Positions 1-64,000 of a stretch of 64,000 nucleotides of DNA are shown here, one piece after another. Positions within the stretch are counted from its first letter, which is position 1. Each line of letters begins with the position of its first letter. The stretch lies in the NCBI RefSeq assembly GCF_030145185.1, contig NZ_JAQYWB010000029.1, forward strand, positions 1 to 64,000, given 5' to 3'. The notes under the pieces were generated by a model. That model was given only the letters and a program-made list of their open reading frames with translations, searched no databases and had not been told where the DNA came from. A program made the position numbers and the translations under genes. The stretch comes from Desulfoluna sp. (GTDB lineage: Bacteria; Desulfobacterota; Desulfobacteria; Desulfobacterales; Desulfolunaceae).

Positions 1-144
1 CGGTATTCTGTCTGATTTTCTCACCCTTCGGGCGAGCCGGGTGCACTCATCTGCCGCGTTATCAGAGCTTTGAGGTAAACCACTACATCTTCAGCTCTGA
101 TGCCTTGCATATGAGCGCACCCAACTCGTGAAATATCCGGGTTA
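1..144. repeat. Family-1 dispersed repeat, cut by the window edge
   Basis: The first 42 bases are the exact reverse complement of 58787-58828, the left part of another family-1 copy. The right end carries the family terminus GTGAAATATCCGGGTTAA. Between them lies a private insert with nested inverted repeats: GTGCACTCAT pairs with ATGAGCGCAC, and ATCAGAGCT with AGCTCTGAT. The left terminus lies outside the window. Confidence 0.75.
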
Positions 145-162
145 AGGACGGGGAAGCGAGTC

Positions 163-975
163 TCAAGGGGGAGGTGTCTCCGGCAACGCGATCTTGGAAG
201 AGACGGGCCAGCCTTTTGCCTGGATGGTTTTTTTCAGGATCTCTATGCGATCTTCCGGGTGGGGGTGAGACGCCACGAGATGGGCGAGGCGTCCGCTGCG
301 TCGGCGCTCGGCGATCCGTATGAAAAAATCAACGGCACCACCGGCATGGCCGTATGCCTTGACGAGAAGCGACAGACCATAAAGGTCGGCGGCCGTCTCC
401 TGTCTGCGGGAGTAAGAGGCGTGAAGGGTGCGGGTGAAAAAAGCGGTGAGGCGTGAAGAGATGGCCTCGCCCAGGACGAGTCGGCTTGCGATGCCAAAAA
501 GAAGAACTCTTCCCAGTCGGGTGAGATGATCCTGGTGGGCAAAGTGGCCCAGCTCATGCCCCACGATCATGGCCAGCTCATTTTCCGACGCCACCTCCTT
601 CAACAGCCCGGAGAAAACAACAATCGTGCCCCCGGGCAGGGCCACGGCGTTGATCTCCTCCCGGTCGATGATGCCGATCCGGAAATGACGGGTGTGGTTG
701 GCCTCGTCTGGCGCGAACTCCCCTTCCAGGCGTTGCAGGATGTGATCGAGGCGAGGATCCTCCGATAAGTCCAGGTTGTTGGTGAGGTGATGGCCCAGCA
801 GGTCTTCATACGAAGGTGGGATAAATTTTACCAGAGAGTCCACAAAGAAACCGGCCAGAATGAAGAGAAGCACCAGGCCCGCCACCATCCCGGAGAGGAG
901 AAGACACAGGTCCCAGAGTCTGGATCCTTGAGACACATTGACGTTTCGGGCCAGGGGTCGGGGTTTGAATTTCAT
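163..975 (-). CDS. M48-family zinc metallopeptidase, membrane-anchored
   Basis: This is a 270-residue M48 (HtpX/Oma1/BepA-like) peptidase. The zinc motif HELGH is at about residues 140-144, and the downstream glutamate ligand sits in RRQETAADLYG. One hydrophobic segment (about residues 22-45) near the N-terminus suggests an inner-membrane anchor with the catalytic domain outside. I start it at 975 because GGAG lies 5 bases upstream; an in-frame start at 1005 lacks such a site. Members of the family degrade or refold envelope proteins, but the substrate here cannot be read from sequence. It lies downstream of two YbjQ-family genes on the same strand, with gaps of 85 and 47 bases that allow cotranscription. 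Confidence 0.88.
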   Translation of the reverse strand: MKFKPRPLARNVNVSQGSRLWDLCLLLSGMVAGLVLLFILAGFFVDSLVKFIPPSYEDLLGHHLTNNLDLSEDPRLDHILQRLEGEFAPDEANHTRHFRIGIIDREEINAVALPGGTIVVFSGLLKEVASENELAMIVGHELGHFAHQDHLTRLGRVLLFGIASRLVLGEAISSRLTAFFTRTLHASYSRRQETAADLYGLSLLVKAYGHAGGAVDFFIRIAERRRSGRLAHLVASHPHPEDRIEILKKTIQAKGWPVSSKIALPETPPP

Positions 976-1060
976 GGGTCTCCGCTGTGAGTGGTGAACC
1001 GTCAATCGGGACGTGGCTTCTTCCGGTGTATGGGGGGCGTCCTGCGCCGTCGAAGTTCTT

Positions 1061-1561
1061 TCAGATTTTTAAGGGTGCCTCGCTGGTGGGGCTTGTGCGG
1101 AGCCAGATGGCGGTGCCGTAAGCCAGGGTCTCCACGCTGCCAATCATTCTTTTTTGGTTGGCGCTGTTGCCGATGGCTGCGGTTTCCAATCGCATGTTGA
1201 CGATGATGGCCGCGCCCGGAGCGCTCGCTTTCATACGAAGGATGGCCTCCCGTCGGGAGCGATCCACCAGGGTCTCGTAGGATTTGACCCGTCCGCCGAA
1301 GATGTTTCTCAGGCGGGCAAGAAATCGTTTGAAGTAATCGATACTGATCACCGCACTGCCTGAGACCATCATGCTGCCGCGGATTTCATCGACAGACTGG
1401 TCGTGTTTGATGGTCACGGCGGGAAGGGTGAGGAGTGCCTGTTCTCTTTTCATGAGGCTTCGGTAGTGGCGTTTCTCCACCAGGGTTCCCACCGTGTAGC
1501 CCAGGGTCACAAGGAAAAGAAGCGTCAACAGGCCGACGTTTTGCATTATCAGTTCGATCAT
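1061..1561 (-). CDS. YbjQ-like protein with N-terminal membrane segment
   Basis: This 166-residue protein has one hydrophobic N-terminal segment (about residues 5-24), then a domain resembling the YbjQ/UPF0145 'heavy-metal-binding' fold. The support is the pattern SRREAILRMKASAPGAAIIV followed by a YGTAI strand, which parallels the neighbouring canonical YbjQ protein. The start at 1561 has AGGAG 6 bases upstream. It looks like a membrane-tethered paralogue of its neighbour at 1609-1923. The family forms pentamers, and its metal-binding name is not well backed by experiment, so no precise function is claimed. Confidence 0.72.
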   Translation of the reverse strand: MIELIMQNVGLLTLLFLVTLGYTVGTLVEKRHYRSLMKREQALLTLPAVTIKHDQSVDEIRGSMMVSGSAVISIDYFKRFLARLRNIFGGRVKSYETLVDRSRREAILRMKASAPGAAIIVNMRLETAAIGNSANQKRMIGSVETLAYGTAIWLRTSPTSEAPLKI

Positions 1562-1608
1562 GGGAGCTCCTGTGGGTAAGCCATGGTCCATGGCGGGTTG
1601 TGCTGGGA

Positions 1609-1923
1609 TTACTCCACGCGAACGGCGGTTCCATAGGCAAAGAGTTCTGCCGCCCCTTGGGCCACAGATGAGGTGGCGAATCGGACATTGACCACGGCGT
1701 TGGCGCCAAGCTGAGAGGCTTGGGCCTTCATGCGCTCAACCGCCTCCTTGCGGGCATCTCCCAGGAGCTCCGTGTATCCCTTCAGTTCCCCTCCCACAAG
1801 ATTTTTCAGGCTGGCCATGAAATCTCGCCCGATGTGTTTGGCCCGGACTGTGCTGCCCTGGACGAGGCCGTAATGTTCCACGATGGTTTTTCCCGGAATG
1901 GTTTCGATGTTGGTGATGTACAT
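1609..1923 (-). CDS. YbjQ/UPF0145 family protein
   Basis: This 104-residue protein is a full-length YbjQ family member. It has the N-terminal TIPGKTIVEHYGLVQGSTV segment, a central KHIGRDFMASLKNLVGGELK, the helix ARKEAVERMKAQASQLGANA and the closing FAYGTAVRVE. Family length is about 105 residues, so it is complete. It is a small soluble protein with no signal peptide. It is the first gene of a minus-strand group with the membrane-anchored paralogue and the M48 peptidase. The cellular role of the family is unknown. Confidence 0.88.
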   Translation of the reverse strand: MYITNIETIPGKTIVEHYGLVQGSTVRAKHIGRDFMASLKNLVGGELKGYTELLGDARKEAVERMKAQASQLGANAVVNVRFATSSVAQGAAELFAYGTAVRVE

Positions 1924-2683
1924 GAGATTCTCCGTGGTGAGTCAGGGAGGGTGGTGCTCTGTATGAAAGAGCGGCACCGGGTTGTTGTTTCTTCTTTATT
2001 TGGGGTCACCCGGGCGCTGAGATATGGCGTCGGGTGGCTTCACTGTTTGTACCGTTTATAAGTTTACCTTTTTGGGCGTGCACTGACAATTGATTTGTCT
2101 AAAGATCAGGTGTCAGAAATTTTTACCAGGGCAACCTATGTGCTTGATATGGATGCGGTACCAACGCAAACCTAACGCGTTAGGTTCGAAAAGGATATAG
2201 AGGACACAGAAAAGAACACTGTTTTATATCCAGTTGCTTGTTGCAGGGAGTGACGAGTGATCGAAATAAAAATAACCGGATTTTTAGGAAACGGTGGCAC
2301 GCGATGAAAAAGTAGTTGGATTACCTTCCTATTTTTCATACCAAAAGTCCTTTTTTTAGTTCTGTTGCTTTCGGGGGAACGATTTTTTGACTGTTGCGAA
2401 ACCCCGAAAGTAAAAGATCACTGTGGTGCGAAATTTCGTTTTTGTGGCCCAAAATGCCGTTTTTAAGATCGAATCGAATGATTTGATCAAAAAAATTCAA
2501 CAAAACCGCAATGAATAGAATGTGTAAGCTGTTTCAGTGACTTATCAGGGAACGCAACCGGGGCGGGTGGGGTTCTTCAGACATCGCCGTTGCATTTTGG
2601 GGGGCGGCGTGTGTAACAAGATGACAGTTTCAAGATGTATGACGGGGGGTTGTCCTGTACCGAAAGGGAGGAGAGATACAACA
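1924..2683. other. Long AT-rich intergenic region upstream of hydA
   Basis: About 760 bases separate the divergent YbjQ and hydA genes, and no convincing gene lies here. It holds an 18-base perfect palindrome at 2169-2186. It also holds a 9-base inverted repeat, CTTTCGGGG and CCCCGAAAG, near 2369-2412. The stretch from about 2330 to 2530 is distinctly AT-rich relative to the coding sequence. Promoters for both directions should lie here, but no clean -35/-10 pair stood out. Confidence 0.5.
2169..2186. promoter_or_regulatory. 18-bp perfect palindrome, candidate operator
   Basis: AACCTAACGCGTTAGGTT is its own reverse complement. It lies in the gap between the YbjQ gene and hydA, about 245 bases from the former and 500 from the latter. 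There is no loop, which suits a dimeric DNA-binding protein better than an RNA hairpin. The regulator is unknown. Confidence 0.45.
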
Positions 2684-4015
2684 ATGTCTGAAGCAATCAA
2701 GAAGAAGTCCGCGATTCAGTCCATGGACCTGTCCGGTGTTCAGGTGGATGCGTCCGGAGCGGTCCGAAAAATGGAAGGGGTGAAGAACACGATTTTTGCC
2801 CCGGGGGTCAATGATCTGGGAAACCTCTATTTCCTTGAGGTGGATCACACGCTATGTCAGGGGTGTGGGGAGTGCGCCCACCACTGCCCCACCGGGGCGA
2901 TCCAGGAGACGGAGGATGGCACGCGCAGCATTGTGGACCCGGCGGCCTGTATGAACTGTGGGCAGTGCCTGACCCACTGCCCATATGGCGCGGTGACGGA
3001 GCGTGTGTCGTACGTCAGCGAGGTGTTCGAAAAGCTCAAGGATCCCGATACCGTGGTGGTAACCATGACGGCGCCTGCCGTGCGGTATGCCTTAGGGGAG
3101 TGCTTCGGCATGCCCATGGGGACCTATGTGGGGGGGAAGGTGCATTCGGTGCTGAGGCGTCTCGGTTTTGACTATATTTGGGATAACGAATGGACCGCCG
3201 ATGTGACCATCATGGAGGAGGGCACCGAACTGCTGGAGCGGGTGACGCAAGGGGGGAAAGGCGACAAGCCCCTGCCCCAGTTCACCTCGTGCTGCCCGGG
3301 TTGGATCAAATTCTGTGAGTCGTTTTATCCTGACCTGATTCCCCATCTCTCCACCTGCCGATCCCCCGTGGCCATGCTGGGGCCTCTGGCCAAGACCTAT
3401 GGGGCCGAGCAGACCGGGAAAGATCCCAAAAAGATCTACACGGTCTCTATCATGCCCTGTATCGCCAAAAAGTACGAAGGCCTGCGTCCTGAGATGAATG
3501 CCAGCGGGCAGAGAGATATTGATGCCACCATCAATACCCGTGAGCTCGCGTACATGATCAAGAAAGCGGGGATCCCCTTCACCTCTCTTCCCGATGAAGA
3601 GCCGGACCCCATCCTGGGCATGTCCACCGGTGCCGCCACGCTCTTTGGTACCAGTGGCGGGGTGATGGAAGCGGCTCTTCGTTTTGCCTATGAGGCCATC
3701 TCCGGAAAGACCCTGGTGGATCCCTCCATCAAAGCGGTACGCACCGGTAAGGGGATCAATAAAGTGGAGGTGGAGGTTCCCGGCTTTGGCCCTGTGCGCA
3801 TTGCCGTGGTGAGTGGACTTCAGAATGCGGCCAAACTTTGTGAGGAGGTGCGCGCCGGTACCAGTAATCTCCATTTTATCGAGGTGATGACTTGCCCCGG
3901 TGGTTGTGTCAATGGCGGGGGGCAACCCATGGACGATTCGATCCTTGAGGCCTCCCTTTTTAAAAAGATGATGGCCCGGGTCAACAAGCGGTTCACCCTG
4001 AGAAAGGTTGCATAA
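2684..4015 (+). CDS. hydA: Periplasmic [FeFe] hydrogenase large subunit
   Basis: HydA is the catalytic subunit of an iron-only hydrogenase (2H+ + 2e- to H2, reversible), 443 residues long. Two ferredoxin-type motifs, CQGCGECAHHCP (about 58-69) and CMNCGQCLTHCP (about 89-100), bind the relay [4Fe-4S] clusters. The H-cluster signatures follow: TSCCPGW (201-207), MPCIAKKYE (257-265) and EVMTCPGGC (400-408). It has no signal peptide; the next gene carries a Tat signal, as in the Desulfovibrio periplasmic HydAB enzyme, so the pair is probably exported together. The start at 2684 follows GGGAGGAGAG, and the longer in-frame extension from 2537 has no family support. The maturases hydG, hydE and hydF follow on the same strand. 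Confidence 0.96.
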   Translation: MSEAIKKKSAIQSMDLSGVQVDASGAVRKMEGVKNTIFAPGVNDLGNLYFLEVDHTLCQGCGECAHHCPTGAIQETEDGTRSIVDPAACMNCGQCLTHCPYGAVTERVSYVSEVFEKLKDPDTVVVTMTAPAVRYALGECFGMPMGTYVGGKVHSVLRRLGFDYIWDNEWTADVTIMEEGTELLERVTQGGKGDKPLPQFTSCCPGWIKFCESFYPDLIPHLSTCRSPVAMLGPLAKTYGAEQTGKDPKKIYTVSIMPCIAKKYEGLRPEMNASGQRDIDATINTRELAYMIKKAGIPFTSLPDEEPDPILGMSTGAATLFGTSGGVMEAALRFAYEAISGKTLVDPSIKAVRTGKGINKVEVEVPGFGPVRIAVVSGLQNAAKLCEEVRAGTSNLHFIEVMTCPGGCVNGGGQPMDDSILEASLFKKMMARVNKRFTLRKVA

Positions 4016-4028
4016 AGGAGATATGACG

Positions 4029-4379
4029 ATGAAAAAAGGACGATGGGATCTCTCTCGACGTAGTTTTATCAAGGTGGCCGGCTTGAGTTGCGGGTATGCC
4101 CTGGTTGGGGCCAGGATGGCCCGGGAAAGCGTGGCCGCGGTTCTGGATCTGGTGGGACTTCGCCAGCAGTCCGTGTATGGCGCCGACGCCAATCCGAAGA
4201 TTTACGCACTTCGTAAATCCCAGGAGAACCCCATGGTGAAGAAACTCTATGCCAAAGACGGGTTTTTAGCGGAGGGGCCCTGCGGGCACCATTCCCACAC
4301 GTTGCTCCATACCCATTACAAGGACAAGAGCATGTTTATTAAGGCGTTAAAGAAAAAGGGCATTGAACTGGCGATGTGA
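4029..4379 (+). CDS. hydB: [FeFe] hydrogenase small subunit with Tat signal
   Basis: This 116-residue protein matches the small subunit of the Desulfovibrio-type periplasmic iron hydrogenase. A twin-arginine signal, SRRSFIKVAGLSCGYALVGA, covers residues 9-28. The mature part (after about residue 40) has the short helical YALRKSQENPMVKKLY segment typical of the family. Its signal would carry the HydA-HydB complex across the membrane by the Tat route. I prefer the ATG at 4029, which lies 8 bases after AAAGGAG; an ATG at 4023 is also in frame. It begins 13 bases after hydA and must be cotranscribed with it. Confidence 0.93.
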   Translation: MKKGRWDLSRRSFIKVAGLSCGYALVGARMARESVAAVLDLVGLRQQSVYGADANPKIYALRKSQENPMVKKLYAKDGFLAEGPCGHHSHTLLHTHYKDKSMFIKALKKKGIELAM

Positions 4380-4389
4380 TTCGATCGCC

Positions 4390-4420
4390 TGGGGCTCCCC
4401 GGTTTTTCCGGGGTGCCCTG
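4390..4420 (+). terminator. Possible hairpin after hydB
   Basis: GGGCTCCCCGG, a TTTTT loop and CCGGGGTGCCC form an 11-base stem with one mismatch just after the hydB stop. It is followed by TGAAAAAAG rather than a T-run, so it may be an RNA-stability or processing hairpin rather than an intrinsic terminator. Confidence 0.4.
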
Positions 4421-4717
4421 AAAAAAGACGGCGTGGCAGCCTTTTTAGATGAGAGCCGTCATTTTATGAGAGGTATGGCGTAAAATGTGCTTTCTCTCGT
4501 AGGGAGGTGAACCGTCGGCCGCCTGTGGAGTTCGAACGGTCTGAACCGCGGAAGCGGGGATGTGGCCGTCAACAGGCTGCTGATCGGAACGGATGCGGTT
4601 GAATGCTTCCCGATCCCAACCTGTGGTTATAATGTATCAGAATGCGGGGAGCCTTGACGCCAAAGACTGTCAGGTGTCTGGGACTTTCCGGTGTGACGCC
4701 TTGCGCCATGCCACTGG
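4421..4717. other. Non-coding gap between hydB and hydG
   Basis: About 300 bases hold no supportable gene. The stretch 4505-4625 is GC-rich with several short complementary segments (GGAAGC near 4551 with GCTTCC near 4607; CCGT with ACGG), as a structured leader might have. No known riboswitch or small-RNA consensus was recognised. A promoter for hydGEF could lie here. Confidence 0.4.
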
Positions 4718-6139
4718 ATGGACAAGATGACTTATGATTTTGAGAACCCCCAGGATTTTATTGATGCGGAAAAAATCTGGAACCACATAGAAAAGGCCCA
4801 GAGCCCGGCGCCGGAGCAGGTGCGTGAGGTCCTGGCCAAGGCCTTGGAAATGAAGGGGCTGGGCCTGGACGATGCCGCGGTTCTTCTGGCCTGTGAAGAC
4901 ACGGATCTTGATGAAGAATTGTTTGAAACGGCCAAAAAAGTAAAGGAGAGCATCTACGGCAACCGGATGGTGCTTTTTGCCCCTCTGTATATTACCAATG
5001 AGTGCAGCAACTGTTGCACGTATTGTGCGTTCAATGCCACGAACAACGAGCTTATTCGACGTACCCTGAACCCTGATGAGATCCGTCAGGAGGTGACGGC
5101 CCTGGAAGATCTGGGGCACAAGCGTCTTCTTCTGGTCTACGGGGAACACCCCCGCTTCGGGGCCGAGTGGATGAAAGAGACCATGGAGACGGTTTACGCC
5201 ACCATGTCTGAAAAGAGCGGTCAGATTCGGCGTGTGAATGTCAATTGCGCCCCCCTGGACGTGGAAGGGTTCCGTACCCTGGCCTCCGCGGGTATCGGTA
5301 CATACCAGTGCTTCCAGGAAACCTATCACCGGGAAACGTACGCGAAGTACCATATCAAGGGCAAAAAACGAGATTTCCTCTATCGGCTTCACGTCTTTCA
5401 CCGCGCCATGAAAGCGGGCATCGAAGATGTGGGCATGGGGGCGCTTTTCGGCCTGTTTGACCACCGGTTTGAGCTTCTGGCCCTGCTCTCCCACGCCCAG
5501 CAGCTTGAGGCAGACTGCGGCGTTGGTCCCCACACCCTCTCTTTCCCCCGTATTGAGCCGGCTTTAGGCTCCGAGCTGGCCAGTAACCCACCGGACGTGA
5601 TTACCGATCACCGGTTTAAAAAGATTGTCGCCATTATGCGCCTTGCCGTGCCGTATACCGGGTTGATCTTGAGCACCCGTGAGTCGGCGGAGATGCGGCG
5701 TGAGCTCATGGAGCTGGGGGTTTCTCAGATGAGCGCCGGGTCCCGGACCTACCCCGGAGCGTACTCGGACCCTGAGTATGACCGGCCCGAGGTGCAGCAG
5801 TTCTGTATAGGGGACAACCGCTCCCTGGAGGATGTGATCCTCGAGATGGCGCAAAACGGTTATATCCCCTCCTGGTGCACGGCCTGCTACCGCAAGGGCC
5901 GCACCGGCGATCATTTTATGACCCTGGCCAAGAAGGGTTTTATTCAGGAGTTCTGTATTCCCAACGCTCTTCTTACCTTCCGGGAGTATCTGACGGATTA
6001 CGCCGGTCCGGAGACAAAAAAAGCAGGGGAAGCGGTGCTTGCTAAAAGCGCAGGGATGATGGCCGGCCGGAAATGTGCCGCAGAGTTTTCAGAGCTGCTC
6101 AAGCGGGTTGAGGCCGGTGAAAGGGACCTTTATATCTGA
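4718..6139 (+). CDS. hydG: [FeFe] hydrogenase maturase HydG, radical SAM tyrosine lyase
   Basis: HydG cleaves tyrosine to p-cresol, releasing the CO and cyanide used to build the H-cluster. The 473-residue length is standard. The radical SAM motif CSNCCTYC gives cysteines at about residues 96, 100 and 103. The C-terminal cluster motif has cysteines at about 387, 390 and 413 (WCTACYRKGRTGDHFM onward), which holds the auxiliary dangler-iron cluster distinguishing HydG from ThiH. The start at 4718 has no strong ribosome site; an in-frame ATG at 4727 is an alternative. It is followed 56 bases later by hydE in the same direction, and both serve the hydA product. Confidence 0.95.
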   Translation: MDKMTYDFENPQDFIDAEKIWNHIEKAQSPAPEQVREVLAKALEMKGLGLDDAAVLLACEDTDLDEELFETAKKVKESIYGNRMVLFAPLYITNECSNCCTYCAFNATNNELIRRTLNPDEIRQEVTALEDLGHKRLLLVYGEHPRFGAEWMKETMETVYATMSEKSGQIRRVNVNCAPLDVEGFRTLASAGIGTYQCFQETYHRETYAKYHIKGKKRDFLYRLHVFHRAMKAGIEDVGMGALFGLFDHRFELLALLSHAQQLEADCGVGPHTLSFPRIEPALGSELASNPPDVITDHRFKKIVAIMRLAVPYTGLILSTRESAEMRRELMELGVSQMSAGSRTYPGAYSDPEYDRPEVQQFCIGDNRSLEDVILEMAQNGYIPSWCTACYRKGRTGDHFMTLAKKGFIQEFCIPNALLTFREYLTDYAGPETKKAGEAVLAKSAGMMAGRKCAAEFSELLKRVEAGERDLYI

Positions 6140-6195
6140 GCCGGGAGGCCTGTGAAAGAGACACTTGATCAGGCTTTTTTCAAAAGGGAGTGCGG

Positions 6196-7188
6196 ATGAC
6201 GAAAGAAGAGATCATCGCTTTTTTGGAAGGGGTGGACGATCTCTGGCTCTTTGCTCTCGCCCAAGCAAGGCGGACGGAGACCTTTGGAACGGATATCTAC
6301 CTGCGTGGCATCGTAGAGTTTTCAAGCGTTTGTCGCTGTCAGTGCAATTATTGCGGTCTTCGGGCACCCAACGCGGAGATCCACCGCTACCAGCTCACCG
6401 AGGATGAGATCCTGGACGCCGTGGATGAGCTGGCATCCTTGAATCTTCCCACCGTGGTGCTCCAGGGCGGAGAAGATCCCTCCTACGATGTGGCCACCAT
6501 CGGGCGCATTGTTCGAACCGTGAAAGCGCGGCATCACATGGCCGTGACCCTCTCCCTGGGTGAACGGGGGAGGGAGGCTTTTTCCCACTGGCGGGACTGC
6601 GGTGCCGATCGTTATTTATTGAAAATGGAGACGATGGACCGCTCCATCTATACGACGCTTCGGCCCGGATGTGACTTTGACGCACGCCTCGCCGGGGTCC
6701 GTACCCTGCAAGCCCTGGGCTACGAAGCCGGGTCAGGAATGATTACCGGCTTGCCTGGGATGACCATAGAAAGCCTGGCGGACGATATCCTGGCCGTTAC
6801 CGCCCTGGACCTGGATATGATCTCGGCCGGTCCCTTTGTCCCCCATCCCCAGACCCCCTTCGGGGCGGAGGCGGGGGGCGATCCTCAACTCGCCCTGCGC
6901 ACCATGGCCCTTTTGAGGCTCCTCAACCCTAAAGTCAATATCCCGGCCACCAGTGCCCTGGAAACCGTGCGGGCAGAGGGCCGAAAACAGGGGATCGACG
7001 CCGGGGCCAACGTCCTCATGTTCTCCGTCACCCCGGCGGCCGTGCGTAAAAATTACGCCATCTATCCGGGAAAAAATCAGGAGCCCCAGACCGCCTTTCA
7101 GACGGTTGAAAATGCCCGTGAACTGATCCGAAGCATGGGCCTGGTCCCCTCCATGAGCCTGGGTGGGTCCAAGGTGGCCAGGGGGTGA
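6196..7188 (+). CDS. hydE: [FeFe] hydrogenase maturase HydE, radical SAM
   Basis: HydE is the radical SAM maturase that works on the HydG-derived Fe(CO)2(CN)-cysteine synthon during H-cluster assembly. The radical SAM motif CRCQCNYC gives cysteines at about residues 46, 50 and 53, followed by GLRAPNAEIHRYQ, typical of HydE rather than BioB. The length is 330 residues. The ATG at 6196 is chosen because AAGGGAG lies 5 bases upstream; a GTG at 6190 overlaps that site. hydF lies downstream, but a 139-base palindromic repeat is inserted between them. Confidence 0.94.
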   Translation: MTKEEIIAFLEGVDDLWLFALAQARRTETFGTDIYLRGIVEFSSVCRCQCNYCGLRAPNAEIHRYQLTEDEILDAVDELASLNLPTVVLQGGEDPSYDVATIGRIVRTVKARHHMAVTLSLGERGREAFSHWRDCGADRYLLKMETMDRSIYTTLRPGCDFDARLAGVRTLQALGYEAGSGMITGLPGMTIESLADDILAVTALDLDMISAGPFVPHPQTPFGAEAGGDPQLALRTMALLRLLNPKVNIPATSALETVRAEGRKQGIDAGANVLMFSVTPAAVRKNYAIYPGKNQEPQTAFQTVENARELIRSMGLVPSMSLGGSKVARG

Positions 7189-7240
7189 TTCCGGGTTAAT
7201 AACGTCAGTAGACGAACGGGTTTTTGTCTGCCGACAGCTT

Positions 7241-7379
7241 ATGCCCTTGCGACGCACTGTGCGTTTCCTTGCACTTCACGCGAATGCGGACGCGTTTCAG
7301 CCTGGAATGACGACTCCCGATGCGCATTCGCAAACCCGCTTTCAAGGTGGTGCCACCTTGCCGCCGGAGGCTTTTTTTA
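7241..7379 (-). repeat. Family-2 repeat copy A, between hydE and hydF
   Basis: Read on the minus strand, it starts GCCTCCGGCGG and contains an almost perfect palindrome (AAGGTGGCACCACCTT). Next comes GAAAGCGGGTTTGCGAATGCG, whose last nine bases pair with CGCATTCGC some 37 bases on. The block CATCGGGAGTCGT is shared with copy D at 49264-49469. The orientation is opposite to copy B, so hydF lies between inverted copies. Confidence 0.85.
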
Positions 7380-7416
7380 AAACTTTATGCCCCTGTGGCT
7401 GAAAAAGGAGTTCGAT

Positions 7417-8625
7417 ATGTCTGTCAAAGCGCCCAAGGGGGTTCGGTTGGTGATTACGCTGACCGGGCGCCGGAATGCGGGGAAATCATCGCTGATCAAC
7501 GCCATCTGCGGGGAGGAGATCGCCATTGTCTCGGAGATCCCCGGGACCACGACGGATCCGGTGGCTCGGCATCATGAGCTCTTGCCCCTGGGGCCGGCGA
7601 CCTTTTACGACACAGCGGGCCTGGATGACGAGGGGCCTTTGGGCGAACTCCGGATTCAGGCGGCAAGAAAAGTCCTGTTTCGAACGGATGTGGCCGTGGT
7701 GGTGGCCGGAGAAGAGGGGATCACCGCCTATGAAAAGGAGATCATCGAAGAGCTCCGGCGGCTGGATATTTCGTTTCTGGTGGCGCTGAACAAAAAGGAC
7801 CTTCGGAAGGACGTAGAGGCCGATCTCTACTGGTGCAACGATCAGGGGATTCAGGCGCTGTCGGTGTCAGCCCAGGGCGGAGACGGGGTTCGGGAACTGA
7901 AAGAGGCGCTCATCGCCATGGCACCCGAAGAGTTCCGTCAGGAACCCCTTCTTGTCAGGGACCTCGTGAACGAAGGGGACTGGGTGGTCTGCGTGGTGCC
8001 CATTGACCTGGCGGCTCCCAAGGGGCGACTCATTTTGCCCCAGGTAATGGTCCTTCGCGATATCCTCGATGCCGACGCCGTGGGCCTGGTCGTCAAGGAG
8101 CGGGAGCTCGAAGCGACCCTTGCCAATATGGGGAAAAAACCGGCCCTGGTCATCACCGATTCCCAGGCGGTGCTCGAGGTGGCCGCCGACGTCCCCGACG
8201 AGATCCCCATGACAACCTTTTCTACCCTCATGGCCCGCTACAAAGGCGACCTGAAAATCCTGGTAGACGGCGCCGACATGCTGGACAACCTCAAAGACGG
8301 CGATACCATCCTCATGGGAGAGGCCTGCTCCCACCACCAGGTGGACGACGACATCGGACGCGTGAAAATTCCCCACTGGATCACCCAGTATACCGGCCTG
8401 AACGTAAACTTTGAGTTCTACGCCGGCCATGATTTCCCAGAAAACCTCGAAAAATACGCCCTGGCCATCCACTGTGGCGGCTGCATGCTCAACCGCACCG
8501 CCATGCTTCGCCGCATTCGCGAATGCCAGCGCCGCGGCGTCCCCATCACCAACTACGGCGTGGCCATCTCAAAAGTCCAGGGCCTCCTGAACCGGGTCAT
8601 CAAACCCTTTGGCATGGGGACGTAA
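7417..8625 (+). CDS. hydF: [FeFe] hydrogenase maturation GTPase HydF
   Basis: HydF is the scaffold GTPase on which the 2Fe subcluster is assembled before insertion into HydA. It has 402 residues. The P-loop GRRNAGKS is at about 17-24, and a Switch I-like TTTD and DTAGLDD Walker B region follow. The C-terminal cluster site is formed by the ACSHH histidine-cysteine element and the HCGGCMLNR motif near the end. The start at 7417 has AAGGAG 6 bases upstream, which excludes the ten-residue extension from 7387. It is bracketed by inverted family-2 repeats; any transcript shared with hydE must cross copy A. Confidence 0.95.
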   Translation: MSVKAPKGVRLVITLTGRRNAGKSSLINAICGEEIAIVSEIPGTTTDPVARHHELLPLGPATFYDTAGLDDEGPLGELRIQAARKVLFRTDVAVVVAGEEGITAYEKEIIEELRRLDISFLVALNKKDLRKDVEADLYWCNDQGIQALSVSAQGGDGVRELKEALIAMAPEEFRQEPLLVRDLVNEGDWVVCVVPIDLAAPKGRLILPQVMVLRDILDADAVGLVVKERELEATLANMGKKPALVITDSQAVLEVAADVPDEIPMTTFSTLMARYKGDLKILVDGADMLDNLKDGDTILMGEACSHHQVDDDIGRVKIPHWITQYTGLNVNFEFYAGHDFPENLEKYALAIHCGGCMLNRTAMLRRIRECQRRGVPITNYGVAISKVQGLLNRVIKPFGMGT

Positions 8626-8638
8626 ACACGAAAAGCAA

Positions 8639-8776
8639 GCCTCCGGCGGCAAGGTGGCGCCACCTTGAAAGCGGGTTTGCGAATGCGATGTGGGTGTCGG
8701 GCCTTTGGGCGGAGATGCGTCCGCATTCGCGTGACGTTTGAGGAAATGCAACCTGCGCCACAAGGGCAAGTACTGC
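8639..8776 (+). repeat. Family-2 repeat copy B, downstream of hydF
   Basis: It begins GCCTCCGGCGG, followed by the perfect 16-base palindrome AAGGTGGCGCCACCTT. GAAAGCGGGTTTGCGAATGCG comes next and pairs at GCGAATGCG with CGCATTCGC about 37 bases later. It starts 13 bases after the hydF stop and abuts the stop of the convergent gene at 8778. Confidence 0.85.
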
Positions 8777-8777
8777 C

Positions 8778-9287
8778 TTAAAAGCAATCCTTTTGACCCG
8801 CTTTGACCCCCACATATCCCTCATGGTAGCTCTCCAGGCAGAACCCCTTCGCAGATTCGGTAACCCATATGTCTTCGTCTTCATCGGCAAAGAGGGCGGT
8901 ATAGTGGATCACGGCTTCTGCTTGGAGTTCTATACTGGGGGTGTCGGCATTTCCAAAGGTCACGACGACCACATCGGAAGGCAAAAGGTGGGTTGCAAGG
9001 AGTGTGGAAATCAACCGATCCCTCTCGTCATCGCTTCCGTGCCAGATTTTTGTTGCACCTGGCACCTTGTCCCAGTCAATCCCGGAAAAAACGTAAGGGA
9101 AGGTCTCTGCGATCCATGCAAACGCCTCATCGTCGAGACGGAGGGTGTACGCAATCCGGTGCGCGTCCAGGTAGTTCCCGAGATCATCGAGCCGTGAGAG
9201 GCGGTCCTCCCGTTTCCGCTTAAGCTTGAGCGCTTCCCGCCTTTTGATCAGCTCTTCCCGTTTTGCCATCAGCTCGTTTCTGTTCAT
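8778..9287 (-). CDS. Hypothetical acidic protein with basic coiled N-terminus
   Basis: This 169-residue protein is not recognised. Its first 30 residues are a highly charged helix (ELMAKREELIKRREALKLKR). The rest is acidic and aromatic with no signal peptide or membrane segment; distinctive parts include FPYVFSGIDWDKVPGATKIW and DEDEDIWVTESAKGF. Such small acidic folds are common among immunity-type or regulatory partners, but nothing here proves that. It starts 1 base after the stop of a 53-residue membrane peptide (9289-9450), so the two are translationally linked. Its own stop abuts a family-2 repeat. Confidence 0.7.
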   Translation of the reverse strand: MNRNELMAKREELIKRREALKLKRKREDRLSRLDDLGNYLDAHRIAYTLRLDDEAFAWIAETFPYVFSGIDWDKVPGATKIWHGSDDERDRLISTLLATHLLPSDVVVVTFGNADTPSIELQAEAVIHYTALFADEDEDIWVTESAKGFCLESYHEGYVGVKAGQKDCF

Positions 9288-9288
9288 A

Positions 9289-9450
9289 TTACGGCCTTAA
9301 ATCAGTCAACCATTTTTTCATGGAGTAGAAGACCAGAACCCAGACGATGGACGAGAGAATGACACTGAGGGCTCCGGCGATATCTCCCAGTAAACCGGAG
9401 ACGATATAGGCCGACGCACTGGCTGCAATCATCGCGTAAAAAGTGGGCAT
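9289..9450 (-). CDS. Small membrane peptide paired with the downstream hypothetical
   Basis: This open frame encodes 53 residues beginning MPTFYAMIAASASAYIVSG and ending MKKWLTDLRP. It is mostly hydrophobic, with one or two membrane segments (about 5-20 and 25-42) and a positively charged C-terminus. The stop codon is 1 base before the start of the 169-residue gene, typical of coupled translation. No strong Shine-Dalgarno site precedes the ATG. The coding call rests on the tight junction and the clean membrane-protein composition; function is unknown. Confidence 0.55.
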   Translation of the reverse strand: MPTFYAMIAASASAYIVSGLLGDIAGALSVILSSIVWVLVFYSMKKWLTDLRP

Positions 9451-9602
9451 TATTGTTTTCCATTACATTGAAATTGAAAAAAATGATGAAGAAGGCAATA
9501 TGGAAATAAAATTATCCAACCAAAGATATTGCCAAGATAATCCCTCGTGCCAATCGAGTCAATATGTACCCACTGACTGTGCTGGGCGATTGCAGGTAGA
9601 TT

Positions 9603-9636
9603 GAAAAAATGCCTCCGGCGGTTCTGCCGGAGGCAT
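9603..9636 (-). terminator. Intrinsic terminator of the ZinT-like lipoprotein gene
   Basis: GCCTCCGGC (9611-9619) and GCCGGAGGC (9626-9634) form a perfect 9-base stem with a 6-base loop. On the minus strand it is followed by TTTTTT. It lies about 37 bases after the stop of the minus-strand gene at 9673. The stem shares the GCCTCCGGCGG start of family-2 repeats and may derive from one. Confidence 0.9.
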
Positions 9637-9672
9637 GGCTTTGTGTCTCAGTTATCTTCGCCTCACAAAGGG

Positions 9673-12600
9673 TTACTCGTCAAACTCATAAGCTCCGATG
9701 GACCAGGGGGCCGTTCTCGGATGGTCGTCACAATCGTTTCCGATCTGTTCTGCCGAAAGGTCTCTGCCCCCCCGGGTGACTTCTTGCGGGGAGCTCGCCT
9801 GAAGATGGGGGGCTGTTGCGGAGACGAACATCGGGTTGACGGAGACGTTGTCGCTTGATTGAAAGCCGGGTAAGCTGTGGTTCAGCGTGTCAACGTCCAT
9901 GGCGATTTTTTCACCCTTGTCATAGTAGCGAAACAGGCCATTCGGACAATCAAAGATGTTGTTGTTCCGGACAGACTCTGGACGGCAAGTGGGAGAGGAG
10001 GCGTTGAAGAAGATGCCGTACCGTTCGTCTCCGCCGGTAGTATAGATGATGTTGTTCTCAATCACCGGTTTTCCATTTTTGTGAAAGACCGAGACATCAA
10101 AGATACCATGGCTTTTTTCACCTGAACTACCTCCTGAAATGGTGTTATTCAATATTCGAGCGGAGGAGATCATGATGCTGATGCCATAGCTGGCTTCGGT
10201 TCCGGTACCTCCGTCAATGACATTGTTGATGATAAGCGGCCTGGGATCACCTGAAAAATTTGCAGACAGGAGAATTGCCGAGCAGGTTTCCGATCCGGGG
10301 CCTCCCGAAATATAATTATTTTTTATGAGGGGGGAGCATGCGGTTGTGGTCTGGATGCCGTATGTATAGGTCGCTCCCTCTTCAAGACCTCCGTATATGG
10401 AGTTGTGGCTTATGACAGGGGAGGCGTCAGCGGAGAGATGGATTCCCCAGGAACGTTCGGGGTCTACGTGCTTTGTGGCGATATGCTCATGATCATGCTG
10501 GTTTACATCCTGGCCGATGATGGTAAAGCCGTCGATCACCGTGTTGCGGGTTATGCCGCCCCCTGCTTCAACAGCATACCGGTCTGTTCCCCTGATTACC
10601 GTTTTGTATGTTTCATTCGCACGGTCCAGGTTGTTGCGGTCGGACCAGTAGAGTGAATGATATCCTCCGTAAAGCGAGATCCCTTCCTCCAATCGTATAT
10701 TTTCCTTGTAGGTTCCGGCGGCGACATGGAGGCAATCTCCGGGGATGGCATGATCGATGGCATGCTGGAGGGCTCGAAACGGTCGGGCCGAGGAACCGGT
10801 TCCGGGATGGTCGGTACCTGCTTTGACAAAAACAATGGTTTTATACCGTTCATAAAGGCCTCCGATGGCATAGGGAGCCTTACAGCCGGATTCATAGGCC
10901 CCTCTGTAAATGATGGCCGGGTTATTCTCTGAGTCAATGGCCAGATCAGAGGAATTGCCGATCCTGATCCCCGGCGCGGGGGCGTCAGTTGAATGATGGC
11001 GGTGCGGGTGCGCCGGGGTTGGCGGAGTGGCACCCGCTGCGGTGACCACCTTCCACCCGGTTCCGTTGTATAACCCGTACATGAGGCCATGGCTGTAATC
11101 CGAGGTGCCTTCCTCCTCACCGCTGTGGTGACGGGCACAGAAGGTGAGGTGGACACGGTTCTGGCCATCGGTTTTCGCACCCATAAGAAAAAAACCGTAA
11201 TAGGCGTCGGGATTTTCATAGATCAAGTCCGTAGCCCATGAGTCGTTGATTTTTTTTGCGCATTTGACCCCGTTCAGGATCCCGTCCAGCTCGTTTTCAT
11301 AGCCTGTCATGATATAGGGGATGTCATTGGCTAAGGTGAACCCCAGGGTGACCAGAAAGGTCTCGTTCCATCCGGCGGCATCGCCGACATTTTCGATGGC
11401 CCAGCTGCCCTCTTTCTTAACGCCATAGCGGAGATGCATCCCTGCAATGTTTACCTTCGGGTGGCCGTCCGCTGCCGTCACGGTGTTGCCGGCTTCATCT
11501 GTGATCAGTTCAAGGTCGGAGCATTTATACGCAATATGAGGGTTGTCCAGGGAATCGAGTTGCAGTTTTAAGCCGTTGTGCCCTGGGATCACTTCCGAGG
11601 CGTCGGTCATCTCGACATCTTCCAGGATCCATGAGTCCCCGTCATAAACGGCCATTCTGATGGCCTTTTTCCAAGCCGACCAGGCAATGACGATGTTGTT
11701 TTGGGAGTCGATTTGGATGCTGGGCCTGTCTCCTGCATTTTCATATTTATTGGTGTGGGAGCTGCGCTCCCCGTCAACCCATGTGACCGTCCCCCAAGCA
11801 CCTCCGCTGTTGTTAAGGTATCCCAGGGAGGTGTTGGCGACCGTTTGCCCGCGATACCCGAAGACCACATGGATCGCATCATTTTTGTCTATGGCCATGG
11901 CCGCACCCCGTTCGCCGGAGCCGGCTTCGCCTGCTATATCCTCCGTCGACCATTCTCCTGTTGCCTTTCCTTTTACCCCATGAACGAGTTTGAAGCCGTT
12001 CGATGCGGCAGGGTGTTTTGCCGTAACGGCTGCGCTTTTTTCAACTTCGGCCAGAAAGAGCACATGCAGGTTGCCTTTGGAATCGAACTCCGCGGATTGA
12101 ACCACCGCATTGGCTTCACTGAAAATGCGGTTGGCCGGAAGGATACCTTCGGGCCAGGAACTCTCAGCGGGCAGCAGGCCGGTGTAGAACTTACTGAATG
12201 TGTACATGTAGTCGGCGGCACTCTGGGCATCGGTGACCTTCGTGGGGGTCAGGATGGGCCACCAGTTCTCGTTCCGGATCCCCTCCATGATTTCGTCAAA
12301 ACCGGTTTTGTCGTATCTGATGTGGAGGTGCTGCTCCCCGCCCTTATGGTGGTCCAGAGGTTGAAGAATAAGATGACGGTATTTTTCGGCGGCTTCCGGG
12401 CTTCCCTCTTTCAGCATGAACTTCCGGGCGGGTTCTCCGCTCATGGTGCCGTCGCCAAGACTTTCGTATTCACAGGTGCATTGCACCGTGGTGCCATCCT
12501 GTTCATAAAAGGTGATGGTGTCGCCTTTAATTTTCAGGCGTCCGAAATCAGTATGGTAGGAGTCCTTGACCACGCCCTTGATATCATGGGCCGTATATCC

Positions 12601-12858
12601 TTCCTGCTCTGCAGCCATCTCCGTGAAATGTACCTGGGCTTCCTTTTCGTCCATGAGCGTGTAATGGCTCTTCCAGTCGCCCTCCCAGGCGGCCAGTGAG
12701 CCTTTTGTTGTCGGCTCCTGCGGGATCACATCGTCGTTGCTGTCTCCGCTCCCGCATCCATACAATCCGGTGAGCAGTAAAATAATAAGTGTTGTGATGA
12801 GCAGGTTGTTGAACGGCCGTTTTTTTCTTATCGCTGTCACGGGCTTTTTCCTTTTCAA
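9673..12858 (-). CDS. Giant metal-binding lipoprotein: ZinT-like, propeller and beta-helix parts
   Basis: This is a 1061-residue secreted lipoprotein. A basic, hydrophobic signal ends at a lipobox with Cys35 (LYGC). Residues about 52-230 resemble ZinT/YodA, a periplasmic zinc-binding fold: LAAWEGDWKSHY at the start, the HHKGGEQHLHIRYD histidine cluster, and the closing ENWWPILTPT. The middle (about 240-640) has repeated strand motifs (DSKGNLHVLF, DKNDAIHVVF, DSQNNIVIAW) like a sialidase-type propeller. The C-terminal third (about 690-1040) is a right-handed beta-helix of the DUF1565 type (AGTYKENI, VIDGFTI, ISHNSIYGG). Further histidine clusters occur, such as HPHRHH. Start is TTG at 12858, 8 bases after AAGGAG. 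It follows the TonB receptor gene and probably captures metal at the surface. Confidence 0.8.
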   Translation of the reverse strand: MKRKKPVTAIRKKRPFNNLLITTLIILLLTGLYGCGSGDSNDDVIPQEPTTKGSLAAWEGDWKSHYTLMDEKEAQVHFTEMAAEQEGYTAHDIKGVVKDSYHTDFGRLKIKGDTITFYEQDGTTVQCTCEYESLGDGTMSGEPARKFMLKEGSPEAAEKYRHLILQPLDHHKGGEQHLHIRYDKTGFDEIMEGIRNENWWPILTPTKVTDAQSAADYMYTFSKFYTGLLPAESSWPEGILPANRIFSEANAVVQSAEFDSKGNLHVLFLAEVEKSAAVTAKHPAASNGFKLVHGVKGKATGEWSTEDIAGEAGSGERGAAMAIDKNDAIHVVFGYRGQTVANTSLGYLNNSGGAWGTVTWVDGERSSHTNKYENAGDRPSIQIDSQNNIVIAWSAWKKAIRMAVYDGDSWILEDVEMTDASEVIPGHNGLKLQLDSLDNPHIAYKCSDLELITDEAGNTVTAADGHPKVNIAGMHLRYGVKKEGSWAIENVGDAAGWNETFLVTLGFTLANDIPYIMTGYENELDGILNGVKCAKKINDSWATDLIYENPDAYYGFFLMGAKTDGQNRVHLTFCARHHSGEEEGTSDYSHGLMYGLYNGTGWKVVTAAGATPPTPAHPHRHHSTDAPAPGIRIGNSSDLAIDSENNPAIIYRGAYESGCKAPYAIGGLYERYKTIVFVKAGTDHPGTGSSARPFRALQHAIDHAIPGDCLHVAAGTYKENIRLEEGISLYGGYHSLYWSDRNNLDRANETYKTVIRGTDRYAVEAGGGITRNTVIDGFTIIGQDVNQHDHEHIATKHVDPERSWGIHLSADASPVISHNSIYGGLEEGATYTYGIQTTTACSPLIKNNYISGGPGSETCSAILLSANFSGDPRPLIINNVIDGGTGTEASYGISIMISSARILNNTISGGSSGEKSHGIFDVSVFHKNGKPVIENNIIYTTGGDERYGIFFNASSPTCRPESVRNNNIFDCPNGLFRYYDKGEKIAMDVDTLNHSLPGFQSSDNVSVNPMFVSATAPHLQASSPQEVTRGGRDLSAEQIGNDCDDHPRTAPWSIGAYEFDE

Positions 12859-12928
12859 TATAGTTCTCCTTGTTTAAGAAACGTTGTGAACGTTGCCTTC
12901 TTTATCTGGCTCGATGGGCCTTACCGCA

Positions 12929-12958
12929 GGTCCCTGATTTAGAAGAGTCAGGGATCAG
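12929..12958 (-). other. Intergenic hairpin between receptor and lipoprotein genes
   Basis: TCCCTGA and TCAGGGA form a perfect 7-base stem with a loop of about 10 bases between the receptor stop and the lipoprotein start. No T-run follows on the minus strand, so it may be a processing or stability element setting the ratio of the two products. Confidence 0.45.
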
Positions 12959-12984
12959 ACGAAACACGGTGAGGCTGACCGCAA

Positions 12985-15339
12985 CTAAAATGAATAGGTG
13001 TAACGGGCCAGGACTGTCAGGGGCATGCCTTTGTATCCGTAATAAAAGGTGTCTCCCGTTTGGATGTCGGTGGCCGTGCCCAGATCGGAGGCATATTTCT
13101 GGTCAAAAAGATTCTCGATGCGAAGGGACAGCCTGTGTCTCCGTTGGTTTCCAAAATTTACAAAGCCCGAGAGGTCCGTGATAAAATAGTCTCCGTAATG
13201 GATCTCGCTGTCGTAGCGCGAGTCGATGTCTCCGATGTATCTTAAGGTCAGATCTGTTCCAAAACGGCCGGAACCGTGCCGGTATGAGGCCATTGCCCTG
13301 GCGGTTAAGTTCGGGGTGTCCCCTGTTTCCCTGTCAGGGGAGTCCGATTGGACCGGCGGATTTGTGTCGTCGTGGGAGGTGCTGTGGTGGCGTGTGGTGA
13401 CTTTGGGGGGAGGGGCGATAGCCGTTCGGGCCTCGGGAGTCCTTCGGGTGCTGATGTCCACGTAGGTCATGCTGCCGTGGAGCGACAGCTCATTGAGCGG
13501 CTGAAGCCGGGCCTGGAACTCGAATCCGTCAATTCGGGTTCTGCCCTCTGTGTTTTCGTATCTTGTCCACGTGGATGCTTCGGACGTTTGGGTAAGGTTG
13601 TCGATTTTGTGCGTGATCTCCTGGTGGAAATATCCCAGGTCCCAGTGGAAGAAAGAGCCGCTTCCGCCCATGCCGACGGTGGTGTTGAGACTCTCTTCAG
13701 GCTCAAGGTCAGGATTGCCTTTGGCGCTGCTTTCGTTCAGGTAAAGTTGTTCTGCTGTGGGGAGGCGGAAGGCGGTCCCGGCCGTGCCCCGGAGATAGGT
13801 TGTGCCGACCAGAGGTGTTTTAAGGTTCGCATTCCATATGGCCGTTCTATATTCATCCGTCCAGTTGTAGCGACCTCCAAAACCAATTCGGGTCTGGGGT
13901 GAAAAGGAGAGATACGGACGATACTCGGTGAACACCGCATAGACGTGTTCTTCCTTGTCGCTGATATTCCATACCTGATCTTCCGCCCAGTAATTCTGAT
14001 AATCTCCGCCGGCAAGGATTTCGTGATCGCCGATCATGAAGCTTCCCAGGAGATTGACGCCCTGGTCTTCATAGCCCCATCGTGCTTTGTTATTTACCCA
14101 GGTGCCGTCGTTTTTCTGGCTGCTGTGATCGGACCACCACCTGTGAGTATAGCCCTTTAAGTAATAGGAGATATGGTCGTTTACATCGTGGTCCCATTTG
14201 AGAAAGGCGATGTCTTCCGTGCGTTCGTTGTACGCGGAGATCTCTTTAAGTTCATTGAAATCGAAGCGTCCCTCATTGCGCTGGAGGTGTGCCTTGAGCG
14301 TGGCCGATCCCACAAGGTCGATATCTTTGAGGTACTTTATTCCAAGTGTGGAGCGGCTGTATCCGTGTTTGTTGTTCAGGGTGCTTCCGGCAAGTGTGCA
14401 GGCTTGGCTGCTGAAGAGTTCGTATCCGTCCCACTCCTCGAAGTCGCCAAAGACCAGGAAACCGTGATCCTTGATGGTTTCTCCGGCATGTCCAAAAATG
14501 TCTTTGTAGTCGTCACTTCCGCAGGAAAAACCGAGGGTCCCGCCAGCCTTTTCGGGGACAGGGGTTGTGATAATATTGATCACACCGGAGGCTGCATCCG
14601 TCCCATAATAGAGGCCTTCGCTGTTTTTGAGTATTTCGATGCGCTCAATGAACTTCACGCTGATGGTGTCCAGATATCCAGAGCCGTAGAGCCGGTTGTT
14701 CAACCTTACGCCATCAAGGAGCCAGAGTATCTGTGATCCCCCATGTATTCTTGCGGTCGCGTAATCTCCCCGTCCACCTTTGGCTGAGAGATAGAGGCCG
14801 GGGATCAGGGCCTGAAGGGTCTGGCTCAGATCCGTAAAACCGCCCTCCTCAATTGTCTCACGCGTAATGATTTCAACGGGGTGGCCGAAGTCTTCGAGTT
14901 CTCCAGAGAAGTGATCTTCAATCGTTCTGGCCTTTACGGTGATGGCCGTCAGCCTTTGGGCGGGGGGCGGGGACAAGGCCTCTTCAATCTGGTCTCTGGA
15001 AATCACCCAGTCGGCAGCATGGCCGTCGCCGGATTCAAGAACGATTCTCAGCGATGTCCTCTCCGGAATTTTAAAGGAAAAATCTCCCTCGGGGCCGGTT
15101 TCTCCCTCCAGCAGTTTTTTTCCATTTGAGCCATAAATCAGGAGCTTTCCCTGGTTTACTTTTTTTCCCGATGGATAGGTACTTTCAGTGAAAACGGTGT
15201 CACCGTCTATCCATGCAAAAACATTCGCTCTGTGGGCGTCCGCCTGGCCTGCTCCCATCAGTGTAACAAGCATTACAAGCAACAAAAGAGCAAAACCCTT
15301 TCCTCTGGAGGTGTCGTTTGAGCAGAATTTTTCCATCAT
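12985..15339 (-). CDS. TonB-dependent receptor with N-terminal NikL-like domain
   Basis: This outer-membrane receptor of about 784 residues has, in order, a signal peptide (FALLLLVMLVTLMGAGQADA), a NikL-like domain of about 85 residues starting AHRANVFAWIDGDTVFTEST, a plug (ETIEEGGFTDLSQTLQALIP to YGTDAASGVINIITT) and a 22-strand-type barrel ending in TYSF. The N-terminal domain closely parallels the nickel ECF component NikL at 37057 (AHRINIFALDEGGEVYTEST). A His/Asp-rich loop (TTRHHSTSHDDTNPP) lies in the barrel. I infer uptake of nickel, cobalt or zinc. The start at 15339 sits before the signal peptide; the frame stays open to 15534. The ZinT-like lipoprotein gene follows 126 bases later. 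Confidence 0.88.
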   Translation of the reverse strand: MMEKFCSNDTSRGKGFALLLLVMLVTLMGAGQADAHRANVFAWIDGDTVFTESTYPSGKKVNQGKLLIYGSNGKKLLEGETGPEGDFSFKIPERTSLRIVLESGDGHAADWVISRDQIEEALSPPPAQRLTAITVKARTIEDHFSGELEDFGHPVEIITRETIEEGGFTDLSQTLQALIPGLYLSAKGGRGDYATARIHGGSQILWLLDGVRLNNRLYGSGYLDTISVKFIERIEILKNSEGLYYGTDAASGVINIITTPVPEKAGGTLGFSCGSDDYKDIFGHAGETIKDHGFLVFGDFEEWDGYELFSSQACTLAGSTLNNKHGYSRSTLGIKYLKDIDLVGSATLKAHLQRNEGRFDFNELKEISAYNERTEDIAFLKWDHDVNDHISYYLKGYTHRWWSDHSSQKNDGTWVNNKARWGYEDQGVNLLGSFMIGDHEILAGGDYQNYWAEDQVWNISDKEEHVYAVFTEYRPYLSFSPQTRIGFGGRYNWTDEYRTAIWNANLKTPLVGTTYLRGTAGTAFRLPTAEQLYLNESSAKGNPDLEPEESLNTTVGMGGSGSFFHWDLGYFHQEITHKIDNLTQTSEASTWTRYENTEGRTRIDGFEFQARLQPLNELSLHGSMTYVDISTRRTPEARTAIAPPPKVTTRHHSTSHDDTNPPVQSDSPDRETGDTPNLTARAMASYRHGSGRFGTDLTLRYIGDIDSRYDSEIHYGDYFITDLSGFVNFGNQRRHRLSLRIENLFDQKYASDLGTATDIQTGDTFYYGYKGMPLTVLARYTYSF

Positions 15340-15538
15340 TTGTTTTGAAATCCTTTGACAGGGCCATGTTGACAGCCGGAGGTGGCCCGTAAAGTGAAAC
15401 GTAGACATTGTTTGGTCTGGAAGGCGCACCTCTCCTGTATCGCGGATAGCGATTTGTAAGGGTGAGGTATCAATTGACGTGGGGAGGTCTCGGATGGTAG
15501 GAATAACCCGGGAATCCCCTTCAGGGATACTCATGTAT

Positions 15539-15588
15539 AAGGAGGCAGCCCATTCTCTTGCCGGAGCCGGGCTGTCTCCTTTTTTTTG
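15539..15588 (+). terminator. Plus-strand terminator-like hairpin in the receptor leader
   Basis: GGAGGCAGCCC (15541-15551) pairs with GGGCTGTCTCC (15569-15579) with one G-T wobble, and eight T follow on the plus strand. No plus-strand gene precedes it, while the receptor leader runs through it on the minus strand. It may end an antisense or small RNA, or be a structural part of the leader. Confidence 0.6.
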
Positions 15589-15670
15589 TCAGTTCATCGC
15601 ATAGCAATGGAACATTTTTTTTATGATCAAAAACAATCATTACAGATGTTTGTAGGTCTTCGTTTTGAAA

Positions 15671-15724
15671 ATAAAAAAGCCACAAAATCAGGTGAGAGAA
15701 ACGTTTCACCTGCCTTCATGGCTT
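15671..15724 (-). terminator. Minus-strand terminator or attenuator upstream of the receptor
   Basis: On the minus strand, AAGCCA pairs with TGGCTT outside, and CAGGTGA with TCACCTG inside, followed by a TTTTTT run. It could simply end a transcript from truA (stop at 16142). Alternatively it could be an attenuator in the receptor leader, because the same TCACCT/AGGTGA sequence recurs at 15787-15802 and could compete for pairing. Confidence 0.6.
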
Positions 15725-15786
15725 GGCTGCTTATTATGGTCGGTTCGTTAAATTGTTACAAGGTAGTCATTTTAAATTTGTTACTT

Positions 15787-15802
15787 CTCACCTTCAGGTG
15801 AG
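15787..15802. promoter_or_regulatory. CTCACCT-TC-AGGTGAG palindrome, candidate operator
   Basis: This 16-base element is two 7-base arms with a 2-base spacer. Its arms repeat the inner stem of the hairpin at 15671-15724. Adjacent sequence is AT-rich (TATATTTATA). It lies about 460 bases upstream of the TonB receptor start. It could be a metal-regulator site or an antiterminator arm. Confidence 0.4.
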
Positions 15803-15989
15803 TATATTTATACTGACTTTTCATACCTTGGCCTTTGTGTCAACAGCTAAAATAAAGCAGGATAGAATATCCGACAGTAGACCCGGGTGGGTGTTTGCAT
15901 ACATTAATGATTCGCTGGGTGTCGACTTTTCGGGCGTTTTGTCGAACAAGTCAGGCGAAGAGTGATTTGACAGTGGCAGGATTTTGCTC

Positions 15990-16095
15990 TCACAGAGCTC
16001 CGCGGGGGCTTTATGGCACCATGAAACGCTTGGGGTTGAGCAGGAAGCGTTTCAACGCTGAGGTCCTCTGGGCCTTAACGGCCTTTTTTATCGGC
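15990..16095 (+). ncRNA. Candidate small RNA with intrinsic terminator
   Basis: Three hairpins follow each other on the plus strand. AGCTCC pairs with GGGGCT. GAAACGCTT (16022-16030) pairs perfectly with AAGCGTTTC (16044-16052). GGCC-TTAAC-GGCC then ends in TTTTTT. No open frame here looks coding, and no plus-strand gene precedes the terminator. No known family was recognised and no clear promoter found. Confidence 0.4.
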
Positions 16096-16141
16096 AAACG
16101 GTTGCAAGGTTTGAGTGAACGAGCTTGAGAAGGGGGCCGAC

Positions 16142-16933
16142 TTACTCCGACTGAGACTCCTGATCGAAGTCGACCCTGTCCAGCATCAACCCGGATGCCG
16201 GGGCAATTTGTCTTAAAGGACGCGCATCCTTTCCCGTCAGGGATTCGCGAATATCATCCAAATCGATTTCGCCCCTTCCGAGACAAAGCAGCTGCCCCAT
16301 GATCAGACGGACCTGATATCGCATAAATCCCCGGGAATGGATGTGGAAGGCGTAGCTTGTTTTGGGGAAGAAACTTGCCGTTATCTCGGTGTTCTCTTCG
16401 ATTTTACTGACCAGAACCTCCCGATCAAACACCGTCCCCGGTTTTGGTTTGGTGCAGTATTTTATAAAATTATGTCTGCCCTGAAACAGAAGGGCGCCTT
16501 TTTTCATTTGATCCATATCCAGGATCTCCTGGAAGGAGCAGAGCAGGGGGGCGCAGAAGGGGTGGCATTTTTCCCCGAAGGCGAAGAGATAGGTGTATTT
16601 TTTGGTCCTCGGGGCATTGATGATGCTGAAGTGTTTGTCCACCTCTTCGATGTTTAATACCCGGATGTCGTTGGGCAAGTTTTGATTTAAATCGCTAAGC
16701 AAGATCTCTGTATCCGCGGGTTCGTTCAAAAAGAGCTCGAAGGCGGAATGGTTGGCAGAGACTTTTGAATCTGTTCGGCTGCATCCTAAAATCTTGAAAT
16801 CGGAATGCTCAAACAAAAACACCAATGTTTTGTGAATCATAGATTCAACGGTTTGGACCTTGGGTTGCTTCAGCCAGCCATGATACCTGAATCCCAGGTA
16901 TTGAATATGAACCAGATAATAAAATGTCTGCAT
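16142..16933 (-). CDS. TruA-family tRNA pseudouridine synthase (divergent paralogue)
   Basis: This 263-residue protein has the TruA architecture: an N-terminal beta strand ending in YLGFRYHGWLKQP, the catalytic loop, and a C-terminal domain with FHIHSRGFMRYQVRLIMG. The catalytic Asp is in SRTDSKVSA, where canonical TruA has GRTDAGVHA; the Asp is kept but the flanks have changed. TruA modifies uridines 38-40 of the tRNA anticodon arm; this paralogue may act on another site. The AGGAG site 5 bases upstream fixes the start. It is distinctly more AT-rich than its neighbours, which may indicate transfer. A YgjV-family gene ends 14 bases upstream. Confidence 0.85.
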   Translation of the reverse strand: MQTFYYLVHIQYLGFRYHGWLKQPKVQTVESMIHKTLVFLFEHSDFKILGCSRTDSKVSANHSAFELFLNEPADTEILLSDLNQNLPNDIRVLNIEEVDKHFSIINAPRTKKYTYLFAFGEKCHPFCAPLLCSFQEILDMDQMKKGALLFQGRHNFIKYCTKPKPGTVFDREVLVSKIEENTEITASFFPKTSYAFHIHSRGFMRYQVRLIMGQLLCLGRGEIDLDDIRESLTGKDARPLRQIAPASGLMLDRVDFDQESQSE

Positions 16934-16947
16934 AGGCTCCTGTTCGT

Positions 16948-17526
16948 TTATGATTCCGTCAACGAATCACAGACCTTCATCTGCGATGGACGTCCATCCG
17001 TTGTTCTGCGCGTGTCCAGGCCCGCCTCTTGACCCACCGGTTGTCTGTAATACCGACAGTACCCCACAATGTTGCTGGTCATAAAGAGCATTTCCATGAT
17101 GACGGCCATGGGGGAGTGTGCGAGGAGGTTGTGGCAGATCCAGAAGCCGGTCCCCACAAGGATCAGTTCGCGAAGCCTCTTATCCTCCTGGCAGAAGGCG
17201 GCGGTGGTCTGCAGGAGGGAACCCGCGCAGCTCAACAGGCTGAGAAGCCCCCCATAGGTCAGGGCGGTGCTCATCAGGGTGACAAAGGCAAAGAGCCCCA
17301 TGGTTTTTTTTGAGGTGGTGAAAATGCTCGTAAAAAAACGGAGTGTGGCAATGGCCAGGAGGATGGCGGCCGTCGTCTGGCCCAGAAGCACAAAGTGAGC
17401 AGAGATCAGGGTGCAGGAACACGAGAGGCAGGCGACAATCTTTTTTCTCTCTTTGAACTGAAAGGAGAGAAGGTCAGAACAGATGGCACAGGCGATGAGG
17501 ATTTGTGAGAGGAGGAAAGGGGACAT
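16948..17526 (-). CDS. YgjV-family inner-membrane protein
   Basis: This 192-residue protein resembles the YgjV family of small multi-pass membrane proteins. Hydrophobic segments fill about residues 3-160, including AAILLAIATLRFFTSIFT and the closing AVIMEMLFMTSNIVGYCRYY motif typical of the family. A polar tail of about 30 residues ends the protein. The family's function is unknown. It precedes the TruA-like gene by 14 bases on the same strand, so the two are probably one transcript. Confidence 0.72.
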   Translation of the reverse strand: MSPFLLSQILIACAICSDLLSFQFKERKKIVACLSCSCTLISAHFVLLGQTTAAILLAIATLRFFTSIFTTSKKTMGLFAFVTLMSTALTYGGLLSLLSCAGSLLQTTAAFCQEDKRLRELILVGTGFWICHNLLAHSPMAVIMEMLFMTSNIVGYCRYYRQPVGQEAGLDTRRTTDGRPSQMKVCDSLTES

Positions 17527-17688
17527 CTTTACCTTGCATGGGTCGTCGTGTGGTAAAGATGCCTGCCGAAAGCCTCAAAACCGTGGAATCATCTCATTGC
17601 CCAGGCGTCTCGGACCTTACCTATGCAATGCGTCTGACAGGTTTATATCACGCATTCCATAAAAAGCATGCACCCTCTCCCCTTCTTT

Positions 17689-20349
<2,661 letters not shown>

Positions 20350-20362
20350 GGAGTGCCTCCTT

Positions 20363-21535
20363 TTATCGTTGGTCCGTGGGGACAAGGGTGCATCCTTCCG
20401 GTCCGCAGTAGGTCCCGATGTACTCGGATTCGGGCCGGTAGAGGACCGGTTTGTGGGCCTCATCGGCAAATTGCTCTTCGATGACGTGGGCGCACCATCC
20501 GGCCACACGGCTCATGGCAAAGACCGGCGTGAACAGGTCGTAGGGGAGTCCCATGGTGTGGTAGAGGGAGGCGCTGTAGAAGTCAACATTGGGGAAGATA
20601 TCGATGCCTTTTTTTTCCTTGAACAGGGCTTTTCCCACGGTCTCAAGCTCTTCGGTCATTTCGTACCAGTGGGTATCGCCAACCTTTTCACCCACCTCTT
20701 TGCTCATGGGGCGCAGAATCTCCACGCGGGGGTCTCCGTTTTTGTAGACGGCATGGCCCAGGCCCATGACGAGCTCGCCTTTTTCCAGCTTCTCCTCCAC
20801 AAAGGCTCTGATGTTGGCTTTCTTGCCGATGGCTTTGAGCATCTCCATGACCCGGGTGTTGGCGCCGCCGTGGAGCTCTCCGGAGAGGGAGCCGATGGCC
20901 GCGGAGACGGCCGCGTACATGTGGGCGCGGGTGGAGGCCACCTCGCGGGCGGCAAAGGTGGAGGCGTTAAAGGCGTGCTCGGCGTGGAGGACCAGGGCGC
21001 GGTCGAACAGCTCGGCCATGCGTCGGTCCGGCTCTTCGCCGTGGAGCATGTAGAAGAAGTTCTCGGCCATGGAGAGGCCCGGCATGGGATCGATGGGCTC
21101 CAGCTTTTGTCGGATGCGTGTCCAGGCGGCCAGCACGGTGGGGAGTTTGGCGATGAGGCCGATGGCCCTGTTCCGGGCGAGCAGGAGGCTGTTTTCCGGC
21201 AGGGTGTCGTCGTGGTGGGCCAGCAGAGCGACGCAGGCTTGAAGGATGTCCATGGGCGGGGTGGTGACCGGGCGCGTCTGCATGGCGCAGAGGAGGTTGG
21301 GGGGCAGGTAGCGCAGGCGTTCCAGCTGCTGGGTGAAATTAACCAGCCCCTGGATGTCGGGCAGCTTGTCATAAATGAGCAGGTGGGCGACCTCGGGGAA
21401 GGTGGTCCCCATGGCCAGGTCCTGAATGCGGTATCCGCGATAGACGAGCCGGCTGTTGGCGCCGTCTACGTCGCAGATTTTGGTGCTGGCAATCACCACA
21501 CCTCGAAGGCCGATGTTTTTGATGGGGCTGTCCAT
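20363..21535 (-). CDS. gltA: Citrate synthase
   Basis: Citrate synthase condenses acetyl-CoA with oxaloacetate. The 390-residue protein carries the type-II-like core: HAEHAFNAST, the active-site region GELHGGANTRVMEML, and GLGHAVYKNGDPRVEIL, with an Asp and Arg further on for catalysis and CoA binding. AAGGAGG 6 bases upstream fixes the start. Whether the stereochemistry is Si or Re cannot be decided here, but Re-citrate synthases belong to a different family. It is the first gene of a gltA-acnA operon. No regulatory site was recognised upstream; a family-2 repeat begins 55 bases from the start. Confidence 0.94.
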   Translation of the reverse strand: MDSPIKNIGLRGVVIASTKICDVDGANSRLVYRGYRIQDLAMGTTFPEVAHLLIYDKLPDIQGLVNFTQQLERLRYLPPNLLCAMQTRPVTTPPMDILQACVALLAHHDDTLPENSLLLARNRAIGLIAKLPTVLAAWTRIRQKLEPIDPMPGLSMAENFFYMLHGEEPDRRMAELFDRALVLHAEHAFNASTFAAREVASTRAHMYAAVSAAIGSLSGELHGGANTRVMEMLKAIGKKANIRAFVEEKLEKGELVMGLGHAVYKNGDPRVEILRPMSKEVGEKVGDTHWYEMTEELETVGKALFKEKKGIDIFPNVDFYSASLYHTMGLPYDLFTPVFAMSRVAGWCAHVIEEQFADEAHKPVLYRPESEYIGTYCGPEGCTLVPTDQR

Positions 21536-21589
21536 GGGAACCTCCTTGAATACAGACGAATTTAAGAATGATAAAAAGATGAAAAAGTA

Positions 21590-21690
21590 GCCTCCGGTGG
21601 CGAGGGGTACCGCCGTGAAAGCGGGTTGGCCATGTGCATCGGCTCTGGAATGTCAGGGAGCCGTGCGTTTTTTATTTCAGGTGCCGGATA
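21590..21690 (+). repeat. Family-2 repeat copy E, degenerate
   Basis: It begins GCCTCCGGTGG, then GCGAGGGGTACCGCCGTGAAAG and CGGGTTGGCCATG, which aligns with the start of copies B and D but with several mismatches. The right half is eroded. It lies upstream of gltA, between it and the divergent GltD-like gene. Confidence 0.6.
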
Positions 21691-22278
21691 CGTACAAAGG
21701 GGGCGGGGAAAGCATCACGAGGAGACCCAGCGTTATCGATGTGGGGTACAGGGCGTAAAGTAGGTGGTTGGCAAGACGCCTTGTAGTGACAAGGTTTTGA
21801 TATCAATGAATTTTTGATGGTAGCTCATCGGAGAAATGAATGAATTTATTAAACATCAAATCCGGGATAACCACAAGGTAAAAAAAGGGCAATCGTCTTG
21901 CATGCCGATGGAAAAGAAGGTATATTCCAAGGGAACAATTTCTTTTCCAGGGCATTGCCATCGTCTCCGCTGTCCCATCGGCCCTGTTCCCCCGAGAGAT
22001 GCTCTCCCCGTCGTGCCGGGTCCTTTCTTTCTGCCTTTTACCATCGGCACGTTCCAGGGCCAGGGCGAGAGACCCTATACCTTTTGGGCCCCCCATACCG
22101 AATGGATCCGATCGAGGCCCCCCCATCATTCGTTTTGAATGGCGACGAAAGAAAATCGTTTCGTCATCGCGTGAGATGAGCCGCCGCGATGTTGACCCAA
22201 CGTATCTTGTTTTCTCACCCTCCCCTGAAAAAGACCGGTGACGGGTTTTTTACGGGACAGACCCCACGGGAAAAGCCG
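21691..22278. other. Intergenic region upstream of the GltD-like oxidoreductase
   Basis: No supportable gene lies in this stretch of nearly 600 bases. Open frames on both strands (for example 21803-22129) have poor protein-like composition and no ribosome sites. Promoters for gltA-acnA to the left and the oxidoreductase-kor block to the right should be here, but none is clear. Confidence 0.45.
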
Positions 22279-24069
22279 ATGAAACGAGAGATCTACAGCA
22301 GCCAGGTGGGAACCGAAGGCACCAGTGGCATGCTCCGCATTATTAAGGAGATTGCCTTTTCCGACGACCCTAGAGATTTCGGTTACATGGCCGACAACGT
22401 TCCCTGTCAGCACGCATGCCCTGCCGCCACCAATATCCCCGGCTACATTCGATGCATCACCGAAAATCGCTATGGCCGGTCCTATGAGCTGAATCGGAGC
22501 TATAACATCCTCCCTGCCACCCTGGGACGCATCTGTTCCCGCCCCTGCGAAGCGGCCTGTCGCCACGGGGAGGACGACCTGGGCGATCCGGTGAATATCT
22601 GCCAGCTCAAGCGGGCCGCCGCCGATTTGAAGCCTGCCATGCACCGGATCAAAGAGGATCTGTATGCCCCTTCTGGAAAAAGTGTGGCGGTGATTGGCTC
22701 TGGTCCGGCAGGGATCGGCGCGGCACATGACCTGGCGGTTTACGGGCACAATGTGACCCTTTTTGAGAACATGCCGGAAGCCGGTGGGATGCTGCGATAC
22801 GGGATTCCCGCCTTCCGGCTCCCCCGCGATATTCTCAACCTTGAAATCGCCAATGTCCTGCGTCTCGGGGTGACCCTGCAGACCCGGGTTCTGGTGGGGC
22901 ACGACATTCTTTTAAAAGATCTCCTGAAAAAATATGACGCCGTCATCACCACCGTGGGATGCATGGAACCCAATCGTCTGGGGGTGGAAGGCGGTGAGAT
23001 GGATGGGGTGGTGTCCGGTCTTGATTACATGGTGCGGACCAACCTCGGCCAGGAGGTGGAGACCGGCCGGAGGGTCATTGTGGTGGGGGATGGTTTCACC
23101 GCCATGGACTGCGCGCGCACCTCCCTTCGCAAGGGGGCTGAGAGTGTGCGCATCAACATCCGGGCCACCGAGGAATACATGCCCGTGGACGATCATGAAA
23201 TTCGTGAGGTGAAGGTGGAGGGGGCTCGGATTTACAGCCTGGTAAGCACCCAACGCATTCTTGGGTCCCATGGAAAGGTGGAAGGCATTGAGTTTTTGAG
23301 GACCCGACTTGAAGACAGTCCAGACGGCATCGGCCGGATTGCCGTGCCCATCGACCATTCGGAGTTTGTCATGGAGGCCGATACCATCATCAGCGCCATT
23401 GGCCAGCACCCCAAGGTGGAGTTCGGGCAGCCCCTGGAGATGCACGGGCAGCGCATAGGCGTCCGGCCCGGTTGCTTTCTCACCTCCGTGGACCGTCTGT
23501 ACGCCGCAGGGGACTGCGTCACCGGTGCCTCCAACGTGATCTCTGCTTTGGCCGCCGGGCGCAAGGCGGCCCATGAGGTGGATGAACGGTTTGCCGGGCG
23601 CCGGCGTAAAGCGCTTTTGGTTCGGTTTGAACCGGCCGAACAGACCGATCGGGACCGGGAGTACGATTTTATCAAGCCGGTGGTCATGCCGACTCTGCCC
23701 GTCAAAGACCGGCTTGAGGAGCCGGACAACGAGGTGGAACTGGGCTACAGCGAGGGGGAGGCAGGAAAAGAGTCCCTGAGATGTTATCTCTGCAGTTTAA
23801 AATACGAGATCGATGTCTCCCGGTGCATTTATTGCTCCATGTGTATCGACGTGGCTCCGAGGGACTGCATCAAAATGATCTCAAGCGTGGCTCAGAGGCC
23901 GGATGGCAGTTACGGCGAGTACGGTGAGACGGGTAACTGGAACGATGTGGTGGCCATCGCCATCGACAACAAACGCTGTATTCGATGCGGGAAATGTTAC
24001 GAGGTCTGTCCCATGAACTGTATAACCATTACCAAAACCGAGCTGGTGGAGGTGGACAGGGAGGAATGA
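22279..24069 (+). CDS. GltD-like FAD oxidoreductase with C-terminal ferredoxin domain
   Basis: This protein of about 596 residues belongs to the glutamate-synthase small-subunit/NfnB/dihydropyrimidine dehydrogenase family. The N-terminal cluster domain has CQHACPAATNIPGYI and ICSRPCEAACRHG. FAD binding is by VIGSGPAGIGAA, the second dinucleotide site by VVGDGFTAMDCAR, and the C-terminal FAD contact is YAAGDC. The ferredoxin tail has CIRCGKCYEVCP; the preceding CIYCSMCIDVAPRDC has an unusually late fourth cysteine. It probably passes electrons between NAD(P)H and ferredoxin or Kor. The start at 22279 is preferred on family alignment; 22189 is also in frame and neither has a strong site. The next gene overlaps its stop. 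Confidence 0.88.
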   Translation: MKREIYSSQVGTEGTSGMLRIIKEIAFSDDPRDFGYMADNVPCQHACPAATNIPGYIRCITENRYGRSYELNRSYNILPATLGRICSRPCEAACRHGEDDLGDPVNICQLKRAAADLKPAMHRIKEDLYAPSGKSVAVIGSGPAGIGAAHDLAVYGHNVTLFENMPEAGGMLRYGIPAFRLPRDILNLEIANVLRLGVTLQTRVLVGHDILLKDLLKKYDAVITTVGCMEPNRLGVEGGEMDGVVSGLDYMVRTNLGQEVETGRRVIVVGDGFTAMDCARTSLRKGAESVRINIRATEEYMPVDDHEIREVKVEGARIYSLVSTQRILGSHGKVEGIEFLRTRLEDSPDGIGRIAVPIDHSEFVMEADTIISAIGQHPKVEFGQPLEMHGQRIGVRPGCFLTSVDRLYAAGDCVTGASNVISALAAGRKAAHEVDERFAGRRRKALLVRFEPAEQTDRDREYDFIKPVVMPTLPVKDRLEEPDNEVELGYSEGEAGKESLRCYLCSLKYEIDVSRCIYCSMCIDVAPRDCIKMISSVAQRPDGSYGEYGETGNWNDVVAIAIDNKRCIRCGKCYEVCPMNCITITKTELVEVDREE

Positions 24070-25094
24070 TGCCGAAGGACGACCATTACGTGATCATAGG
24101 CAATGGGCCGGCGGGAAACAGCGCGGCCGACACCTTGCGGAAGGAAGACCCGGAGGCAAAGATCACCCTTATCTCCGATGAGAAGTCTCTTTATTACTAC
24201 AAGCATCGGGTGCCTCTTTATACCGTGGGGGGCTGTGAGCCCGAGGACCTCTCCATTCGCCCCTACCGGTCCTACCTGGAGAATCGAATCCGTTTGCGAC
24301 TGGGCCAGCGCGTGGAGAAAGTGGTCCCCGCGGAGAAGCTTCTCTACTTAAATCACATGGAGAAGGTTCACTACACCAAATTGATTCTGGCGGTGGGGGC
24401 CTCGGCGCGTCGGCTTCCCAACCACGCGGGTTTTGCCGATCACCTCTATTGCCTGGCCGGTTTAGATGACGCAAGGCGGGTCCGTAAGGCGATGATGGCG
24501 GCGTCCCGTCTGGTCGTGCTGGGGGGGGACCTCATCAGCATGGGGTTTGCGCGGGAGGCGCGCAAAGCCGGAAAAGAGGTGGTGTTTATTCTTTACAGCA
24601 GCCTCTTCTGGCCCGTGAGTCTGAAGGAGGAGATTCAGCAGAGCGTGACGAAACGCCTGAATTCCCTGGGGGTGAAGGTCATGAGCGATGCCGAGCCCGT
24701 GACGGATGTCCGGCCCGAAGGGGAAGGCTACACCCTGACCTTGCCCGATGGTGAAGAGATGTCAACGGATCTGGTGCTCTCATTTTTTGGGTCGGTTCCC
24801 AATATCCGTTTTTTGGTGGGCAGCGGCATCAACACCGAAAAAGGGGTGCTGGTGGATCATCTGATGCGCAGCAACCAGGAAGATGTTTACGCCTGCGGGG
24901 ACTGTGCTCAGATTTACAACCCGGAGCTCAAGGATTACTGGGTTTCGGTGGGGTGGGGCAACGCCGAGGCCCAGGGGGAGCTCACCGCCATGAATCTCCT
25001 TGGACGGGAAAAGGTGATCGATTACCAACCCAAAGAGATCTTTGAGATGGACGGGGTCACCATCCGAACCTCCTGGTGGAAAACCTTTGCCTGA
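24069..25094 (+). CDS. FAD/NAD-dependent pyridine nucleotide-disulfide-type oxidoreductase
   Basis: This 341-residue flavoprotein has the FAD motif IIGNGPAGNSAA at its N-terminus, a second dinucleotide-binding segment beginning RLVVLGGDLISMGFA, and the closing FAD contact VYACGDCAQIY. It has no redox-active CxxxxC pair, so it resembles the NADH:rubredoxin or ferredoxin reductase-like branch rather than disulfide reductases. It begins at the stop of the GltD-like gene (overlapping ATGATG; the second ATG fits AGGGAGGA better), so the two are translationally coupled. With korAB downstream, I infer that it moves electrons between a soluble carrier and NAD(P). Confidence 0.85.
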   Translation: MPKDDHYVIIGNGPAGNSAADTLRKEDPEAKITLISDEKSLYYYKHRVPLYTVGGCEPEDLSIRPYRSYLENRIRLRLGQRVEKVVPAEKLLYLNHMEKVHYTKLILAVGASARRLPNHAGFADHLYCLAGLDDARRVRKAMMAASRLVVLGGDLISMGFAREARKAGKEVVFILYSSLFWPVSLKEEIQQSVTKRLNSLGVKVMSDAEPVTDVRPEGEGYTLTLPDGEEMSTDLVLSFFGSVPNIRFLVGSGINTEKGVLVDHLMRSNQEDVYACGDCAQIYNPELKDYWVSVGWGNAEAQGELTAMNLLGREKVIDYQPKEIFEMDGVTIRTSWWKTFA

Positions 25095-25197
25095 AAAAGA
25101 GGCCGGAGGCCTGTTGTTTAGGCCAGCTGGGCTCATAAAGAGGGCCTGACTTTTTGTCGTGAAGGGTGCATTAAATACCTTAGGGAGCGAACAAACA

Positions 25198-26967
25198 ATG
25201 ACGACCAGCGTTGATATTGTGATTGAAATCTGTGGCAGCGCAGGGGAGGGGACCATCTCCGCCGGAGAGGTGATGACCCGGTTCATGAGCAGTAAGGGCT
25301 ATGAGATTGTCTCTTTTGATTCTTTCCCTTCTGAAATCAGAGGTTTTGGAAAGTGTGTGGCCCATTTTCGGGCCAGCACGGAGACGGTGCTCGCGCCGGG
25401 GAAATACACCGACGTGCTGATTGCATTAAACGATGCCCATGCCATTACCCAGCTTTCCGGGCTCAGGAAAAACGGGGTCCTGATTTACGACAGCAAGCCC
25501 CCGGTCTGCCACGAAGAGGACCGGAGTATTGCCGGATGGGCCGAACCCGGCATGACCGCTTACGGCATCCCCATGCTGGAGCTGGCCAATAAAGCCGCGG
25601 GTAACGCCAAGGGCCGGAACATGGTGGCCATCGGTGCTGTGGCCTGTCTTTTCGGCATCGCCCCAGAGGAGATGACTGCCTTTATCGAGAGGCGTTTTAA
25701 GGGCAAGAAGCCAAAGATCATCGAGAGCAATATCGACTCCTTTCTTCTCGGGTATGAATGGACGAAAACCCATGTATCCAAGGAAGATCCCTACACCTTT
25801 AAAGGGGCGGAGATCGTGCCCCCCGAGGGTGAAAAAACCATCATGAACGGCAACGAGGCCGTGGCCATGGCGGCCATGGACAGCGGGCTTCGCCTCTATG
25901 CCGGTTATCCCATCACCCCGGCCACCAAGATCATGGAGATCTTAAGCAAGCGCTTGGGAGAATCCGGTGGGGTGATGATCCAGACGGAAGACGAGATCTC
26001 GGCCGCAGGCAATGTGGTGGGAGCTGGCTTTTCCGGAAAAAGGGCCATGACGGCGACCTCAGGGCCGGGCTTTGCCCTGATGGGGGAGATGATCAATCTG
26101 GCGGTGATGGCCGAGGTGCCTGCCGTGATCGTCAATTCGCAGCGGGGCGGGCCCAGCACGGGGTTGCCCACGAAGATGGAGCAGAGTGACCTGTCGGCCG
26201 CGGTGAACGGCGGCACCGGTGATTCTCCCCGGGTGGTCTTTGCCCCCCGGGATGTGGTGGACTGCTACGCCATAACCTGTCTCGCCTTTTATATCGCTGA
26301 AAAGTACCAGACCCCGGTGGTGATTCTCCTTGATTTTTACCTGTCCAACAGCATTCGAAATATCGACAAGCCGGTCCCGCCGGATGCGGAGATGTGTTCG
26401 TCTAACGTGTTCCCCGCCGATGAGGCGTTAGATGATTACGAACGCTTTAAGATCACCGAGAGCGGCATCTCTCCGCGCACCCTTCCCGGCATGCCCTTCG
26501 GCATGTTCGTGGACACCGGGCTGGAGCACAACACCTATGGAAAACCCGTTTATGATGGGGAGAACCATCTGGTCATGACGGAGAAAAGATATCGCAAATT
26601 TCACACCATGCAGGCAGAGCTCCCTCCGGCCGTGGAGACAGGGACCGAAGGGGAGGTAGAGATCGGCATTCTCTCCTGGGGGTCGTCTTCGGGGGCCGCC
26701 GAAGAGGCGGTGAGAAAGGCCCAGGAGAAAGGGCAACGCATCGCTTCTTTTCATTGCTCGGTGATCTATCCTCTGCCTGAAGAGGCCCTGAAAGCCTTCA
26801 GCAGGCGGTGCCGGATCCTCGTGGTGGCTGAACTGAATTACACCGGTCAGTATGCCAATCTCATCGCCCCGGTGCTCAACCGGGAGGTGCGTCGCCTCAC
26901 CCTGATCACCGGGCTCCCCATGGCGTCTGAAGATATCCTGGAGTTCATCGGGACGTTTAAGGGTTAA
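25198..26967 (+). CDS. korA: 2-oxoglutarate:ferredoxin oxidoreductase, fused gamma-alpha subunit
   Basis: KorA is the alpha subunit (with fused N-terminal gamma domain) of a 2-oxoacid:ferredoxin oxidoreductase, 589 residues. The gamma domain (about 1-185) has ICGSAGEGTISAGEV and a SFDSFPSEIRGFGKC segment typical of pyrimidine-binding partners. The alpha part (about 215 onward) starts NGNEAVAMAAMDSGLR, with YAGYPITPATKIME and SGPGFALMGEMI. Substrate preference is inferred as 2-oxoglutarate from the pairing with citrate synthase and aconitase, not proven. The start at 25198 has AGGGAG 9 bases upstream. korB follows, separated by a family-2 repeat. Confidence 0.9.
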   Translation: MTTSVDIVIEICGSAGEGTISAGEVMTRFMSSKGYEIVSFDSFPSEIRGFGKCVAHFRASTETVLAPGKYTDVLIALNDAHAITQLSGLRKNGVLIYDSKPPVCHEEDRSIAGWAEPGMTAYGIPMLELANKAAGNAKGRNMVAIGAVACLFGIAPEEMTAFIERRFKGKKPKIIESNIDSFLLGYEWTKTHVSKEDPYTFKGAEIVPPEGEKTIMNGNEAVAMAAMDSGLRLYAGYPITPATKIMEILSKRLGESGGVMIQTEDEISAAGNVVGAGFSGKRAMTATSGPGFALMGEMINLAVMAEVPAVIVNSQRGGPSTGLPTKMEQSDLSAAVNGGTGDSPRVVFAPRDVVDCYAITCLAFYIAEKYQTPVVILLDFYLSNSIRNIDKPVPPDAEMCSSNVFPADEALDDYERFKITESGISPRTLPGMPFGMFVDTGLEHNTYGKPVYDGENHLVMTEKRYRKFHTMQAELPPAVETGTEGEVEIGILSWGSSSGAAEEAVRKAQEKGQRIASFHCSVIYPLPEEALKAFSRRCRILVVAELNYTGQYANLIAPVLNREVRRLTLITGLPMASEDILEFIGTFKG

Positions 26968-26970
26968 AAA

Positions 26971-27110
26971 CCCACAGCACATGCGCTTGAGACGAAGGGG
27001 GCACCGCCTTACACATCACGCGAATGCGGACGCGGGGTGCCGCAAGTACCGATAGCCGGGGAGCATTCGCAAACCCGCTTTCAAGGTGGCGCCACCTTGC
27101 CGCCGGAGGC
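26971..27110 (-). repeat. Family-2 repeat copy C, between korA and korB
   Basis: On the minus strand it begins GCCTCCGGCGG, has the perfect palindrome AAGGTGGCGCCACCTT, then GAAAGCGGGTTTGCGAATGC. The pairing arm CGCATTCGC lies about 40 bases on. It starts 4 bases after the korA stop, so a korAB transcript would carry its hairpins. Confidence 0.85.
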
Positions 27111-27172
27111 ACGTTTTTACCCCGTACTTTAACCAGAGAAGGCATTTTTTTGAGACAGGACGGAGAGTTTCC

Positions 27173-28006
27173 ATGACCTATATCAGTGACGCCCTGGTGA
27201 AAGTCCGGGGAGAGGGATTCCTTGATTACCGGACCCGTGAGCTACCCACCTGGTGCCCCGGTTGCGGGTACTTCGGCATTGCCCACGCCCTGTTGCAGGT
27301 GGTGGGGGACCTGGGCCTTAAAAATGAAGAGATGTGCGTGGTCAGCGGTATCGGCTGTGCGGGGCGGTTTCCGATCTTTATGAAAGTCTATGGGTTTCAT
27401 ACCCTTCACGGGCGGTCGGTTCCCATTGCCAGCGGCGTTAAGCTGGCCTCGCCGGAGCTGACGGTTTTTGCCGTGGGAGGCGACGGAGATATTCTGGGCA
27501 TCGGAGGCGGACACCTGCCCCATATTGCCCGGAAAAACATTGACGTGACCCTGTTTCTTTTTGACAACTCCATCTACGGACTCACCAAGGGCCAGTCGTC
27601 ACCCACGACCCCACTGGAACAAGCCACCGGCTCCCATCCCCGGGGCAACCCGGACACCCCTTTAAATCCAGTGGCCCTGGCCCTCTCCTATGGGGCCTCT
27701 TTTGTGGCCAGAGGCTTTGCCGGGGATGTGGAGGGCATGAAATCCATCATGCACCAGGCCATCACCCATAAGGGCTTCAGCTTTTTGCATCTGGTCTCCC
27801 CGTGCGTCACCTTTGACAAGGAAAATTACACCTGGAAACGGCTCTCGGAGTCGGTGATGCCCCTGCCCCACACCCATGTTCCGGGAGATCACGACGCGGC
27901 CCTGCGCCTTGCCCGGGACGAACGTCTGATGACCGGTCTTTTTTATCAGGACACTGTCCGTCCCTCTTATATTGATCATCTGGAAGCTCAGCGCCAGAGC
28001 GTCTAA
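27173..28006 (+). CDS. korB: 2-oxoglutarate:ferredoxin oxidoreductase beta subunit
   Basis: KorB is the thiamin diphosphate-binding subunit, 277 residues. WCPGCGYFGIAHALLQ near residue 22 holds cluster-ligand cysteines, and GIGCAGRFP follows. The ThDP motif is GGDGDILGIGGGHLPHIARKN, with a later FDNSIYGLTKGQSSPTTP segment matching the family. With korA it oxidatively decarboxylates a 2-oxoacid, reducing ferredoxin and forming an acyl-CoA. The start at 27173 follows GGAGAG by 5 bases. The stop codon is the first three bases of a family-1 repeat end, and a strong terminator follows. Confidence 0.92.
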   Translation: MTYISDALVKVRGEGFLDYRTRELPTWCPGCGYFGIAHALLQVVGDLGLKNEEMCVVSGIGCAGRFPIFMKVYGFHTLHGRSVPIASGVKLASPELTVFAVGGDGDILGIGGGHLPHIARKNIDVTLFLFDNSIYGLTKGQSSPTTPLEQATGSHPRGNPDTPLNPVALALSYGASFVARGFAGDVEGMKSIMHQAITHKGFSFLHLVSPCVTFDKENYTWKRLSESVMPLPHTHVPGDHDAALRLARDERLMTGLFYQDTVRPSYIDHLEAQRQSV

Positions 28007-28025
28007 CCCCGATATTTCACGAGTC
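28004..28025 (-). repeat. Family-1 repeat terminus overlapping the korB stop
   Basis: The motif TAACCCCGATATTTCACGAG, read on the minus strand, matches the family-1 end CTCGTGAAATATCCGGGTTA with one base changed. Its TAA is the korB stop codon. No matching second end is seen nearby, so it is a solo terminus. Confidence 0.7.
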
Positions 28026-28056
28026 AGGCAGGAGCTGAGAGTCCCCTCAAACAACC

Positions 28057-28101
28057 GCGGCCCATGATGTTTAAACCCATCATGGGCCGCGATTGTTTTT
28101 T
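28057..28101 (+). terminator. Intrinsic terminator after korB
   Basis: GCGGCCCATGATG (28057-28069) and CATCATGGGCCGC (28078-28090) form a perfect 13-base stem with an 8-base loop. GATTGTTTTTT follows on the plus strand. It ends the kor transcript and may also act on the convergent GYD gene. Confidence 0.93.
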
Positions 28102-28114
28102 ATCGGGTGGCGTC

Positions 28115-28408
28115 TCAGGTATTGGTGAGGATGTCGTCGATGAACTCTTCGATGGGCATGGCCGGCAGGGTCGTGGTTTTGACGGTGCCGAGGGCGTCTA
28201 ATTCGGTGGTAATACGGAAGATGGCTTTCTCGTCGGCGGCCTGGATAATGGTCAGAAAATCCCAGGGGCCTAACAGGGCATACTGGTCCACGAGGACCCC
28301 GCCTCGGTTTTCGATGGCCTGGTTCGAGAGTTTCATGCCGGCGGGGTCGTTTTGAATGGTTTTTTTCCCCTGGTCGGTCAGTTCCGTCAGAATGATAAAG
28401 GTTTTCAT
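28115..28408 (-). CDS. GYD-domain protein
   Basis: This 97-residue protein belongs to the GYD family of small alpha/beta proteins. It opens MKTFIILTELTDQGKKTI and has the characteristic GPWDFLTIIQA segment, the variant of the family's G-Y-D motif. The length is standard for the family, whose function is unknown. CCGGAGGTGC 4-6 bases upstream sets the start at 28408, discarding a 20-residue upstream extension. It is convergent with korB, monocistronic, and separated from it by a strong hairpin. Confidence 0.85.
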   Translation of the reverse strand: MKTFIILTELTDQGKKTIQNDPAGMKLSNQAIENRGGVLVDQYALLGPWDFLTIIQAADEKAIFRITTELDALGTVKTTTLPAMPIEEFIDDILTNT

Positions 28409-28715
28409 CGGAGCACCTCCGGTTTGAGGTTGGCAACTGGCTGTCCGACAGGGTGTGGCGTAGCCCACGGGCCTGGCGGAGGGTGATGGGAATCGGTTGG
28501 GTTTTGTGGCTTGTGGTGGGATTTTATACCTTGTTGAGTATACCGTTTAATGAGGATTACTGTCAAACGAGACGTGAGGGTATCAATCACATTGGGCAGG
28601 TGGCGTGGGGGAGAAAAAAGGAGCTCTCCCATTGTGAGATGGGGGGGAATCCTGTATTAAAATAAAATTTAACACTCTTTTGCAGACGCATCATTTTTTT
28701 TGATTCGGAGGAACG
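28409..28715. other. Intergenic region between the GYD gene and dapF
   Basis: No gene is supported in these 307 bases, and no repeat copy of either family was found. The sequence just before dapF is AT-rich (AAAATAAAATTTAACACTC), likely the dapF promoter zone, with CGGAGGA as its ribosome site. Confidence 0.5.
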
Positions 28716-29564
28716 ATGGTTATTGATTTTGCAAAAATGGAAGGCCTGGGAAACGATTTTATCCTGCTTGACGACATGGATGGGGCCCTTGGCACCTTAG
28801 GCTATGCTGCCCTTGCAAAAAAGCTCTGTGACCGAAGGTTTGGTGTGGGGGCGGACGGCATGATTCTGGCCCTGCCCTCGGACTCGTGTGACATCGGTTT
28901 TCGTATTTTCAACTCGGACGGTTCGGAGGCAGAGATGTGCGGAAACGGGATGCGCTGTTTTGCTGCCTTTGTGACGGCTCGGGGGCTTCTGTCTGGAACC
29001 CGGTTTCGGGTAGAGACCAAGGCGGGGGTGATTGTGCCGGAGATTATAGAAGAGACGCGAAACGGCGTGACCCAGGTGTGCGTGGATATGGGGGAACCTG
29101 TGCTGAAGCCTCGCGACATTCCTTTTGATGTCGAAGGGGATCGAGCCCTTTCTGTTCCTCTGATTGCCGATGAACGGGAATTTGCCATTACCGCTGTCTC
29201 CATGGGCAACCCCCATGCCGTGATTGTGGTGGATCACCTGACGGGAGAGGAGCCGACAATTTTCGGGTCCGCCATTGAGACCCACCCTCTGTTTCCGGTG
29301 AAAACGAACGTGGAGTTTGTGGAGGTGGTGTCGCCTTCTGAGGTGAAGATGCGTGTCTGGGAGCGCGGGGCCGGTGAGACCCTGGCCTGTGGTACCGGGG
29401 CCTGTGCCACGGCCGTGGCCACTCATCTTCTGGGGTTGACGGGCCGTCAGGTGACCGTGGGACTGAAAGGGGGGGATTTGGCCATCGCCTGGAATGAGGG
29501 GGACAATCACATCCTGAAGACCGGTCCGGCCACCCTGGCCTTTGAAGGGCGTGTGAGGGTGTGA
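28716..29564 (+). CDS. dapF: Diaminopimelate epimerase
   Basis: DapF converts LL- to meso-diaminopimelate for lysine and peptidoglycan synthesis, without a cofactor. The 282-residue protein opens with the canonical FAKMEGLGNDFILLDD. The two catalytic cysteines sit in MCGNGMRC (near residue 76) and ACGTGACAT (near residue 226). Length is normal. CGGAGGA 3 bases upstream of the ATG supports the start. It stands alone between convergent or divergent neighbours and ends in an intrinsic terminator. Confidence 0.96.
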   Translation: MVIDFAKMEGLGNDFILLDDMDGALGTLGYAALAKKLCDRRFGVGADGMILALPSDSCDIGFRIFNSDGSEAEMCGNGMRCFAAFVTARGLLSGTRFRVETKAGVIVPEIIEETRNGVTQVCVDMGEPVLKPRDIPFDVEGDRALSVPLIADEREFAITAVSMGNPHAVIVVDHLTGEEPTIFGSAIETHPLFPVKTNVEFVEVVSPSEVKMRVWERGAGETLACGTGACATAVATHLLGLTGRQVTVGLKGGDLAIAWNEGDNHILKTGPATLAFEGRVRV

Positions 29565-29666
29565 CATTCGTGAGACGGTTTCTGGGCCTTGATCATGAAA
29601 TCGCCGGAACGTTTAAAACCGAATCGAATCAATCCTTATAGCAGGATGTTTTGCACCGAATCCCAT

Positions 29667-29702
29667 ACCCCGTTGAGGCCACCGCCTCACGGGGTTTTTT
29701 GT
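29667..29702 (+). terminator. Intrinsic terminator after dapF
   Basis: CCCCGTTGAGG pairs with GCCTCACGGGG (one bulge), followed by TTTTTTG on the plus strand. It lies about 100 bases after the dapF stop. Confidence 0.85.
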
Positions 29703-29724
29703 TTGGGCTTTCGGGTCAATCTTG

Positions 29725-29758
29725 CGGCCGGAGGCTTTTTTTGGCGCTGAATAGTTAC
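29725..29758 (+). repeat. Family-2 repeat fragment F (right end only)
   Basis: CGGCCGGAGGC is followed 12 bases later by CTGAATAGTTAC (29747-29758), the same right end as the complete copy D at 49264-49469. The rest of the element is absent, so this is a truncated copy. It sits 8 bases from the stop of the TauE-like gene. Confidence 0.7.
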
Positions 29759-29765
29759 AGGCTTT

Positions 29766-30530
29766 TTAAAAATAGCTTTGATAGACGAGGCGCGCGGTGG
29801 TGAGGAAGACCACGGTGATGAAGATGGGCTTGATGAGTCGGGCCCCATTTTTGATGGCCAGGGAGGAGCCGGTGCGGGCGCCGATGATTTGTCCGACGGC
29901 CATGATGAGTCCGGCGGTCCAGATCACATTGCCTAAGGCGATGAAGACGGAAAGGGCCACGATATTGCTGGTGAAGTTCATGACGCGGGTGTATCCGGCG
30001 GCCCGGGTCATGGAGAACCCCAGGAAAAGCACCATGCCGGTGGTCCAGAAGGAGCCAGTGCCGGGGCCGAAGAAGCCGTCGTAAAATCCCAGAAGCAGGC
30101 CGAAGAGGGTGTAAAAGATGGGGACAGGCAGTTTGGGTTTACGCTGGGTGTCTCCGAAGTCCGGGGAGGCCAGGGTGTAGAGAAGAACCGCCATGAGCAG
30201 GATGGGGATCAGGCCTTTGAGAAAACCGGCCTCCATGTGCTGGATGGTCCAGGCTCCGGTGGCGGCCCCGGCAAAGGTGGCGGCGATGCCGACGACGGCT
30301 TCTTTGAGATGGACCTCGCCTTTCTGGATGTAGTTCAGGGCTGCTGAGAAGGTGCCGAAGGAGCCCTGCAGTTTGTTGGTACCCAGGGCCATTTGAGGTG
30401 GCATCCCCACGGCAAGCAGCATGGGCAGGGCCACAAGTCCGCCTCCTCCCGCGATGGAGTCCACAAATCCGGCGACGGTTCCGGTGGCGAAGAGACAAAG
30501 GGCGATGATGGGGGTAAGAGCAAAATCCAT
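29766..30530 (-). CDS. TauE/SafE-family membrane permease
   Basis: This 254-residue multi-pass membrane protein belongs to the TauE/SafE (DUF81) family, proposed exporters of sulfite, sulfoacetate or similar anions. It has the family's GTVAGFVDSIAGGGGLVALP N-terminal repeat and the internal repeat LLGFYDGFFGPGTGSFW, each with about four membrane helices. Substrate cannot be assigned from sequence. TTGGAGG 3 bases upstream of the ATG fixes the start at 30530 and excludes a short extension to 30566. No neighbour hints at its substrate. Confidence 0.88.
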   Translation of the reverse strand: MDFALTPIIALCLFATGTVAGFVDSIAGGGGLVALPMLLAVGMPPQMALGTNKLQGSFGTFSAALNYIQKGEVHLKEAVVGIAATFAGAATGAWTIQHMEAGFLKGLIPILLMAVLLYTLASPDFGDTQRKPKLPVPIFYTLFGLLLGFYDGFFGPGTGSFWTTGMVLFLGFSMTRAAGYTRVMNFTSNIVALSVFIALGNVIWTAGLIMAVGQIIGARTGSSLAIKNGARLIKPIFITVVFLTTARLVYQSYF

Positions 30531-30762
30531 GGGCCTCCAAACGGTGCCAGAGAGAGTACGGTGCAAGAGAGAGTGTTGAAACGTGACTATTTAGTTTCTC
30601 TGTGTCCGCGGGGTCAATCTCTTTTTAGCAGGCCTCGAAAAAAAGACCCCGGAGCCTGGCTCACCCCTGTCTCAAAGGAGGTCGCCTCCCGCCCCCCGAC
30701 TCAAGCCGTCGGCAAAGGGGCGTCATCTTGAACGCGGGATTGTGACTGCCTTATTTAAGGGG

Positions 30763-31236
30763 TCAGACAAACCGATTATCCGATCTTTTTTCTGAGACGG
30801 TTTTTTTATCGGCTGTCATCCACCCCGAGGTGCTTTCTTCGATGTGGTCGAAATTCTCGATATACGGTTTGATGTCGAGCAGAGGGGTGCCATCGAGCAT
30901 ATCGGCGCCGGTGAAGTGGAGGGTGTCCTTTGTTACCTTTGTGATGCGGACGATGGACATCCCAATGTGGGTAGGCCGCAAGGGAGATCGGGTGGAGAAG
31001 ACGCCACGGGTTTCGGTGTCCATAAAGGGCACCACGGTAAGCTCGGTACGGGTGGTTTTATGAAAATGATAGATGAGGTAGATGTGGCTGAACCCATCCA
31101 GGTCGTTTAATCCTTCGATGTATTCCGGATGAAGGAGGGCTTGGCCCTTAATCTCAAGGGCGCCTTTGGGCTGGATGGGCATGGCCTCGAGTTGGGTGTG
31201 TGGGGTGTGCAGGGTCCCGATGGGGTGGATTTCCAT
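30763..31236 (-). CDS. trmO: TrmO-family tRNA N6-threonylcarbamoyladenosine methyltransferase
   Basis: This 157-residue protein is of the TrmO/YaeB (VirR-like) beta-barrel family, which uses SAM to methylate N6-threonylcarbamoyladenosine at position 37 of certain tRNAs. The family signatures GFSHIYLIYHF, RSPLRPTHIGMSIVRI, and the DMLDGTPLLDIKPYIENFD block are all present. It is shorter than E. coli TsaA (about 235), lacking the C-terminal extension, as in many anaerobes. The start at 31236 follows GGAGA by 9 bases. It is divergent from the YkgJ gene with 100 bases between. Confidence 0.88.
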   Translation of the reverse strand: MEIHPIGTLHTPHTQLEAMPIQPKGALEIKGQALLHPEYIEGLNDLDGFSHIYLIYHFHKTTRTELTVVPFMDTETRGVFSTRSPLRPTHIGMSIVRITKVTKDTLHFTGADMLDGTPLLDIKPYIENFDHIEESTSGWMTADKKTVSEKRSDNRFV

Positions 31237-31336
31237 GGTCTCTTGTCTCCTCTGCTTGTATCGATAGATGAAATGCATTACAAAAGATCTTCTTTGAACG
31301 GACTTTTCGTGAACACCGCAAGAACGGGGGGAATCC

Positions 31337-31873
31337 ATGGACGCATTGTTTGAAAATTATGAGACGCTTCTTGCGCGAGTGAGTGCACGGTGTGAGGAGA
31401 TCGAATCGGTCCTCTCCGGGCACATGGCCTGTCGAAAGGGGTGCGGTGGCTGTTGCCTCAATATTTCTCTTTTTCCGGTGGAGGCGTTGCGACTTCGCCT
31501 GGCCTTTGACACCCTGGAAGAGGACAGGACAGCTTTTGCACTGGCCCAGGCTGCCACCTCCAGTGATGAGGGGCCCTGCCCCTTGTTGGATGAAACAGGG
31601 GCCTGTCTCCTTTATGCCCATCGGCCTTTGATTTGTAGAACCCATGGGTTGCCCATTTTGTTTGACGATGGCCAGGGGAATCGCAGAGTCGATTTTTGTC
31701 CTGAGAATTTTCAGGCTCTGGAGTCCCTTTCCGGTGAGGTGATGCTAGATCTTGATCCCATGAACCAGATGCTGGCCGCCGTCAATGCGATGTTCTGTAA
31801 GGCTCTTTTTGGTGATACGCCCCCGTTTGAGAGGCTCTCCATTGCCGAGACCCTGTCCCTGGAACTTGAGTAG
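31337..31873 (+). CDS. YkgJ-family cysteine-cluster protein
   Basis: This 178-residue soluble protein has the YkgJ (UPF0153) zinc- or iron-binding cluster: CRKGCGGCC near residue 34 and, further on, CPLLDETGACLLYAHRPLICRTHG. All the expected cysteines are present. The family's exact function is unknown. A purine-rich GGGGGGAA 2 bases upstream precedes the ATG. It is divergent from trmO, and its stop is followed after about 45 bases by the convergent DUF4405 gene. Confidence 0.86.
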   Translation: MDALFENYETLLARVSARCEEIESVLSGHMACRKGCGGCCLNISLFPVEALRLRLAFDTLEEDRTAFALAQAATSSDEGPCPLLDETGACLLYAHRPLICRTHGLPILFDDGQGNRRVDFCPENFQALESLSGEVMLDLDPMNQMLAAVNAMFCKALFGDTPPFERLSIAETLSLELE

Positions 31874-31919
31874 CGGCGGCAGGGGCATTCTCACCCCAGC
31901 CGGATGATGTCTCCCTTGC

Positions 31920-32195
31920 TTACCCTTTGATCCAGCGGGTCCAGCCGAATTTTGTCATATTTTTGCGGACGTAGCTGCTGTGAAGAACCAGGTGAAGTAT
32001 CACGGCGAGGATGAAGACAAGGCCCACCCACTCATGGCATTCGGTCAAGAAATGTCGGATATCTATCAGAACGCTCCCCTTTGCTTCGTATCCGTGGGGT
32101 AGAACCCAGGCATTGATCAGGCCGGTCACCGCGAGGAAGCTTCCCAGGACAAAAAGAACCACGTTGACGCCCCACATTTTTTTTGGTCGTTCCAT
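31920..32195 (-). CDS. DUF4405 small membrane protein, possible haem-binding
   Basis: This 91-residue protein has two membrane helices (about 8-30 and 55-75) of the DUF4405 type. Histidines His34 and His48 lie near the first, and HEWVGLVFILAVILHLVLHS provides several in the second. This family resembles half of a cytochrome b561-like four-helix bundle, so a haem role is possible but not shown. It is monocistronic. No strong ribosome site was seen beyond AAGGAGT about 10 bases upstream of the ATG. Confidence 0.75.
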   Translation of the reverse strand: MERPKKMWGVNVVLFVLGSFLAVTGLINAWVLPHGYEAKGSVLIDIRHFLTECHEWVGLVFILAVILHLVLHSSYVRKNMTKFGWTRWIKG

Positions 32196-32262
32196 CTGTG
32201 TTTACTCCTTCATGTCAAATGTATCTATTCTTCTTTGAGTACTAGATATACGCTTGACACCT

Positions 32263-32304
32263 GAAAAAATCAAACCCCGCAAAGGCTGTTTCTTTGCAGG
32301 GTTT
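32263..32304 (-). terminator. Intrinsic terminator of the hybrid kinase gene
   Basis: On the minus strand AAACCCTGCAAAG and CTTTGCGGGGTTT form a 13-base stem with one G-T wobble and a 7-base loop. GATTTTTT follows. It lies about 60 bases after the kinase stop. Confidence 0.9.
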
Positions 32305-32364
32305 AAAAGGGGGGCTGATTTTCAGGATTCAGGGTTTACCTCATCGGTGCCCCGACGCACGGGT

Positions 32365-34962
32365 TTATCCTTCGGGGTTCCTCTCCCCGGCCGGTGGTTC
32401 GAGGGATTCCTGCTCGTTCAATATCTCTTGAAGCACGTGTTGGAGTTCAGCCATCCGGTAGGGCTTCTGGAGGTAGGCGCAGCGCGTGCCCGTGGCTGAT
32501 TTGGGTTCAGTCGGGGCTGAATGATAGCCGCTGGCGATGATGGCCTTGACCGATGGATTGAGCTGCTGAATACGCTCCAGAGCTTCACTGCCACTGAGGC
32601 CCGGCATGGTCATATCCAGGATGACACAGCAGATATCTTTCTGGTGTGCCTCATATTGAGAGACGGCCTTGGCTCCGTCGTCTGCTGTAATCACAGAAAA
32701 TCCCAGTTTTTCGAGCATGCGCTGAGAAATTTTCCGGATCGGCTCTTCGTCATCTGCAATCAGGATCAGTCCGCCATGAGGCTTGATTGGCTCTTTTGTG
32801 GGCGGCTTTTCCGGCGTCTCTTGTTCGTGTGAGGTGGTTTGAGACGCCGGAAAAAGGACGCGGATACGGGTGCCTTCACCCGGCGTGCTGTCGATGGTCA
32901 TGGTGCCTCGTTGCTGGCGTACGATTCCAAGAACAGCGGCCATTCCGAGGCCTGTGCCTGTTTTTTTGGTGGTATAAAAAGGGTCAAAGAGTTTGGCCTG
33001 GGTGGTTTGATCCATGCCACACCCGGTGTCCTCAATGTCGATGAAGGTGTATGTGGCTTCGGGCAGGGGCGGGTCCACCCCCAGGCGAACAGGCATGGAG
33101 CAGGCGGCCAGGTCGTTTTGAGTATAAAAGACGTTCCCCGCCTGAATCGTGATTCGACCGCTGGCGTCGCCGATGGCCTGGGAGGCATTGGTCAGCAGGT
33201 TGAGAATGACCTGCTGGAGCTGGCTCTTGTTTCCTTCGACGACGGGGATGGGGTGGCCCGGATGAAAGTCGATCTGTACTTTTTTAGAGACCGACACCTT
33301 GATGAGGTGCATCATGTCTGTCACGAGGTCATTCACGTTGACGGCGCTGGTCTCCAACTCTCCTTTCCCTGAGTAAACAAGGAGCTGTTTCGCCAGCTCC
33401 GTGGCGCGTTTTCCTGCGGTGATGATGTTAAGGATGCTTTTTTTAGCCGCAGGATGTGATTCCGCCTCTTCCAGAGCGATGTCGGCGTGTCCGAGAACCG
33501 CCATGAGAATGTTATTAAAGTCATGGGCAATGCCTCCCGCAATAATACCCAGGCTCTCCAGTTTCTGAGCATGCTGCATCTTCAGCTCGAATTTGATTCG
33601 TTCTTCTTCGGTGTTTTTTTCCCGGGTGATATCGTTGCAGGCCCGAAGGACTTTAATCCCTGCCCCTTTGGTTCTCAGGGTGGTGGTGCGTTCCCGGAAG
33701 TGACGCCATCCATGGGCCAGGTGTCTGACGCGATAGTCCATGGGGAGGGGCGTGGCCCCGTGGGTGTTGTCCCGGTAGGTTTTGGCAATGCGTTGCCGGT
33801 CATCGGGATGAATGAGGGAGAGCCAGGAGCCCATGGTGGTGGGGCGGTTTTCCGGAATGGAGCCAATGACGGCGTCGATGTTTCCAAGCCAGACCAGGTC
33901 GTCAGTTGCGGGGTTCCATTCGCTGATGAGGTCGCTGGCGGTGAGGGCGGCCAGTTTGTATTTTTCTTCACTTTTGGCCAGGGCTTCCATGGCCCGGACG
34001 GCTCGCAGGGTTTCGGAGCTGTAGGAGGCCAGGAGCCCGCCCACCTCGCGGTCCTGATTCACGAAAGGGGGCGTTTTTTTCCCGTGCAGGGAAACGAGTC
34101 CAAAGGATTTGCCTTCCTGATTCTGGAGGGGAAAGATCGCAAAGGATCCATTGTGATAGCCGTTGTATCCGCTGGGTCGCAACGTTTTATCGCCGTGGAT
34201 GTCTCCACTGAGTAATGGCATTTTTTGATGCAGGGCGTATCCGAAGGGGGATCCCTTCTCCACGGGGTAGGAGATGAGGCTGGGGGCGTGCCCACCGTCC
34301 AGGCAGTGGACGAGCCGCAGTCCTTCCTGGCCGGCAATATACAGGCTCCCTCCTGAGGCGTTCAGGTGGTGGCAAAACTCCTCAAGCAGACGGGACCCGA
34401 AGCTTTCAATGGTCACGCATGAGGAGAGTCGTTTGGAGGAGTCCACCACCCCCGTCAGGCGCCGATTCAGTTCGGTGAGGTAGCGGTTGGTCGCTTTGAG
34501 TTTTTCAGAACTCTGGGACATGCGTTCTTCTATAAGCTTTTTATAGGCCTGGTTTTGTTTTTTCAGTTTGGACTCCCGGATGGCTTTGGAGACTGCATGC
34601 GAGAGGCGGGCCATGTCTTCCATGGGTTTGGGTAGAAAATTGCGGGCTCCCTTTTGGAGGGTCGCCACCACCTCAGAGATCGTTGCCGTGGTGGCTTCGG
34701 TGATAATGATGATGGGAATTTCCGGCCATCTTTTTTGAAGATGGGTGAAGAAGGGGTACCCGTTCATCGCGGGGATCCGAAGTTCGGAAAGGATGAGATC
34801 CGGGGGGCGCACAGCGATGAGCTGGGTGGCGGTGCGGCCCTCTTGTGCGGAGATTACCTCATACCCACTTTTTTCCAGGTGCGAGGTATAGCGGCTGAGA
34901 ACCGAGGTGTCTTCATCAATAATAAGGATGAGGCCCTGGGATGTCGGGTGGATCGCGGTCAT
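32365..34962 (-). CDS. Hybrid histidine kinase: REC-GAF-PAS-HisKA-HATPase-REC
   Basis: This 865-residue cytoplasmic hybrid kinase has, in order, a receiver domain (about 8-125), a short coiled coil, a GAF-like domain (about 180-330), a PAS domain (about 345-460), HisKA with GIAHDFNNILMAVLGHADIA, an ATPase domain with DTGCGMD and GTGLGMAAV, and a C-terminal receiver. The last receiver keeps its phosphoacceptor (VILDMTMPG). The first receiver has Glu where the Asp should be (DLILSELRIPAMNG), so it cannot be phosphorylated normally. No membrane segment or signal is present. The start at 34962 has GGAG 7 bases upstream. No partner regulator is adjacent. Confidence 0.92.
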   Translation of the reverse strand: MTAIHPTSQGLILIIDEDTSVLSRYTSHLEKSGYEVISAQEGRTATQLIAVRPPDLILSELRIPAMNGYPFFTHLQKRWPEIPIIIITEATTATISEVVATLQKGARNFLPKPMEDMARLSHAVSKAIRESKLKKQNQAYKKLIEERMSQSSEKLKATNRYLTELNRRLTGVVDSSKRLSSCVTIESFGSRLLEEFCHHLNASGGSLYIAGQEGLRLVHCLDGGHAPSLISYPVEKGSPFGYALHQKMPLLSGDIHGDKTLRPSGYNGYHNGSFAIFPLQNQEGKSFGLVSLHGKKTPPFVNQDREVGGLLASYSSETLRAVRAMEALAKSEEKYKLAALTASDLISEWNPATDDLVWLGNIDAVIGSIPENRPTTMGSWLSLIHPDDRQRIAKTYRDNTHGATPLPMDYRVRHLAHGWRHFRERTTTLRTKGAGIKVLRACNDITREKNTEEERIKFELKMQHAQKLESLGIIAGGIAHDFNNILMAVLGHADIALEEAESHPAAKKSILNIITAGKRATELAKQLLVYSGKGELETSAVNVNDLVTDMMHLIKVSVSKKVQIDFHPGHPIPVVEGNKSQLQQVILNLLTNASQAIGDASGRITIQAGNVFYTQNDLAACSMPVRLGVDPPLPEATYTFIDIEDTGCGMDQTTQAKLFDPFYTTKKTGTGLGMAAVLGIVRQQRGTMTIDSTPGEGTRIRVLFPASQTTSHEQETPEKPPTKEPIKPHGGLILIADDEEPIRKISQRMLEKLGFSVITADDGAKAVSQYEAHQKDICCVILDMTMPGLSGSEALERIQQLNPSVKAIIASGYHSAPTEPKSATGTRCAYLQKPYRMAELQHVLQEILNEQESLEPPAGERNPEG

Positions 34963-35058
34963 GGTGATCTCCATTACATCGTCTGAGCAAAGGCGATGGC
35001 CTGCTATGGGCCGTCCAGGGAACACGGGTGACGAAAGAAGCAGCGGTGACATGACGTC

Positions 35059-35078
35059 TCATGAAATATCCGGGATAG
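35059..35078 (+). repeat. Family-1 solo terminus
   Basis: TCATGAAATATCCGGGATAG matches the family-1 right end with one substitution in the terminal GTTAG. No left partner was seen within 300 bases. It lies between the divergent hybrid kinase and nikK. Confidence 0.55.
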
Positions 35079-35303
35079 GACTCCGAAGGAGGGGCATCCG
35101 TTTTCAGAGCATGGCTGCAGAAAAGGGGGTAGATGCCTGAAGAATTGTGATTTATTACATAAATATACCCAATGTGTCATTGGTCTGTCAATTGGGATTT
35201 CAATGGCTTACCCCTCGTCAGGATGCTTCGGGTCTGTGGGAGCCAGAGCGGAAAGGGGTTTACTTGTGTTGGAAAGATGGATGATTCTATTTTTACTTTG
35301 GGT

Positions 35304-35363
35304 TTGACAAGAGCATTTCCTTCACGGTATCTGTGTTAAATAATAGCAGACACGAAGTCTGCT
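35304..35363 (+). promoter_or_regulatory. Candidate promoter and operator of the nik operon
   Basis: A perfect TTGACA at 35304-35309 is followed 18 bases later by TATCTG, a weak -10. Immediately downstream are GTGTT (35333-35337) and GACAC (35349-35353), a 4-of-5 inverted pair, and AGCAGAC-ACGAA-GTCTGCT (35345-35363), a perfect 7-base one. The placement suits a repressor such as NikR, but no known consensus is matched. Confidence 0.4.
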
Positions 35364-35478
35364 GCGAGTCTCGTTGTTCTCAGTTGTCATGAATGGGCAT
35401 TCCACGAAGGTAAAAGGCCACGAAGGCTTTCCGGTTTACTTAATGGTGGTTTTTTGCTTTTTGAAATGGAGGAAAGAG

Positions 35479-36249
35479 ATGAAACGCTACGCAGCAGCCG
35501 TTGTTCTGACTTTAATGGTCTCCCTTCCCACGTCCGCCCTGGCCCATTTTGGCATGGTGATTCCTGACACATCCGTTGTTTCCCAGAAAACCGGAAAACA
35601 GGTCGATCTGGCCCTTTCTTTTTCACACCCCTTTGAGGGCATCGGCATGCCCCTTGAAAAGCCGGCGGAGTTTTCCGTTGTGATGGACGGGCACACCCAG
35701 GACCTGACAAAGACGCTTACCCCGATACAGGTCATGGGCCATTCTGCCTGGGCCTCCAGCTATGCCGTGAAGAGACCTGGGGTCTATCATTTCGTCATGA
35801 CTCCGACTCCCTACTGGGAGCCCGCCGAAGATATTTTCATCATCCATTATACCAAAACCATCGTTCCGGCCTATGGCGGCGAGGAGGGCTGGGATGAAGA
35901 GCTGGGCCTCAAGACGGAAATTGTGCCCCTGACCCGTCCCTTCGGCCTCTATGCAGGCAACCTCTTTCAGGGGGTTGTAAAACTCGATGGTAAGGTGGTC
36001 CCCGGGGCCGAAGTGGAAGTGGAATTTTATAATCGGGACGGCAAGGCAAAAGCCGCCAACGACTACCTGGTGACCCAGGTGGTGAAGGCTGACGTCAACG
36101 GAATTTTCTCTTTCACCGTGCCCACCGATGGCTGGTGGGGTTTTTCAGCCTTGAATGAGGCGGATTACCAGCTGGAAGCGGAGGGTCAGAAGAAGGGCGT
36201 TGAGCTGGGTGCCGTTCTCTGGGTTGAGTTTACCAAGTGGCAGGGATGA
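35479..36249 (+). CDS. nikK: NikK-type periplasmic protein (DUF4198) of the nickel importer
   Basis: This 256-residue protein is the DUF4198 component (NikK) of an ECF-type nickel transporter. A signal peptide (AAAVVLTLMVSLPTSALA) precedes the mature AHFGMVIPDTSVV, where a histidine right after the cleavage site is typical of metal-binding members. An Ig-like domain with VVPGAEVEVEFYN and a GWWGFSALN turn follow. It is predicted to present or bind Ni2+ outside the membrane for NikM. The start at 35479 has GGAGGAAA 5 bases upstream; the long in-frame extension to 35374 is not supported. nikM follows after 178 bases. Confidence 0.88.
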   Translation: MKRYAAAVVLTLMVSLPTSALAHFGMVIPDTSVVSQKTGKQVDLALSFSHPFEGIGMPLEKPAEFSVVMDGHTQDLTKTLTPIQVMGHSAWASSYAVKRPGVYHFVMTPTPYWEPAEDIFIIHYTKTIVPAYGGEEGWDEELGLKTEIVPLTRPFGLYAGNLFQGVVKLDGKVVPGAEVEVEFYNRDGKAKAANDYLVTQVVKADVNGIFSFTVPTDGWWGFSALNEADYQLEAEGQKKGVELGAVLWVEFTKWQG

Positions 36250-36427
36250 TGTGACCCTGAGGGTGGCTCGGATTTTAACGCTTCGGGCCATTAAGATAAA
36301 GATGATGTGTGCAATAAGGCATCATCGCAAAAGCGCCTCGCAACGTCACCCCGTGTTGTACGGCAGGTCCGAATATCGCGTGAGTGCCTGTTTGCGAGGT
36401 CCTTGAGAGCGACCAAGGAATTCAGCA

Positions 36428-37060
36428 ATGCATATTTCGGAAGGTGTTTTGTCCGCCCCGGTTCTTATCGCGGGGGCTGTTGTTGCCGCAGGCGGTGTGG
36501 CTTATGGGTTGAAGCGCATGGACGGAGAAGGAACCGTCAGCGCGGCCCTGGTGACCTCCGCTTTTTTTGTGGCCTCTCTGATTCATCTCAATATCGGACC
36601 GGCCAGCGTTCATCTGGTGCTTAACGGGCTGGTGGGGCTGGTCCTTGGCTGGGCGGCTTTTCCGGCGATTTTTACCGGGCTGCTCCTTCAGGCCCTTCTC
36701 TTTCAATACGGGGGGTTGACCACCCTGGGGGTGAACACCGTGGTGATGGCCGCCCCGGCCGTGGCCGTCTCCCTGATGCTGTCGCCTCTGATCACGCGTA
36801 AAGGGCGCATGGGGGCAGTCGCCTCCTTTGGGTGCGGATTTCTTGCCGTGTTCTTCTCATCCCTTCTTCTGGCCGCTGCCCTGGTCTTTACGGGTGAAAA
36901 TTTCAAGGTGATCGCCTGGGCCTCCGTCATTGGCAATGCCCCTGTGATGGTGGTTGAAGGATTCTTCACCGCTTTTGTGGTCTCTTTTCTCCGGCGTGTC
37001 TACCCGGAGCTGCTTCTCTGCCTTACCCCTGAGCCGCCCCAGATGGAGGAACGCATATGA
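36428..37060 (+). CDS. nikM: Nickel ECF transporter substrate-binding membrane subunit NikM
   Basis: NikM (CbiM family) is the S-component that binds Ni2+ in the membrane. The protein is 210 residues with about seven hydrophobic segments. Its N-terminus MHISEGVLS provides the Met1 and His2 used for metal coordination in CbiM/NikM structures, and a further histidine lies in NIGPASVHLVLNG. The end of the protein is cytoplasmic. It is followed by nikL with an overlapping ATGA, and nikQ and nikO complete the unit. Nickel rather than cobalt is inferred from the NikK/NikL partners; CbiN is absent. Confidence 0.92.
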   Translation: MHISEGVLSAPVLIAGAVVAAGGVAYGLKRMDGEGTVSAALVTSAFFVASLIHLNIGPASVHLVLNGLVGLVLGWAAFPAIFTGLLLQALLFQYGGLTTLGVNTVVMAAPAVAVSLMLSPLITRKGRMGAVASFGCGFLAVFFSSLLLAAALVFTGENFKVIAWASVIGNAPVMVVEGFFTAFVVSFLRRVYPELLLCLTPEPPQMEERI

Positions 37061-37623
37061 AATCTCTGCGTTTTATTTTGCTCCTTGGCCTTTTCATTGC
37101 CCTGGCCTCTCCTGCCCTGGCTCATCGGATCAATATTTTTGCCCTGGACGAAGGGGGTGAGGTGTACACGGAAAGTACCTTTGCCGGAAAACGTCCGGTG
37201 AAGAAGGGGGTGATTCGCGTGTTTAACGTTGAAGGCACCCTGGTCTATACCGGTCAGACCGATGAGAAGGGCATTTGCACCTTTCCGAGGCCGGAGCCGG
37301 GCGCTTTGACCCTTGAGGTCGATGCGGGGATGGGCCATAAAAATAGTTGGGCGCTGGAATCTTCAGACCCGGCGGTTGCCTCCAATGAACCGGTTCTCAT
37401 GCCCAACGATTCGGCGGTTGTTCCACCGAAGACCGCCTCCGTGGGGGGACTCTCTCCCGCAGACTGGAAGCGCATGGAACAGGTGGTGGATACGGCGGTG
37501 GCCAAGTCGTTGCACCAGGCCAGGGAAGAGACTCGGCTTCAGGATATCGTGGGGGGGATCGGTTATATTGTTGGTTTTTTTGGGCTGTTTGCCTGGATTC
37601 GAAGCCGTCGGGAGGCCGTGTGA
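37057..37623 (+). CDS. nikL: NikL-type accessory component of the nickel importer
   Basis: This 188-residue protein has a signal peptide (LLLGLFIALASPALA), a mature AHRINIFALDEGGEVYTEST domain of about 85 residues with a carboxypeptidase-regulatory-like fold, a linker, and a C-terminal membrane helix (IGYIVGFFGLFAWI). This is the NikL arrangement in NikKMLQO systems, where NikL accompanies NikM. Its extracytoplasmic domain is closely similar to the N-terminal domain of the TonB receptor at 12985-15339. It overlaps nikM by four bases (ATGA) and nikQ by four bases (GTGA), which fixes its position in a single operon. Confidence 0.9.
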   Translation: MKSLRFILLLGLFIALASPALAHRINIFALDEGGEVYTESTFAGKRPVKKGVIRVFNVEGTLVYTGQTDEKGICTFPRPEPGALTLEVDAGMGHKNSWALESSDPAVASNEPVLMPNDSAVVPPKTASVGGLSPADWKRMEQVVDTAVAKSLHQAREETRLQDIVGGIGYIVGFFGLFAWIRSRREAV

Positions 37624-38402
37624 ACGAACCGTTTATCGATATTGATTCACCGATTCACCGAACCTCTCCTGCCGTGAGGGTGGCCGTCGCCTTTTTACTT
37701 TCCCTGGTGACGGCGCTGGCAAAGACACCCGTCGTCCCCCTGGCTGCCCTGGTCTTGGGCGTTTTTTCGGTGCTTGTGGCTCGGCTTCCCTTAGGGGCTG
37801 TGGCCAAGCGTCTGCTCCCCCTCTGTTTTTTTCTGATTCTCCTTTGGGTGGTCCTTCCCTTCACCGGGGGAGGCCCGGTTCTCCACACCTTTGGCCCCTT
37901 GACCGTCAAGGCGGACGGCCTGAACCTTGCCCTTCTTATCAGCCTGAAAGCCTTTTCTATTTTGCTGGTGCTGATGGCTTTGGTTTCCACCCTGCACACC
38001 TTTGCCATGGGGCACGCCCTTTACGCCCTGGGCATGCCGGAAAAGCTGACCTTCCTCATCGTGATGAGCGCCCGTTATATTTCCGTAATTGAACGTGAAT
38101 ACCAGAAGTTGAGGAACGCAGCCCGGATGAGGGGGTTCCAGCCCGACACCTCCCTTCATTCGTATCGAACCTTTGCCCACCTTGCTGCCATGCTTCTGGT
38201 CCGTTCCCATCTGCGCGCCGGCCGTGTTTACAACGCCATGGTGCTGCGAGGTTTTGACGGCCGGTTTCGTCTGCTGACGGACTCCCGTCCCGAAGGGCTG
38301 CGGGGCTGTCTTCCCCAAACCGCCGTGATGGCCTTTTCCGTGGTTGTTCTTGTCGCCCTTGAGGTGGCGGTGCGCATGGGTTGGGGTCTGTTTAACTGCT
38401 AA
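37620..38402 (+). CDS. nikQ: Nickel ECF transporter T-component NikQ
   Basis: NikQ (CbiQ family) is the membrane coupling subunit that links NikM to the ATPase. It has 260 residues and about six membrane segments. The cytoplasmic coupling helices carry AARMRGF and the second Ala-Arg-Gly-like motif in VYNAMVLRGFDGRF. The start is a GTG overlapping the nikL stop (GTGA). nikO follows 22 bases after the stop. There are no odd features beyond the compact overlaps. Confidence 0.92.
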   Translation: MNEPFIDIDSPIHRTSPAVRVAVAFLLSLVTALAKTPVVPLAALVLGVFSVLVARLPLGAVAKRLLPLCFFLILLWVVLPFTGGGPVLHTFGPLTVKADGLNLALLISLKAFSILLVLMALVSTLHTFAMGHALYALGMPEKLTFLIVMSARYISVIEREYQKLRNAARMRGFQPDTSLHSYRTFAHLAAMLLVRSHLRAGRVYNAMVLRGFDGRFRLLTDSRPEGLRGCLPQTAVMAFSVVVLVALEVAVRMGWGLFNC

Positions 38403-38424
38403 ATGATCATTCAGGAGTGTGCGA

Positions 38425-39147
38425 ATGGATGGACCATTGATGACGCTGTCGGGGTTGACCTATACGTATCCCGGTGGCCGTGACCCGGTAATTGACGGGT
38501 TGGATTTCACCATTTCCGAAGGGGCGAGCCTTGGGCTCATTGCCCCCAACGGCAGTGGAAAAACGACCTTGTTTCATCTGATGATGGGGCTTTTAAAACC
38601 CCAGGCCGGTGTGTTGACGGCCTTTGGCAGGGAGGTGACCGGGGAGAAGGGGTTTCGAGAGGTGAGGCGTCGGGTGGGGTTTTTGTTTCAGGACGCCGAT
38701 GACCAGCTTTTCAGCCCGACGGTGATAGAGGATGTGGCCTTTGGCCCTCGGAATCTCGGGATGGGGCCTGAGGAGGCGCGGTCCAAGGCGAGGGCGGTGC
38801 TTTTAGAGTTGGGGCTTGCCGGTTACGAAGATCGGATTACCTTCCGGCTTTCCGGTGGGGAGAAACGGATGGTGGCCCTGGCCACGGTGCTTGCCATGGA
38901 CCCGGATCTGCTTCTCCTGGACGAGCCCACCACGGGGTTGGATCATGAAACCTTTAAGCGGCTGGTGGCTGTGCTTCAAGCCTCCAAGGTGGCGCGCGTG
39001 GTGATCTCCCACGATTTTGATTTTCTGGAGAAGGTGGCGGATTCCATGTGCAGCCTGGTGCGGGGAAAAATCGTCATGGATGAGGGGCTTCATCTGCATC
39101 GGCATGCTCATGTGCATCGTCACGGGGATAATCCTCATTATCACTGA
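38425..39147 (+). CDS. nikO: Nickel ECF transporter ATPase NikO with His-rich tail
   Basis: NikO (CbiO family) is the ABC ATPase, 240 residues. Walker A is APNGSGKTTLFH, the signature RLSGGEKRMVALA, Walker B LLLLDEPTTGLDH, and the switch His is in RVVISHDFDFL. The last 20 residues (HLHRHAHVHRHGDNPHYH) are histidine-rich and may store or sense nickel. The start at 38425 has AGGAG 7 bases upstream. The last 74 bases overlap the convergent glycosyltransferase-like gene, so the His-rich tail is encoded opposite that gene's C-terminus. Confidence 0.93.
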   Translation: MDGPLMTLSGLTYTYPGGRDPVIDGLDFTISEGASLGLIAPNGSGKTTLFHLMMGLLKPQAGVLTAFGREVTGEKGFREVRRRVGFLFQDADDQLFSPTVIEDVAFGPRNLGMGPEEARSKARAVLLELGLAGYEDRITFRLSGGEKRMVALATVLAMDPDLLLLDEPTTGLDHETFKRLVAVLQASKVARVVISHDFDFLEKVADSMCSLVRGKIVMDEGLHLHRHAHVHRHGDNPHYH

Positions 39148-39793
39148 GGATGCGGGCGGCTTTCCGGAAGAGCGCGGGGCAGTCGTCCCTGCTCTCCTGG
39201 CGCCTGGCAAAGGCCAGGAAATCATCCGGGGTGTCGATGTCCTGCCAGCCAGCCAGACATCGAAGGCTGATATTGTGGGCCTTTGCCCGTTTGATTGTCT
39301 CGGCCATGACCGAGTGATGGCTCCATCGCATTCCTTCAAAAAGGGGGGTGAGAAGGGCTCCTTTCCGCGCTCCCACCAGGCAGTATCCTCCATCGGAAAC
39401 CGGCACAAACACCGTGTCAAAGGTTGTCAAAGCCTGAAAGGCTTCATCAATCAGGCCCACGGGAAGGTCGGGGATATCCCCCCCTATGATGACGGCTTTG
39501 GCGTGCCCTTCTGAAAAGGCATCGGTCAGGGCATTTTCCATCCGTTTGCCCACGTCCCCCCCCCGTTGGGGGCGCATCTCATGGCTTTCTGAAAGCCACT
39601 CTTTGATCACATTCTTCTTCTTTTCAGGGCTGTAGGCAATGCGCAGCGGCGCGAAGGCGTCCAGGCGGGCCAGGGTGGTTTCCACAAAACATCGGTAGAG
39701 GGACAGGGTCATCGCCTTTCCGAAGGCGGGGACCAGGCGCGTTTTGACCCGGCCGTACTCCGGGGCTTTGATAAAGAGAATCACGAGGGGCAT
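39074..39793 (-). CDS. TIGR04282/DUF2064 family glycosyltransferase-like protein
   Basis: This 239-residue protein belongs to the DUF2064 family, resembling nucleotidyl- and glycosyl-transferases and often annotated as arsenosugar biosynthesis-type. Its N-terminus has FIKAPEYGRVKTRL, and the core has GGDIPDLPVGLIDEAF and PVSDGGYCLVGAR, with the GWQDIDTPDDFLAFA block typical of the family. The C-terminal 24 residues (DNEDYPRDDAHEHADADE) are read opposite the nikO His-tail codons and are probably not conserved. Its substrate is unknown. It is convergent with nikO. Confidence 0.85.
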   Translation of the reverse strand: MPLVILFIKAPEYGRVKTRLVPAFGKAMTLSLYRCFVETTLARLDAFAPLRIAYSPEKKKNVIKEWLSESHEMRPQRGGDVGKRMENALTDAFSEGHAKAVIIGGDIPDLPVGLIDEAFQALTTFDTVFVPVSDGGYCLVGARKGALLTPLFEGMRWSHHSVMAETIKRAKAHNISLRCLAGWQDIDTPDDFLAFARRQESRDDCPALFRKAARILSDNEDYPRDDAHEHADADEAPHP

Positions 39794-39941
39794 GGACCTC
39801 TCCCATGGGGTTTAAAACGAAGGGTTTTTTCACCACCTACTGTGGGACTGGCCTTTGGTATAACTGGATTATCTTACCGGGCAAGCGGGGTCTCTGTCCA
39901 CCTTTCTTCTTGCATTTGAGGGGCTATGGGCTTCATAATGA

Positions 39942-40124
39942 ATGTTTATGAAGCCAACCACTCATAATGATGATGAGACCCTTTGTTACTGTTTTGGGTT
40001 CACCCGCAAGGAGATTGTGGATGACCTGAAGCAGCATGGTACCTCTACCCTTCTGACGAACATTACCCATGCCAAGCGTGCCGGTGAGTGCCGGTGTATG
40101 GAGACCCACCCGGAGAGGCGCTGA
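39942..40124 (+). CDS. Small CxC...CxC iron-sulfur-like protein
   Basis: This 60-residue protein has CYCFGFTRKEIVDDLKQHG near its start and ECRCMETHPE near its end. The spacing CxC-x(about 33)-CxC resembles the BFD-like/CopZ-type [2Fe-2S] fold. It is small but complete, with no signal or membrane part. An ATG at 39948 is an alternative start. No strong ribosome site was seen. It precedes the DHH phosphoesterase by 86 bases. The domain call rests on cysteine spacing and helix pattern. Confidence 0.65.
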   Translation: MFMKPTTHNDDETLCYCFGFTRKEIVDDLKQHGTSTLLTNITHAKRAGECRCMETHPERR

Positions 40125-40210
40125 TGCGTCGGAGACATTCGCCGGGCGGTGAAATCGGAACTTTTGAAGGCAACCCAAAAAGCAGACCGCTGATATCTGA
40201 AAAGTGATCC

Positions 40211-41191
40211 ATGAGTGAATTAACCAAAGAAAGAGTGACCGCCATGCTCTCTCGATTTAACCGAGATGACCAGGTGATGATTCTCATCAACGCGGACCCC
40301 GACGCCATTGCCAGTGCTGTGGCCGTTAAACGACTCCTCTGGAGGCGGGTCAACCATGTGGTGATCGCCTCGATTAACGTGATCAAGCGTCCGGACAATC
40401 TGGCCATGGTGCGGTACCTTAAGGCAGATATCAAGCCCTGTTCCCACGCGTTGATGCAAGGGGCGACTCGGTTTGTGCTGGTGGATTCTCAGCCCCATCA
40501 TTCAGAGGTGTTTGAAAAAATCACCTTTGACGTGGTGATCGATCATCACCCCGATGGGGGCCGCCGGGATGGGTTTACCGATATCCGTCCCGAGTATGGG
40601 GCCACCGCCACCATGATGACCGAATACCTCCGGGGCGCCCACATCAAGCCCTCTGTCCGTCTGGCCACGGGTTTGCTCTACGGCATCAAGACCGATACCA
40701 ATAATTTTCAGAGAAAGACCCAGGTGGAGGATGTCAGGGCGTTTCAATACCTTCATCGACTCTGTAACGTGCATATGCTGCAGAAGGTGGAGCAGGCGGA
40801 ACTCAAACCCAGTTTTCTCAAATATTTTCAGCGGGCCCTTAAAATTCGGCAAATCAGGCGAAGCCGGATTTACGCGCATGTCGGCACGGTGCCCACCCCG
40901 GATGTTCTGGTGCTCATCGCCGATTTTTTTATGAAGGTCGATGCCGTCAGCTGGAGCATTGTCTCGGGGATTTATGGGAAAAAGCTGGTGGTGATTTTCA
41001 GAAATGACGGGGTGAGAAAAAACGCAGGGCGCCTGGCCGAGAAAAGTTTTGGTGGGTTTGGAAGCGCGGGCGGGCATAAGGATATGGCTCGGGCTGAGAT
41101 GGTGGTGGCGGAGTGCGGGATTGATGCCGTCAGCCAGGATGATGTCAAGATGCAACGATGGATTATCGGGCAGATCGAGAAACGAGGATAA
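40211..41191 (+). CDS. DHH-family phosphoesterase (NrnA-like)
   Basis: This 326-residue protein is a DHH/DHHA1 phosphoesterase resembling bacterial NrnA nanoRNase/pAp phosphatase. The N-terminal motif is NADPDAIASAVA (Asn where many members have His). DSQPHH and the defining DHHP (VVIDHHPDGG) follow. The DHHA1 end has the GSAGGHKDMARAEM signature. Whether it degrades oligoribonucleotides or cyclic dinucleotide products is open. Its stop overlaps the apbE start (TAATG), so the two are translationally coupled. Confidence 0.88.
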   Translation: MSELTKERVTAMLSRFNRDDQVMILINADPDAIASAVAVKRLLWRRVNHVVIASINVIKRPDNLAMVRYLKADIKPCSHALMQGATRFVLVDSQPHHSEVFEKITFDVVIDHHPDGGRRDGFTDIRPEYGATATMMTEYLRGAHIKPSVRLATGLLYGIKTDTNNFQRKTQVEDVRAFQYLHRLCNVHMLQKVEQAELKPSFLKYFQRALKIRQIRRSRIYAHVGTVPTPDVLVLIADFFMKVDAVSWSIVSGIYGKKLVVIFRNDGVRKNAGRLAEKSFGGFGSAGGHKDMARAEMVVAECGIDAVSQDDVKMQRWIIGQIEKRG

Positions 41192-42270
41192 TGGACACAC
41201 AGACAAAACAGGCAAGGGGAAAAATCAGCCGAAATCGGCTGTTGGTGATTATCATGGTGCTTTTCAGCCTCTTGGCGCTGGTGGTGGCCGCCGGGGTGAC
41301 CACAGGGTTTCGAGCGAAGCAGGAGGTGGTCCTTACCGGAAGGACCATGGGCACCACCTATCACATCAAGGCGGTGGTCTCCGGTAAAATGTCCTCGGAC
41401 ATCTTGGCCCAAGCTGTGACCCGTCGCCTTGCAGAGATCAATCGCAGCATGTCCGTTTATGATCCAGAGAGTGAGATTTCCCGTTTTAACCGTGCAGAAC
41501 AGGGCGAATCGGTCTCTGTCTCCTCGGATTTGTTGACGGTCTTTTCCGTGGGTTCGCGGATCTATGCCCTGACCGATGGCTCCTGGGATGCCACCGTGGG
41601 GCCATTGGTCAATCTCTGGGGGTTTGGCCCGGCGAAGGCTGCAGAGCGTTTGCCGGAGGATGCCGAGGTGGCACAGGCCCTTGCCCGCGTGGGGTTCGGA
41701 GCCATCTCCCGGCAGGGTGAGACGAGGCTGGTGAAGAACCAGGCCGGTCTCTATCTTGACTTCGGGTCCATTGCCAAGGGGTACGGTGTGGATGCCGTGG
41801 CGAGGCTTCTCCGTGAAAAAAAGATTCACCACTTCCTGGTGGAAATCGGCGGTGAGGTCTACGGTGAAGGCCTCCGCATGGATGGCACCCCCTGGCGGGT
41901 AGGGATCAACACCCCCGAGCGGGGGGCGATGGTGGGGGATCTGTTCCAGGTTCGCCCCCTGAAAGGCCAGGCCCTGGCCACGAGCGGCGATTACCGTAAT
42001 TATCGTGAGGTGGATGGGCGCATCTGGACCCATGTCATCAATCCCCGCACCGGCCGTCCCGTTGACAACGGGGTGACCAGCGCCTCGGTTCTGGCTGGGT
42101 CCGCTGTCTTTGCCGATGGTCTGGCAACGGCCCTTATGGTGATGGGACCGGAGAAAGGGCTTCCCCTGGTCAACCGGCTTGACGGGGTGGAGTGCCTGCT
42201 GGTGGTCCGAAAACCCGGGGGCGATCTTCAGGTGTTCGCCTCGGATGCCTGGGTGGTTCCCTCCGAATAG
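41191..42270 (+). CDS. apbE: FAD:protein FMN transferase ApbE
   Basis: ApbE covalently attaches FMN to threonines of proteins such as NqrB and NqrC. The 359-residue protein has an N-terminal signal or anchor (LLVIIMVLFSLLALVVAAGV) and the ApbE core: GRTMGTTYHIK near residue 50, YDPESEISRFN, DFGSIAKGYGVDAVA, and the closing HVINPRTGRPVDNGV. The start at 41191 overlaps the stop of the DHH gene. It lies about 600 bases upstream of nqrABCDEF, whose NqrB (TGATPLS) and NqrC (SGATLT) carry the target threonines, so modification of Nqr is the likely job. Confidence 0.94.
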   Translation: MDTQTKQARGKISRNRLLVIIMVLFSLLALVVAAGVTTGFRAKQEVVLTGRTMGTTYHIKAVVSGKMSSDILAQAVTRRLAEINRSMSVYDPESEISRFNRAEQGESVSVSSDLLTVFSVGSRIYALTDGSWDATVGPLVNLWGFGPAKAAERLPEDAEVAQALARVGFGAISRQGETRLVKNQAGLYLDFGSIAKGYGVDAVARLLREKKIHHFLVEIGGEVYGEGLRMDGTPWRVGINTPERGAMVGDLFQVRPLKGQALATSGDYRNYREVDGRIWTHVINPRTGRPVDNGVTSASVLAGSAVFADGLATALMVMGPEKGLPLVNRLDGVECLLVVRKPGGDLQVFASDAWVVPSE

Positions 42271-42476
42271 CGGCAGGCAGCGAGGCCGTGTGTTGTTTTT
42301 ATTTGAAAATGAGCCGGGGAAAATGATTTTACTTCGTTCCCTGGTTCCTGACCCTTTGGTTGACACAATGTTTTTGTCTGGTGTACCATGACCGACATGG
42401 TGCCAGGTCATACCAACGAGTGGATGACTGTTTTATCTCATCATTTGGTTCCTTCTGATTCCCCTCTGGCCGCACT

Positions 42477-42641
42477 TAGCCCGGATATTTCATGAGAAAA
42501 CAATCAGGACTAAGGAATAATCTGTAATTACAGATCTTTGTGGTAATATTTTCAGTCGTTTCAAAAATTCAAAATGTAATTCACCGTTTTCTGCTCGCTT
42601 TTCTCATCCTTCGTGCAAGCCGAGTGAAATATCCGGGTTAG
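42477..42641. repeat. Family-1 repeat, complete copy with inverted ends
   Basis: Both ends are intact. The left end is TAGCCCGGATATTTCAT and the right end GTGAAATATCCGGGTTA, a near-perfect inverted pair of 17 bases. The interior is AT-rich with the shared TTTTCTCATCCTTCGTGC block before the right end and GAGAAAACAATCAGGAC after the left. No coding capacity is seen in 165 bases, as in a miniature inverted-repeat element. It lies between apbE and nqrA. Confidence 0.82.
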
Positions 42642-42664
42642 AGCCCCGTCATACGATGTTTCTT

Positions 42665-42730
42665 AGACGATAAGCGTGCAGGAATAAATACGTATAACTT
42701 ATCCTGCGACCCATCAGAGTCGTATCGTCT
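42665..42730. promoter_or_regulatory. Nested inverted repeats upstream of nqrA
   Basis: AGACGATA (42665-42672) pairs with TATCGTCT (42723-42730). Inside, GCAGGAATAA pairs with TTATCCTGC allowing one bulge, around ACGTAT. The region lies 165 bases before nqrA. It could be an operator pair or a leader RNA structure; no known family was recognised. Confidence 0.45.
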
Positions 42731-42894
42731 ACCGTATTAACAGCATACGCCACATGTGCCCAACAGGTTTCTTCTGATCATTTATGCGCGCATGCTTATC
42801 CCCTTTTCCAGACGTTTATTCATGCCTTTAATCAAGGCGTCTTTCGGGACAGAACCCTCTGAAGACGCTCATGTTCCCGAAAGGTGTGTTTCAG

Positions 42895-44232
42895 ATGATC
42901 AAAACCTTGACGGTCAAAAATGGATTTTTTCTCACCACCTCCGGGCAGGTGGCGGAGCGTGTGCGAAAGGCATCCGCCCCGTCCATGGTGGCGTTGATGC
43001 CGGGATGGATTCCCCATGTGAAGCCTCGTCTTCTGGTGAAGGAGGGCGATGCGATTAAGGGCGGAGCCCCCTTGTTTGAAGACAAACGAAACCCTGTCGT
43101 GGTCTATCCGAGTCCAGGGGGCGGGGTGGTGAAGCGCATTGTTTTCGGTCCGAGACGCCGCATCGACGAGGTGGTGATTGCCCTTGATGAGACCGAAGGC
43201 TGGGAACGATTTGAGCCCATCTCTCCCCACCGAATTGCCCATACATCCACAGATACCCTGCGTCATATGCTGCTCAAGGGAGGCGCCTGGCCTCTGATTC
43301 GGGCCTTGCCTTTTCGGGATCATCCCGAGCCCTCCAGTCGGCCCGTTCATATTATTGTTACCCTGGGGTGGGCCGGAGGCCATCTTGCCCGTCCCTCCCT
43401 TGCCTTGAAAGGAGAGGAGGCGGCCTTTCAGGCCGGCCTCGCCATCTTACGCCAGTTCTGTCCTTCAGTGTCTGTGATCGCCCCCTCTGACACCGGGGTG
43501 CTTCCAGAGTCCATTTTGCATTCCGTCACCGCACGCATCCAGGGCGGCTACCCCGCCGGTGACCCCGGTCATTATCTCTATCGCATCCGCAAAGAGGCCG
43601 CTGAGAATCACAGCTGGTATATCGATGCCCAGGATCTGGTCGCCCTTGCCCGGTTTGTCACCGAAGGGTGTTTTTATCCGAAACGGGTCTATGCGGTGGG
43701 GGGCAATGCGTCCACGGTTTGTGAGCATGTCTCTTCCCGCGTCGGCGCGCCGGTGGCCACGCTGGACCCTTCCGGGGCACGTCGGCGCCAGATCGGCGGG
43801 TCTCCCTTTGCCGGACTTTTTCTTCCCGCGACAGGCTTCATGAACTTTTTCGATAAGGGGTTGACCCTCTTACCCGTGGGTGATGAGGAGGACTTTTTCG
43901 GGTTTCTTCGGGCGGGATACACCCGGCCGAGCCTTTCCCGTACCTTCCTTTCCGTTTTCAACAAACGACCGTTGGACCTGGATTGCGGAATGCATGGGGA
44001 GGAGCGGCCCTGCATCAACTGCAGCCGATGTGCCGAGGTCTGTCCTGTCGGAATTCTCCCCCAGTACACCATGAAGTCTATGGCGGCAGGAGAGGTGGAG
44101 GAGGCTTTGTCACACGGCCTGTTGGATTGCATTGAGTGTGGCCTTTGCGCCTATGTCTGCCCGTCGAAAATTGAATTGCTTGATCTCTTGAAAACCGCCA
44201 AGACCCAGTATCGGAAGGAGCGCGACGGATAG
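42895..44232 (+). CDS. nqrA: Na+-translocating NADH:quinone oxidoreductase subunit A with cluster tail
   Basis: NqrA is a peripheral subunit of Na+-Nqr, 445 residues here. The N-terminus MIKTLTVKNGFFLTTSGQV, the KPRLLVKEGDAIKGGAPLFE block, NPVVVYPSPGGGVVK and the SRPVHIIVTLGW stretch identify NqrA rather than RnfC. Unusually the C-terminus carries two complete ferredoxin-type motifs, CINCSRCAEVCP and CIECGLCAYVCP, as in RnfC; Vibrio-type NqrA keeps only a vestige. I use the ATG at 42895 because it aligns with the family start; 42871 is also in frame. The stop is 1 base before nqrB. It opens the six-gene nqr operon. Confidence 0.93.
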   Translation: MIKTLTVKNGFFLTTSGQVAERVRKASAPSMVALMPGWIPHVKPRLLVKEGDAIKGGAPLFEDKRNPVVVYPSPGGGVVKRIVFGPRRRIDEVVIALDETEGWERFEPISPHRIAHTSTDTLRHMLLKGGAWPLIRALPFRDHPEPSSRPVHIIVTLGWAGGHLARPSLALKGEEAAFQAGLAILRQFCPSVSVIAPSDTGVLPESILHSVTARIQGGYPAGDPGHYLYRIRKEAAENHSWYIDAQDLVALARFVTEGCFYPKRVYAVGGNASTVCEHVSSRVGAPVATLDPSGARRRQIGGSPFAGLFLPATGFMNFFDKGLTLLPVGDEEDFFGFLRAGYTRPSLSRTFLSVFNKRPLDLDCGMHGEERPCINCSRCAEVCPVGILPQYTMKSMAAGEVEEALSHGLLDCIECGLCAYVCPSKIELLDLLKTAKTQYRKERDG

Positions 44233-44233
44233 A

Positions 44234-45397
44234 ATGAAAAATGTGAAGCAGGCCTTGGATCGACTGGAGATTTATTTTCATAAGGGGGCGAAACTCGAAC
44301 GGTTTCACCCCCTTTACGAAGCCACCCGGACCATTTTTTTTGTTCCGGGGGAGGCCACCGTGTGCATGCCGGCGCTACGGGACAGCCTTGATTTGAAACG
44401 GTTCATGTCCCTGGTGATCCTGGCCCTGATTCCCCAGACCCTTTTCGGCATGGTCAACGTGGGCACCATGGCCCTGATGGCCGAAGGGGGGGCCGTCTCT
44501 TGGGGCCATGCCCTCTATCGGGGCGTCGAGGTCTTTCTTCCCATGCTGGTGGTCTCCTACGGGGTGGGGCTTGCCTGGGAAGGGCTTTTTGCCGTGGTGA
44601 GGGGGCATAAGATCAGCGAAGGCTTTCTCGTCACCGGCCTTCTCTTCCCCCTGACCTTGCCGCCTACGGTTCCCCTCTGGCAGGTGGCGGCGGGGATCTC
44701 TTTCGGGGTGGTGGTGGGCAAGGAGGTCTTTGGCGGGACCGGACGTAATATCCTGAATCCGGCCCTCACCGCACGGGCCTTTCTCTTCTTCTCCTATCCC
44801 ATCTCCATGAGTGGCGACTCGGTGTGGATCGCGACACGGGCCGTGGATGCCGTCACGGGTGCCACCCCCCTTTCTCTCACCTTAGGTGCCCGGGGGGATA
44901 TGGTGCCTGAGGCCATGATCAGGCATGGGTATACATTCTGGAACGTGTTTTCCGGCGGGATCCCGGGAAGTGTCGGGGAAACCTCGGCCCTTCTCTGCAT
45001 GGTCAGCGCGGTGTTTCTCTGCGTGGTGGGGGTGGCGAGTTTTCGCATCATCGTGGGAGGGGTTATCGGGGCGCTCGTCATGGGCTTTGCCGCGGCGCTT
45101 GTCTCCACCGAGCTTTCCCCCTGGCACTGGATCAATCCCTGGCATCATCTCATCATGGGGGGCTTTGCCTTTGGCATCACCTTTATGGCCACGGATCCGG
45201 TGTCGGCACCCGGTACCAACGGCGCCCGGTGGGTCTACGGTTTTTTTATCGGCGTGCTGACGGTGATTGTCCGGGTTTACAATACGGCCTATGCCGAAGG
45301 GGTGATGCTGGCGATTCTTTTTATGAACCTTTTTTCTCCCATGCTGGAGATCATCGAAATTAAACTCCGGACAGGAAAACGGGTGCCCAATGTCTGA
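44234..45397 (+). CDS. nqrB: Na+-Nqr subunit B
   Basis: NqrB is the membrane subunit with a covalent FMN and riboflavin, 387 residues and about ten hydrophobic helices. FMN attaches through a phosphoester to the threonine in the TGATPLS motif (DAVTGATPLSLT) near residue 216, which ApbE modifies. The KRFMSLVILALIP segment and the GKEVFGGTGRNILNP block are typical. It starts 1 base after the nqrA stop and overlaps nqrC by 8 bases, so translation is coupled. It forms the sodium-pumping core with NqrD and NqrE. Confidence 0.95.
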   Translation: MKNVKQALDRLEIYFHKGAKLERFHPLYEATRTIFFVPGEATVCMPALRDSLDLKRFMSLVILALIPQTLFGMVNVGTMALMAEGGAVSWGHALYRGVEVFLPMLVVSYGVGLAWEGLFAVVRGHKISEGFLVTGLLFPLTLPPTVPLWQVAAGISFGVVVGKEVFGGTGRNILNPALTARAFLFFSYPISMSGDSVWIATRAVDAVTGATPLSLTLGARGDMVPEAMIRHGYTFWNVFSGGIPGSVGETSALLCMVSAVFLCVVGVASFRIIVGGVIGALVMGFAAALVSTELSPWHWINPWHHLIMGGFAFGITFMATDPVSAPGTNGARWVYGFFIGVLTVIVRVYNTAYAEGVMLAILFMNLFSPMLEIIEIKLRTGKRVPNV

Positions 45398-46106
45398 AAC
45401 GAGAAAGGCCCTTACCTTTGCAATCCTTGTCGCCTTTATCTGTTGCCTTTGTATCACGCTGGCTTCCACGGGCTTGAAAGCCAGGCAACAGAAGAACATG
45501 CGCTTGGATCGCCAGAAGAACATTCTCAAGGCGGCCGCCATTGGCTATGACGCCAAAAAGGTCTCAGAGGTTGAGATTAAGGCCCTTTTTGATCAACACA
45601 TCCTCCAGGTCTGGGCGGGGATGGACGGGGTGCTTCACCCGAAGCCTTTGGGGGCGGATGTCTCCTATCTCCCCCTCTATTTGACATTGAACGGGGGGCA
45701 GATCGTCTCCTACATTCTGCCAGTGGACTCCCGGGGCCTGTGGGGGCGCATTAAAGGCTACCTGGCCATTGACGCCGATGGGATCACCATCAAAGGGTTT
45801 ACCGTTTATTCCCATCAGGAGACCCCCGGATTGGGGGGCGAAATCGAGAGCGAGTGGTTTCAGAAAAATTTTACGGGTAAGAAAATCGTGGGCAAATCGG
45901 GTGAATTTGTCTCGATAAGAATAGCCAAGGGAAAGGCTCTGGGCGATCTGGACAACGTGGTGGATGGAATCAGCGGAGCCACGTTGACCGGAAAGTACCT
46001 CAGCCAGGGGTTGGCTGCCAATCTCGAGACGTATGAAAGTCTCTCCCTGCGGTTTCGCCAGAACCTCATCAAAAAACATGTGGAAAATCTGAAAGATCTG
46101 GAGTGA
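45390..46106 (+). CDS. nqrC: Na+-Nqr subunit C
   Basis: NqrC is a periplasmically oriented subunit anchored by an N-terminal helix ([19 protein letters not shown]), 238 residues. The flavinylation motif SGATLT lies in [14 protein letters not shown], with the family's [13 protein letters not shown] and [13 protein letters not shown] blocks before it. It overlaps nqrB by 8 bases and is followed by nqrD whose ATG lies 2 bases after its TGA. The complex passes electrons from NqrF through NqrC and NqrB to quinone. Confidence 0.95.
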
Positions 46107-46108
46107 TC

Positions 46109-46726
46109 ATGCGCTTTTCCCGAACCCGAACATTTCGAACCTTTAAGGCCGCGCTCTGGGAAGACAACCCCATCTCCCGTCAGATTCTGGGGATCTGCTC
46201 CGCCCTTGCCGTGACGGTGCAGATGAACACAGCCCTGGTGATGGCCCTGGCCCTGACGGCGGTGCTGACCTGCTCGAATTTCATTATCTCTTTGCTGCGC
46301 CATCAGATTCCCCGCAATATTCGCATGATCGTGGAGCTGACCATCATCGCCTCTCTCGTGGTGGTGACTGACGAAATCCTGAAAGCCTATCTTTATGACA
46401 TCAGCAAGCAGCTCTCGGTGTTTGTGGGGTTGATCATTACCAACTGCATCGTCATGGGCCGCGCCGAATCCTTTGCCATGGCGAACCCGCCAGGGCTTTC
46501 CATCGCTGATGGGCTTGGAAACGGCATGGGCTACGGTCTTGTCCTGGTGGGCGTCGCCTTTATCCGGGAGTTGCTCGGGGCCGGGAAGATCTTCGGGATC
46601 TCCGTCATACCGCAGGCCCTCTATGATCTTGGCTATATGGATGCCGGCCTCATGGTGCTGGCCCCGGGTGCTTTTATCGTCATCGGCCTGCTTGTCTGGA
46701 TCCAGGGCGACATGGGGGAGGAGTAG
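46109..46726 (+). CDS. nqrD: Na+-Nqr subunit D
   Basis: NqrD is a six-helix membrane subunit, 205 residues, paired with NqrE in an inverted fold around a buried iron centre. The segments [40 protein letters not shown] and [17 protein letters not shown] are all typical of the family, the last with the conserved Cys. The ATG at 46109 has GGAG 6 bases upstream and is preferred to a GTG overlapping the nqrC stop. nqrE starts 3 bases after its stop. Confidence 0.95.
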
Positions 46727-46729
46727 GGG

Positions 46730-47338
46730 ATGAGCGATTTATTCGGTCTGTTTTTCAATTCGGTGTTTGTGGGCAATATCCTCCTGGCCTATTTTTTGGG
46801 GATGTGTTCCTTTGTGGCGGTCTCTAAAAACCTTCGAACGGCTGTGGGGCTGGGGCTTGCCGTGGTCTTTGTGCTGACCATTACCTCCCCTGCCAACTGG
46901 TTTATCTACCATTTCCTTCTGGCGCCGGGGGCGCTTTCCTGGGCTGGACTTCCCGACGTGGATCTTAACTTTTTGAAGTACATCGCCTTTATCGCCACCA
47001 TCGCCGCCATGGTGCAGGTGGTGGAGATGATCATCGATCGTTACTCCCCGGCCCTTTATGCCAACCTGGGGGTTTTTCTCCCCCTGATCGCCGTGAACTG
47101 CGCCATCCTGGGAACCTCGCTTTTTATGGTGGAGCGGAATTACACCTTTGTGGAGTCGGTGGTGTTCGGGTTCGGCTCCGGGACCGGATGGATGCTCGCC
47201 ATCATCACCATGGCCGCCATTCGGGTCAGGATGCGGTACGCCAATGTGCCGGTGGGGCTGAGGGGGTTTGGGATCACCATGATCGTCAGCGGCCTCATGG
47301 CCATGAGTTTTATGATTTTTTCCGGGATGGGGACCTGA
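46730..47338 (+). CDS. nqrE: Na+-Nqr subunit E
   Basis: NqrE has 202 residues and six membrane helices, homologous to Rnf[21 protein letters not shown] carries a conserved Cys, and [20 protein letters not shown] the second. Together with NqrD these cysteines bind the intramembrane iron cluster. GGAGGAG 6 bases upstream of the ATG supports the start. The next gene, nqrF, begins 11 bases after the stop. RnfA is a homologue, but neighbours nqrA-D and nqrF make Nqr certain. Confidence 0.95.
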
Positions 47339-47349
47339 AGGAGGTGGCT

Positions 47350-48570
47350 TTGATTTATCTGGTCAGCCTGTGCGTCTTTGTTGGGATTATTTTGTTTCTG
47401 GTGGTGCTCCTCCTCATCGTGGAGCGGTTCGTTATGGTTCAGGGGGAGCGGACCATCATCATCAATGAGGACACCGGAAACCCCATTCGTGTGGAGGGCA
47501 CCCCTACCCTGCTTTCCGCCCTGCTGGGCAACGGGGTACTGCTTCCCTCCGCCTGCGGAGGCTGTGGATCCTGCGGGATGTGCAAGTGTGTGGTGGAGAA
47601 AGGCGGCGGTGAGGTTTTACCCACGGAGCTCAGCCATGTGTCGCGCAAGGAGCGTATGGCCAACGTGCGGATTGCCTGCCAGCTCAAGGTGAAAGAGGAC
47701 ATGGAGATTCACGTCCCCGACGAGATCTTCAGCATCAGCAAATACAACGGCACCGTGGTCTCCAATGACAATGTCTCCACCTTCATCAAAGAGCTGATCA
47801 TCGACCTGGATGATGGCAAGGTCATGGATTTCAAGGCCGGATCCTATGTTCAGATCGATATCCCGCCCTACGAGATCGGTTTTTCTGATTTCGACATCGC
47901 CGAAGTGTACCGGGAAGACTGGGACACCCATCACCTGTGGACCCTCTCACACAAAAACGAGGAGAACGCCTTCAGGGCCTATTCCATGGCCAATCCGCCG
48001 TCAGACGACCGGCGGGTGATGCTTAATGTGCGTATCGCCACCCCGCCCCCCCATGTCCCCGATGCCCCCCCTGGGGTGGGATCCACCTATCTCTTCAATC
48101 TTCATTCCGGTGATAAGGTGGTTTTGTCCGGTCCCTACGGGGAGTTTTTTGTTCGTGAGACCGATCGCGAGCTTTGCTTTATCGGCGGCGGTGCGGGCAT
48201 GGCCCCCATGCGCAGCCACATCTTTCATCAGCTGCACACCCTTGGCAGCCATCGAAAGATCAGTTTCTGGTACGGAGCCCGTTCCAAACGCGAGATGTTT
48301 TACGATGAAGAATACAAAAAACTCACGGACGATTATACGAACTTTTCCTACCACGTGGCCCTGTCTGTCCCCCTTCCCGAGGATGAATGGAAAGGCCATC
48401 GGGGGTTTATCCATAACGCCGTTTATGAGTACTTCCTCAAAGACCACCCCGATCCTGCTGAGATTGAATATTACCTTTGCGGTCCTCCTCTGATGATCGA
48501 CGCCGTCCTCGCCATGCTTGACAGCCTGGGTGTCGAAGAGGAGATGATCCTCTTCGATAAATTCTCCTGA
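47350..48570 (+). CDS. nqrF: Na+-Nqr subunit F, NADH-oxidising flavoprotein
   Basis: NqrF oxidises NADH and passes electrons through FAD and a [2Fe-2S] cluster. The 406-residue protein has an N-terminal membrane helix (YLVSLCVFVGIILFLVVLLL), a ferredoxin domain with ACGGCGSCGMC near residue 75 and its fourth ligand in RIACQ, an FAD domain with RAYSMANPP, and an NADH domain with GGGAGMAPMRSH and CGPPLM. The start is a TTG at 47350, 5 bases after AAGGAGG; upstream in-frame codons belong to nqrE's overlapping region and are not family-like. The length then matches standard NqrF. Confidence 0.95.
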   Translation: MIYLVSLCVFVGIILFLVVLLLIVERFVMVQGERTIIINEDTGNPIRVEGTPTLLSALLGNGVLLPSACGGCGSCGMCKCVVEKGGGEVLPTELSHVSRKERMANVRIACQLKVKEDMEIHVPDEIFSISKYNGTVVSNDNVSTFIKELIIDLDDGKVMDFKAGSYVQIDIPPYEIGFSDFDIAEVYREDWDTHHLWTLSHKNEENAFRAYSMANPPSDDRRVMLNVRIATPPPHVPDAPPGVGSTYLFNLHSGDKVVLSGPYGEFFVRETDRELCFIGGGAGMAPMRSHIFHQLHTLGSHRKISFWYGARSKREMFYDEEYKKLTDDYTNFSYHVALSVPLPEDEWKGHRGFIHNAVYEYFLKDHPDPAEIEYYLCGPPLMIDAVLAMLDSLGVEEEMILFDKFS

Positions 48571-48747
48571 AAAGATAAACAGAAAAAATCAAGGCGGTCA
48601 TCGGCCGGGGAACCACCGCGAAAGCGGGGTTGCCCTGGGGACCTTCTCTTTGGATCCTTGCGTGTTTTGTGGGGGTGTATTACATGAATCATGCAACGCA
48701 AAATTAAAAATTCCGATTGTTTTGACAGGGATTCGGGTGCGTAGGTG

Positions 48748-48769
48748 ACTCGTGAAATATCCGGGTTAG
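48748..48769 (+). repeat. Family-1 repeat end downstream of nqrF
   Basis: ACTCGTGAAATATCCGGG followed by TTAG is a perfect family-1 right end. The left end is missing; about 150 bases upstream (48598-48650) a degraded family-2 fragment (GGGGAACCACCGCGAAAGCGG) is also seen. The ModE-like gene starts 49 bases after it. Confidence 0.75.
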
Positions 48770-48817
48770 CGGCGGTCAGGCTATCGGGTGATGAGGGTAA
48801 AACGTGGAGGAGCAGGG

Positions 48818-49180
48818 ATGGCGGGACCGAAACTTAAGATCCGTTCGAAGGTGTGGCTTGAAAATGAGGCGGGGGAGGTGGTGTTCGGCCTGGGGCGCAT
48901 GAAGATTCTTGAGGCGGTTCAGCGATTGGGGTCCATTCACGCGGCGGGCAAAGAGTTGAATATCGGGTACCGTGCGATTTGGGCACGGATCAAGGCCACG
49001 GAGGATCGCCTGGGCGAGCCGCTGCTGATCAAAAAAATTGGCGGGGCCACCGGCGGAGGATCCACCCTGACCTCCCTGGCCGAAGAGCTGGTAACGGAAT
49101 ACGGGAAGGTTCAGAAAACCATCGCAGACAAGACAGACGCCCAGTTTGAAAAGCGTCTGGGGATGCATCTGGATCTTTAA
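48818..49180 (+). CDS. ModE N-terminal-type winged-helix regulator
   Basis: This 120-residue protein matches the DNA-binding domain of ModE-type regulators: KLKIRSKVWLENEAGEVVFG, then the helix-turn-helix GSIHAAGKELNIGYRAIWAR, and GGATGGGSTLT in the wing. The C-terminal molybdate-binding (TOBE) domain of full ModE is absent, so it may not sense molybdate itself. GGAGGAG 6-8 bases upstream sets the start at 48818. Its product may regulate the adjacent molybdenum or tungsten formate dehydrogenase. It is convergent with fdhA, with a terminator and a family-2 repeat between. Confidence 0.87.
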   Translation: MAGPKLKIRSKVWLENEAGEVVFGLGRMKILEAVQRLGSIHAAGKELNIGYRAIWARIKATEDRLGEPLLIKKIGGATGGGSTLTSLAEELVTEYGKVQKTIADKTDAQFEKRLGMHLDL

Positions 49181-49220
49181 ATGATCCGGGACAGGTGCCC
49201 TTGCGCCCTGCAAAAAATTG

Positions 49221-49263
49221 AAAAGCCCTTTGCACAGACTTGATGTGCAAAGGGCTTTTTTTT
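49221..49263 (+). terminator. Intrinsic terminator of the ModE-like gene
   Basis: AAAAGCCCTTTGCACA and TGTGCAAAGGGCTTTT form a perfect 16-base stem with a 7-base loop, followed by a T-run. It lies 40 bases after the stop. Confidence 0.95.
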
Positions 49264-49469
49264 GTAACTATTCAGTTCCCAAAAAAGCCTCCGGCGGCGA
49301 GGTGTGCCACCTCGAAAGCGGGTTGGCGAATGCGCATCGGGAGTCGTAACTCCAGGCTGAAATGCGTTCGCATTCGCCTTTAAAACCTGTTTGTTAAACC
49401 CGTCTTAATAAAATCAGGCAAAAGTTTAGCCCCCGGCAGGGCCGCCGGAGGCACTCTCTGAATAGTTAC
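49264..49469. repeat. Family-2 repeat copy D, complete with inverted ends
   Basis: GTAACTATTCAG (49264-49275) and CTGAATAGTTAC (49458-49469) are perfect 12-base inverted ends of a 206-base element. Inside are GCCTCCGGCGG, the GAGGTGTGCCACCTC palindrome, GAAAGCGGGTTGGCGAATGCG and its partner CGCATTCGC, and a closing GCCGCCGGAGGC. There is no open frame. It ends 6 bases from the fdhA stop codon. Confidence 0.9.
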
Positions 49470-49475
49470 TTTTTT

Positions 49476-52241
49476 TTAAATCTTTTCTACCTGCACGGCG
49501 CAGGCTTTGTATTCAGCGGTGAGGGTTTCAGGGTCGTAGGCCGGGTTGGTGAGCCAGTTGGAGTTGCCTTCCCGAAAGTGAAAGGACATCCAGATCATGC
49601 CATCGGGGATTTCCCGGGTCACCCGGGCTTTGACCTCTACGGCGCCGCGTCGAGAGGAGACCCGGACCGTCTCTTCCGGGTGGATGCCCAGGCGTCGGGC
49701 GTCTCCGGGGGAGATATCGCAGGTCTCTTCGCCCAGAAGGTCGTCTAAGCCTTCGCAGCGGCCGGTCTGGGTTCGGGCGTTGTAGTGGTAGAGGCGTCGA
49801 CCGGTGCTCAGGACAAAGGGGTACTGCGCATCGGCCACTTCGGCGGGGGGGGTCCAGGTCGTGGGGGTGAAGGCCCCTTTTCCGCGAGTGAACTGCCCCT
49901 CTTTGTGCAGGAAGACGGTGCCGGGATGGTCCGCATGGGGGCAAGGCCACTGGAGGCCGTTGGTCTCGATGCGGTTGTATGTAATGCCCTTGAAGTTGGG
50001 AGCCAGGGCTGCAATTTCATTGTCCCAGATCTCCTGGGCGCTGTTGGAGGGCCAGGTCTGGCCGAAGCGTTTGGCCAGTTCTTTGAAGATCCACCAGTTG
50101 GGTTTTGCTGCGCCAGGTGGGGTTGATGCCGTGCGCACGCGGTTGACGCGGCGTTCGCTGTTGGTGAAGGTGCCGTCATTTTCGCTCCAGGCGGCGGCGG
50201 GCAGGACCACGTGGGCAAAGGCGGTGGTTTCGTTTAAGAAGATATCCTGGGAGATGAGAAATTCTGCGGAGCTGAGCTCATGCTCGACTTTGCGGATATC
50301 GGGTTCGGTGTTGGCGAGGTTTTCTCCGAAGATCCAGAACGCTCGGACTTTTTTGTCCACGAGTCCATCCATCATCTGGGGGATCATCAGGCCCGGTGTG
50401 GCGGAGAGACCGGTCACCCCCCAGGCCGCCTCGAATTTCTGGCGGACGGACGGGTCGACCACGCTTTGATACCCATGGAAGACACCGGGCAGGGCCCCCA
50501 TATCGCAGGCTCCCTGGACGTTGTTCTGGCCGCGCAGGGGGTTGACGCCCCCGCACTCCACGCCCATGTTCCCTAAGAGCATCTGGAGGTTGGCCACGGA
50601 CATGACGTTGTTTTTGCCGCAGGTGTGTTCGGTGATGCCCAAGGTGTAGCAGAGCATGGCAGGGCGCACCGAGGCAAGCATGCGGGCGGCTTCACGAATG
50701 GCCTCTGCCTCGATGCCGCAGATGGGGGCCATGGCCTCGGGGCTGGTTTGGGCCACCTCGGCGGAGAGGGCCTCAAACCCTTCGGTGTTTTCCTGAACAA
50801 AGGTGGGATCAAAGAGCTCTTCTTCGATGATCACATGCATCAGGGCGTTTAACAGGGCGATATCGCTGCCCACCTTGAGCTGGAGGTGAAGGTCTGCATA
50901 TTTTACGAGGTTTTGTCTGCGGGGGTCGGCCACGATGAGCTTGGCCCCATTTTTGACCGCATTTTTAAGAAAAGTGGAGGCCACGGGGTGGGCCTCTGTC
51001 ATATTGGAGCCGATGATAAAGAACATCTTGGCGTGATCAAACTCACCGAAGGAGTTGGTCATGGCACCGGAACCAAAGCTTGTCGCCAGACCGGCGACGG
51101 TGGGGGCATGTCAGGTGCGGGCGCAATGGTCTATGTTGTTTGTCTTGAACACCCCCCGAAACAGTTTCTGCATTTGGTAGGAGTCTTCGTTGAGGCTTCG
51201 TGCGCAGCTGACGCCGGCAATGGCATCCGGTCCGCTCTCCGCAATGATCCCCTTTAATTTATCGGCCACCAGGTCCAGGGCCTCGTCCCAGGAGGCTTCC
51301 CTAAATTCACCATTTTCTCGAATCAGGGGGGTGGTGAGTCTCTCGTCCGAGTAGATGAAATCGTACCCGAATCGCCCTTTGACGCAGAGGCGACCCTTGT
51401 TGGGGAGCCCTTCCTCATCTCCGGTGATTTTGACAATACGTCCCTCTTTGACATGCAGGATCTGTTGGCATCCGACCCCGCAATAGGGGCAGGTGGTGCG
51501 GATGGTCTCCACATCCCAGGGCCGCCAGATGCCCTTGGACTTTTTGTCTACGAGGGCCCCGGTGGGGCAGACTTGAACGCATTCTCCGCAGAAGACACAG
51601 GCCGATTGGCCCAGGGGCAGGTCGCCCAGAGCAACGATTTTACTTTCGGATCCCCGATAGCCGTAACTGATGGCTTCGTTGACCTGCACTTCGTTACAGG
51701 CCTGGACGCAGCGTCCGCAGAGAATGCACCGGGAAAAATCCCGTATGATCATGGGATTCTTAAGCTCGGGGGGGTAGGTTGGTTTTGACCGGGGATAGGC
51801 GGTGCCGGTGGCCCCATAGGCGAGGGCGTATTCCTGCAGTTTGCAGTCTCCCCAGGAGGGGCAGAGGTGCTCGGAGTGCCCTTCGGCTTCGGCTCTTGCG
51901 TTGAAGAGCTCCCGGGCATCGGTGCCTGCGCCGGAGGTGATGCAGTCATGGTTCCCTGATGAGAGAAGAAGCTCTAACGTCATCTTTCGAGAGCTCATGA
52001 CTGTCGGGGAGTCGGTAGTGACCTCCATGCCGTTTTCAGCCGGAGTGGAGCACGATGCCAGAAGATTCCTTGCTCCCTTGACTTCCACCACACAGAGGCG
52101 GCAGGCCCCTGTGGGTGTGGTGCCTTTTAAGTGACAGAGAGTCGGAATGGCAATGCCGGCTTCTTCTGCCACCTCGAGGATGGTCTGGCCGGGTTTAAAA
52201 GGGTGAGTGGTGCCATTGATCAAAAGGGTGCCGTCAGACAT
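49476..52241 (-). CDS. fdhA: Selenocysteine formate dehydrogenase, NuoG-like N-terminus
   Basis: This molybdenum/tungsten formate dehydrogenase alpha subunit has 921 residues when the in-frame TGA at 51111-51113 is read as selenocysteine (residue 377). The residues around it, NNIDHCART-U-HAPTVAGLATSFG, match formate dehydrogenase active sites. The frame is continuous with no other stop, and a SECIS-like hairpin lies just downstream. The N-terminal 210 residues resemble NuoG: a [2Fe-2S] domain (CHLKGTTPTGACRLC), a His-Cys segment (SEHLCPSWGDC) and two ferredoxin motifs (CILCGRCVQAC, CVFCGECVQVCP). A further [4Fe-4S] site is CPYCGVGC. It has no signal, so is cytoplasmic. No NADH-binding partner is adjacent; a ModE-like gene lies downstream. 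Confidence 0.94.
51070..51113 (-). promoter_or_regulatory. SECIS element for Sec377 of fdhA
   Basis: On the minus strand the UGA is followed after 13 bases by GTCGCC-GGTCT-GGCGAC, a perfect 6-base stem with a GGUCU loop (51082-51098). The GGUCU loop matches the SelB-contacting loop of the Escherichia coli fdhF element, and the distance from UGA suits a bacterial SECIS. Confidence 0.85.
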
Positions 52242-52663
52242 GTGCGTGAACCTCCGCTGGATGATCCCCTCAGCTGCGGACCGTCCCGCTGCAAATTCGG
52301 AGAAAGGGTTCTTCGTGGACGGTTATATCTATTCGGATGTCATGGTCTAAAGCCGCACAAGGAGAGACGAATTGAGGTCGAATCCATTATGCTCTTTATG
52401 TCATAACGGTTAATCGGAATACCGCCAATTGTCAATACAATTATCCGGGTTAAGTCCCGAAATTCAGCTTGATTTACGTGGTGGGGCCAAATGGGGAGTG
52501 GCCAGGGAAACCGAAGGGGGAGGCGGGTTACCTTTCATCGTGGCTCGGAACAGGTTACGCTCACTTTAATGAGTGATATATGGGGCTCCGATGTGCTCAT
52601 GGATTGCTTGCGAGACAAAGAAAGCCCTTTGGGGTGATTGGCATTGCCCCATGGCCCTCTGGC
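52242..52663. other. Intergenic region upstream of fdhA
   Basis: No gene is supported here. A partial family-1 end, TTATCCGGGTTAAG, lies at 52441-52454. The region 52390-52445 is AT-rich and may hold the fdhA promoter. No ModE-type operator was recognised. Confidence 0.45.
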
Positions 52664-53509
52664 CTATCCGAAAACGGTCACCCCTTGCCGGGAAATTCCA
52701 GCGAGCTGTCCGTCCGGGGTCCACAGCCTTGCTTCTTCACTCACATAGCCGGCATGGGCGGTATCCACGTGGGTTTTGAATCGCCACCCATCCGCCGTGG
52801 TGAATCCTTGTCCGGTGTGAAACAGTTCGAGGTGCCAGGTGAGCGTGCTGGCCGGTGCCACGGCGGAGAGCATCGAGAGGGAAGGGGACGGCCAGGCGTC
52901 CATGAGGCTGAGGAGGTAGGCTTCGTTGGTCTCGTTTTTCTCCCCATGGCAGCTGATCCAGCCCCCGTAGGCTCCTTCGGATCTGCCTTCAAAGGGGTAG
53001 GGGCCCTCGGCCCAGTGGTAGCGGAAGTATTGGGTAAAGGCGGGGGACAGGCCTTCCATGAAGGGGAGCTCGGTGAGCTCATCAGGGGCTGGCCAGGAAG
53101 GAGCTGTGTGGCCGTTTTGGGTGATAGCTGAGGGTCGGTCGGCTCCGAAGCATCCATGGAGGGTCGCGCAGAGTTCGCCTTCGTCGGTCATCACACTGGC
53201 CTGGGCGTGGGTGACGGATTTGCCTTTCCTGAGCGGTTTCCCTTCTGCACGGATGCCGCCGGTGCCTGTGGGCCCCACAAAGGCGATGAGAAGATTTCGC
53301 AGGGGCAGATCCTTTGGAACCTGCTCCCGCATGGCGGCAAGTCCGAGCACTGCCACGAGGCCCCCGAAGGCGGTTCGGCCCTGGAGCCAGGCCTCAGGAA
53401 GGTTCAGCCGGGTTCCGGATTTATCTTTTTGGATGGCAGCGATAACGGCGTGTATATCCACGAGGGGCTCCTTGGCTGATGTTTGTGTTGTGGACAATGT
53501 TTTTACCAT
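52664..53509 (-). CDS. TesB-like acyl-CoA thioesterase
   Basis: This 281-residue protein resembles the acyl-CoA thioesterase II (TesB-like) double-hotdog family. The N-terminal hotdog has GRTAFGGLVAVLGLAAM and a GPTGTGGIRAEGKPLRKGKS strand typical of the fold, and the second hotdog has LTWHLELFHTG followed by WRFKTHVDTAHAGYVSEEARLW. Catalytic Asp and Gln positions cannot be assigned with confidence. It presumably hydrolyses acyl-CoA thioesters. It stands alone on the minus strand; a plain ATG at 53509 is used and the ribosome site is weak. Confidence 0.78.
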   Translation of the reverse strand: MVKTLSTTQTSAKEPLVDIHAVIAAIQKDKSGTRLNLPEAWLQGRTAFGGLVAVLGLAAMREQVPKDLPLRNLLIAFVGPTGTGGIRAEGKPLRKGKSVTHAQASVMTDEGELCATLHGCFGADRPSAITQNGHTAPSWPAPDELTELPFMEGLSPAFTQYFRYHWAEGPYPFEGRSEGAYGGWISCHGEKNETNEAYLLSLMDAWPSPSLSMLSAVAPASTLTWHLELFHTGQGFTTADGWRFKTHVDTAHAGYVSEEARLWTPDGQLAGISRQGVTVFG

Positions 53510-53553
53510 TAAAGGCCGACTTCTGGCAACCGTACCTCATTTTATCGGTGCGG

Positions 53554-53797
53554 TTAGCCCGAAGGGTGAGAAAAGCGATCAGAAAACTGTGAATTATATT
53601 TTGTATTTTAAAATATTAACCCGGCAACTTAATATACAAAAAGCAGGTGAAAGAGATGTCAGCTTTATCGAGGTGATAACGCTCCTCGACATTCATGCAT
53701 TTAACCGCCGGGTTAATATCTAAATTTTCACAGTAACTATCTGTAATAACATAGTATTGATTTGGCGCGATCGTCTTATTATGAACTATCCGGGTTA
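53554..53797. repeat. Family-1 repeat, expanded copy with nested palindromes
   Basis: The left end is TTAGCCCGAAGGGTGAGAAAA and the right end GAACTATCCGGGTTA. Inside, ATATTAACCCGGC (53613-53625) and GCCGGGTTAATAT (53707-53719) are a perfect 13-base inverted pair. CTGTGAA (53587-53593) and TTCACAG (53726-53732) enclose them. The extra inner pair suggests a second copy or an insertion inside a family-1 element. It is very AT-rich and lies between the thioesterase and YceI genes. Confidence 0.75.
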
Positions 53798-53839
53798 GAT
53801 CGGGTCGCAGGGTGGGGGGGGAGCCCACGGGCCAGTGGC

Positions 53840-54424
53840 CTATCTCAGGGCTTCCATGGAGAGGGTGATGTCGACCTCTTTGTCGATGACCCCCATTTCA
53901 TGAAATTTGCCGTTCCCCACCTGGAAGTCGAGGCGGTTGATGGTGAACTGGGTCGTGAAACCGGTGACGTTTTGTGACTTTTTAAAGGGGTTGGGCTTGA
54001 CCCCATGGAAGGTAAAGGGGGCAGAGATTCTTTTGGTGATGCCTCGGATGGTGAGGTCCCCTTCAATGAGGTAGCGGTTTCCCCCCTTGGTGAGGATTTT
54101 TGAGCTCTGGAAGGTCATGGTGGGGTGGGTGCCGGTGTCAAAAAATTCGGCCGAGCGCAGGTGGGTGTCCCGTTTGCGGTTGAAGGTGTCAAGGCTTTGG
54201 GTCTGAACCGTGAAACGGCAGGCGGAAAGGGAAAGGGTGTCGGTGTCTATGCTGAGGGTGGCTTCATAGTCTGAAAAATGGCCTCGGAGGGTGGCAAAGA
54301 TGTGTTTGACGTCGAAATAGAGTCCGGAGTGTTTGGTATCCAGCTTCCATGGAAGAGGGGCGGCCTGGGCGTTGGCGGTGATAAGAAGCAGGAACATGGG
54401 GATGAGAAGGTGTCTGGCTTTCAT
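53840..54424 (-). CDS. YceI-family secreted protein
   Basis: This 194-residue protein is a YceI-like lipocalin-fold protein, commonly binding polyisoprenoid-type ligands. A signal peptide (HLLIPMFLLLITANAQA) precedes PLPWKLDTKHSGLYFDVKHIF, and FSDYEATLSIDTDTLSLS and FTFHGVKPNPFKKSQ are family blocks. The start at 54424 has AGGAGGA 7 bases upstream; the longer frame upstream overlaps the next gene and is not family-like. It is the last of three genes on the minus strand with a ferric-reductase-like protein, an arrangement seen with cytochrome b561-type partners of YceI. Confidence 0.88.
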   Translation of the reverse strand: MKARHLLIPMFLLLITANAQAAPLPWKLDTKHSGLYFDVKHIFATLRGHFSDYEATLSIDTDTLSLSACRFTVQTQSLDTFNRKRDTHLRSAEFFDTGTHPTMTFQSSKILTKGGNRYLIEGDLTIRGITKRISAPFTFHGVKPNPFKKSQNVTGFTTQFTINRLDFQVGNGKFHEMGVIDKEVDITLSMEALR

Positions 54425-54473
54425 GGTGGAGTCCTCCTGAAGGGGGGTTAAAGTGGACGCATGGATGACACAG

Positions 54474-55814
54474 CTAAAATCCGAAGGTTTCGGTGTGGAT
54501 TCGAGTGCAGGGGATGCCGATCTCTTTGAGCATGGTGGTGACAGAGGCCTGCATGGGGGGTGGCCCGCAGAGGAAAACCTGGGGACGGCTGAGGGGGCCG
54601 ATGATCTGGTGCAGTCTTTTTGAGGTGAGTCTCCCTTCGCCGGGCTCGCCGGTGAAGAGGAGGTGCACGGTGAGTTGGGGGTGGTTTTTTTTAACGCGGA
54701 TAAGTTCCTCGGTGTGGAAGAGGGTTTCATCGTTTCGGTTGCTCCAGATCAAGAGGGTTTTTCTGTGGTCGCCGGTGGCCTCCATAAAGCGCAGCATGCT
54801 GATCAGGGGGGTGATGCCGATGCCGCCGGCAATGAGGACCAGAGGGGTTTCATCTTCTATCAGGCAGTGAGAAAAGTGCCCGTAAGGTCCGTCAATATGG
54901 GCGATCTCTCCTTTGCGGAGGCAGTCGATACCCCGGGTCCAGTCCCCGTTTTTTCCGATGATGAATTCAAGGGCGTCTTTTTGGGTGGGGGTCGAGGCCA
55001 TGCTAAAGGGATGGGGCTCTGGGGAGACGATGGAAGAGGGGAAGGAGAGAAAGGCAAATTGGCCGGGGAGATAGAAAAAGTTTCCCGGCCCGTCGGCTTT
55101 AAGACAGACGCGGGTGGCCCGTTTCCCGGCAGGGGCCACCTCAGAAACGTGCCAGGAGGTGAGGCCCCGAAAGGGGCGCCCGTGCCGGCGGAGGAAGACC
55201 AGCAGGCAGACGGCGGCAAAGGAGAGGCCTGCGCTTCGGGGGAGCCCCGTTTCAAACGTCTCACTGGAGAAAAGAAGGTGGACAAACAGAGCGGTCATGA
55301 CCAGGCCGCCACCGATTTGATGGCTGCGCATCCAGAGGTGAAACGGGAAGGCGAGTTTTCGCCTGAAAAGGGCCGCGGCGGTCATGTAAAAGAGTCCCAT
55401 GAGAAGCCCGGCCCCGACGATTTCAGGCCAGTATCTTGCCTCCAGGGGGAGGGTGGAGATCTCCTCGGGGCCGAAGACGAGCAGAGGGTGGATGAGAGCC
55501 AGGAGGGCAAGGAAGACGCCATTAAATTTGTGTGCCGTCAGGAGGTGGTCCATGCCGACCAGCCGGTTGACCCAGGTGAGGCGGGCCGCCAGGATCAGTT
55601 GTCCCACCAGCAGAAGAGCGGCTGCCAGCCCCACCAGCTTTCCGCTTCGGAGGAGCATTTTTTGAAGGCCGAATTTGTAGGTAAGGGAAAAGGACTCAAA
55701 GAGAAAGGGGAGGGTGGCGGCGCTTGAAAAAAGGAGGGCCAGCCCCACCCCGCAGAAGGCTATGCTTAGGTGGCGAGTCCTTCGGGACCCGAAGGTCGCC
55801 GTGTGAATCGTCAT
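54474..55814 (-). CDS. Ferric reductase-like transmembrane flavoprotein
   Basis: This 446-residue protein has a membrane half with six or more helices (about 15-230) of the ferric-reductase-like type: LLTAHKFNGVFLALLALIHP and RSHQIGGGLVMTALFVHLLF carry histidines suited to two haems. A cytoplasmic FAD and NAD(P)H reductase half follows: HPFSMAST, GGIGITPLISMLRF, SNRNDETLF and CGPPPMQ. It could pass electrons from NAD(P)H across the membrane to an external acceptor or YceI-linked partner. The ATG overlaps the stop of the gene before it (ATGA), with AAAGGAGG 4-5 bases upstream. Confidence 0.88.
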   Translation of the reverse strand: MTIHTATFGSRRTRHLSIAFCGVGLALLFSSAATLPFLFESFSLTYKFGLQKMLLRSGKLVGLAAALLLVGQLILAARLTWVNRLVGMDHLLTAHKFNGVFLALLALIHPLLVFGPEEISTLPLEARYWPEIVGAGLLMGLFYMTAAALFRRKLAFPFHLWMRSHQIGGGLVMTALFVHLLFSSETFETGLPRSAGLSFAAVCLLVFLRRHGRPFRGLTSWHVSEVAPAGKRATRVCLKADGPGNFFYLPGQFAFLSFPSSIVSPEPHPFSMASTPTQKDALEFIIGKNGDWTRGIDCLRKGEIAHIDGPYGHFSHCLIEDETPLVLIAGGIGITPLISMLRFMEATGDHRKTLLIWSNRNDETLFHTEELIRVKKNHPQLTVHLLFTGEPGEGRLTSKRLHQIIGPLSRPQVFLCGPPPMQASVTTMLKEIGIPCTRIHTETFGF

Positions 55815-56191
55815 GGCCCCTCCTTTTGTACTTCGCTGAAAATGGCCTGGGCCAGCGGCAGTTTGCTCAGGAGAAGGCAGACAGGGATCAGGGTGGAATG
55901 GGTAAGAAGGGTCTCTGGGGTCAGGGGGGCCGGGGGGTTGAGAAGGGAAAAATAAGCCATGCCAACGCTGCCGGCTGTGACGGCAAAGGCGTTCATCAAC
56001 ACAGCCACCCCCGCGGTGGAGGCCCTTAAAAAGAGCGGAGGCAGGAGACACAGGCTCACGGCGCTCATGGGTGCGGCCCACCAGAAGTAGAGGCTTTTCA
56101 TCGGCGGGTGGAACCTGAGGTGGAGAAACAGTCCGCCTATACTGAGCAGCATGTGGGATAAAACCAGCATGTGGGCAGGTTTGCGTGTCAT
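55811..56191 (-). CDS. Small four-helix membrane protein
   Basis: This 126-residue protein is not recognised. It has about four hydrophobic segments (LVLSHMLLSIGGLFLHL, WAAPMSAVSLCLLPPLF, VAVLMNAFAVTAGSVGM and LIPVCLLLSKLPLAQ). The start at 56191 (MTRKPAHML) is before the first helix and avoids a long, polar upstream extension. Its stop overlaps the start of the ferric-reductase-like gene (ATGA), so it is cotranslated and is probably a partner or assembly factor of that protein. The first helix has a histidine that could bind haem. Confidence 0.68.
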   Translation of the reverse strand: MTRKPAHMLVLSHMLLSIGGLFLHLRFHPPMKSLYFWWAAPMSAVSLCLLPPLFLRASTAGVAVLMNAFAVTAGSVGMAYFSLLNPPAPLTPETLLTHSTLIPVCLLLSKLPLAQAIFSEVQKEGP

Positions 56192-56750
56192 CAGGGATCC
56201 ATAAGGGGTGTTGGAGGTTTGGGATTGGCATGATTGAGCGCTAACAGCTTTATATTTAACAGATTCGTGGAGGGCTGTAAAGGATGCGAGTAGTCTGAGA
56301 AGGGGTGACGGGCAGGGCTTTGGGGGCGGCACCTTCCGGCCTGTGGCTACCGAATCTCCATTTGTTAAATGGCCCATAAAGACAAGCCGTTATTGTTGAC
56401 ATGGGGCGCGATATGGGTGAAAATAAGGCATTGTCAGGCTGACAGGATTGTTTCTTTATTCTTGTGATTCATCATCGCCTCGCCAAAAGCCGATCCAGTG
56501 CCTTTGGTTCGAGGCGTTTTGGTTTGTCCTTTCTCTTATGCATCATCTCCCCTTGTTTGTCCTTTGTGGGTCTCCCCAGCAGTATCCTGCTTGCCTTCCG
56601 CCCCGGGTCTTCGTGTCGTTGAAAAGGCTCGGGGTATCCTCATCATGATCAGTCCATGAATCCGGTCACCGGTGCCTTCCGGGGTAGGTTCGAGGCCCTC
56701 TTTGAGCGTTTTGAGTGATTCGGATGCCGGGTTTGTATGGGGAGGAAGCC
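56192..56750. other. Intergenic region between divergent membrane-protein genes
   Basis: No gene is supported in about 560 bases. A plus-strand frame at 56448-56648 has no ribosome site and a non-protein-like composition. No repeat copy or hairpin terminator was recognised. Promoters of the minus operon and the outer-membrane protein gene should lie here. Confidence 0.45.
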
Positions 56751-57290
56751 ATGAAACGCATCCTTTTTATCTGGTGCCTTCTCTTTGGCATGTCAATGGG
56801 TTCGGTTTACGGAGATGTCGGGTCCCTTCAGGTCTCGGGCGGTGTGGTGGCCCCGTATGATGTGTCGGCGAGTGACTCCGCGGTCGGATGGCAGGTCTCC
56901 TATGCTGCCGGGGTGACGGATCATGTGGAGATTGGGGCCGTGCTGATGAAGACCGGTGAATTCGAGGTGGACAACGATATCACAGACGGGGAGGCGGAGG
57001 TCTCCGCCTTGATGATTCAAGGGCGTTGGCTTTTTTCACCTGAACGGAAGACCCGTGGCTTTATCGATCTTGCCGGTGGGATGATGGATGTGGACGCCGT
57101 GACGCCGTCGGTTGTTTCCAGTCGGGCCGGGGGCGCGGCGCGCCTGGGACTCGGGGTGGACCACGATCTCTCAAGGAACCTTGCTATCCGTTTCAGTGTC
57201 GGCTACACCACAGGGATCGGTCGGACCAGCGAGATCGATCTCATCGATGCCGGTATTTCCCTTGTGTTTGGGGTCCGACTGTTTCGTTGA
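56751..57290 (+). CDS. Outer-membrane beta-barrel protein, about 8 strands
   Basis: This 179-residue protein has a signal peptide (FIWCLLFGMSMGSVYG) and a series of alternating strands (VGWQVSYAAGVTDHVEIGAV, SALMIQGRWLF, FIDLAGGMMDVDAV, AARLGLGVDHDLSRNLAIRF) ending in LVFGVRLFR, like a small outer-membrane barrel ending in a Phe-rich strand. The GGAGGAA site 5 bases upstream selects the ATG at 56751. It resembles porin-like or OmpW/OprF-type small barrels, but no family can be named. The DedA-like gene follows 63 bases later. Confidence 0.78.
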   Translation: MKRILFIWCLLFGMSMGSVYGDVGSLQVSGGVVAPYDVSASDSAVGWQVSYAAGVTDHVEIGAVLMKTGEFEVDNDITDGEAEVSALMIQGRWLFSPERKTRGFIDLAGGMMDVDAVTPSVVSSRAGGAARLGLGVDHDLSRNLAIRFSVGYTTGIGRTSEIDLIDAGISLVFGVRLFR

Positions 57291-57353
57291 GCGAGGCATC
57301 GGTCACCGGAAACGCCTTTTATCCCGGGCGGCCTTCTTTTTAATCGGGTGCAC

Positions 57354-57818
57354 ATGGAAAGGTCTTTATTGTTTATGCTCGAATGGGTCTCTGCCAATGG
57401 CTATCTCTCTCTTTTTGCCTTGAGTTTTCTTGCGGCGACGGTGGTGCCCCTGGGGTCTGAGTGGCTTCTGGTGGCTCTTTTGATGGACCAGCTGGACCCT
57501 TCGCTGCTGCTGGTTTCAGCCACAACGGGCAATGTTTTTGGCGCTTTGACCACCTGGACTATCGGCGTCTGGGGGGGGCCGTTTCTTATGGGGAAGGTGT
57601 TGCGGATCGATCCGAAAACCCAGGCGAAAGCGCGAGCCCTTTATCGGCGTTGGGGGAGTGGGTCTCTCCTGCTTGCCTGGCTGCCCGTGATTGGTGATCC
57701 TCTCTGTCTTGTGGGCGGTCTGTTTCGTATTCCTTTGCTTCGATTTACCCTACTCGTGACCCTGGGAAAATTGGGCCGCTATGGCGTGATCGTTGCCATG
57801 GTGCTGGCTGTTGACTGA
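57354..57818 (+). CDS. YqaA/DedA-type membrane protein
   Basis: This 154-residue membrane protein resembles the YqaA branch of the DedA (SNARE-associated) family. It has FLAATVVPLGSEWLLVALLM, TGNVFGALTTWTIG and WGSGSLLLAWLPVIGDPLCLVGGLFRIP, the last with the family's conserved glycine-proline segment. DedA proteins act as lipid or polyprenyl-phosphate translocases; YqaA's role is unknown. The ATG at 57354 is used; 57375 is another candidate. It probably shares a transcript with the preceding outer-membrane gene. Confidence 0.82.
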   Translation: MERSLLFMLEWVSANGYLSLFALSFLAATVVPLGSEWLLVALLMDQLDPSLLLVSATTGNVFGALTTWTIGVWGGPFLMGKVLRIDPKTQAKARALYRRWGSGSLLLAWLPVIGDPLCLVGGLFRIPLLRFTLLVTLGKLGRYGVIVAMVLAVD

Positions 57819-58192
57819 AAGGGGAATCTTTGTCGAGGCGGGTGAACAAAATTTACCATAAATACAGATGATTGAGCCTGCCTTTTCTATTGACTTGCGC
57901 GCGCGGCTGATTGAAAATAGATCAGATGTGACCGGCCAATGCAAGGATGCTTCCCGCTTCATGGGATGGCGCTTTCGCCAGGATCTCCACTTCACACCGA
58001 TACCCACCTTATCTTCTTGCCTTTCGTTTAGACAGGCATTCTTTTTCATTTACTTCTTCTTCTTTTTTCCTCTGTTTCTCTGTTTGTCCGGCACATATTC
58101 CCATGTTGATTCTTGGTGGTTTCACCCGTGGTTTTTTTGGATTTCGATGCCGGGGTGATCATGCAAACGACGGAAAAAAAGAAGGAGGAGTT
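57819..58192. other. Intergenic region upstream of a small hypothetical gene
   Basis: No supportable gene lies in these 374 bases. A pyrimidine-rich tract runs at about 58010-58085, and the last 20 bases hold AAGGAGGAG, the ribosome site of the next gene. No repeat copy was recognised. Confidence 0.45.
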
Positions 58193-58507
58193 ATGGATAC
58201 CAAACAATACTGTGCCAATTTGAGCTGTGAACTTCAACGGTGGCGTAATGCCATCCACAAAGAAAACGAAAGCATCGCAAAACTCTCTTCCGCAGACAAA
58301 CAACATATGCTGGGGTTTGTGGAGGACCTGCGGATGCTTGAGGCTGAGATGGACGCGCGGATTGGCCAGTTGAAAAACGAGTGCCCGACTTTCTGGGGCC
58401 CGGAAAATGCGGAGAACGTGGTGGGGACCAGCGGGGAATATGAGCCCTTTGCGCTCAGCCCCGATGAGAGCGACACCATCATAGGCGGGGGCAACTTCGG
58501 CGGTTGA
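58193..58507 (+). CDS. Hypothetical coiled-coil protein with Gly-rich end
   Basis: This 104-residue protein is not recognised. Residues about 8-70 form a helical, coiled-coil-like region (LQRWRNAIHKENESIAKLSS, LEAEMDARIGQLKNE), and the tail ends FWGPENAENVVGTSGEYE to IIGGGNFGG. It is acidic and soluble, with no signal. A strong AAGGAGGAG precedes the ATG by 2-4 bases, supporting translation. It stands alone and is followed by an intrinsic terminator about 150 bases after the stop. Confidence 0.72.
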   Translation: MDTKQYCANLSCELQRWRNAIHKENESIAKLSSADKQHMLGFVEDLRMLEAEMDARIGQLKNECPTFWGPENAENVVGTSGEYEPFALSPDESDTIIGGGNFGG

Positions 58508-58660
58508 TTTTAAGGCCTCTGTAAAATTTTTAGGGAGACGTCGTTCTCTTTGTGAGGGGCGCGTTTATGGATTGCCTTAAGACGCCGGACGGCCATGATT
58601 GTGGTGTCGGTTTTTGTGCGTCAACCTTGCAACGAGCCCTTGCATATCATCAAAAAGTGA

Positions 58661-58694
58661 AAAAACCGGCCCCTCACCGCGGGCCGGTTTTTTT
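58661..58694 (+). terminator. Intrinsic terminator
   Basis: AAAACCGGCCC and GGGCCGGTTTT form a perfect 11-base stem with a loop of about 8 bases, followed by further T. It ends a transcript from the hypothetical gene at 58193. The A-run before it makes it possibly bidirectional. Confidence 0.9.
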
Positions 58695-58782
58695 GTGCGG
58701 AACCCTGGGTCTGTTCTCTGCCCGTCAGCCCCTGCTGTGGACCCGCCAGATTTGTCTTTTCGGGCTATTTACCGAGACGCGC

Positions 58783-58934
58783 TAACCCGGCTCGCCCGAA
58801 GGGTGAGAAAATCAGACAGAATACCGTGGATTACATTTTGCATTTTTGAAACGACTAAAAATATGACTGCAAAGAACTGTAATTATGAATTGTTCCTTGG
58901 TTCTGATTGTTTTCTCATGAAATATTCGGGCTAA
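58783..58934. repeat. Family-1 repeat, full copy
   Basis: The left end is TAACCCGGCTCGCCCGAAGG followed by GTGAG, and the right end TTCTCATGAAATATTCGGG then CTAA, partly inverted. The first 46 bases repeat (in reverse) the beginning of the window. It shares the interior TTTTTGAAACGAC with the copy at 42477. The stretch between the terminator at 58694 and the next gene at 59007 is otherwise empty. Confidence 0.8.
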
Positions 58935-59006
58935 GGGGCTATGATGAAATCAGCATTGGTCGCATCTAAAAAGGATATTTTTGAATAAACATAATGAGGA
59001 GAACCT

Positions 59007-59255
59007 ATGGACCCGTTGAAAGAACGTGAAATCAAACAGGCTGTTGCCCGCTCAGGGCGGGGCTTTTTTTTGACCCTGGGGTTGGGGGCGCTGCTGGTCT
59101 TGTTTCTTCTTTTTTTTACGGGCTGGCCTGCCTGGGTGATCCTGCCCCTTGCTTTTCTGCTGGGGCCTCTTCTCGGGGCCTTTTTGTATCTCCCCTTACA
59201 GATATCAAAGGGCATGAGCAAAGGATTCTGGTTCTCTTTTTTCAAACGTAAATAA
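59007..59255 (+). CDS. Small two-helix membrane protein
   Basis: This 82-residue protein has a polar N-terminus (MDPLKEREIKQAVARSG) and two hydrophobic helices (about 20-38 and 42-63), ending with the basic WFSFFKRK. No family was recognised. A GAGGAG site 4-5 bases before the ATG supports translation. It stands alone between a family-1 repeat and the next small gene. Function is unknown. Confidence 0.75.
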   Translation: MDPLKEREIKQAVARSGRGFFLTLGLGALLVLFLLFFTGWPAWVILPLAFLLGPLLGAFLYLPLQISKGMSKGFWFSFFKRK

Positions 59256-59546
59256 ATCGTTTTGAGGCCATGGGAATTTGGTTGTAAAGCCTATGAATCG
59301 TAGATGGTAACGGCTGGGGATGTCACCTTTTTTCCTTCCTCGAAAAGCATTCCTGTGCTATGTACCCATTTTTTCCTGTGGTGGGGGAGTCATGTTTACA
59401 GCCGGGGGGATGCAAGGCACGCGACCCTCTTTGAAATGAACGCTGTAGAGGCGGGGTGTGTCCCTTATAAAATAAGAGGTGCATCTCGCTGTCATGTTTT
59501 ATGGGCCCTTCCATACTCTGTAACCCGATACAATTGATGAGAGACG

Positions 59547-59855
59547 ATGAAAAAATACCGTTTGCTGATGAACGGCAGTAATTTTTTGATGGCGGTGGAT
59601 GGAAAAACCGTGCGCCAGGGTTTTTTCCAGAACATGATTATCGAGGCCGATAGCCCGAAGCAGGCTGAACGGCAAGCGATTTCTCGTGTGTGGCATGACC
59701 AGGAGCTTAAATCCTTGACCTTAAATTTACCCCAAAATTCTCAGAAGGTGACCCTGCATACCCTCTGGGAGCTGGATGTGGCTTATGATGACGCGCGCAT
59801 CGATATGGAGCGCACCTTCTACTTTGAAAAGAGGTGGTGGGAGTTCTGGAAATAA
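59547..59855 (+). CDS. Hypothetical small protein
   Basis: This 102-residue soluble protein has strands KKYRLLMNGSNFLMAVDGK and FQNMIIEADSPKQAERQAIS, ending FYFEKRWWEFWK. No family is certain, though the alpha/beta pattern suggests a compact domain, perhaps a ferredoxin-like fold. The GAGACG ribosome site before the ATG is weak. It sits 291 bases after the preceding gene, and that gap holds no recognised feature. The downstream gene is on the opposite strand. Function is unknown. Confidence 0.7.
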   Translation: MKKYRLLMNGSNFLMAVDGKTVRQGFFQNMIIEADSPKQAERQAISRVWHDQELKSLTLNLPQNSQKVTLHTLWELDVAYDDARIDMERTFYFEKRWWEFWK

Positions 59856-59888
59856 CCCCCATCCCCTGATGTCTGCGACAGCTGAAAA

Positions 59889-60368
59889 TCAGCCCTTCGC
59901 CTCTGCTGTTCCCCCTGCCAAGCCCTGCTTATTCGCGGGGATTTCCCCCACCGGAAACATCCAATCATAGAGTCCATTGTAAAAGATCGTGTAGATCGGC
60001 ACCATCACCAGAAAAGCCAGGTCGATCATCAGGGCCTGGAAAAATGAGATGTGCAGCCACGCCATCGTCGCAGGGATGGTGGCACACATCAGGCCCATCT
60101 CGAAGAGCAGGGAGTGGGCCGTGCGCATGGCAAGGCTTCGTGGGTACAGGGGCTTACCCCGTCGGAGCAGGGCGTGGTCGAAAAGAAGGTTGTAAACGTA
60201 ATTCCAGCCCATGGAGATCAGGCTCAGGACGAGGCTTAAGGCACCCATGGTCTCCATGGGTTTTTTCATGATCCAGGCGAGAAGGGGCGTGCAGACAATG
60301 AGCAGGAGGATTTCGTAAAAGAGGGCGTGTCGGATTCGATCCCCTGGTGTTCGCATGGTGGTGTTCAT
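59889..60368 (-). CDS. PACE-family multidrug efflux transporter
   Basis: This 159-residue four-helix membrane protein matches the PACE (bacterial transmembrane pair) family, exemplified by the chlorhexidine exporter AceI. It has two tandem two-helix halves: RIRHALFYEILLLIVCTPLL with the conserved Glu, and RTAHSLLFEMGLMCATIPAT, with SMGWNYVYNLLFDH between and FYNGLYDWMFP at the end. The AAAGGA site before the ATG at 60368 sets the start. It is divergent from a LysR-type regulator, the usual arrangement for PACE exporters, with a 15-base palindrome between them. Confidence 0.93.
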   Translation of the reverse strand: MNTTMRTPGDRIRHALFYEILLLIVCTPLLAWIMKKPMETMGALSLVLSLISMGWNYVYNLLFDHALLRRGKPLYPRSLAMRTAHSLLFEMGLMCATIPATMAWLHISFFQALMIDLAFLVMVPIYTIFYNGLYDWMFPVGEIPANKQGLAGGTAEAKG

Positions 60369-60470
60369 GGTGTGTCCTTTGACGTGGGGTTGATGGCTGT
60401 GAAGCGGACGGGTTGCTGTCTGTTGGGGTCTCTTATAATCTGATATTAAGTTGGGTGAAAGTTTGTTAGT

Positions 60471-60485
60471 ATCCGAAAATCGGAT
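60471..60485. promoter_or_regulatory. Palindrome between PACE and LysR genes, candidate operator
   Basis: ATCCGA-AAA-TCGGAT is a perfect 6-3-6 palindrome, 29 bases before the LysR start and about 100 before the exporter start. TATAAT lies nearby (60433-60438). It suits autoregulation by the divergent LysR protein, but the T-N11-A consensus was not clearly matched. Confidence 0.5.
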
Positions 60486-60513
60486 GGATTGATGGGGCAT
60501 AGGGAGAGGAATG

Positions 60514-61413
60514 ATGGGATTCAGCCTGGAGTACCTGGAAGCATTTACCGCGGCGGTGGAGGCTGGTTCGTTCTCAGCGGCTGCGCGTCGGTTGGGCAAG
60601 GCCCAGTCTCGTGTGAGCACGGCCATCGCCAACCTGGAGATCGACCTGGGGGTTGTGCTTTTCGACCGATCGGGAAAGTACCCGGTCCTGACGCAGGAGG
60701 GGGGACACCTTCTGCGGGAGGCCCGGAGTATCCTTCACCGATGCCGGGCTTTTTCAGAGCATGCCGATCGGCTGGCAGGAGGCGTGGAGCCCTTGATCCG
60801 TCTGGCCGTTGATGAGTTGATGCCCTCTTCGATCCTGGCGGACCTCCTGGAGGGGTTTCCTGAGGCCTTTCCTGATACCGATGTGGAGCTTCTCATGGGG
60901 GTGATGGGGGATGTGGGCGAGATGGTGACATCGGGGCGAGCCGATGCGGGCATTGAGCTTCCCATCGGATACCCCGCTGATTCGTGTGACTGGCGTCTTT
61001 TGGGGCGCATGGATTTTTGTGTTGTGGCGGCCTCTCACCATCCCCTGGCGGCCCTGACCCGGGTCACCCCCCAGGATCTCGCCCCTTACAGGCAGTTTGT
61101 GGCCGTCAGCCGGGAAGGGCAAAGAGAACCCGAGGCCTACATCTTTGGCGATCGAACCTGGCAGTGTGAGAGCAGCCATGTGATCAAGGAGTTCGTCCTG
61201 AGAGGCATGGGCTGGGCTGGACTCGCCCGCCATCATGTTGCCGGAGATTTCCGGGCCGGGCGTCTCGTGGAATTGCCCGTGACCTTTGCGGGGGGGTATT
61301 TTCAAAGTGATATCTGCTTTGTGTGGGAAAAGGGTCGCCCGCTGAAACCGTCCGCTCAATGGCTGGCCGAGACCCTGGCGGCGATTCTTCAAGAGAGCCG
61401 GCATAAAAGGTGA
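60514..61413 (+). CDS. LysR-type transcriptional regulator
   Basis: This 299-residue regulator has an N-terminal winged helix-turn-helix (LEYLEAFTAAVEAGSFSAAA, then RRLGKAQSRVSTAIANLEID) and a type-2 periplasmic-binding-protein effector domain. The ATG at 60514 fits AGGGAG better than the adjacent ATG at 60511. It is divergent from the PACE exporter and probably controls it, as AceR does AceI, in response to a drug or polyamine-like ligand. No ligand can be predicted from sequence. Confidence 0.93.
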   Translation: MGFSLEYLEAFTAAVEAGSFSAAARRLGKAQSRVSTAIANLEIDLGVVLFDRSGKYPVLTQEGGHLLREARSILHRCRAFSEHADRLAGGVEPLIRLAVDELMPSSILADLLEGFPEAFPDTDVELLMGVMGDVGEMVTSGRADAGIELPIGYPADSCDWRLLGRMDFCVVAASHHPLAALTRVTPQDLAPYRQFVAVSREGQREPEAYIFGDRTWQCESSHVIKEFVLRGMGWAGLARHHVAGDFRAGRLVELPVTFAGGYFQSDICFVWEKGRPLKPSAQWLAETLAAILQESRHKR

Positions 61414-61662
61414 TCCTTGTTTTCACAGGACCCGTCCGAGAAAGGCCGGTGTGAATCGACCTCCCGGGTATTTATGAAGAATCAGGAATGACGAACAACG
61501 ATTTTAATACCTTCAATTTCTCTCCTGCCTTTGCACAGTGTGCCGCCGATGTGATATGATTTTTTACAATTTTACCGGCCTCTTCTCCTCTTTTTTTATG
61601 CTTCCCTTCCCCGTGCCGCCGGATGTTCGCATATCCATTTATCCCATGACAGGAGATGATTC

Positions 61663-62982
61663 ATGCTCAATTTTCATCTGACAGACGATCAATTGTCGCT
61701 TCGTGAACGTGCTCGGCAGTTTGCCGTGGCTCATGTGCTTCCTGTGGCCTGGTATTATGATGAAAAGGATGAGATTCCGGTGAAGGTTTTGGATAAGGCG
61801 ATGGATGCCGGGTTTATGAACGCGGACATACCAGCGGCGTATGGAGGGCAGGGGGTTGGCCTTCTGGAGGCCGCCTTGGTGACCGAGGAGATGGCTGCGG
61901 CGTGTCCGGGGATCGCCACCAGCATTTTTGACAGCTCCCTGGGGTTGGAACCTCTTATTTTGTCTGATAACGAGGCGTTGAAGAAGAAAATTTTCGCTCG
62001 GGTGCTGCTGGAAGGCTCTCGGGTCAGTTTTGCCACCTCGGAACCCACCATGGGCTCAGATGTTTCGGGAATCCGGTGTGAGGCCAGAGACGCCGGGGAC
62101 CATTATCTTCTCACCGGTACCAAGTACTGGATTACCAACGGCGGGGTGTCTCATTTCATGTCGGTTTTTGCCACGGTGGATCCCAAAGCCGGTCACGCTG
62201 GCATCGGGGCCTTCCTGGTGGATATGCAGTGCCACGGCATCACCGTGGGAAAACCCATCCCCAAGATGGGGCAGCGCTGCTCCAATACCGTGGGCGTCCA
62301 TTTTAATCAGGTCAAGGTCCCCAAGACCCAGGTGCTGGCTGAGCCGGGCCAGGGGTTTGCCCTGGCCATGAAGACCTTTGCTCGAACACGCCCCATCATC
62401 GGGGCCTTTGCCGTGGGGGCCGCCCGTTCTGCCATGGAATTCGCATTGGATTACGCTAAAAAAAGGCGCGCTTTCGGTTCTCCCCTCTCCGATTTTCAGG
62501 CCATTCAGTTTAAACTGGCCGAGATGTATCAGAAGGTGGAAACGGCGCGCCTCCTGACCTGGAAGGCCGCCTGGAAAGCGGATCAGGGGCAGGATCCCAC
62601 CATTGATGCCTCCATCGCTAAATTTTACGCCACGGAAGCCGCCTGGGAGGTGGTGGATGAGGCCATGCAGATCCTCGGGGGGTATGGGTATACCAAAATG
62701 TTTCCCGTTGAAAAACTGATGCGGGATATCCGTCTTCTCCGGATCTATGAAGGCACCAGCGAAATCCAACGCCTGATTGTCTCTGGATGGCTCCTGTCAA
62801 GCTACAAACCGGCCATGCCTCCCCTGGAAGATCTCCCCCTTCACCGAGAGGTCGACCCCGAGACGTCTCCCGATCAAACGGCCTGGCGATGTCGTGTCTG
62901 TGGGTATGTTCATTATGGCGAGGCACCCCCTGAGGTCTGCCCGACCTGCTTTTTCCCGGTGGCTGCGTTTAAGAACGGTTGA
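61663..62982 (+). CDS. Acyl-CoA dehydrogenase with fused C-terminal rubredoxin
   Basis: Residues 1-385 are a normal acyl-CoA dehydrogenase flavoprotein: FATSEPTMGSDVSGI, KYWITNGGVSHFMSV, the ARSAMEFALDYAKKRRAFG block, and LRIYEGTSEIQRLIVSG at the active-site end, with the catalytic Glu in YEGTSE. Residues 410-429 form a rubredoxin domain, CRVCGYVHYG then CPTC, giving four cysteines as two CxxC pairs. The total is 439 residues. The rubredoxin may take electrons from FADH2 directly, replacing or assisting ETF. It begins 249 bases after the LysR gene, with no recognised features in the gap. No ETF genes lie within the window. Confidence 0.94.
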   Translation: MLNFHLTDDQLSLRERARQFAVAHVLPVAWYYDEKDEIPVKVLDKAMDAGFMNADIPAAYGGQGVGLLEAALVTEEMAAACPGIATSIFDSSLGLEPLILSDNEALKKKIFARVLLEGSRVSFATSEPTMGSDVSGIRCEARDAGDHYLLTGTKYWITNGGVSHFMSVFATVDPKAGHAGIGAFLVDMQCHGITVGKPIPKMGQRCSNTVGVHFNQVKVPKTQVLAEPGQGFALAMKTFARTRPIIGAFAVGAARSAMEFALDYAKKRRAFGSPLSDFQAIQFKLAEMYQKVETARLLTWKAAWKADQGQDPTIDASIAKFYATEAAWEVVDEAMQILGGYGYTKMFPVEKLMRDIRLLRIYEGTSEIQRLIVSGWLLSSYKPAMPPLEDLPLHREVDPETSPDQTAWRCRVCGYVHYGEAPPEVCPTCFFPVAAFKNG

Positions 62983-63049
62983 GAAACGTCTCGAAAAGGC
63001 CCGGGATGACCCCCGGATGCCTAAACGTTACGATGAAGGAGAGCTGCTT

Positions 63050-63532
63050 ATGAAAAAAGTATGGATGATCATGGGTGTTTTTCTTTTTATCACCGTGGCA
63101 ACGGGTCGTGCCCATGCAGACCTCGGCGCCTTTCTTGAGGATCTTAATCTCCAGGCCAAGGCAGACATGACAGGCTTCAGTCTCAGGCTGAGCCGTCAGT
63201 TCGAAGTCCCCTTGCAGAAAGTGGAGTCCATCATCAAAACCGTGGATTTTCCCGCAGACGCGTTCATGTGTCTTCAGCTGGGGGAAATGGCCGGCTCCCC
63301 GCCTGAACGGGCCGTCCATGCCTACAAAAGGAACCGGGAGAAAGGGTGGGGGGCTGCCGCCAGAGATCTCGGCATCAAACCCGGCTCGCAGGATTTTCAT
63401 GCTCTGAAACGCGGAGATTTTATGTTGAATGGTGAGGGAGAAGGGGTTTTCTCGGAAAAGAGACAAAAAGGGAAGAGTCAGGGCAAAGGTAAAAACAAGG
63501 GCAAAGGGAAGATCAAGGGCAGTCGAGATTGA
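63050..63532 (+). CDS. Secreted protein with Lys/Gly-rich tail
   Basis: This 160-residue protein has a signal peptide (VWMIMGVFLFITVATGRAHA), a folded part (about 21-130) with helices (FLEDLNLQAKADMTGFSLRL, QKVESIIKTVDFPADAF), and a basic repeat-like tail KGKSQGKGKNKGKGKIKG. It is not recognised. AAGGAG 7-8 bases upstream selects the ATG at 63050; the long in-frame extension upstream overlaps the acyl-CoA dehydrogenase gene. The tail may bind polyanions such as nucleic acid or cell-wall polymers, which is a guess. Confidence 0.75.
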   Translation: MKKVWMIMGVFLFITVATGRAHADLGAFLEDLNLQAKADMTGFSLRLSRQFEVPLQKVESIIKTVDFPADAFMCLQLGEMAGSPPERAVHAYKRNREKGWGAAARDLGIKPGSQDFHALKRGDFMLNGEGEGVFSEKRQKGKSQGKGKNKGKGKIKGSRD

Positions 63533-63579
63533 TTGGGGGACCGGGACCAGGGGACAAGAAGGCCTACCTTGCTTTCTGT

Positions 63580-63620
63580 ACCGGGATACCGGATTTTAAA
63601 GGCCGGGCACGGATCCCGGT
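63580..63620. terminator. Possible bidirectional hairpin between convergent genes
   Basis: ACCGGGAT (63580-63587) pairs with ATCCCGGT (63613-63620), an 8-base stem with a loop of 25 bases, in the gap between the secreted protein gene and the minus-strand gene at 63626. GTTTGTT follows on the plus strand, a weak T-run. Confidence 0.45.
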
Positions 63621-63625
63621 GTTTG

Positions 63626-64000
63626 TTATGCCACTTTTTTTGTCGGAGGCACGCTCTCGACCTCTTTAAAGGAGGCGTTCTCCGTGTCGATGTCCTGATA
63701 GCTCAGTTTAAATATTTTGACATGGATGATGAGGAGATAGGTGACCAGGACATAGGTGAGGAGCATCCGGATCGTCTGGCTCATGGGGATGGTGTTCTGC
63801 GTCCACAGGGCCATGAAGAAGTCGGCACTCATCAGAAAGGCAAAGAGCAGAAGAATGTTTTTTGCGCCGATTTTTACGGCAAAATAGGACGCGAGAAACA
63901 AGCCGGCGAGGGTCACGCCCGGCACCGCCGAATACCATAAAGAGAGCGGGACCGTGAAATAAACGACATTTAACAGGGTCCCCACTGCCGAGAGGGCTGC
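63626..64000 (-). CDS. Partial membrane protein (N-terminus off the window)
   Basis: The frame is open to the right edge, so the true start lies beyond 64000. The visible part has four hydrophobic segments (VVYFTVPLSLWYSAVPGVTL, GLFLASYFAVKI, ILLLFAFLMSADFFMALW and MLLTYVLVTYLLIIHVKIF) and a polar C-terminus of about 27 residues (LSYQDIDTENASFKEVESVP). No family was recognised. It ends close to the convergent secreted protein gene. Confidence 0.6.
   Translation of the reverse strand, partial: AALSAVGTLLNVVYFTVPLSLWYSAVPGVTLAGLFLASYFAVKIGAKNILLLFAFLMSADFFMALWTQNTIPMSQTIRMLLTYVLVTYLLIIHVKIFKLSYQDIDTENASFKEVESVPPTKKVA

Follow-up and report, generated by a model that had tools for sequence, protein, structure and literature searches.

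How does a TonB-dependent receptor come to begin with a domain of a nickel importer, and what would that domain do there? The question is raised by a gene in a 64 kb stretch of a Desulfoluna contig (the window), which also holds a nikKMLQO operon (35479–39147). NikL is a component of the NikKMLQO nickel ECF importers (Rodionov 2004, PMC545781; Zhang 2009, PMC2667541). The original prediction, made from the letters of the DNA, claimed that the receptor starts like NikL once its signal peptide is removed, and that receptor and importer are linked in metal uptake. The features discussed below are collected in Table 1.

Table 1. Features of the window, with positions counted from its first nucleotide.
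Feature	Position	Strand	Basis
Lipoprotein gene downstream of the receptor: ZinT domain, BNR-like middle, parallel beta-helix (DUF1565)	9673..12858	-	Pfam
TonB-dependent receptor with N-terminal NikL domain, 784 aa	12985..15339	-	intact ORF
Receptor signal peptide, residues 1-35, predicted cleavage ADA|H	15235..15339	-	sequence, AxA rule
Receptor NikL domain, residues 36-116, with His36 and His107 (Gly-His motif)	14992..15234	-	NikL profile match
TonB-box-like stretch LTAITVKA, residues 130-137, between NikL domain and plug	14929..14952	-	by eye from sequence
Receptor plug domain, residues 149-253	14581..14895	-	Pfam
His-rich insertion HHSTSHDD, residues 651-658, disordered loop	13366..13389	-	alignment of relatives, model
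Receptor 5' leader: TTGACA, hairpin CTCACC-TGAA-GGTGAG (15802-15787)	15664..15862	-	folding, pattern and covariance-model scans
Terminator of receptor leader, GCCATGAAGG...TTGTGGCTTTTTT	from 15722	-	folding, pattern scan
nikK leader: TTGACA, hairpin GCAGAC-ACGAA-GTCTGC	35304..35457	+	pattern and covariance-model scans
Terminator of nikK leader, CCACGAAGG...GGTGGTTTTTT	within 35304..35457	+	pattern scan
nikK (DUF4198)	35479..36249	+	Pfam, 6.6e-60
nikM (CbiM family)	36428..37060	+	Pfam
nikL	37057..37623	+	NF058648, 3.6e-41
nikQ (CbiQ family)	37620..38402	+	Pfam
nikO (ABC ATPase)	38419..39147	+	Pfam

The plug (PF07715, E = 1.4e-18) and the barrel (PF00593, E = 5e-30) of the receptor are recognized by Pfam, and ahead of them residues 24–127 match the NikL family, NCBIfam NF058648, with 85.5 bits (E = 4.3e-24); NikL of the operon scores 141 bits against the same profile. 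Aligned with each other, the receptor domain and NikL share 33% identity over 96 residues (E = 7e-17). Judged by sequence, this similarity is far above chance, and the NikL-like start of the receptor that had been claimed is real. The match covers only profile positions 2–106 of 180, and the score falls below the whole-protein curated cut-off of 100 bits. In the AlphaFold model of the receptor (pTM 0.80, best PDB match BtuB) the NikL domain leads into a disordered linker that holds the TonB-box-like stretch; because the domain precedes this putative TonB box, it should be located in the periplasm. A comparison of AlphaFold models, proposed originally as a check, finds seven strands in identical order in both domains: NikL is predicted confidently as a seven-strand sandwich, and the receptor domain reproduces its strand order with moderate confidence (pLDDT mostly 45–77). 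The fold alone says little, because NikL finds its best structural match in the MG domains of Escherichia coli alpha-2-macroglobulin (Z 13.5). CopC is among the weak structural matches.

The signal peptide of the receptor ends in ADA, so that the mature protein should start at His36; the original prediction was right about the likeness to NikL at this point and probably wrong in making alanine the first residue. NikL at 37057 behaves in the same way, since predicted cleavage after ALA likewise leaves a histidine first. The residue next to the AxA site is histidine in every one of 61 NikL-type sequences of the class, a set picked with [AG]H, which favours this very residue. A Gly-His some 70 residues downstream is kept in 57 of the 58 sequences that reach that point, the receptor among them. 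In other secreted proteins an N-terminal histidine with a free amine and a second histidine form a pair that binds Cu or Ni. By analogy we infer that His36 and His107 of the receptor form a metal site. The receptor thus resembles NikL of NikKMLQO in domain sequence, mature N-terminal histidine, distal Gly-His, periplasmic side and type of leader (see below), and differs from it in that linker, plug and barrel replace the C-terminal membrane helix and that the gene lies outside the nik operon.

The fusion is rare. Among the matches listed, no second one was found in 389 genomes of the class, 395 genomes of the phylum, 27 named loci and a plasmid collection, which led us to reject a widespread class of NikL receptors, and a search for related loci with the receptor alone as query found nothing; a distant fusion to an unrelated receptor could have escaped these listings. 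The closest receptor relatives (38–50% overall identity) all lack the NikL domain, as does a relative with a long frame (L178). As a singleton in an unclosed assembly, the fusion carries limited general weight. We also rejected duplication of the resident NikL: the receptor domain clusters, weakly, with NikLs from another family, and on this weakly supported placement it appears not to derive from the resident protein. The sequences with which it groups are ECF NikLs, apart from those associated with ZnuABC. The latter are single-domain NikL-like proteins of 122 aa, encoded in ZnuABC-type operons with DUF6162 (L098 1070–1438, L099 7486–7854, L100 7476–7844); judging from such sequences, NikL-like domains occur beyond nickel ECF systems. 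A third, divergent NikL-type gene of the receptor's genome lies beside a DUF4198 gene, apart from any ECF genes (G000, contig C122; L003 1378–2720). Elsewhere, NikL matches in G227, G052, G726, G606, G646, G491, G613 and G005 have one in-frame TGA inside the match, perhaps an alignment overrunning the stop, or something else.

A basis for nickel that is independent of the domain match is provided by the leader that the receptor shares with nikK. The terminator pattern occurs at just two loci in the window, before these two genes. In an unfiltered scan of the 64 kb with covariance model R2, built from neither window sequence, the receptor and nikK leaders rank 2 and 3, with E-values that are individually weak (0.15 and 0.31); the top-ranked match (60157), located opposite an ORF on the other strand, we regard as a chance hit. 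The DUF4198–NikL pair of contig C122 is preceded by the leader too, so that all three NikL-domain loci found in the genome carry it. Similarity to the receptor leader is also seen ahead of an exbB-exbD-tonB-receptor-FmdE operon, both in this genome and in two congeners. A hairpin before the receptor (15560–15600, minus strand) is similar to a hairpin that in G264 and G299 separates tonB from the receptor gene, which looks as though an exbBD-tonB stretch had been lost ahead of the receptor. Control by a NikR operator or a cobalamin riboswitch was rejected, since the site GTGTTAC-N13/14-GTAACAC is absent from the 64 kb at up to three mismatches and no cobalamin riboswitch was found before the receptor or elsewhere in the window. 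The genome has one Fur-family gene, and we know of no Zur operator for this lineage. The proposed link between receptor and importer thus finds support in their common leader type, and a connection of the receptor with nickel is supported, mainly by regulation.

The leader extends well beyond this genome. Model R1, built from four leaders of the receptor type (those of exbB-exbD-tonB operons included, nik leaders excluded), finds matches in the genus and family before genes for TonB receptors, FmdE, DUF4198, cbiM and DUF3842, named partly by eye from translations, and a pattern drawn from these matches locates the element before nikK, nikM and further receptors in other loci. Across the class, copies outside the window (L126, L148–L177) precede nikKMLQO, TonB receptor, exbBD-tonB, DUF4198, DUF3842 and FmdE genes. 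R2 has matches in 76 of 117 class genomes and 46 of 70 genera. At the best R2 locus per genome (n = 30) the next gene is nikK in 16 cases and nikM in one, a nikK share that is biased upward because R2 was built mainly from nik leaders; other next genes encode DUF4198 and DUF3842 proteins, a TonB receptor, porin-like proteins and binding proteins.

The alignment of 39 instances, made by fitting to the model, is biased in the model's favour. In it each of the six base pairs of the first hairpin varies at both positions and 96% of cells are paired; covariation scores 0.407, compared with 0.167 (sd 0.012) when shuffled and at most 0.10 when slid. Single leader sequences folded alone give the same structure. 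The hairpin loop is [ACU]GAA in most rows, the 5' arm of the terminator, CCA[CU]GAAGG, is conserved beyond what pairing alone requires, and a GAA apical loop is present in 22 of the 39 terminators (17% in shuffles). We judge a protein-binding DNA dyad unlikely, because the stems differ among loci while the loop is conserved. The element is marked by a hairpin that covaries and is capped by an NGAA loop, and by a terminator whose 5' arm is nearly invariant. Like the NiCo (czcD) riboswitch (RF02683) and the cobalamin riboswitch (RF00174), it is a cis-acting RNA located ahead of genes for metal or cofactor transport, but it matches no Rfam model and precedes nickel uptake genes; the literature searched holds no description of such an element. 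NikR was found in 4 of the 117 class genomes, that of the receptor not among them. The nickel-binding protein family CooT is present in 105 of the 117, and several genomes have a CooT gene a short way downstream of a leader; an action of CooT on the leader is speculative. On balance we lean, by a little, towards the view that the leader is an undescribed class of regulatory RNA that controls nickel uptake in Desulfobacterota that for the most part have no NikR, and that the NikL-fused receptor is among its targets. The leader may act as a riboswitch, or a metal-binding protein may act on it as an antiterminator.

The most economical account of the locus is a BtuB-like receptor in the nickel regulon; we give the account as a whole, with the tethered NikL as a periplasmic metal acceptor, an even chance. 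A receptor of the BtuB-like clade would have been recruited into the nickel regulon of the lineage, and would have gained a NikL domain at its N-terminus, facing the periplasm immediately before the putative TonB box. The receptor would probably import Ni(II), free or chelated, over the outer membrane. On leaving the barrel the ion would be bound by the tethered domain, by way of His36 and His107, and would then be passed in the periplasm to NikK/NikL and on to NikMQO. The leader RNA, a short hairpin with a GAA loop followed by the conserved terminator, would set receptor expression and, being of the same type before nikKMLQO, the importers of both membranes would be co-produced. We infer nickel as the substrate, metal binding, the hand-off and the sensing of nickel status by the leader. 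Several features speak against nickel: the closest receptors are BtuB-like and several stand under cobalamin riboswitches, the adjacent gene encodes a ZinT domain, the receptor has a His-rich loop, and NikL-like single-domain proteins occur in ZnuABC operons. The cobalamin riboswitches of the BtuB-like kin and the adjoining ZinT gene leave cobalt or corrinoids, and zinc, some probability as substrates.

The neighbouring gene suggests a receptor that would work like ZnuD on zinc (or zinc/cadmium), in which NikL would be a general divalent-metal acceptor, the His-rich outer loop would catch Zn(II) and the ZinT lipoprotein would serve as a surface or periplasmic partner. The ZinT domain (E = 9.1e-14) has no match among PDB sequences by phmmer, and the lipoprotein has an HRHHST stretch like the RHHSTSHDD of the receptor. 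Among seven genomes of the family, ZinT and (in the matches listed) the fusion are both confined to this one; the other genomes of the genus and family have neither. The short NikL-like proteins stand in operons with two ZnuA-type binding proteins, and a His-rich loop like that of the receptor, an insertion which six compared relatives lack, is found in ZnuD and other zinc receptors. However, the leader is that of nickel genes, the weak grouping of the NikL domain is with ECF NikLs rather than the ZnuABC-associated ones, and the ZnuD model is absent from the 23 NCBIfam matches of the receptor. We consider a zinc receptor unlikely, if well worth keeping in view. A corrinoid or cobalt substrate, with the receptor as a relative of BtuB that takes up cobalamin, cobinamide or Co(II) chelates and with NikL handling cobalt, we regard as quite unlikely. 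The barrel is BtuB-like by family models, by PDB sequence and by structure, sharing plug and barrel with BtuB as its best model and best PDB match. Cobalamin riboswitches precede three close relatives (L063, L065, L066), at about 50% identity; a nickel-type leader lies upstream of two others (L064, L067), which adjoin an ABC transporter, a DUF4198 protein and, by eye, a methyltransferase. In L065 (6660–12250) the BtuB-like receptor adjoins nikM-nikL-nikQ and cobalamin riboswitches precede both, an arrangement that suggests a NikMLQO set working with cobalt; cobalt can be served by NikK1ML1QO sets (Zhang et al., PMC2667541). Set against this, the match to BtuB (TIGR01779) reaches 138.4 bits, far under the curated cut-off of 599.7, and the receptor, unlike BtuB, lacks a cobalamin riboswitch and has a NikL domain and a His-rich loop.

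The domain might also handle no metal at all and act as an N-terminal extension for gating or signalling, of the Ig-like kind known from Bacteroidetes or a secretin-like one. Such NTE domains occupy the equivalent position in the chain of receptors, and NikL is a common Ig-like sandwich, as its alpha-2-macroglobulin neighbours illustrate. That both conserved histidine positions are kept, that the region is strongly NikL-like and that it has no CarboxypepD_reg match argue otherwise, and we hold this the least probable of the readings weighed here.

If recruitment of a BtuB-like receptor to the nickel regulon is the true account, the outer and the inner membrane share one nickel-handling domain, and a single leader type sets both importers. 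For NikL, whose part in the importer is unsettled, the conserved histidine at the mature N-terminus points to a concrete metal site. The leader RNA is the broader result and may outweigh the fusion in importance. To our knowledge there is no settled answer to how nickel is sensed without NikR in these nickel-enzyme-rich anaerobes, and the leader makes NikR-independent nickel sensing directly testable.
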